IMG/VR virus record: IMGVR_UViG_3300047557_000261
Span: 1-20,991 of that record
Source of the DNA: a virus
DNA: 20,991 bases
Direction: 5' to 3' (one strand)
Under the pieces are notes generated by a model that saw only the letters and a program-made list of their open reading frames with translations, was not told the DNA's origin and did no database searches. The position numbers and the translations under genes are program-made. Shown here piece by piece: positions 1 through 20,991 of the stretch; position 1 is the first letter of the stretch, and every line of letters begins with the position of its first letter.

Positions 1-93
1 GATGAAGCTAAGGGTAAAGAGTGGCAGCGAGGATTTGATGCTGCCTATTTTGATAACTTAGATAAAGTGAAGGCTAGGTATGCCAAGCATTAA
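1..93 (+). CDS. C-terminal end of an unidentified plus-strand protein (partial)
   Basis: Frame 1 is open from the first base of the window and ends at a TAA, giving 30 codons. The fragment is polar and helical-looking (it contains KEWQRGFDAAYF and ends in KARYAKH). Nothing here identifies its function. It runs toward the minus-strand late genes, so it belongs to a different transcription unit. The next plus-strand frame starts inside its last five codons, a typical phage overlap. The start lies outside the window. Confidence 0.55.
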   Translation, partial: DEAKGKEWQRGFDAAYFDNLDKVKARYAKH

Positions 94-268
94 ACATGAT
101 GTACAAATGACTGCTAATGATCTACGGATTATATTAGTACTCATTAAGAAAACACCTATCGAGGATGGGCTGTTTCCTTTGTTTGTAAATTTACAGGAGC
201 AGTTTAAAGAGATTAAGTTGAAAGAGCTAGGAGGGAATGAAGATACAATTCCTATGGAGTTATCTTAA
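80..268 (+). CDS. Small hypothetical protein at the convergent boundary
   Basis: This frame encodes 62 residues. The ATG lies 14 nt inside the end of the upstream frame, with an AAGG/AGG-like ribosome site just before it (GTGAAGGCTAGGT). The protein is charged and probably helical, with a short hydrophobic stretch (RIILVLI) near residue 20, and no recognised domain. Its TAA overlaps the TAA of the large minus-strand gene, so the two coding regions share 9 bases. Its reality rests on position, the overlap with the preceding frame and the plausible ribosome site. A spurious frame is possible. Confidence 0.5.
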   Translation: MPSIKHDVQMTANDLRIILVLIKKTPIEDGLFPLFVNLQEQFKEIKLKELGGNEDTIPMELS

Positions 269-3200
269 TCCCTCTAATCTAGCTGCATACTCATACACAG
301 AGGCGTAATCTTTGGCATCTTCAAGGGTTACGCCTTTGTCACGTTTATACATATCATTGATAGCTAAACGTCTTTGTTGAGATAGTCTATTGTATGCCAT
401 CTTATCTACACGTTCTTTGTCCTTAGATGTCATATCACCTTGCACAATAGCACGTGCTGCACTTAAAGCAGTTGACATGTTATTAGACATAGCGACTTTC
501 TTTTCCCTATCTGTCATTGCATTGTATTCACGTGAATCAATACGTGGTATTACAACTTGCTTGATCCACTGTCCTGCTTCTTTAATGACTGCACGATCAT
601 AGATCTTGTCACCAGTAGCACCAAACATTTGATAGGGATCTAGGTTAAGCTTAGCAAACTCTTTCTCTAAATCATTGACACGTGGTACGACACGGAAGCC
701 AGATAAGATATTAAAGAATTCACCTGCACGTACAGGTTCTTCTTCACGTAAGTAACGCACAGCTACAGGTAACTCTTCTTTTAATCCTGGCAGCTTAGCT
801 TTAATCCTATTCATAGCTGCTTCAGATACAATGTCTTCACCAGTGATTACATTGGGATCTCTAGCTAACTGTGACTCACGATCCATCAAGTCAAAGTATG
901 CTAGGAAAGGTTGTCCAGGTTGAATGAATCGACCTGCAAAGTCACCCAAGATCTGTCCCATTGCTTTCTTAAACTTGTCAGCTTCTTTACCTTCACCTGC
1001 CATAAGTTCAGGTAGGCTGTCCAAGATAGTCTTCTGTGTACCTGCAGGCATCTTCATACCTGCTATAGCTTCCATAGCCTCACCTACATTGGCATCTTCA
1101 AACTTACCTAGCTTCATCTTAGCTACAAGATCACCTACAGCTAGCCATGGACCTGCAGGAAAGATAGCACGTACATCAACTGTACTGCCATCCTCGCCTT
1201 GTACGTTGTACCATTCAGTGTCTTGATTCTCCATGCGGTACTTATAGGCTGCATACAAAGCTGCAGTACCTACTGTACCCCTAGAGAACTTCTCTAAACC
1301 TTCCCTATATAAACGATTAGCACCTTCTTGGTCAGTGAGAGCACGTTTACCTGCAGCTAAGACATCAGACATACCAGATGCAGCACCAAAGGGACTATAC
1401 TTGTACTGGAATGCCATAGCATTAGTCATGAACCTTGGGAAGGTAACAAGCAAACTACCACCGGGTAGATTCTCAAAGAAGCTTACAAACTTATTAGCTA
1501 CCCCTTCAGCTTGTGCTTCCATGGTAACCTGTCCCTTACGTGAGGGTTTAGGCATATACGAGAAGGTAGCCTTAAGTGCTTCATCCCCTGCATTCTTTAA
1601 TACATCAGGGGGTATAGTCTTGTCATTGGCAATGAGATCATACATATCAATGCCAACTCTTCTTAGCTGTCTCTCTACACTTGAAGTAAAGACTGCTTTA
1701 CGGAATAGTGCATCTTGTGCTACGTTTAATGTATTAGCTACACGTGCAGCTTTACTTAGCTTTTCATCACCAGATTCTTGTAAAGCACTAAACACTTGCC
1801 TTTGTATAGCAGGATTATCAGCCAGTAATTTATCTACAACTTCAGAAGTAAAGCCTGTGTTCGTTAAATAGGCAGCAGTACCAAAAGCATCTTGAATAAT
1901 ACCTTTCATGCCTTTAGTTAGATCCCCACGTTGGTATGTGCCATCAGCAGCAGTCTTTAATACTTTACCAGTCTCGTAGATCGTACCCTCTAAAAGTCTA
2001 GATGCAGCATCTAAAGTAAGAGCACCTGTAGAACCGTAGATGTTCCTAACTGTAGTACCAATACTGGACACTACAAGTGCCTTAGATTCTTTCTCAAGAC
2101 GTTTAATAGCATTACCAAACATGCCCATAGCGGATGTCATGTCTTCACTACGACCGTACATCTGCTTGATTAATGCATCTGTCTCTGGATCTAAGTCACT
2201 TAATCTACCTAAGACACGAGCAAGTGCACTATAGCCTTGCATCACATTAGCTGCATCACCTACAGTAGCCAAGGAAGCCTGGGCAAATTCAGCAGGGGTT
2301 ACATTAGCCCTCTTCAGTGCAGCTTCTAATGTGATGTCATCAATCTTATCGGTAGCCATAAACAAATCACGTACTGCTTCACTGACTGACTGCCCCTTCT
2401 TAGGACGGAAAGTAGGGTCAGCAATCATGACGTACTTGGCTACATCAATAGCCTTACGATTAATGTCTGTACGTATCTGTGCTTGTGTTAGTTCTGTCTG
2501 GGGAGACAACTCATCAAGAGTCTTTCTACCTTCAAAGATATCAAACTGCTTTAAGATATCTTCCATCTCACGATCAAAAGCTTGTGTAACTTGCTGTGTA
2601 GCCTGATTACCTGCAGGTGTACGCTTAGATGCAAGTTTATCTTCTAAATCTTTCTTATACGTGGCAGGCTTACGTGCTACACCTGCAGCTTCAAAGCCAC
2701 TAAACACAGAGCCTAATACACCTGCTGTAGCTGCCTCTGTCAGACTAACGGGACCTTCTGCAGCCCCACTCTCAATCCTAATACGTTGCTGTACAATATT
2801 AGATCCAGCAGATACAGGTGCTTCTACAGCGGCAGCAGTTACACCTGTACGTACTGGGGTTGAGAATGCTTTCTTAAGTAGTCCACGAGCAGCTGCATAC
2901 TTACCGAATGATCCTATACCTACTCCCAAGTAAGTAAGTGGATCACTGGCAATAGCCATGGTAGTTTCAGCGATAGGTCTTATACCTTCCTGCCCACCTT
3001 TACTAATAGAAAAAGGTACTCTGTCCCACAATTCAATAGCTTTACCTGCCTTCTCTGCATCTGCAGGTTTAGCATTAGCAATCCAGTTTAGTTCAGGTAC
3101 AGCATTAAGGGTTGTGTTATATTCAATCTTACGCATCTCGGTAGCAAACCGTTTAGCGTAATCTTCATTTGACTCATCTTTCTTCTGCTCTCCCATCTTG

Positions 3201-3526
3201 CCAAATCTAGCTGTCATATAATCTTTAATGACATTAAAGTTCTCTGGCTTCTGGTACAAGTCAGTGAAGTCTACTTTATTCTCACGTTCATATCGTTCAA
3301 TGTCAGCACGTTCTTCCCTCTGCTTAGCCATAATGCCCTTAGTGATCTGTGTCACTTTAGCTGCAGGCTTACCATATTCTCTGAATACAGTAGCAGGCTT
3401 ATAAGCAGCTAGATCAGTAGCAGTGCCACTGACTTCTAGCTTAGGTACAGTATCCCATTTAACTTCATCATCTTTCTTGGGTACTGCAGTAGGGATAGGG
3501 TCCCACTTAATATTTTCATCTGCCAT
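260..3526 (-). CDS. Large internal virion / DNA-ejection-type protein
   Basis: This protein of 1088 residues is the last gene of the late cluster. The N-terminus carries two short related motifs (IKWDPIP near residue 6 and VKWDTVP near 22), followed by charged helices to about 170. Residues 186-290 form an Ala/Gly-rich, weakly hydrophobic region containing SDPLTYLGVG and GVLGSVFSGFEAAG. A second hydrophobic stretch in the C-terminal half includes PGGSLLVTFPRF. Very large helical proteins with membrane-active segments, encoded near other virion genes, are typical of podovirus internal proteins (T7 gp15/gp16-like role) that enter the cell with the DNA. I infer such a role from size, composition and position. 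I see no lytic transglycosylase motif. The ATG overlaps the preceding stop as TAATG, so translation is probably coupled. Confidence 0.7.
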   Translation of the reverse strand: MADENIKWDPIPTAVPKKDDEVKWDTVPKLEVSGTATDLAAYKPATVFREYGKPAAKVTQITKGIMAKQREERADIERYERENKVDFTDLYQKPENFNVIKDYMTARFGKMGEQKKDESNEDYAKRFATEMRKIEYNTTLNAVPELNWIANAKPADAEKAGKAIELWDRVPFSISKGGQEGIRPIAETTMAIASDPLTYLGVGIGSFGKYAAARGLLKKAFSTPVRTGVTAAAVEAPVSAGSNIVQQRIRIESGAAEGPVSLTEAATAGVLGSVFSGFEAAGVARKPATYKKDLEDKLASKRTPAGNQATQQVTQAFDREMEDILKQFDIFEGRKTLDELSPQTELTQAQIRTDINRKAIDVAKYVMIADPTFRPKKGQSVSEAVRDLFMATDKIDDITLEAALKRANVTPAEFAQASLATVGDAANVMQGYSALARVLGRLSDLDPETDALIKQMYGRSEDMTSAMGMFGNAIKRLEKESKALVVSSIGTTVRNIYGSTGALTLDAASRLLEGTIYETGKVLKTAADGTYQRGDLTKGMKGIIQDAFGTAAYLTNTGFTSEVVDKLLADNPAIQRQVFSALQESGDEKLSKAARVANTLNVAQDALFRKAVFTSSVERQLRRVGIDMYDLIANDKTIPPDVLKNAGDEALKATFSYMPKPSRKGQVTMEAQAEGVANKFVSFFENLPGGSLLVTFPRFMTNAMAFQYKYSPFGAASGMSDVLAAGKRALTDQEGANRLYREGLEKFSRGTVGTAALYAAYKYRMENQDTEWYNVQGEDGSTVDVRAIFPAGPWLAVGDLVAKMKLGKFEDANVGEAMEAIAGMKMPAGTQKTILDSLPELMAGEGKEADKFKKAMGQILGDFAGRFIQPGQPFLAYFDLMDRESQLARDPNVITGEDIVSEAAMNRIKAKLPGLKEELPVAVRYLREEEPVRAGEFFNILSGFRVVPRVNDLEKEFAKLNLDPYQMFGATGDKIYDRAVIKEAGQWIKQVVIPRIDSREYNAMTDREKKVAMSNNMSTALSAARAIVQGDMTSKDKERVDKMAYNRLSQQRRLAINDMYKRDKGVTLEDAKDYASVYEYAARLEGLR

Positions 3527-4920
3527 TACTGGATCTCACGAGTTCCATCAGAGTATTCAATGACTTTCTTACCTTTGTCTGGACCTGACTGTATAGTGCC
3601 TGTGCGTACAATAGTCTTAGCTTGTGTACCACCTGAACGTGCAGCAGCTACACCTGAAGGCTTAGATGCTTGTGGTGCAGCAGATGCCTGTGCAGCAGCA
3701 GTAGCTTCCTCTACATTAAAGAATACTGGCTTATTGTTTTCTATCTTAGCCCCAGGTATCGTGGGAATAGCATCAAGTACCCACTTAGGATATGCACCAG
3801 TAGTAGGATCTTTATATCTGTCTACAATCAATTGAACTTGAGCATGGCCTAATGCAGTACCATACCTCGCAGCATAATCATTTGTAGGTGTAAACACTCG
3901 ATCTACACCACCTTGCTGATTAGGCACATTAGTGAAATGAGCACTGCCAATCTTTGTAGCTGCTTGTGCAGCACCTGCATGGAAAGCACGACTGAGTAAA
4001 GTACTACCTGTTACTGTAGGTCCTTTATCCCCATCCTTCTCTTTCTCAGGTGCTCTGGTCATACCAAGTAAACTCTGACCTTGCCTGACTAGTGCAGCCC
4101 TTTCTTTTCCATCCTTAGATTCAGCAGCTTGATTGAAATAGCTATAAGCCCTCTCTTCAAACTTCTGTCTCTCTGTCTTATCTTTATCGGGTTTACCGAA
4201 GTCTGCACTACTTATCTTGTTAGCAGATGCTAACCTCTCCTTAAGTGCTACCGTGGAAGGGTGATTAGGGCCATACTCAGGGTCCATCTCAAACTCATAC
4301 ACTTGTGTTCTTAGTGCATCAATCCTGTCTGCCATCTTGACTTGCTTATCGGACATCAATGAGCTTAGATTTACAGTAGCTGCAACGGAAGGTATCTCTG
4401 CCAACTTAGTCTTATAGATATCCTCCATGCCTACACCTGTCTGTGCAGAGGCAGACTTAAGACCCTGTTCAAATGCACGAGTACGTAAACCAAATGCACC
4501 TGTCATCTGTTCTTCACTTGGTTTAGCTGCAGCCCCAGGCTGTAACGTAGTAGCCTTTTCACGGAAGGCAGCAAGTGTAGGTATTTCCTGCCCAGGTTCA
4601 ACCTTAATTAATTCAGCTGCACGAGCAGGTGTTAGCCTCTCTTTCATCTTAGTGAGACTTTCTACAATCTCAGGGGCAGTACCACTAGATAAAGCAGCTA
4701 CAATCTGATTCTCATCTGTAATACCGTATGCCTTCATCTTACGTGCAAGATCATCAATCTCTTCTCCACGTTTCTCTGCACGTAACTTTGATTTCTCTCT
4801 TTCTTTTAAAAGATTATTCCAACGCATCGTAGCCTCATCACGAAGCTCCTTATCACGTTCCTCAATATCTTTCTGTGCTTGAGTAGCAAAGCCAGTTACA
4901 AATGAAGCTAGGAAGGACAT
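3526..4920 (-). CDS. Putative internal virion protein with N-terminal coiled coil
   Basis: This protein has 464 residues. A short amphipathic N-terminus (MSFLASFVTGFATQ) precedes a strongly charged helical segment, about residues 14-66, rich in E, K and R and likely coiled coil. The middle is mixed helical. The C-terminal 60 residues are Ala/Ser/Gly-rich and end in a small basic and polar tail. No enzymatic motif was seen. The ATG follows a GAGGTAA ribosome site in the 17-nt gap after the preceding gene, and the stop overlaps the next start by one base. Paired with the 1088-residue protein and following the repeat protein, it probably belongs to an internal core or ejection complex, but this is inference from context. 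Confidence 0.6.
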   Translation of the reverse strand: MSFLASFVTGFATQAQKDIEERDKELRDEATMRWNNLLKEREKSKLRAEKRGEEIDDLARKMKAYGITDENQIVAALSSGTAPEIVESLTKMKERLTPARAAELIKVEPGQEIPTLAAFREKATTLQPGAAAKPSEEQMTGAFGLRTRAFEQGLKSASAQTGVGMEDIYKTKLAEIPSVAATVNLSSLMSDKQVKMADRIDALRTQVYEFEMDPEYGPNHPSTVALKERLASANKISSADFGKPDKDKTERQKFEERAYSYFNQAAESKDGKERAALVRQGQSLLGMTRAPEKEKDGDKGPTVTGSTLLSRAFHAGAAQAATKIGSAHFTNVPNQQGGVDRVFTPTNDYAARYGTALGHAQVQLIVDRYKDPTTGAYPKWVLDAIPTIPGAKIENNKPVFFNVEEATAAAQASAAPQASKPSGVAAARSGGTQAKTIVRTGTIQSGPDKGKKVIEYSDGTREIQ

Positions 4921-4937
4921 AGACTTACCTCAGGGTA

Positions 4938-5492
4938 TTATTGGATGTTATTGGGTGTAATATTGGTAGTGGGGGCCATTAGGCTATTAGTAGTCGGTGC
5001 CATAGGGCTTACAGGGGCCATTAGGCCACGGTATTCAGCTGGCATACTAGCCTCTTGTGATAGCTGTTCTGAGGGCATTTCAGGTGCCATAGAGACACGT
5101 TGAACAACTTCCCTTGCTACAGACCTAGGAATCATTTGCTCCTTCTGTAGCTTCTTATAGGACTCGACATATGGTGTGTTAGTTGAGTCAGCTACAAGCA
5201 TCAGTAGCTCACGTACAACTGGATTTATAAGCACACCTACGTCGAGAGAGTGAATACCATTCATGGCAGAGGAAGTGACAATAGTCTCTGCTATATTTTC
5301 AATAGATACTTTAGCTTCCATAGCAGCGAGTATCTTATCCTCTGTCTCAGGGTCTAATAGCTTATCTGTGTAATAGGCAATAGCATCTTCTACCGATGCA
5401 AGCATAGGGGGATTCTCCCACGGTACATTGCGGGGAGCACCTGTAAGTGACATACCGGGAATAGGGCCAGTAGCAAATGCATTCTCACTCAT
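4938..5492 (-). CDS. Conserved-type phage protein of unknown function (GLMAP tail)
   Basis: This protein has 184 residues. The N-terminus is Pro/Gly-rich (PIPGMSLTGAP, VPWENPP). Residues about 32-130 are predicted helical, with a central VGVLINPVVRELLML segment. The C-terminus is a flexible Pro/Met/Thr tail repeating LMAP (GLMAPVSPMAP, SLMAPTTN). I associate this layout with uncharacterised proteins in the ejection cluster of marine phages, but I cannot name a family. The gene overlaps the upstream 69-codon gene by 8 nt (ATGAGTGA), which supports this start and coupling. It may be a minor virion or scaffold component. Confidence 0.6.
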   Translation of the reverse strand: MSENAFATGPIPGMSLTGAPRNVPWENPPMLASVEDAIAYYTDKLLDPETEDKILAAMEAKVSIENIAETIVTSSAMNGIHSLDVGVLINPVVRELLMLVADSTNTPYVESYKKLQKEQMIPRSVAREVVQRVSMAPEMPSEQLSQEASMPAEYRGLMAPVSPMAPTTNSLMAPTTNITPNNIQ

Positions 5493-5694
5493 TGTCTTTA
5501 TTTCCCTTATACTCCATTCTCTTCATACGGATATCTGCAATGAAGTTAGCAATAAGATTAAAGGTATCATCTTGACCCATATTACCTTTAATCTTAGCTT
5601 TCTTAGGTGCAAGCAATCCTTTACCTTTAGGCTTAACTGCTGCATTAAGCTTTTCACTTACAAGTGATTCAATCCGCTTTATATATTTATCCAC
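5485..5694 (-). CDS. Small basic hypothetical protein, GTG start
   Basis: This protein has 69 residues, is lysine-rich, and has a helical N-terminus (about residues 1-22), a basic hinge containing GKGLLAPKKAK, and a second helix. No fold is recognised. The start is GTG, 8 nt inside the end of the 1382-codon gene, preceded by a GGAG nine bases upstream. The only later ATG candidates (residue 39 onward) would remove half the protein. The GLLAP motif resembles the GLMAP tail of the next protein, so the two may share a binding partner (inference). Confidence 0.6.
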   Translation of the reverse strand: MDKYIKRIESLVSEKLNAAVKPKGKGLLAPKKAKIKGNMGQDDTFNLIANFIADIRMKRMEYKGNKDNE

Positions 5695-8600
5695 CAGTAT
5701 CTACTCCAGCTATATTAATGTCTACACCAGCAATACCTTGAATGAGTGTATTGAATGTGGCATCATCGACACCTAATGCTTCTGCGGTTAGTCCTGCATT
5801 ACTGAAGTCAATAAGATCTAAAGGTATGCCACTGGCACTTGATAGGTTTGTAAATGATTTAATAATTGAACTTGCTGCATCCACAGCAGTCTGCCCTAAT
5901 GTAGTCTTACCTAACAGAGTAGCAGTTAAACCACCAAGAGACTGAAGAGCGGCAGCTGTACGTTGAGCCTTAGCAGCTTCTACTGCAGCTTCTTTCTGTA
6001 AAGTAGCTACAGCTAAACGATTCTCACGATCTAAATCATTTTGTCCAGCTTGATATGCATACTGCATACTATCCCTATAACCTTGCCACTGGTTATTATA
6101 CTCAGCAAGGGTGCTTTGCAATCCAATCTGAGCATTGAATTGATTAGCTTGATTGATAGCTACAGTATCGGCAGTAGCTATATTCCTCCTCCACTCAGCA
6201 TTAGACTGATCTATCACAAGTCTTTGTTGGGCATTGAACTGGTCCCTGGCATTAGCTTGTGCAACATTGAATTGTACGATTGCATTTTCCTGACCGGCAT
6301 TAAACTGTGACATTGCATTGATTTGCTGCGTGTTGAATTGGTTTGTCTGTGTTGTTAATGACGCATAAAACTGATCAACTTGCATTGTACTAGTGGCATT
6401 GAACTGCGATGCAGCATTAGTAGCTGCAGCATCCGTAAAAATACTTTGAGCTATTTGTTGAGCTTTCAATACTTCTATTTGCTGTGCATTAGCTAGATTC
6501 TGAGAATCCATCTGTAGGAAGGCTTGAGCATTTTGAACTGCAGCTTGCTGTCTATTATTAAGATTAGCCAAGTTCATTGTGGCATAGGTAGCAGCATTAG
6601 CCAGAACGGTAGCTTGCTCAGCATTTAAATTAGCAACATTCATTTGCTGTACAAACTGTGAATTCTGTAAGGCAGTCTGTTGCTCAGCATTAAAATTTAA
6701 ATTGGCAATTTCAGATATTTTAGCTGCATTGATAACTGCCGTTTGTTGCTTGTTAGTTAGCTCCTGTCCCTTTAAAGCAGCTTCAATCTGCGCATTGGCA
6801 AGAGCTGTTTGCTGCTTATTGGTTAAGTTTTGTACCTCAATTGTCATTGCATTGGTTGTGTTAAACAACCGTGTCTGCTGTTCATTTGTCAATTCAAGCT
6901 GTCTCTCTTGCAGCTGATTGGCAATATTAAACATATTAACTTGCTGCTTAAGATCCATCTCCTTGCCGAGCATGTTAGTTCTAGCAATGAATTCTTGCAC
7001 AACAGCATTATTCTGTGTAGTTAAATTAATATTGTTTAGCTCTGCATAACGTGAAGCATTTAATAGTTCTGCTTGAGTTTTACTGTCTAGCACTTTACCT
7101 TGTAGTGCAGCACGTAATTGGGCATTAGCTAGCTCTGTTTGTTGCCTTGAAGATAGGTTTTGAATATCTATCTGTAATGCCTCAGTAGATTTCTGTAGTG
7201 CAACTTGCTGAGCATTTGTTGTATTAATGTCATTAACTTCGGCATAGCGAGAGGCATTAAACAATGCAGTCTGCTGCCTCACATCCATTGCCTTACCTTC
7301 TAAAGCTGCACGTGATGCAGCATCTTGTAGGAAAGCTTGTTGTTTTGCAGAGGCATTAAACTGTGCAGCTTCAAAGTTTTGAGTGCTTTGTAATACTGCC
7401 ATTTGCTGTTCATTACTTAGTTCTTGCCCTACTAATGCAGAACGTACTTGTAGATTCGCAATCGCTGTCTGTTGTATATTAGACAAGTTTTGAAGTTCTA
7501 CTTGAAGCCTTTCATTACTTCTTTGCAATGCAACTTGTTGTGCATTATTTAGATTAATGTTGTTAACTTCTGCATAACGTGCAGCATTAGCAAGTGCAAC
7601 TTGTGTTTCTATAGCCAGTGTTTTTTCCTGCAAAGAAGCACGTAATTGAGCATTAGTAATTACAACTGCTTGCTGATTAGTTAAGTTCTGCATCTGTAAT
7701 GAAAATGCATTTGAACTATTCTGCAATGCAGCTTGCTGTCTATTATTTAAATTTGTTAATTCTATGTTCTGCTGAGCAGCAGCATTTGATAGGGCAACCT
7801 GCTGACGGTTGTTTAAGTTGGCTAAACCCATATCAGCAAAAGTCTGTGCGTCCTTTGCTGCAATCGGTATGGCTGACTCCATAGCAGCTTGTACAATGGC
7901 TGCACCTGCCATTGAACTATTACCAAGGCCACGTGCTGCCATAGCAGCATTAGCAGCTCTTATGGCACCTGAAGCCCATGCAGGTGTGCCGTTATTGAAT
8001 TGCTGCATCAATGAAGACATCTGCCCCTGTATAGTAGCCTGTGGATTAACTTCACCCTGGGCAGCAGTTGCCAGTGCAGCCTGAGAAAATGTACCTTGTT
8101 GAGCGGTTGCTATAGCTGCCTTATCTAGTTCTTGCATAGTTACAGCAATGGCTTGAACAGCCTCTGCTGTGCCTATGATATCTCTAGCATTAACAAGTTC
8201 ATTAGCACCAACGGTACCTACAGCAGCACGTAAATCTGATTCGTATGCAGAAGTAGCAGCCTGTGCAGTTGGATATGCGTTAAGCTTAGCTGCATTTTGT
8301 ACGGCCATAGCCTTTAACTCTGCAACTTTTGTAGCAGGCAAATCGTAGTAGTCTTCTGCTGTAGCTATTTCACCAGCTGCTATTTTTGCTGTAACAGCCT
8401 CTAGCTTGGATTGGAAATTACTTTGTTGTGTAGTTGCTTGTTCTGCATTAAGACCCGTAGTGTCTATGCCTTTAACTAATTCATTATCTGTAACAGTACC
8501 TTTAGCTACGGCAATCTTACCAACATCAGCGGCTGCAACACCCGTAGCAGTAGGTGTAGCACCAGCAAGCTTAGCTGCTTCAGCAGTAAAAGCTTTATCT

Positions 8601-9835
8601 GTTGTTACAGCACCTGCCTTAGTAACACCTCCTACATCTGCCAATGTAGCTGCTGTAGCCAGTTCACCCTCTTGCACCGTTCTAGCTGCAGTAGGTCCTA
8701 CTTGTGCAGCTGTACCTGCCACAGTGCCTGCTAATGCCTCTTTAGACACAGTACCAGTAGCTGCTTGCATCTCTGCAGATACCGTTCCTGTAGCACCTTT
8801 AAGCTTTGCCATCTCTTCTGCAGTACGTTCTGCAGTTGTTGCAGCCTCTATCTTTTGTGCAGCTGTACCTGTTGGTAATGCAGCAGTTGCAGCTGCACCT
8901 GTGCGGGCAACACCTGCCTTTTCAACTTCACCTGCACCTCCTTGACCTGCAATAAGCTGACCAGAATCCGTTGCAATACGTTGAGCAGTTACACTAGGAA
9001 CACCTGTAAGTGTAGGAGCACCTGTTACGGGATTCGTTGATACAGGTGAGGTTGTTTTAGTGGCAGTTGTAGGTGTGGTTGTAGATGCTACAGTTGTAGG
9101 TGTGGTTGTAGATGCTACAGTTGCAGGTGTGGTTGTAGATGCTACAGTTGCAGGTGTGGTTGTAGATGCTACAGTTGCAGGTGTGGTTGTAGATGCTACA
9201 GTTGTAGGTGTGGTTGTAGCAGGTGTAGTTTGTTTAGAAGCATTTGTTTGTTTTTCTGCATATTCAGGGCTTCCCAACAAATACTGCCTAATTTGAGCTG
9301 CACTTAACCCTGTATTATCCCAATAAGACAATCCACCTGCGTCAGGTTCTCTGCCAAGTAACTCACGATACAATGCAGTAATTTCATTTGCACCTGCATC
9401 ATCTACTGCTGCCGTGGTTGTGGGAGCTGCAGGTGTAGTTGTAGGTGCTACAGTTGTAGGTGCTACAGTTGTAGGTGTGGTTGTAGGTGCAGCAGTTGTA
9501 GGTGTAGCAGCTACAGTGGTTGTAGGTGTAACAGCTGTGGGTGTGGTTGTAGATGCAGCAGCTACAGGGTTTGCTGCTTCCCTAGCTAATGCCTGATTGT
9601 CAAGCTCTTCTTCCGTAGCTAATCTTCTTTCTCCTGCTATTCCACCCACTGCATACTTTTTCTTCTTTGTTACAACACCACCACGTGCCATGTACTTATC
9701 TAACACAATACCATAACGATCTGCCATGGCTGGATCTGATCTAAGAAATGTTTCAAACATATGCATAGGACCGTCATAGCCTAGCTTACGTGCGACAATC
9801 TCTTTTTGTTTAGATGTAAATTCTTTACTTGGCAT
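5687..9835 (-). CDS. Giant modular repeat protein (DUF4214-like domain, 22- and 11-residue helical repeats)
   Basis: This protein has 1382 residues. In order: a small N-terminal region (1-90) with paired GG motifs (YMARGGVV, YAVGGIAG); a Thr/Pro/Val/Ala stalk (about 91-142); a DUF4214-like domain (about 146-194; LYRELLGREPDAGGLSYW); a second Thr/Pro stalk of near-identical 9-residue units (about 203-260); an Ala/Thr/Gly region to about 460 with GTVSxEAL-like motifs that recur to about 600; a helical lead-in containing GLGNSSMAG (about 600-672); 21 contiguous 22-residue repeats (673-1134); eight 11-residue QFNA repeats plus a 22-residue spacer (1144-1242); and a short C-terminal domain. No signal peptide was seen. 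It lies between the endolysin and the ejection-type genes, so it is probably a virion protein. Large proteins with this Asn/Gln repeat style occur in marine phages and are, to my knowledge, functionally uncharacterised. Fibre, internal core or envelope-spanning roles are all possible. Confidence 0.75.
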   Translation of the reverse strand: MPSKEFTSKQKEIVARKLGYDGPMHMFETFLRSDPAMADRYGIVLDKYMARGGVVTKKKKYAVGGIAGERRLATEEELDNQALAREAANPVAAASTTTPTAVTPTTTVAATPTTAAPTTTPTTVAPTTVAPTTTPAAPTTTAAVDDAGANEITALYRELLGREPDAGGLSYWDNTGLSAAQIRQYLLGSPEYAEKQTNASKQTTPATTTPTTVASTTTPATVASTTTPATVASTTTPATVASTTTPTTVASTTTPTTATKTTSPVSTNPVTGAPTLTGVPSVTAQRIATDSGQLIAGQGGAGEVEKAGVARTGAAATAALPTGTAAQKIEAATTAERTAEEMAKLKGATGTVSAEMQAATGTVSKEALAGTVAGTAAQVGPTAARTVQEGELATAATLADVGGVTKAGAVTTDKAFTAEAAKLAGATPTATGVAAADVGKIAVAKGTVTDNELVKGIDTTGLNAEQATTQQSNFQSKLEAVTAKIAAGEIATAEDYYDLPATKVAELKAMAVQNAAKLNAYPTAQAATSAYESDLRAAVGTVGANELVNARDIIGTAEAVQAIAVTMQELDKAAIATAQQGTFSQAALATAAQGEVNPQATIQGQMSSLMQQFNNGTPAWASGAIRAANAAMAARGLGNSSMAGAAIVQAAMESAIPIAAKDAQTFADMGLANLNNRQQVALSNAAAQQNIELTNLNNRQQAALQNSSNAFSLQMQNLTNQQAVVITNAQLRASLQEKTLAIETQVALANAARYAEVNNINLNNAQQVALQRSNERLQVELQNLSNIQQTAIANLQVRSALVGQELSNEQQMAVLQSTQNFEAAQFNASAKQQAFLQDAASRAALEGKAMDVRQQTALFNASRYAEVNDINTTNAQQVALQKSTEALQIDIQNLSSRQQTELANAQLRAALQGKVLDSKTQAELLNASRYAELNNINLTTQNNAVVQEFIARTNMLGKEMDLKQQVNMFNIANQLQERQLELTNEQQTRLFNTTNAMTIEVQNLTNKQQTALANAQIEAALKGQELTNKQQTAVINAAKISEIANLNFNAEQQTALQNSQFVQQMNVANLNAEQATVLANAATYATMNLANLNNRQQAAVQNAQAFLQMDSQNLANAQQIEVLKAQQIAQSIFTDAAATNAASQFNATSTMQVDQFYASLTTQTNQFNTQQINAMSQFNAGQENAIVQFNVAQANARDQFNAQQRLVIDQSNAEWRRNIATADTVAINQANQFNAQIGLQSTLAEYNNQWQGYRDSMQYAYQAGQNDLDRENRLAVATLQKEAAVEAAKAQRTAAALQSLGGLTATLLGKTTLGQTAVDAASSIIKSFTNLSSASGIPLDLIDFSNAGLTAEALGVDDATFNTLIQGIAGVDINIAGVDTGG
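5704..5707 (-). promoter_or_regulatory. Ribosome site for the GTG start at 5694
   Basis: GGAG on the minus strand lies inside the end of the 1382-codon gene, nine bases before the GTG. It supports the upstream, non-ATG start of the 69-residue protein. Confidence 0.4.
6110..6406 (-). repeat. 11-residue QFNA repeats in the giant repeat protein
   Basis: Residues 1144-1242 consist of 11-residue units starting QFNA (variants QFYA, QFNT, QFNV), six in a row, then a 22-residue element starting QSNA, then one more QFNA unit. The exact 11-residue spacing is half the period of the preceding array. Hendecads favour a straight or slightly right-handed coiled coil. Confidence 0.85.
6434..7819 (-). repeat. 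Array of twenty-one 22-residue repeats
   Basis: Residues 673-1134 divide without gaps into 21 units of exactly 22 residues. The typical start is NLxNxQQxAL and the second half is Ala/Asn/Gln-rich. The units are diverged, not identical. Three sub-types recur: one ending in A-L-x-G-K or Q, one containing NASRYAEVNNI, and one ending like LQVELQ. As a single helix the array would be about 69 nm long (462 residues at 0.15 nm). Confidence 0.9.
9081..9215 (-). repeat. Five 27-bp tandem repeats encoding a Thr/Pro stalk
   Basis: Five adjacent 27-bp copies encode the nine-residue unit TTTPATVAS (or TTTPTTVAS). They are identical except for one C/T-type difference in the first and last copies, and partial copies flank them. 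Because 27 is a multiple of 3, gain or loss of copies would change stalk length without breaking the frame. Confidence 0.95.
9254..9400 (-). other. DUF4214-like domain in the giant repeat protein
   Basis: Residues about 146-194 carry the hallmark order of DUF4214: a helix with LYRELLGREPDAGGLSYW, then GLSAAQIRQYLLGSPEY. The family is known mostly from secreted or surface proteins of bacteria, and its function is unsettled. Here it sits between two Thr/Pro stalks. Confidence 0.8.
9415..9567 (-). repeat. Imperfect Thr/Pro stalk repeats (upstream of the DUF4214-like domain)
   Basis: Residues about 91-140 are built from degenerate TTTP, PTTVA and APTTT units. The DNA shows irregular 9- to 18-bp repeats of the same codon set as the array at 9081-9215 but less homogeneous, which suggests an older expansion. 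Confidence 0.8.
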
Positions 9836-9854
9836 GTCTATGTTATCCCTGCTT

Positions 9855-10316
9855 TTATTGCATCAATACTGCTTCAGCTTCTCTACGTTTAACTAACCCT
9901 GGCAGTACCCTTCCATTCCCTCTGACCCACAATCTAAGTTGCTCTACTGCACCTCTCCAATCTTGGGCATTGATCTTACGTCTAAGAGTACTGGTTTGTA
10001 ATCTACCTACACCTAGGTTATAAGCGAAATCTACGATGGCGTTAAACTTAGACCAATCAGCAGACTGAATAGCAAGTGTTAATAATATGGGGCATTGTCT
10101 TATTACACCCGGGGCGTATGTGTGCATAAGCTCAAGCATTAAAAGCTGTCTTGCTTGTATCTCACTCATAGGTGGGTCTGTTAACTTGACCTTACGCCCG
10201 TCACTGTAGTATGTACTTCCATAACCTATCGTAGGAACACCTGCAGGACAGATATAAGGTTTAGCTGAGAAACCTTCAAATCTACGACATAACTCTGCAG
10301 CAATGTCTAACTTCAT
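9855..10316 (-). CDS. Endolysin, GH24 lysozyme (muramidase), E-C-T active site
   Basis: This lysozyme of 153 residues cleaves the MurNAc-GlcNAc bond of peptidoglycan to release progeny. The GH24 catalytic block is clear: Glu14 in RRFEGF, then CPAGVPTIGYG with Cys23 and Thr29. The spacing matches the T4 lysozyme E11-D20-T26 triad, with Cys in place of Asp, as in a known E-8-D/C-5-T subgroup. Later family features include FNAIVDFAYNLGVG and a C-terminal RREAEA helix. No signal peptide or SAR segment is seen, so release to the periplasm probably needs the holin-like proteins encoded just upstream. The ATG has no clear Shine-Dalgarno in the 13-nt gap. Confidence 0.93.
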   Translation of the reverse strand: MKLDIAAELCRRFEGFSAKPYICPAGVPTIGYGSTYYSDGRKVKLTDPPMSEIQARQLLMLELMHTYAPGVIRQCPILLTLAIQSADWSKFNAIVDFAYNLGVGRLQTSTLRRKINAQDWRGAVEQLRLWVRGNGRVLPGLVKRREAEAVLMQ

Positions 10317-10329
10317 TTTCTATAAGCTA

Positions 10330-10824
10330 TCACAGACCACGCTTAGCTAAAGTTCTATCGAGAAACCAGTAATTTAGTGTCCCACTAACTAAGGCACTCA
10401 TGTCTGTAGTCATCATAGTTTTAAACACAATCTCTGCAGGTGCACCAGATAACCAAGCATTCCATGCAAACCACACATGAATGAAAGACCATATAAACAG
10501 AACCCAATACGTAACTACAGGTCTAACGCTTGCTGAGAGTGATGCAGCCCATCCACCTGCAGCTTTTACCATCTCAGCTTGTTGATTGATTGCAGCTTCA
10601 AATGCTGCCATGACACCTGTATCAATAGTAGCTTCTCGTTGTGCACCTATCTCGGCAAGCTTCTGTGCTCCACGCTGAGCTTCTAATTCACATTGCCTAC
10701 TAAACATAAGTAGTTCATGTGATCTTTCATTCTTCTTGTCGAGCCATTTAAGTACTTCAGGTGCAAGTCTAAATAACCCACCGAAGATAGATCCTAATAA
10801 CCCACCACTTAGTAACTCAAACAT
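10330..10824 (-). CDS. Holin-like membrane protein with central coiled coil
   Basis: This protein has 164 residues. The N-terminus is Gly/Leu-rich and hydrophobic (LLSGGLLGSIFGGLFRLAP). A charged helix covers about residues 27-90. A transmembrane segment at about 104-123 is aromatic-rich (VVTYWVLFIWSFIHVWFAW). The C-terminus ends in a short helix with NYWFLDRTLAKR. Proteins of this layout are common beside phage lysozymes and are often annotated as holins of the 3-TM type. The function is inferred from topology and from its position directly before the endolysin. The ATG overlaps the preceding stop as TAATG. Confidence 0.65.
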   Translation of the reverse strand: MFELLSGGLLGSIFGGLFRLAPEVLKWLDKKNERSHELLMFSRQCELEAQRGAQKLAEIGAQREATIDTGVMAAFEAAINQQAEMVKAAGGWAASLSASVRPVVTYWVLFIWSFIHVWFAWNAWLSGAPAEIVFKTMMTTDMSALVSGTLNYWFLDRTLAKRGL

Positions 10825-11024
10825 TACTGTTCCGTATTAGTGTCTACAGGCTTTCTGCCAAATAACCTCTGCACTGTATCTGTTTCCCATATACGAATAG
10901 CAGTCCATATAATCGTTAATATAGCTGCCATTGCAGGGAGTAACTCAGCTAAAGTGCCAACGACTGTGATAATCGATACGGCATCGCCTAATTGTTTTAC
11001 TTGCTCATCAGCTTGCAATGCCAT
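10824..11024 (-). CDS. Small holin-like protein
   Basis: This protein has 66 residues. A short acidic N-terminus is followed by a long hydrophobic stretch (about residues 13-45, AVSIITVVGTLAELLPAMAA then ILTIIWTAIRIW), enough for one long or two short membrane helices. The tail is charged (VQRLFGRKP). The LLPAMAAILTIIWTAIRIWE pattern matches small phage holins that I recognise. It starts one base after the stop of the 56-codon gene and ends in a TAATG overlap with the next membrane protein. It probably triggers lysis by permeabilising the inner membrane. Confidence 0.7.
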   Translation of the reverse strand: MALQADEQVKQLGDAVSIITVVGTLAELLPAMAAILTIIWTAIRIWETDTVQRLFGRKPVDTNTEQ

Positions 11025-11025
11025 A

Positions 11026-11196
11026 TCACTTAGCCTTCTCTATTTCATTAACGTGTTTCCACAATTCCGTGATTTGTTTATCGTAGCCCTTCTCTAGATA
11101 ATCAACACGGACTTTAATAGTGACTGCATAGGCAGCTATAGCGACAACTGCTGCACCTAAGTACCACAGTTTTCCTAGTGTCTCTATAGCTTCCAT
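11026..11196 (-). CDS. Very small single-pass membrane protein of the lysis cassette
   Basis: The ATG at 11196 opens a 56-codon frame ending in TGA. A hydrophobic segment (about residues 10-27, LWYLGAAVVAIAAYAVTI) precedes a charged amphipathic helix (RVDYLEKGYDKQITELWKH). It fills the otherwise empty space between the 107-codon gene and the holin-like gene, with an 8-nt gap on one side and 1 nt on the other, in the same direction. One membrane helix plus a charged helix recalls XhlA-type holin partners or Rz-like spanins, but no lipobox or other diagnostic motif is present. The role in lysis is inferred from position. Confidence 0.65.
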   Translation of the reverse strand: MEAIETLGKLWYLGAAVVAIAAYAVTIKVRVDYLEKGYDKQITELWKHVNEIEKAK

Positions 11197-11204
11197 GATA
11201 GGTA

Positions 11205-11528
11205 TTAAACAGTGTCAGCACCAATAGAGTCAGCAGCTACAGTAACAACCCACTGACAAGTCTCTTCATCAAGTACAGCATCATCAGAAGGCTTAGGTGG
11301 AATAAAAGCATCACGGACAGCATCAAAGGTATAACCCATACCAGCATAGTTCTTACGTTTGTTTCCGTTGTAAGACGTTTGCTTCCACGTACCACCTAGT
11401 AGTCTTTCTAGGAATGCTGCGCCGATGTGTTCTTTCTCTACACCTGAAGCATCAGCAGTGTCTTTGTTGTCAACAACAACGACTTGAATTACTACATTGT
11501 TCTCATCAATCTTTGCAAAGTGTGCCAC
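11205..11528 (-). CDS. Small conserved phage protein, GTG start
   Basis: This protein has 107 residues and starts MAHFAKIDENNVVIQVVVV, with KQTSYNGNKRKNYAGMGYTF in the middle and DAFIPPKP then ETCQW near the end. I recognise this as a widespread uncharacterised protein of cyanophages and other aquatic phages, usually near tail-fibre genes. The start is GTG directly after the oxygenase stop (TAAGTG), with GGAGG five bases upstream. Family members often have a Pro-rich C-terminus, while here the protein ends in a short TVAADSIGAD tail. It may be a fibre-associated virion protein; the function is not established. Confidence 0.7.
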   Translation of the reverse strand: MAHFAKIDENNVVIQVVVVDNKDTADASGVEKEHIGAAFLERLLGGTWKQTSYNGNKRKNYAGMGYTFDAVRDAFIPPKPSDDAVLDEETCQWVVTVAADSIGADTV

Positions 11529-12131
11529 TTAAGCCTCCAGTTTTAATCCAGTAAGATCTAGTTCTTCACCAACAACACCAACAGGGAATGAATTAAAGCT
11601 CAGGGATGTCCGAACAACATCACCCTCAACAGTAGGAACCATGTGTGTTAAGTTAGAAGGAAACAATATAAGCTTTCCTTCAGCAGCTTCAAACCACCAT
11701 GATTCACTGTTCCATTCATTCCACTTTTCAGGTGGGAACTTGATCTGTTGATAACCATCTTTGTAGAAGTAAATCTTATCGTTTTCATTGGTTTGTACAT
11801 AGAACACACCACTGACATACGAATTAGGATGTGCATGTTTGTGATGAAACTGTCCTGGCTCACTGTAGTTAACCCAGGACTGTGTGATACGTAGGTTCAC
11901 ATCATGTTTAGGGTTGACAGTGGCTTTGAAGTATTCATCAACACAATCTTCCATCCAACTACGTAAGGAAGTCATGCACTGATTACGAAGTACAAAGTTA
12001 TCTTTACTGGTTCTGTTGCCCATGTTAGGACGTTGTTCCAGCGTTAATAGAAAGTCTTTTTCTTCTTCAGTCAATGAGCGATCAAGATTAAAGAATCCTA
12101 CTGGTTGGGCGAATAAGCCATGCAAGTTCAT
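11529..12131 (-). CDS. 2-oxoglutarate/Fe(II)-dependent oxygenase family protein
   Basis: This protein has 200 residues from the ATG at 12131. An upstream in-frame ATG at 12182 would lie inside the preceding gene, while 12131 gives a TAATG junction. The core motif is FHHKHAHPNSYVSGVFYVQ (His96-His101 region), followed by LFPSNLTHMVPT with His163 and VVRTSLSFN with Arg174. This is the pattern of the putative 2OG-Fe(II) oxygenase family frequent in cyanophages and other aquatic phages. His in the first motif and His163 are the likely iron ligands, and Arg174 the likely 2-oxoglutarate contact. The substrate is unknown. Its place among fibre genes suggests modification of a virion or surface component, but host metabolism is also possible. 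Confidence 0.85.
   Translation of the reverse strand: MNLHGLFAQPVGFFNLDRSLTEEEKDFLLTLEQRPNMGNRTSKDNFVLRNQCMTSLRSWMEDCVDEYFKATVNPKHDVNLRITQSWVNYSEPGQFHHKHAHPNSYVSGVFYVQTNENDKIYFYKDGYQQIKFPPEKWNEWNSESWWFEAAEGKLILFPSNLTHMVPTVEGDVVRTSLSFNSFPVGVVGEELDLTGLKLEA
11534..11538 (-). promoter_or_regulatory. Ribosome site GGAGG for the GTG start at 11528
   Basis: GGAGG lies five bases before the GTG, inside the last codons of the oxygenase gene. It fixes the non-ATG start of the 107-residue protein. Confidence 0.6.
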
Positions 12132-12388
12132 TACCCAATTGCCTCTTCTATCATTCGTATTTCTCCTGTAAGTTTCTCCCAATCTTCATCAAGCCAGATC
12201 GTGGGGATTGACTCTTCAAACTCTTTGATCTTGTCCATCACCCAGTAGACCTCATCTATTGACGGACAGGGGCGTGGATCATCCCAACGTGTGAATTGAT
12301 TGTTTGTGATTTCCCATTTAGCGCCAGGGCGAAGCATGTGCATCGCTGTATCAATACCGAGAAAGCGGTATACCTTTGTGTTTTCCAT
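12131..12388 (-). CDS. Small tail-associated protein, XkdW-like
   Basis: This protein has 85 residues and is acidic, Trp-rich. The motif MHMLRPGAKWEIT, then a WDD turn and a Pro-Ser-Ile-Asp-Glu helix, resembles the small XkdW-like proteins that follow fibre genes in aquatic phages (pattern LRPxAxW ... W.d ... P...EI). These may be fibre assembly factors, but this is not proven. A GAGG lies four bases before the ATG. The stop overlaps the oxygenase start. Confidence 0.55.
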   Translation of the reverse strand: MENTKVYRFLGIDTAMHMLRPGAKWEITNNQFTRWDDPRPCPSIDEVYWVMDKIKEFEESIPTIWLDEDWEKLTGEIRMIEEAIG

Positions 12389-12396
12389 TTGTCCTC

Positions 12397-14133
12397 TTAT
12401 GAATAATTGACTTTGATAACTACGATGCCGGAGCCACCTTTAGCGGCAACAATATTGACAACACCGCCGCCACCGCCGCCACCTGTAGATTCTGTACCTT
12501 GAACAGCAGCAACACTACCTGTGTATTTAGCTCCAGCTCCTCCTCCACCTGAACCTCCAGCCCCTTGCGGGTTTGAATCAGAACTTCCGCCACCGCCTCC
12601 AGCGTAAGCCGTTCCAGGAGTTCCTGCTATCGTGGACGTTGTGCCACCACCTCCAGCGCCGCCGCCACTGCTTGTAGCAGAAGAACCAGGGCTGGCAGCA
12701 CCACCGCCTCCACCACCGCCATATGCTCCAGATGCTCCATTACCGTTTCCGCCGGAATTACCTTGCGGAGCAGTTCCTGGCCTGCCTGTTGTATAACCAG
12801 TACCTCCACTGCCGCCACCACCAGAACCTCCTGTACCTGACCCTAATGCAGAATAGCCATTACCACCACCGCCGCCAATAGATGTGATTGCGCTGAAAGG
12901 TGACGGGCCAGTAATAGATGAATCAAAACCTGAACCTCCTGCGCTTCCTGAAGGGCTTGAAACCACTGACCCACCTGCGCCAACTGTAATCGTTAAAACA
13001 TTACCCGCTGTAATGCCTGCTGTAATACCAGTTCCCTCTTTATATCCTCCTGCACCACCACCGCCAGCAAAACCAGAACCTCCACCATGACCGCCAGCTC
13101 CACCCCCAGCAACCACTAAGTAATCAATACTCACCGCACCTGTCGGGACAACAAAAGCACCTGATGCTTTGTAGACAAATACGTTTGATGTTGCTGGTGC
13201 TGAGTATTTCAGGATGACAATGCCGGAGCCGCCTGCGCCGCCGGCTCGTGTGGTATTGCCACCACCACCGCTGCCGCCGCCACCTCCAGAGTTGGCTACG
13301 CCAGCCCCTCCAGCGGCATTGCTTTTCCCATCTCCACCACCACCATAACCGCCTGCCGCTGTAACAGTTGGTTGCCTATCATCCATGCCACCGCCGCCAC
13401 CACCTGAAAAATAGCCTGTAGATGGTGAACCTCCTGGCCCTGCCGCACCAAAAGAAGCAGCAAAGGACGGGCCTTGTTGACCGTTACCACCACTTCCTCC
13501 GGTTCCACCTGGAGAACCAGAAGTAGTTGCAGCGTTTCCTGCTCCACTTGCGCCGCCGCCACCTCCGCCTGCTGGATAGCTACCAGGTTCAGTGGAATTA
13601 TTTCCATTGCCGCCTGTATTACCTTGCGATGGTGATGTTGATGGCGTATTTCCTGCCCCGCCAGTTCCAAATGGATAAGAAGGATTGCCAGATATGCCTC
13701 CCGCTCCTCCACCGCCTGACCCACCAGCCACACCATTTGCATCACCAAATCTTCCGCCACCTCCACCTCCGGCAGAAGTAATTGTTGTAAAAGGAGATGG
13801 GCCTGCAATAGATGAGTTTCCACCTGTACCGCCCTTTGTACTAGGGCCGGTTGTACCAGCTGTTCCTGCGGCACCTACCGTAATGGTGTAATCACTTCCA
13901 GCAGTTACAGCTAAAGCTGTTCCAGTCCTATAACCTCCTGCCCCACCACCACCGCCTCGGTCAGCCCCGCCGCCGCCGCCACCCGCAACAATCAAATAAT
14001 CAACCTCAGTCACCCCCGTAGGGCAAGTCCAAGTTGAGGTTGCTGTGAAGGTTTGGATGATGGTGTATTTTATACCTGTACCAAAGCCCCAGGCTCTGGC
14101 AGTTAATGCTGCAAAAGCTGATAGTCTAGGCAT
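12397..14133 (-). CDS. Glycine-rich tail adhesin / receptor-binding-type protein (duplicated domain)
   Basis: This protein has 578 residues, over a third of them Gly. After a short N-terminus, two related glycine-rich domains follow (about 25-311 and 318-577). Each opens with a beta strand pair (FTATSTWTCPTGVTEVDYLI and FVYKASGAFVVPTGAVSIDY), continues with VAGGGxGG and GGGGAGGY blocks, a TITVGAxG strand and an IxGPSPFxxITSxGGGGG block, and ends with a GGSGIVxxK strand. This matches the glycine-rich domain found in many phage adhesins. In T-even-like phages gp38-type adhesins use polyglycine-II helices to display receptor-binding loops. Here the domain is probably the distal host-recognition part of the fibre. 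The gene starts two bases after the fibre-like gene ends. Confidence 0.8.
   Translation of the reverse strand: MPRLSAFAALTARAWGFGTGIKYTIIQTFTATSTWTCPTGVTEVDYLIVAGGGGGGADRGGGGGAGGYRTGTALAVTAGSDYTITVGAAGTAGTTGPSTKGGTGGNSSIAGPSPFTTITSAGGGGGGRFGDANGVAGGSGGGGAGGISGNPSYPFGTGGAGNTPSTSPSQGNTGGNGNNSTEPGSYPAGGGGGGASGAGNAATTSGSPGGTGGSGGNGQQGPSFAASFGAAGPGGSPSTGYFSGGGGGGMDDRQPTVTAAGGYGGGGDGKSNAAGGAGVANSGGGGGSGGGGNTTRAGGAGGSGIVILKYSAPATSNVFVYKASGAFVVPTGAVSIDYLVVAGGGAGGHGGGSGFAGGGGAGGYKEGTGITAGITAGNVLTITVGAGGSVVSSPSGSAGGSGFDSSITGPSPFSAITSIGGGGGNGYSALGSGTGGSGGGGSGGTGYTTGRPGTAPQGNSGGNGNGASGAYGGGGGGGAASPGSSATSSGGGAGGGGTTSTIAGTPGTAYAGGGGGSSDSNPQGAGGSGGGGAGAKYTGSVAAVQGTESTGGGGGGGVVNIVAAKGGSGIVVIKVNYS
12403..13182 (-). 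repeat. Second copy of the glycine-rich domain
   Basis: Residues 318-577 are the second of two homologous glycine-rich domains. Matching landmarks are YLVVAGGG, AGGYKEGT, LTITVGAGG, ITGPSPFSAITS and GGSGIVVIK. Confidence 0.8.
13201..14061 (-). repeat. First copy of the glycine-rich domain
   Basis: Residues 25-311 are the first copy, with landmarks YLIVAGGG, AGGYRTGT, YTITVGAAG, IAGPSPFTTITS and GGSGIVILK. It is about 27 residues longer than the second copy. Confidence 0.8.
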
Positions 14134-14135
14134 GA

Positions 14136-14906
14136 TTAAGCGTACTTAGTTTGAGATGCAAACACGGTAAATGTAGCACTTGCCGTTTTTACAATTGCAT
14201 AGGTGTAAGAGTCAATACTGGAAGCATTACCTGAAGATGGTGCAGTACCTCCTTGCCACTTAGGTGTGACACTAGAACCATCAATTTGAAATGCTGAGTT
14301 ATAATAAGCAGTAGACCCATTAGTCACTAAAAATGTTACAGTAATAACATCCCCAGTAGACATTAAAGTATTAAGAGAAGTAGTACTATTTCCTCTTACA
14401 TTAACAGTCCAGTTAGCCGATGCATTACTCGTATAGTATAGCAGAGATTGGGTAGTTACGTCAAAATTAATTGTACCTGTAGCTGCTGTGGCTGATACCG
14501 TAGCTGGCTCAACTGAGTTCTTAATTGCAGTAGCTAATTCACCTGTAGCACCATTAAATGTCTGCTTAGCTGAATAGGTAGTAGCTGCACCTGAAGCTGT
14601 GATATTAGCCTGATCCAAGTAGGCAATACCATCAATGTACAAATCTTTAAACTTAAAGCTTGATGAGCCTAAGTCCAAAGTATTATTAGTCTTGGGTAGC
14701 ACTGTAGCTGATCCCACAACGAGATCTTGTGCTGGACCTACCTTAGTGATTGGAGCACCATTAGCAGCAGTACCATCGTGGACATGCCCAGTTGATGCAT
14801 GGAATGCTGCTACAAGTGCATCAAATTCACCATCAAGATCTGATGCATTGATGACGTTGCCTGTAGCAATATTATTTGCTGTGTCATTACGTGTGTAACC
14901 TGCCAT
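14136..14906 (-). CDS. Tail-fibre-like protein with HxHDGT motif
   Basis: This protein has 256 residues. The N-terminal half contains STGHVHDGTAANGAPI, a signature often seen in phage fibre and collar proteins, followed by NTLDLGSSSFKFKDLYIDG, typical of fibre shaft repeats. The C-terminal half is beta-rich (TGTINFDV, NWTVNVRG, GDVITVTFLV, YTYAIVKT) and ends in KYA. It is probably a trimeric fibre or spike section that carries the glycine-rich adhesin encoded next (inference). The ATG follows an AGGAAGA ribosome site in a 29-nt gap. Confidence 0.75.
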   Translation of the reverse strand: MAGYTRNDTANNIATGNVINASDLDGEFDALVAAFHASTGHVHDGTAANGAPITKVGPAQDLVVGSATVLPKTNNTLDLGSSSFKFKDLYIDGIAYLDQANITASGAATTYSAKQTFNGATGELATAIKNSVEPATVSATAATGTINFDVTTQSLLYYTSNASANWTVNVRGNSTTSLNTLMSTGDVITVTFLVTNGSTAYYNSAFQIDGSSVTPKWQGGTAPSSGNASSIDSYTYAIVKTASATFTVFASQTKYA

Positions 14907-14935
14907 GATATCTTCCTATGTAAATACTTAAGTGT

Positions 14936-16915
14936 CTAACGTCTATCGTGAGAAGCGTATTCCAATGTCATTGCATCAAGTGCAAACGGTGGGTTAGTAC
15001 TACTAGAGACTACTTGAACAGAAACAGTGAAGCCTGAACCCACTAACTGTGTTTCATACGAAGTCTTAATCTTTGCTCCATATGTTGAAGTGCCATACTT
15101 AGATGTAGAAGCACCATAGAATGCAGCTGACTGAGTAATGTTCGTTAGATTAATAGTCTCTGGCTGTATGATGCCATCATCATCAAAGTCATATTTTAAA
15201 TTGATGTCAGCAGCTACACTACCCACTGGATCTGTGTACAGAAACATCTTGTAGAAAGACTTACGTAACCTGGGATCATTAATCGGTACAAATGGCGTAG
15301 AAAACACGGCAATAATATTTCTACCGTCTAAACTATTACCAGACTCCATTCGATATACGTAACCATCGTTTTCTGCAAACAGTAGAACTTCTGCTCTGCC
15401 TGTGTAGAATCCATCTGCTACATAAGCCTTCATACCCTGTATCTCTGCCCATGCAATAGCTGAAGTCTGTTCCCCACTAAGCTGTGTACCTAGTATGGCA
15501 ATACTTGCATCTGTTGATGTGCTATTGTTATACCCAAATATTCTGTACTGTGATTTCTGTTTAATGACAATACTGCAAAATGAAGTATTAGCCTGAATAA
15601 AGTTAGTGAGTTCTTTTTGTATGGGTTTAGATACAACAGCTAAACCTGTATCGCCTATACGATCTGTAGCACTCAATAGCCTCAATCCATCAGGTGCAAG
15701 AAATATAATATCTCCCCCAACCTCTTGTATTGTATCTACATCTACACAGCCAATATTCTCAGTGATAGGTTTTAATACAAAGTCACTTAGTGTGTTACCT
15801 ATAAGCTGATTAATCCTACGCTCACTGAAAATAATCAATTGCTCTCTGAATACAATTAAGCCTGTGATGTTACTACCTACCGATATAACACCTGAACCAT
15901 TAGCTGCTGAAAAATCATTGTCTGTGTAAGTGGCAGTAAAAGCTATAGATGCACCTTTAGCAAAGAACAGATGATTCTTAAAGAAGACTACATGCTTAGC
16001 ACCTATGACATCTGAAGGTGCATCATTCAATGATCGATATGTTGTACCATCCCATATGAATGGGGCATTGACACCATCCACATAGACAACCTTCTCAGTA
16101 GTTTCAATTAAATACTTTTCAAATCTACCTTTTGTTGAAGCTTGTCTGTGAGCAGTTAAAAATGTAATAGCTGCATTATCTGCTGGACTACTAGCTAAGC
16201 TAGGATTGATACTTAGTGTAGCCCCACCTGAAGTGACTGTTGCATTAGCAGTTACGGTATAGATCTTTTCAATGCCTGCAACGGTAAATGTATCACCTGC
16301 TTGTGGGGCATAAGTAAGTCCATCGACAATGAGTGAAGTACCTGTCTGTGATCCACCATTAACTAAGACAGTGCCATATGAAGGTACGTTGACCTTAGTC
16401 CATGAAGTACCTGTAGAATAAAACACTTCATCATTTCTTACTGCAATAGCTTTATTATTCCAAGAAGCTAAGCCCGATATGACACCTGTACCTGTTACAA
16501 ATGTCACTGCAGCTTGATCAGCAGGACTACTTGCAAGGCTAGTGGTTAATGTTAAAGTAACTCGCTTGTTGGTGCTGTCGTAACTAACACCTGCAGCTGC
16601 AATCGTATATGTTCCAGCTACACCACTCACTGTAAATGTATCGCCTACAGTGGGGGCAGTATAAATATTACCAAGTATTAATGTCGTACCTGACTGCCCA
16701 CTTCCATGTACTTTAGGCTGTCCATATAAAGGTACTTTACTTGAACTATATTTATCGTAGCCTAAGATTCTACGATACCCACCTTCAATGGAAGGTTCAA
16801 AGTTGCGTAGTACCCTTGCAGATCCAGGTGCAATAACACCATGCTGCAAAGGAGATAAATTAGAGATTAAACCACCCTTAAATTCAAAGGGGTATGTCTG
16901 CCATTTATCAGCCAT
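14936..16915 (-). CDS. Tail nozzle-like protein (T7 gp12 / tail tubular B-type role)
   Basis: This protein has 659 residues. The N-terminus PFEFKGGLISNLSPLQHG, then VLRNFEPSIEGGYRRILGY, fits the family of short-tail nozzle proteins. These contact the adaptor and have a beta-propeller-like body; here RNDEVFYSTGTSW, PFIWDGTTYRSL, DGLRLLSATDRIGD and ENDGYVYRM look like propeller blades. Two homologous beta domains (about 71-141 and 187-254) are inserted early. The C-terminus contains KYGTSTYGAKIKT, then a beta-sandwich-like end. It follows the adaptor gene with an 8-nt overlap (ATGGCTGA), the expected tail order. The exact family assignment is by pattern only. Confidence 0.75.
   Translation of the reverse strand: MADKWQTYPFEFKGGLISNLSPLQHGVIAPGSARVLRNFEPSIEGGYRRILGYDKYSSSKVPLYGQPKVHGSGQSGTTLILGNIYTAPTVGDTFTVSGVAGTYTIAAAGVSYDSTNKRVTLTLTTSLASSPADQAAVTFVTGTGVISGLASWNNKAIAVRNDEVFYSTGTSWTKVNVPSYGTVLVNGGSQTGTSLIVDGLTYAPQAGDTFTVAGIEKIYTVTANATVTSGGATLSINPSLASSPADNAAITFLTAHRQASTKGRFEKYLIETTEKVVYVDGVNAPFIWDGTTYRSLNDAPSDVIGAKHVVFFKNHLFFAKGASIAFTATYTDNDFSAANGSGVISVGSNITGLIVFREQLIIFSERRINQLIGNTLSDFVLKPITENIGCVDVDTIQEVGGDIIFLAPDGLRLLSATDRIGDTGLAVVSKPIQKELTNFIQANTSFCSIVIKQKSQYRIFGYNNSTSTDASIAILGTQLSGEQTSAIAWAEIQGMKAYVADGFYTGRAEVLLFAENDGYVYRMESGNSLDGRNIIAVFSTPFVPINDPRLRKSFYKMFLYTDPVGSVAADINLKYDFDDDGIIQPETINLTNITQSAAFYGASTSKYGTSTYGAKIKTSYETQLVGSGFTVSVQVVSSSTNPPFALDAMTLEYASHDRR
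16154..16357 (-). repeat. Second copy of an inserted beta domain in the nozzle-like protein
   Basis: Residues 187-254 mirror residues 71-141: TGTSLIVDGLTYAPQAGDTF, then YTVTA, LASSPADNAAITFLT. Confidence 0.85.
16493..16705 (-). repeat. First copy of an inserted beta domain in the nozzle-like protein
   Basis: Residues 71-141 contain SGTTLILGNIYTAPTVGDTF, YTIAA and LASSPADQAAVTFVT, aligned throughout with residues 187-254. Confidence 0.85.
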
Positions 16916-17636
16916 TTGCTAGTCTAGCTCCAGCAATAACATGCTTATTGGAAGGGATCATGGTAGACCTTACATAATCAAAACGATTAATTAGTAAGGT
17001 AGTCATATTCTTAATACCATTCTTAAATCTAGCATCTGCTAGTGTGGCAGCTTGCTCATTACTTCTGAACATATAACAGTAATACATCGTACCTTCATTA
17101 ATTACGTTTCTAAACATCTCTGGTATTGAAGGTACATCCTGAGCATCAATCAGTGACACTGTATTACGATAGTATTCATACAATAATGTATATGCCTGAT
17201 CAGGTGCAGGTACAACCCCATACTCTAATGCAGGAGAACGAAATACATATTTAGGTACATCACGCTTTGATGTATCGCTTGAATACTCTTGATCGATATA
17301 CTTATCGAGATAATCTTCGTAGCTTACGATACTCAACTTAGTAGTAGCTACATTTAAAGTAGAACTCTCTTTAATCCTAAATGAATCAAAGTCAACTGTC
17401 TTGGCATCATCTGGATATCCATATCGAGTAGTGCCTGCAGTTAATGTATCCTCTTGTGTGACATGATTAAAGGGCCATTCAAACTTCTGTTGATTAATAT
17501 CTGCAATGGCATTATTAACTGCATCTTTAATCTGGGCATAGAAAGCTTTAGCACTGGCAAAGTTACTTGTAGTTAACTCAGGTTCATTGAGTCTCCTACA
17601 TGCATCATTAACGAGTCCTAAGAAGTCATATGACAT
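16908..17636 (-). CDS. Head-to-tail adaptor, SU10-adaptor-like (tail tubular A role)
   Basis: This protein has 242 residues and is largely helical. N-terminal MSYDFLGLVNDACRRLNEP, then a helix with IKDAVNNAIADINQQ, a short beta section (TLTAGTTRYGYPDDAKTVDF), FRSPALEYGVVPAPDQAYTL, LLYEYYRN and a C-terminal helical bundle give the usual order of podovirus adaptor proteins that sit under the portal. About 200-250 residues is normal for the family. It begins one base after the preceding stop and overlaps the nozzle-like gene by 8 nt. Confidence 0.8.
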   Translation of the reverse strand: MSYDFLGLVNDACRRLNEPELTTSNFASAKAFYAQIKDAVNNAIADINQQKFEWPFNHVTQEDTLTAGTTRYGYPDDAKTVDFDSFRIKESSTLNVATTKLSIVSYEDYLDKYIDQEYSSDTSKRDVPKYVFRSPALEYGVVPAPDQAYTLLYEYYRNTVSLIDAQDVPSIPEMFRNVINEGTMYYCYMFRSNEQAATLADARFKNGIKNMTTLLINRFDYVRSTMIPSNKHVIAGARLANG

Positions 17637-17637
17637 A

Positions 17638-17961
17638 TTAACGCTCCCTGACTCTTAATTTAATCACTTGCTCTGCTACACTTCCCGATGAATCTGTAAT
17701 ACGGCAATAGATCTTATAATCAATATTAGCTGTACCAGAGCCTACATTGATAGTGGCTACTGTGCTTGTATTAGTCTGTGCTACATTCTGGATACCATAG
17801 ACAGTAGCACCACCAGGACTTAGCACTGTCTTTGTTCCTGTTGAATCATCTACGTACCAAATCACTGTAGAGATGGTTATGCCATTGCCTAGAAAACGTG
17901 ACCAATCAACGCTATAGTCAAGTGTCTCATCTGGATCTTTATTGGGCCACCTAAATGACAA
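17638..17961 (-). CDS. Small Ig-like virion protein, TTG start
   Basis: This protein has 107 residues. MSFRWPNKDPDETLDYSVDW is a strongly conserved opening that I recognise from small uncharacterised phage structural proteins. The rest is beta-rich and Ig-like (STVIWYVDD, YGIQNVAQTNTSTVATINVG, YKIYCRITDSSG, VIKLRVRER). The start codon is TTG, with AGGGGA five bases upstream and no ATG fitting the conserved N-terminus. It precedes the adaptor gene and may decorate the head or neck (inference). Confidence 0.75.
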   Translation of the reverse strand: MSFRWPNKDPDETLDYSVDWSRFLGNGITISTVIWYVDDSTGTKTVLSPGGATVYGIQNVAQTNTSTVATINVGSGTANIDYKIYCRITDSSGSVAEQVIKLRVRER

Positions 17962-17966
17962 GATAT

Positions 17967-17972
17967 TCCCCT
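17967..17972 (-). promoter_or_regulatory. Ribosome site for the TTG start at 17961
   Basis: AGGGGA lies five bases upstream of the TTG in the 29-nt gap after the VTG-repeat gene. It supports the rare start codon. Confidence 0.55.
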
Positions 17973-17990
17973 ATGCTGCTAATGCAAGTA

Positions 17991-18977
17991 TTAAGCTGCT
18001 AGCGCAACCCGATCTCTTGAAGTAGATCGACGAGGCACTAATACGGTTCTCTTGTGTGAGTACAAATCACTAATAGCACCGTAGTTAAATTGTGTCGTTG
18101 TTACTGTTGAAGTCTCAGTGTATATAGACATCTGGAATTGAGTCACTGGTACAACGATGCCTACATTGACTTGTACATCCCCGATAGCAGTAGTTGCATC
18201 TACACCTGTGACTTCAACAATGAGGTTAGAACCTGCAATGTTGACAGTGCCTATGTCACCTGTAGCAGCTACACCTGAGGGCTGTACAATGGTTCTAGTG
18301 AGTGTAGTAACATCCCCTACTGCACCAGTTCCCTGTACACCTGTAACCGTCACAGAAGGCTGAATAGCGATGACTGTTACATCACCTACTGCACCTGTAG
18401 CTTCATTGCCAGTGGGGGATACTGTAGCCCCACCTGTAGCAGTTGCAGTGCCTACATCCCCTGTAGCTGTGTTACCTGTAGTAGATGTTACCGCTGAAGC
18501 AAGAGCACTGACTGAGCCTAAGCCTGTAGTGCCAGCTACACCTGTAACTAAGATAGCACCGATGGTACTAACAGTCACTGAACCTAAGCCAGTAGTACCC
18601 TCTACACCTGTAACTGCTACGCCTACATTAGGTGTTACAACCGTTCCTACTGCACCTGTAGATTCTGTACCTGTAACTACAACTACAGCAGGTAGCGATA
18701 CAACAACAGTGCCTACAGATCCAGTTGCTTCAGTGCCAGTGACTGCTGCATTGGCACTTAGTGTGATATTGACTGTGCCTACTGAACCTGTAGCAGATAC
18801 GCCCGTTACAGGTACATTAGTTGCACCTAAAGACCACGTATCATATTGATCAGTGCCATATACGCCTAAGCCATATATTGCACCTGTAGCTCCCCCTGCC
18901 CCAGAGACTTGACCATAACTATCAGTCCCATAGACACCTGTACCATATAGAGCACCTACGAGGCCAGGGTATGCCAT
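17991..18977 (-). CDS. VTG-repeat virion protein
   Basis: This protein has 328 residues. The N-terminus has two copies of a Tyr/Gly motif (YGTGVYGTDSYG, YGLGVYGTDQYD). Residues 57-273 hold about ten repeats of 20-24 residues with the pattern VTGxxATGxVGTVxV followed by a hydrophobic spacer. The C-terminal 55 residues are non-repetitive and end in basic SHKRTVLVPRRSTSRDR. The product is probably an extended beta-rich structural protein such as a fibre or beta-solenoid. GGGAG precedes the ATG in a 13-nt gap. Position between head and adaptor genes implies a virion role, but the exact site is unknown. Confidence 0.7.
   Translation of the reverse strand: MAYPGLVGALYGTGVYGTDSYGQVSGAGGATGAIYGLGVYGTDQYDTWSLGATNVPVTGVSATGSVGTVNITLSANAAVTGTEATGSVGTVVVSLPAVVVVTGTESTGAVGTVVTPNVGVAVTGVEGTTGLGSVTVSTIGAILVTGVAGTTGLGSVSALASAVTSTTGNTATGDVGTATATGGATVSPTGNEATGAVGDVTVIAIQPSVTVTGVQGTGAVGDVTTLTRTIVQPSGVAATGDIGTVNIAGSNLIVEVTGVDATTAIGDVQVNVGIVVPVTQFQMSIYTETSTVTTTQFNYGAISDLYSHKRTVLVPRRSTSRDRVALAA
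18159..18809 (-). repeat. About ten VTG repeats
   Basis: Units of about 20-24 residues occur at residues 57-273. The shared core is VTG, two variable residues, ATG or TTG, then xVGTV or xLGSV. Units are diverged at both protein and DNA level. Confidence 0.85.
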
Positions 18978-18990
18978 GTCAACTCCCTAG

Positions 18991-19434
18991 TTAAGCAATA
19001 CGGATGATTGCGTTACTTGCATCAGCAGTAGGGAATTGAATCGTGAAGTCTCCACTTGTAGAAGTTTTATCACTACCAAAATCAAGAATACACACTGCAT
19101 CTGTCGTAGCTACACTACCACCAGAAGTTGTGTTATAGATCATGGCACCACGTGCAGTAATCGTAGAAGATGACCACGTAGTATCTGCAAAGTCAGTGAA
19201 TGCAGTTGTACCGCTTGTCGTAGGATCTACACGTGTTAGTGTGTTACCACCTGCCGTGTATCCAGTACCGCTGACTTCGTTAGTTGTACTATAGTCAGTC
19301 GTACTAGCACCCAACGTAGCACTTGAAGTAAACAGTGCAATCTTGAATGTGTGACCACCAGAAAGAAGAAAATTGTGCTTAGCCTCAAGCAGTTCTTTCT
19401 TGAAGGAGGTGCACATTGCCTGTGTAATAGCCAT
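18991..19434 (-). CDS. Conserved phage structural-type protein, beta-rich
   Basis: This protein has 147 residues. A helical start (MAITQAMCTSFKKELLEAKH) is followed by a beta-rich body with FKIALFTSSATLG, GTGYTAGGNTLT, TAFTDFADTTWSSSTITARG and a C-terminal FTIQFPTADASNAIIRIA. This family is widespread in tailed phages near head and tail genes and has no agreed function. It may be a minor capsid or neck protein. The start overlaps the preceding stop by one base (TAATG). Confidence 0.75.
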   Translation of the reverse strand: MAITQAMCTSFKKELLEAKHNFLLSGGHTFKIALFTSSATLGASTTDYSTTNEVSGTGYTAGGNTLTRVDPTTSGTTAFTDFADTTWSSSTITARGAMIYNTTSGGSVATTDAVCILDFGSDKTSTSGDFTIQFPTADASNAIIRIA

Positions 19435-19682
19435 TACTTAATCCTCGCTAATAGATGTTTCTCATTGGAAAGTACTGCTTGCTTTATGTAGTAAGCGACT
19501 ACCTTTTTAATCTGCTCTTTATACGCTAGAGCCTGATCCCTAATAGGTCCCTCAGTGGCATTACCTACAAACACAATACGTTCTGCAGCTAATTGTGCCC
19601 ACTCTTCAGGGGACATAGGACGGTTGTCTGTAGTCATTACATTGACAGAGCCAACCTCAATAGTATTAGTAAACTGAAGCAT
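19434..19682 (-). CDS. Small helical phage protein of unknown function
   Basis: This protein has 82 residues. After about 15 residues comes MTTDNRPMSPEEWAQLAAER, then a helical region (RDQALAYKEQIKKVVAYYIK) that is a common pattern in head-module proteins of aquatic phages. No ribosome site is obvious before the ATG at 19682, and the internal Met16 also lacks a well-spaced one. Some relatives that I recall keep the N-terminal part, so the longer start is kept. A structural or assembly role is likely, with no firm evidence. Confidence 0.6.
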   Translation of the reverse strand: MLQFTNTIEVGSVNVMTTDNRPMSPEEWAQLAAERIVFVGNATEGPIRDQALAYKEQIKKVVAYYIKQAVLSNEKHLLARIK

Positions 19683-19702
19683 GTTTTAATTTATATAGAA
19701 AT

Positions 19703-19728
19703 GGGGTAGTGCCCATAGACACCACCCC
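19703..19728 (-). terminator. Hairpin after the capsid/decoration genes, possible terminator
   Basis: In the 62-nt gap, a 9-bp GC-rich stem (GGGGTGGTG with CACTACCCC, one G-U wobble) encloses an 8-base loop. On the minus strand it is followed by ATTTCTATATAAATT, which is T/A-rich but not a clean T run. It could be a weak terminator or processing site that lowers tail-gene expression relative to capsid genes, comparable in position to T7 T-phi. It could instead be a stabilising hairpin. Confidence 0.45.
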
Positions 19729-19744
19729 TATTACAGATTAGCGA

Positions 19745-20236
19745 TTAGGCTAGTTGGTCACGATCAACTTCAGCGGGACCTACACGATCTGCAACGCTAC
19801 ATACAACTGCCCATACACGGATAGAACCAGCAGAAATAGCCGTGGTAGAAGTTGCAATGAGAACGTCAAGAGTGTCAGCTGACTGAAGGATGATAGGCTG
19901 GAATGCAGCAGCTTGCTGTGCATACGTACCAACTGCAGTAGCATTGGCAAGCGTAGCACCATCAATGAAGTTGTCAGCATCAATGCCAGTAACACCGACA
20001 TCAACAGTAACATCACCAGTGATAGCAGCAGTGACTTCATAACCTGCCGAAAGAACGACTGATTCAGCAGGGATGTCTAGAACTTCGATAACATCCGTAG
20101 CTGCAAGTGCACTGCCTTTAGTGGTAGTAGCCGTTGCAAAGTTGAGCGTGGCTTCAATCACATAAGGCATATTACGAAGGGAACGGGAAGGATTAGTACC
20201 TGCCTGGATTCCTGGGGATACGTCAACGGTAGCCAT
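19745..20236 (-). CDS. Small beta-rich virion protein, possible capsid decoration
   Basis: This protein has 163 residues, is Ala/Thr/Val-rich and acidic. Beta strands alternate with short turns (YVIEATLNFATATT, DVIEVLDIPAESVVLSAGYE, GDVTVDVGVTGIDADNFIDG, DTLDVLIATSTTAISAGSIR). No catalytic motif or membrane segment is seen. It directly follows the capsid gene with a strong GGAGGA ribosome site, consistent with high expression as a decoration or other head protein. That role is inferred from order and fold type. Confidence 0.65.
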   Translation of the reverse strand: MATVDVSPGIQAGTNPSRSLRNMPYVIEATLNFATATTTKGSALAATDVIEVLDIPAESVVLSAGYEVTAAITGDVTVDVGVTGIDADNFIDGATLANATAVGTYAQQAAAFQPIILQSADTLDVLIATSTTAISAGSIRVWAVVCSVADRVGPAEVDRDQLA

Positions 20237-20243
20237 TTATATT

Positions 20244-20249
20244 TCCTCC
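20244..20249 (-). promoter_or_regulatory. Strong ribosome site for the decoration-like gene
   Basis: GGAGGA lies seven bases before the ATG at 20236, one of the best sites in the window and consistent with an abundant head protein. Confidence 0.6.
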
Positions 20250-20251
20250 AA

Positions 20252-20991
20252 TTAAGCTGCGTTATATTTAGCAGTGACGATTGCTTCTGGCCTCAAAATT
20301 TTTCTGCCATACAGATGCATACCACGAACAATGTCAGCAAAACTGTCAGGATCACGATAGCTTTCAGTCTTGGTGATTTGCTGTGCAGTAGCAACAGCAG
20401 CCTCATGACCTGCAACGATCACACCGTAGTTGCTGTTCTGGTTAGCAGTACCTGTAGTGCCAGGGCCGGTACCAATCTTGGGAAGGTTGTTAGAAACATA
20501 AACACGGAAGCCATGCAAGTTGTTAATAACAAGACCATTCTGAAGACCTGAACCACCAAAGTCACTGTTGAGCAAACGGCTATCTTCGTCCTTAAGCAAT
20601 TCAATAAAGACGGGATCGACAACCAACCAACGACCATTGGTATCAACAAATTGCTGGTCCAACAAACGACCCATACGTGCAATAACCATCAAGGGTGATG
20701 CAGTTGCAGTGGGGAGAGCAGTTGCGCCAGGAAGACGAGCAGCAAGAGGAATCGAATGATCACCTGCAGATGCTGTGGTAATGTTACCAAAGCTATCTTT
20801 ACGGAGCTTCATCGTGGTAAGGAGTTCATCCGAACCTGCAGTTGCAACAGCCTTAGTGCCAGGAGCAGTAGTACGTGCCGTGTCAGCATTAGCATGTTTT
20901 GCAGACTGGTAGAAGCCAGTGAGGTAGCCAAGAACGTCTTGGTCATACTGGTCACGCAAGCGATATGCAGCACGATCAGATGCCATTGCCA
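20252..20991 (-). CDS. Major capsid protein, C-terminal part (truncated by window edge)
   Basis: The frame stays open through the right edge (an Ala codon precedes the first visible Met), so the true start lies beyond the window. About 245 residues are visible. ASDRAAYRLRDQYDQDVLGY, ARMGRLLDQQFVDTNGRWLV, VINNLHGFRVYVSNNLPKIG, YGVIVAGHEAAVATAQQITK and the ending IVRGMHLYGRKILRPEAIV fit the C-terminal half of podovirus capsid proteins with an HK97 fold. Family members usually have about 330-400 residues, so roughly the first third is missing. It forms the icosahedral shell. Portal and scaffold genes would be expected further right. Confidence 0.85.
   Translation of the reverse strand, partial: AMASDRAAYRLRDQYDQDVLGYLTGFYQSAKHANADTARTTAPGTKAVATAGSDELLTTMKLRKDSFGNITTASAGDHSIPLAARLPGATALPTATASPLMVIARMGRLLDQQFVDTNGRWLVVDPVFIELLKDEDSRLLNSDFGGSGLQNGLVINNLHGFRVYVSNNLPKIGTGPGTTGTANQNSNYGVIVAGHEAAVATAQQITKTESYRDPDSFADIVRGMHLYGRKILRPEAIVTAKYNAA

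Follow-up and report, generated by a model that had tools for sequence, protein, structure and literature searches.

The closest described counterparts of the protein analyzed here are the core proteins of HMO-2011-type podophages (phage1322_25 of HMO-2011, CRP1_gp35, and CHOED_013), which have homologous anchors, a homologous array between them, and the same gene order. Those carriers of such homologs that have been described are podophages that belong to the HMO-2011 type or lie near it (PMC9038755, PMC6918029, PMC6256558). Ejection genes of podophages follow the order gp14-like (181-240 aa), gp15-like (431-982 aa), and gp16-like (609-1337 aa) (PMC8954989). T7 and P22 share this order, with gp13 or P22 gp14 in front, and P22 gp14 (phrog_651) adjoins gp7. 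In cobaviruses, a GNAT gene that has been likened to T7 gp13 adjoins the genes for internal virion proteins (PMC6775973). Helical units of 11 residues are known from two other phage systems. In siphophage tape measures, 11-residue repeats marked by Phe/Trp can vary in number (PMC3271669), which illustrates that a phage structural protein can acquire and shed such units (PMC3271669, and PMC5099701 for TP901-1). The H protein of phiX174 forms a tube of solved structure, an 11-residue helix with a lumen lined by Asn, Gln, and Arg, for DNA passage (PMC7354561).

The window, i.e. the whole 20,991-nucleotide stretch of viral DNA that was analyzed, encodes on its minus strand a repeat protein of 1382 aa (ORF 5687-9835). 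Its phage is a relative of the HMO-2011-type podophages. Whereas HMO-2011 and most relatives have an array of 223 residues, that of the window measures 553, and the N-terminal part is different. The parts of the gene are as follows.

5687-9835, minus strand: repeat protein gene (1382 aa), an ORF with homologs in 26 phage records and at least about 600 viral-contig stretches
9611-9835, minus strand: N-terminal module, residues 1-75 (FTSKQKEIVARKLGYDGPM...ARGGVVTKKKKYAVGG), which recurs at the N terminus of many homologs
9311-9382, minus strand: partial DUF4214 match, residues 152-175 (22.5 bits, cut-off 23.2 bits), followed by Thr/Pro-rich linkers
9064-9219, minus strand: 27-bp tandem repeat (5.8 copies, 98% identical, detected by Tandem Repeats Finder) encoding a Thr/Pro linker
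7838-8092, minus strand: conserved N anchor, residues 582-666 (QGQM..LMQQF...TPAWASGAIRAANAAMAARGLGNSSMAGAAIVQAAMESAIPIA), from alignment
6428-7840, minus strand: zone 1, 22-residue units with a higher-order period of 110 residues (5 units), residues 666-1136
6209-6427, minus strand: zone 2, 11-residue units (QFNAxQxNAxx) with Phe and Asn spaced 11 apart, residues 1137-1209
5969-6208, minus strand: conserved C anchor and following helix, residues 1210-1289 (QSNAEWRR...NNQWQGYRD), from alignment, with a predicted long helix

HMO-2011, CRP-1, CRP-2, CRP-9, CRP-13, CRP-345, and HTVC115P are among the phage records with homologs, and more distant homologs occur in Vibrio phage CHOED, Aeromonas MQM1, Sinorhizobium phiM6, and Pseudoalteromonas Slicky01. 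Two alignments define the family anchors as QGQ...PAWA...ARGLGxSS...ESALPIA before the array and QSNAxWRR...LWQ..RD after it. Because each anchor is encoded in at least about 600 IMG/VR stretches, the family is, by this sequence census, very common. The N anchor is also present without any array in distant relatives (contigs L145-L148, vB_Pun_Y3, and StenR_269).

The N-terminal halves of the homologs are highly variable, with matches to DUF4214, dockerin, RTX, EF-hand, or PASTA domains. These are mostly calcium- or cell wall-related, and RTX-type calcium-binding repeats were found in the N-terminal part of at least one homolog. The Thr/Pro linker repeat of the window has the appearance of a young, length-variable spacer, in contrast to the old and diverged array in the same gene.

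Searches of PHROGs and Pfam with the repeat protein and the three proteins encoded after it returned only the sub-threshold DUF4214 match and chance-level matches, and sequence and profile searches of the same proteins against PDB sequences returned nothing convincing. Profile comparison and HMM searches found no significant similarity to P22 gp7, gp20, gp16, and gp26 or to T7 gp13-gp15, with scores for the known ejection proteins lying within those of shuffled controls. We have therefore not filed the repeat protein in any of these families. A by-eye motif (GLGSTAT...AP..GQQ) had pointed to homology with P22 gp7, which was not supported by hhalign, two-way HMM searches, or shuffled controls.

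Register and length of the array

Across positions 6434-7819 (residues 673-1133), the protein can be written in rows of 22 residues that align without any gap, and lag 22 gives a mean BLOSUM62 score of +0.95, as compared with 0.03 or less in 200 shuffles; at a lag of 44 it is 0.89. This confirms the gapless 22-residue array of the original prediction, and the register runs past its ends on both sides: in-register units begin at residue 666 and the register is kept to residue 1234. The accompanying description of a composition rich in Asn and Gln with few charges also held (30% Asn + Gln and 13.5% charged over residues 653-1268), as did the statement that similar repeats occur in marine phages, where the homologs of HMO-2011-type phages have them.

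The array has two zones. Zone 1 (residues ∼666-1136) is built from 22-residue units with a consensus around N-L-S-N-x-Q-Q-A-A-L-A-N-A. Zone 2 contains six Phe residues exactly 11 apart (Phe1145, Phe1156, Phe1167, Phe1178, Phe1189, and Phe1200), a run that reached at most four in 2000 shuffles. A ladder of Asn residues, one every 11 positions, keeps a single phase across both zones from 673 to 1234, and across the family, Asn fills 64% of the ladder in zone 1 and 73% of it in zone 2. Tandem Repeats Finder detected no DNA-level tandem repeat in the array and hence no recent tandem amplification, so that the periodicity is kept at the protein level while the DNA has diverged.

From the PIA motif of the N anchor (residue 657) to the QSNxxWRR motif of the C anchor (residue 1210), the distance in the window is 553 residues, which equals 25 × 22 + 3. 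With anchors placed by profile HMMs, this distance is 3 modulo 11 in all 201 homologs (176 distinct arrays) and 3 modulo 22 in 195 of them, the other six being off by one 11-residue step. The rule was equally strict in smaller sets (12/12 sequences by exact motif, and 108/108 with profile anchors). Twelve inter-anchor lengths were found (146, 168, 179, 212, 223, 311, 333, 421, 443, 553, 663, and 773 residues). These homologs are related and hence are not independent samples, yet twelve different lengths all obey the rule, which rules out a single inherited event.

Six of the twelve lengths, accounting for 166 of the 176 arrays, fall on a ladder of 223 + 110k. The 110-residue block is also conspicuous within long arrays: that of one contig (L099) scores 2.65 at a lag of 110 vs 0.89 at lag 22, and units five apart are identical at 12.3 of 22 residues vs 6.1 of 22 for neighbors. 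In a quick tree built from the C-terminal region, parsimony needs 32 changes of array length, whereas shuffled labels need 46-58; because this region recombines, we take the tree only as evidence that length changed repeatedly. Array length thus differs only by whole 11-residue steps, mostly by 110-residue blocks. The strong structural constraint that had been proposed behind the fixed unit length is borne out by the 11-residue register, and the repeat protein is a putative modular 11-residue phage structural protein with an unusually strict, quantized length rule. The register rule and the 110-residue ladder together make a sharp and testable statement on how this protein is built and how it evolves.

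Gene neighborhood and apparent exchange between genomes

Three genes follow the repeat gene on the same strand.

4938-5492, minus strand: 184-aa protein, first of the trio (xAPIPGxSLTxxPxxxPWExPP), in the same place in relatives
3526-4920, minus strand: 464-aa protein, second of the trio, in the same place in relatives
260-3526, minus strand: 1088-aa protein, third of the trio, all-helical in a poor model

We compared this order in phages of Roseobacter, SAR116, SAR11, Vibrio, Aeromonas, Sinorhizobium, and Pseudoalteromonas. The repeat gene is followed within about 2 kb, sometimes after one or two small genes, by a trio whose products have about 165-190, 300-615, and 817 aa upwards, and in most relatives examined the late strand ends after the trio. 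Since the AlphaFold model of the 1088-aa protein is too poor to interpret (pLDDT 46), the identity of the trio is read from gene order and size. In SAR11 phage HTVC115P, an HlyC-type lysine acyltransferase (PF02794, E 1e-15; L005:10636-11085) is encoded right after the repeat gene.

Genes for fibers and lysis lie upstream of the repeat gene, which is grouped with the trio. At 11529-12182, surrounded by tail and lysis genes, the window also encodes a 2OG-Fe(II) oxygenase-like protein (PF13759, E 2e-20).

The array-less relatives that share the N anchor have informative neighbors. In Pseudoalteromonas phage vB_Pun_Y3 and in contigs L147 and L148, the array-less gene directly precedes a GNAT-type gene (phrog_1249, E 5e-27 and 5e-8; phrog_651, the P22 gp14 family, E 5e-9). 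In Stenotrophomonas phage StenR_269, an annotated virion-associated RNA polymerase follows it at a distance of a few genes, and L148 has tail families phrog_10775 and phrog_5107 upstream, as in the window. Trio order and size, together with the GNAT-type and RNA polymerase neighbors, support by position the placement of the repeat gene in a predicted internal-virion (ejection) cassette, although the identity of the neighbors is itself inferred. Through this context, a protein that lacked annotation becomes a specific candidate for DNA-delivery machinery. In vB_Pun_Y3 (L228, from 12150), the cassette that opens with the array-less relative is closed by a gene of 10,266 bases annotated as DdrB-like ParB.

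The likeness to P22 gp7 and T7 gp14 consists of a GNAT-type neighbor, followed by genes of gp20/gp16- or gp15/gp16-like size, and, by eye, a G-L-G-S-S/T motif at the equivalent place. The window protein differs from both in being several times larger and in having a long array, and the similarity is not significant.

Contig L113, the closest relative in which an array of different length can be read, was compared with the window over positions 1-6811. Its DNA is ∼95% identical over positions 1-5500, trio included, and identity falls to 72-76% inside the repeat gene. The array of this relative measures 333 residues vs 553 in the window, which is thus 220 residues longer. The drop in identity indicates a likely recombination boundary between trio and array. 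Contig L094, in contrast, matches the repeat protein of the window with 100% identity from residue 1 to residue 1126. From these two patterns, arrays and N-terminal parts seem to have been swapped between genomes within the gene, in register.

Helical organization of the array

Not a single proline is present in 49,940 array residues of 201 homologs, whereas Pro makes up 6.2% of their N-terminal parts, and this supports a helix-only constraint on the predicted fold of the array. We modeled residues 560-1382 as a monomer with AlphaFold2 using 28 sequences (mean pLDDT 60.9, with 70-85 in the array core; pTM 0.37). With modest confidence, each zone 1 unit is predicted as a helix of ∼16 residues plus a turn of ∼6 residues, and long uninterrupted helices appear only in zone 2 and beyond. 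Of 1006 units, 96% have Ser, Thr, Asp, or Asn at position 10 and 87% have Gln at position 13, with Leu or Phe at position 9, so that positions 9-13 look like a classical helix N-cap box in sequence; position 6 is Gly in 21% of these units.

The hydrophobic moment of the array peaks at 98.1-98.2 degrees, which we considered as proof of a hendecad coil and rejected, since this peak is the sixth harmonic of any 22-residue repeat and, being forced by the period, offers no independent evidence for such a coil.

An appreciable possibility, though short of an even chance, is that each 22-residue unit is a capped short helix plus turn and that the units stack side by side as a helical solenoid forming a compact scaffold in place of a rod, a structural reading compatible with any of the functional readings below. 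The one helix and one turn per unit in the AlphaFold2 model, the N-cap-type residues at position 10, the Gly at position 6, and a weak resemblance to designed helical repeats in a fold search all favor such a stack. Conversely, the 1006 units (about 22,000 residues) contain no proline, loop length does not vary, the model has a low pTM, and the Asn ladder holds one phase through both zones. In addition, units are gained in both odd and even numbers (10, 15, 20, 25, 30, 35), which would flip an antiparallel stack. Fold searches gave no PDB match with E below 0.001 and, in a second search, mixed helical proteins with Z below 8, which is uninformative for helical repeats. In BFVD, a DUF4214-named protein of an uncultured phage (49% identity) is plainly a homolog, and matches to tape-measure proteins are scattered, with E-values at chance level.

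The continuous 69-nm helical rod of the original prediction is thus partly supported: the lack of proline, the Asn ladder, and the register rule favor it, and the short helices of the AlphaFold2 model and the N-cap motif speak against it; we consider a continuous helix and a chain of capped helices both plausible. Compact globular domains, which had been named as the outcome that would speak against a rod, did not appear in the AlphaFold2 model, whose modest quality still leaves room for them. The suggestion that a single helix would be comparable in length to a cell envelope is weakened. A straight inter-anchor helix rising 1.5 Å per residue would measure 33 nm in the commonest class, 83 nm in the window, and up to 116 nm in the longest homolog, and the helix of a long array would extend far beyond a Gram-negative envelope.

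Candidate roles in DNA delivery

We infer, tentatively and at slightly less than an even chance, that the repeat protein of this HMO-2011-type podophage belongs to the internal virion (ejection) proteins and is ejected or acts as a DNA conduit. Its gene would close the late operon along with those of three more ejection proteins (184, 464, and 1088 aa). The N anchor and C-terminal region of the protein would flank a modular, Asn/Gln-rich helical array that would grow and shrink by whole units, of 11 residues in the C-terminal zone and 22 in the main zone, most often by 110 (5 × 22). The protein would leave the virion through the portal, and several parallel copies may then assemble into, or around, a DNA conduit across the cell envelope, in which the array would be the adjustable segment of the delivery apparatus. 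This suggests that the array may be a modular part of the viral DNA-delivery machinery of abundant short-tailed ocean viruses. We found no virion proteomics for the HMO-2011-type group in the literature.

The best analog in mechanism would be the phiX174 H tube. Like the window protein, H has 11-residue (hendecad) helical units and is rich in Asn and Gln, and it delivers DNA by means of a tube; compared from sequence alone, the composition of the window array would fit an amide-lined tube of this kind. The H tube differs in having 121 residues, with three hendecads followed by heptads (PMC7354561). No sequence match to H was found, and the sole PDB match was unrelated (E 0.19).

The absence of significant similarity to known ejection proteins and the poor model of the 1088-aa protein stand against the preferred reading, as do two further observations. 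Arrays of 443-773 residues are too long for a straight envelope-spanning tube, and in P22 the gene directly before the gp14/GNAT-type gene encodes the tail needle, no ejection protein. If extended, the 83-nm helix of the window could not merely bridge the envelope, so that long forms would have to fold back, wind, or reach beyond it. A more specific version, which we consider doubtful, is a length-quantized helical conduit in short-tailed phages, i.e. a multi-copy tube or sleeve lined with Asn and Gln, whose 110-residue modules (each about 16.5 nm if extended) would be exchanged by in-register recombination.

The main functional rival, because of this P22 gene order, is a tail needle or thin multimeric fiber with the array as a helical shaft of variable length and the N-terminal domains as its tip, which we judge unlikely. 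The position before a GNAT-type gene is that of gp26 in P22, itself a helical, rod-like protein, the variable N-terminal domains and Thr/Pro linkers would suit an exposed tip, and register-keeping helical units and length variation are common among fibers. The stem of the phi29 head fiber is described, in the title of a work cited in PMC11440229, as a supercoiled triple helix-turn-helix motif. Yet the P22 gp26 profile scored only 10.3 where shuffles reach 16.1, gp26 gives tropomyosin- and filament-type coiled-coil matches and the repeat protein none, and the fiber and lysis genes lie upstream whereas the repeat gene keeps company with the trio. We know of no report of an 83-nm external fiber in HMO-2011-type phages.

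A ruler resembling a tape measure, or an inner-core scaffold, that would fix how large an internal structure becomes is improbable: array lengths do change by whole units, and the 11-residue Phe spacing of zone 2 recalls siphophage tape measures, with 83 of 109 distinct homologs having a run of six Phe/Trp, but this run is one aromatic short of the published seven (PMC3271669), a length reached in one homolog, the main zone differs in its 22-residue units, 110-residue blocks, and lack of aromatic markers, no sequence match to tape measures was found, and a phage group that is short-tailed (PMC6918029) has no tail tube to measure.

The natural variants, whose arrays span 146 to 773 residues from anchor to anchor, form a series at hand with which to ask whether length measures anything. 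Near the capsid end of the window, a 328-aa protein (17991-18977) has VTGxxATGAVGTVxV-like repeats of its own, unlike the helical array.
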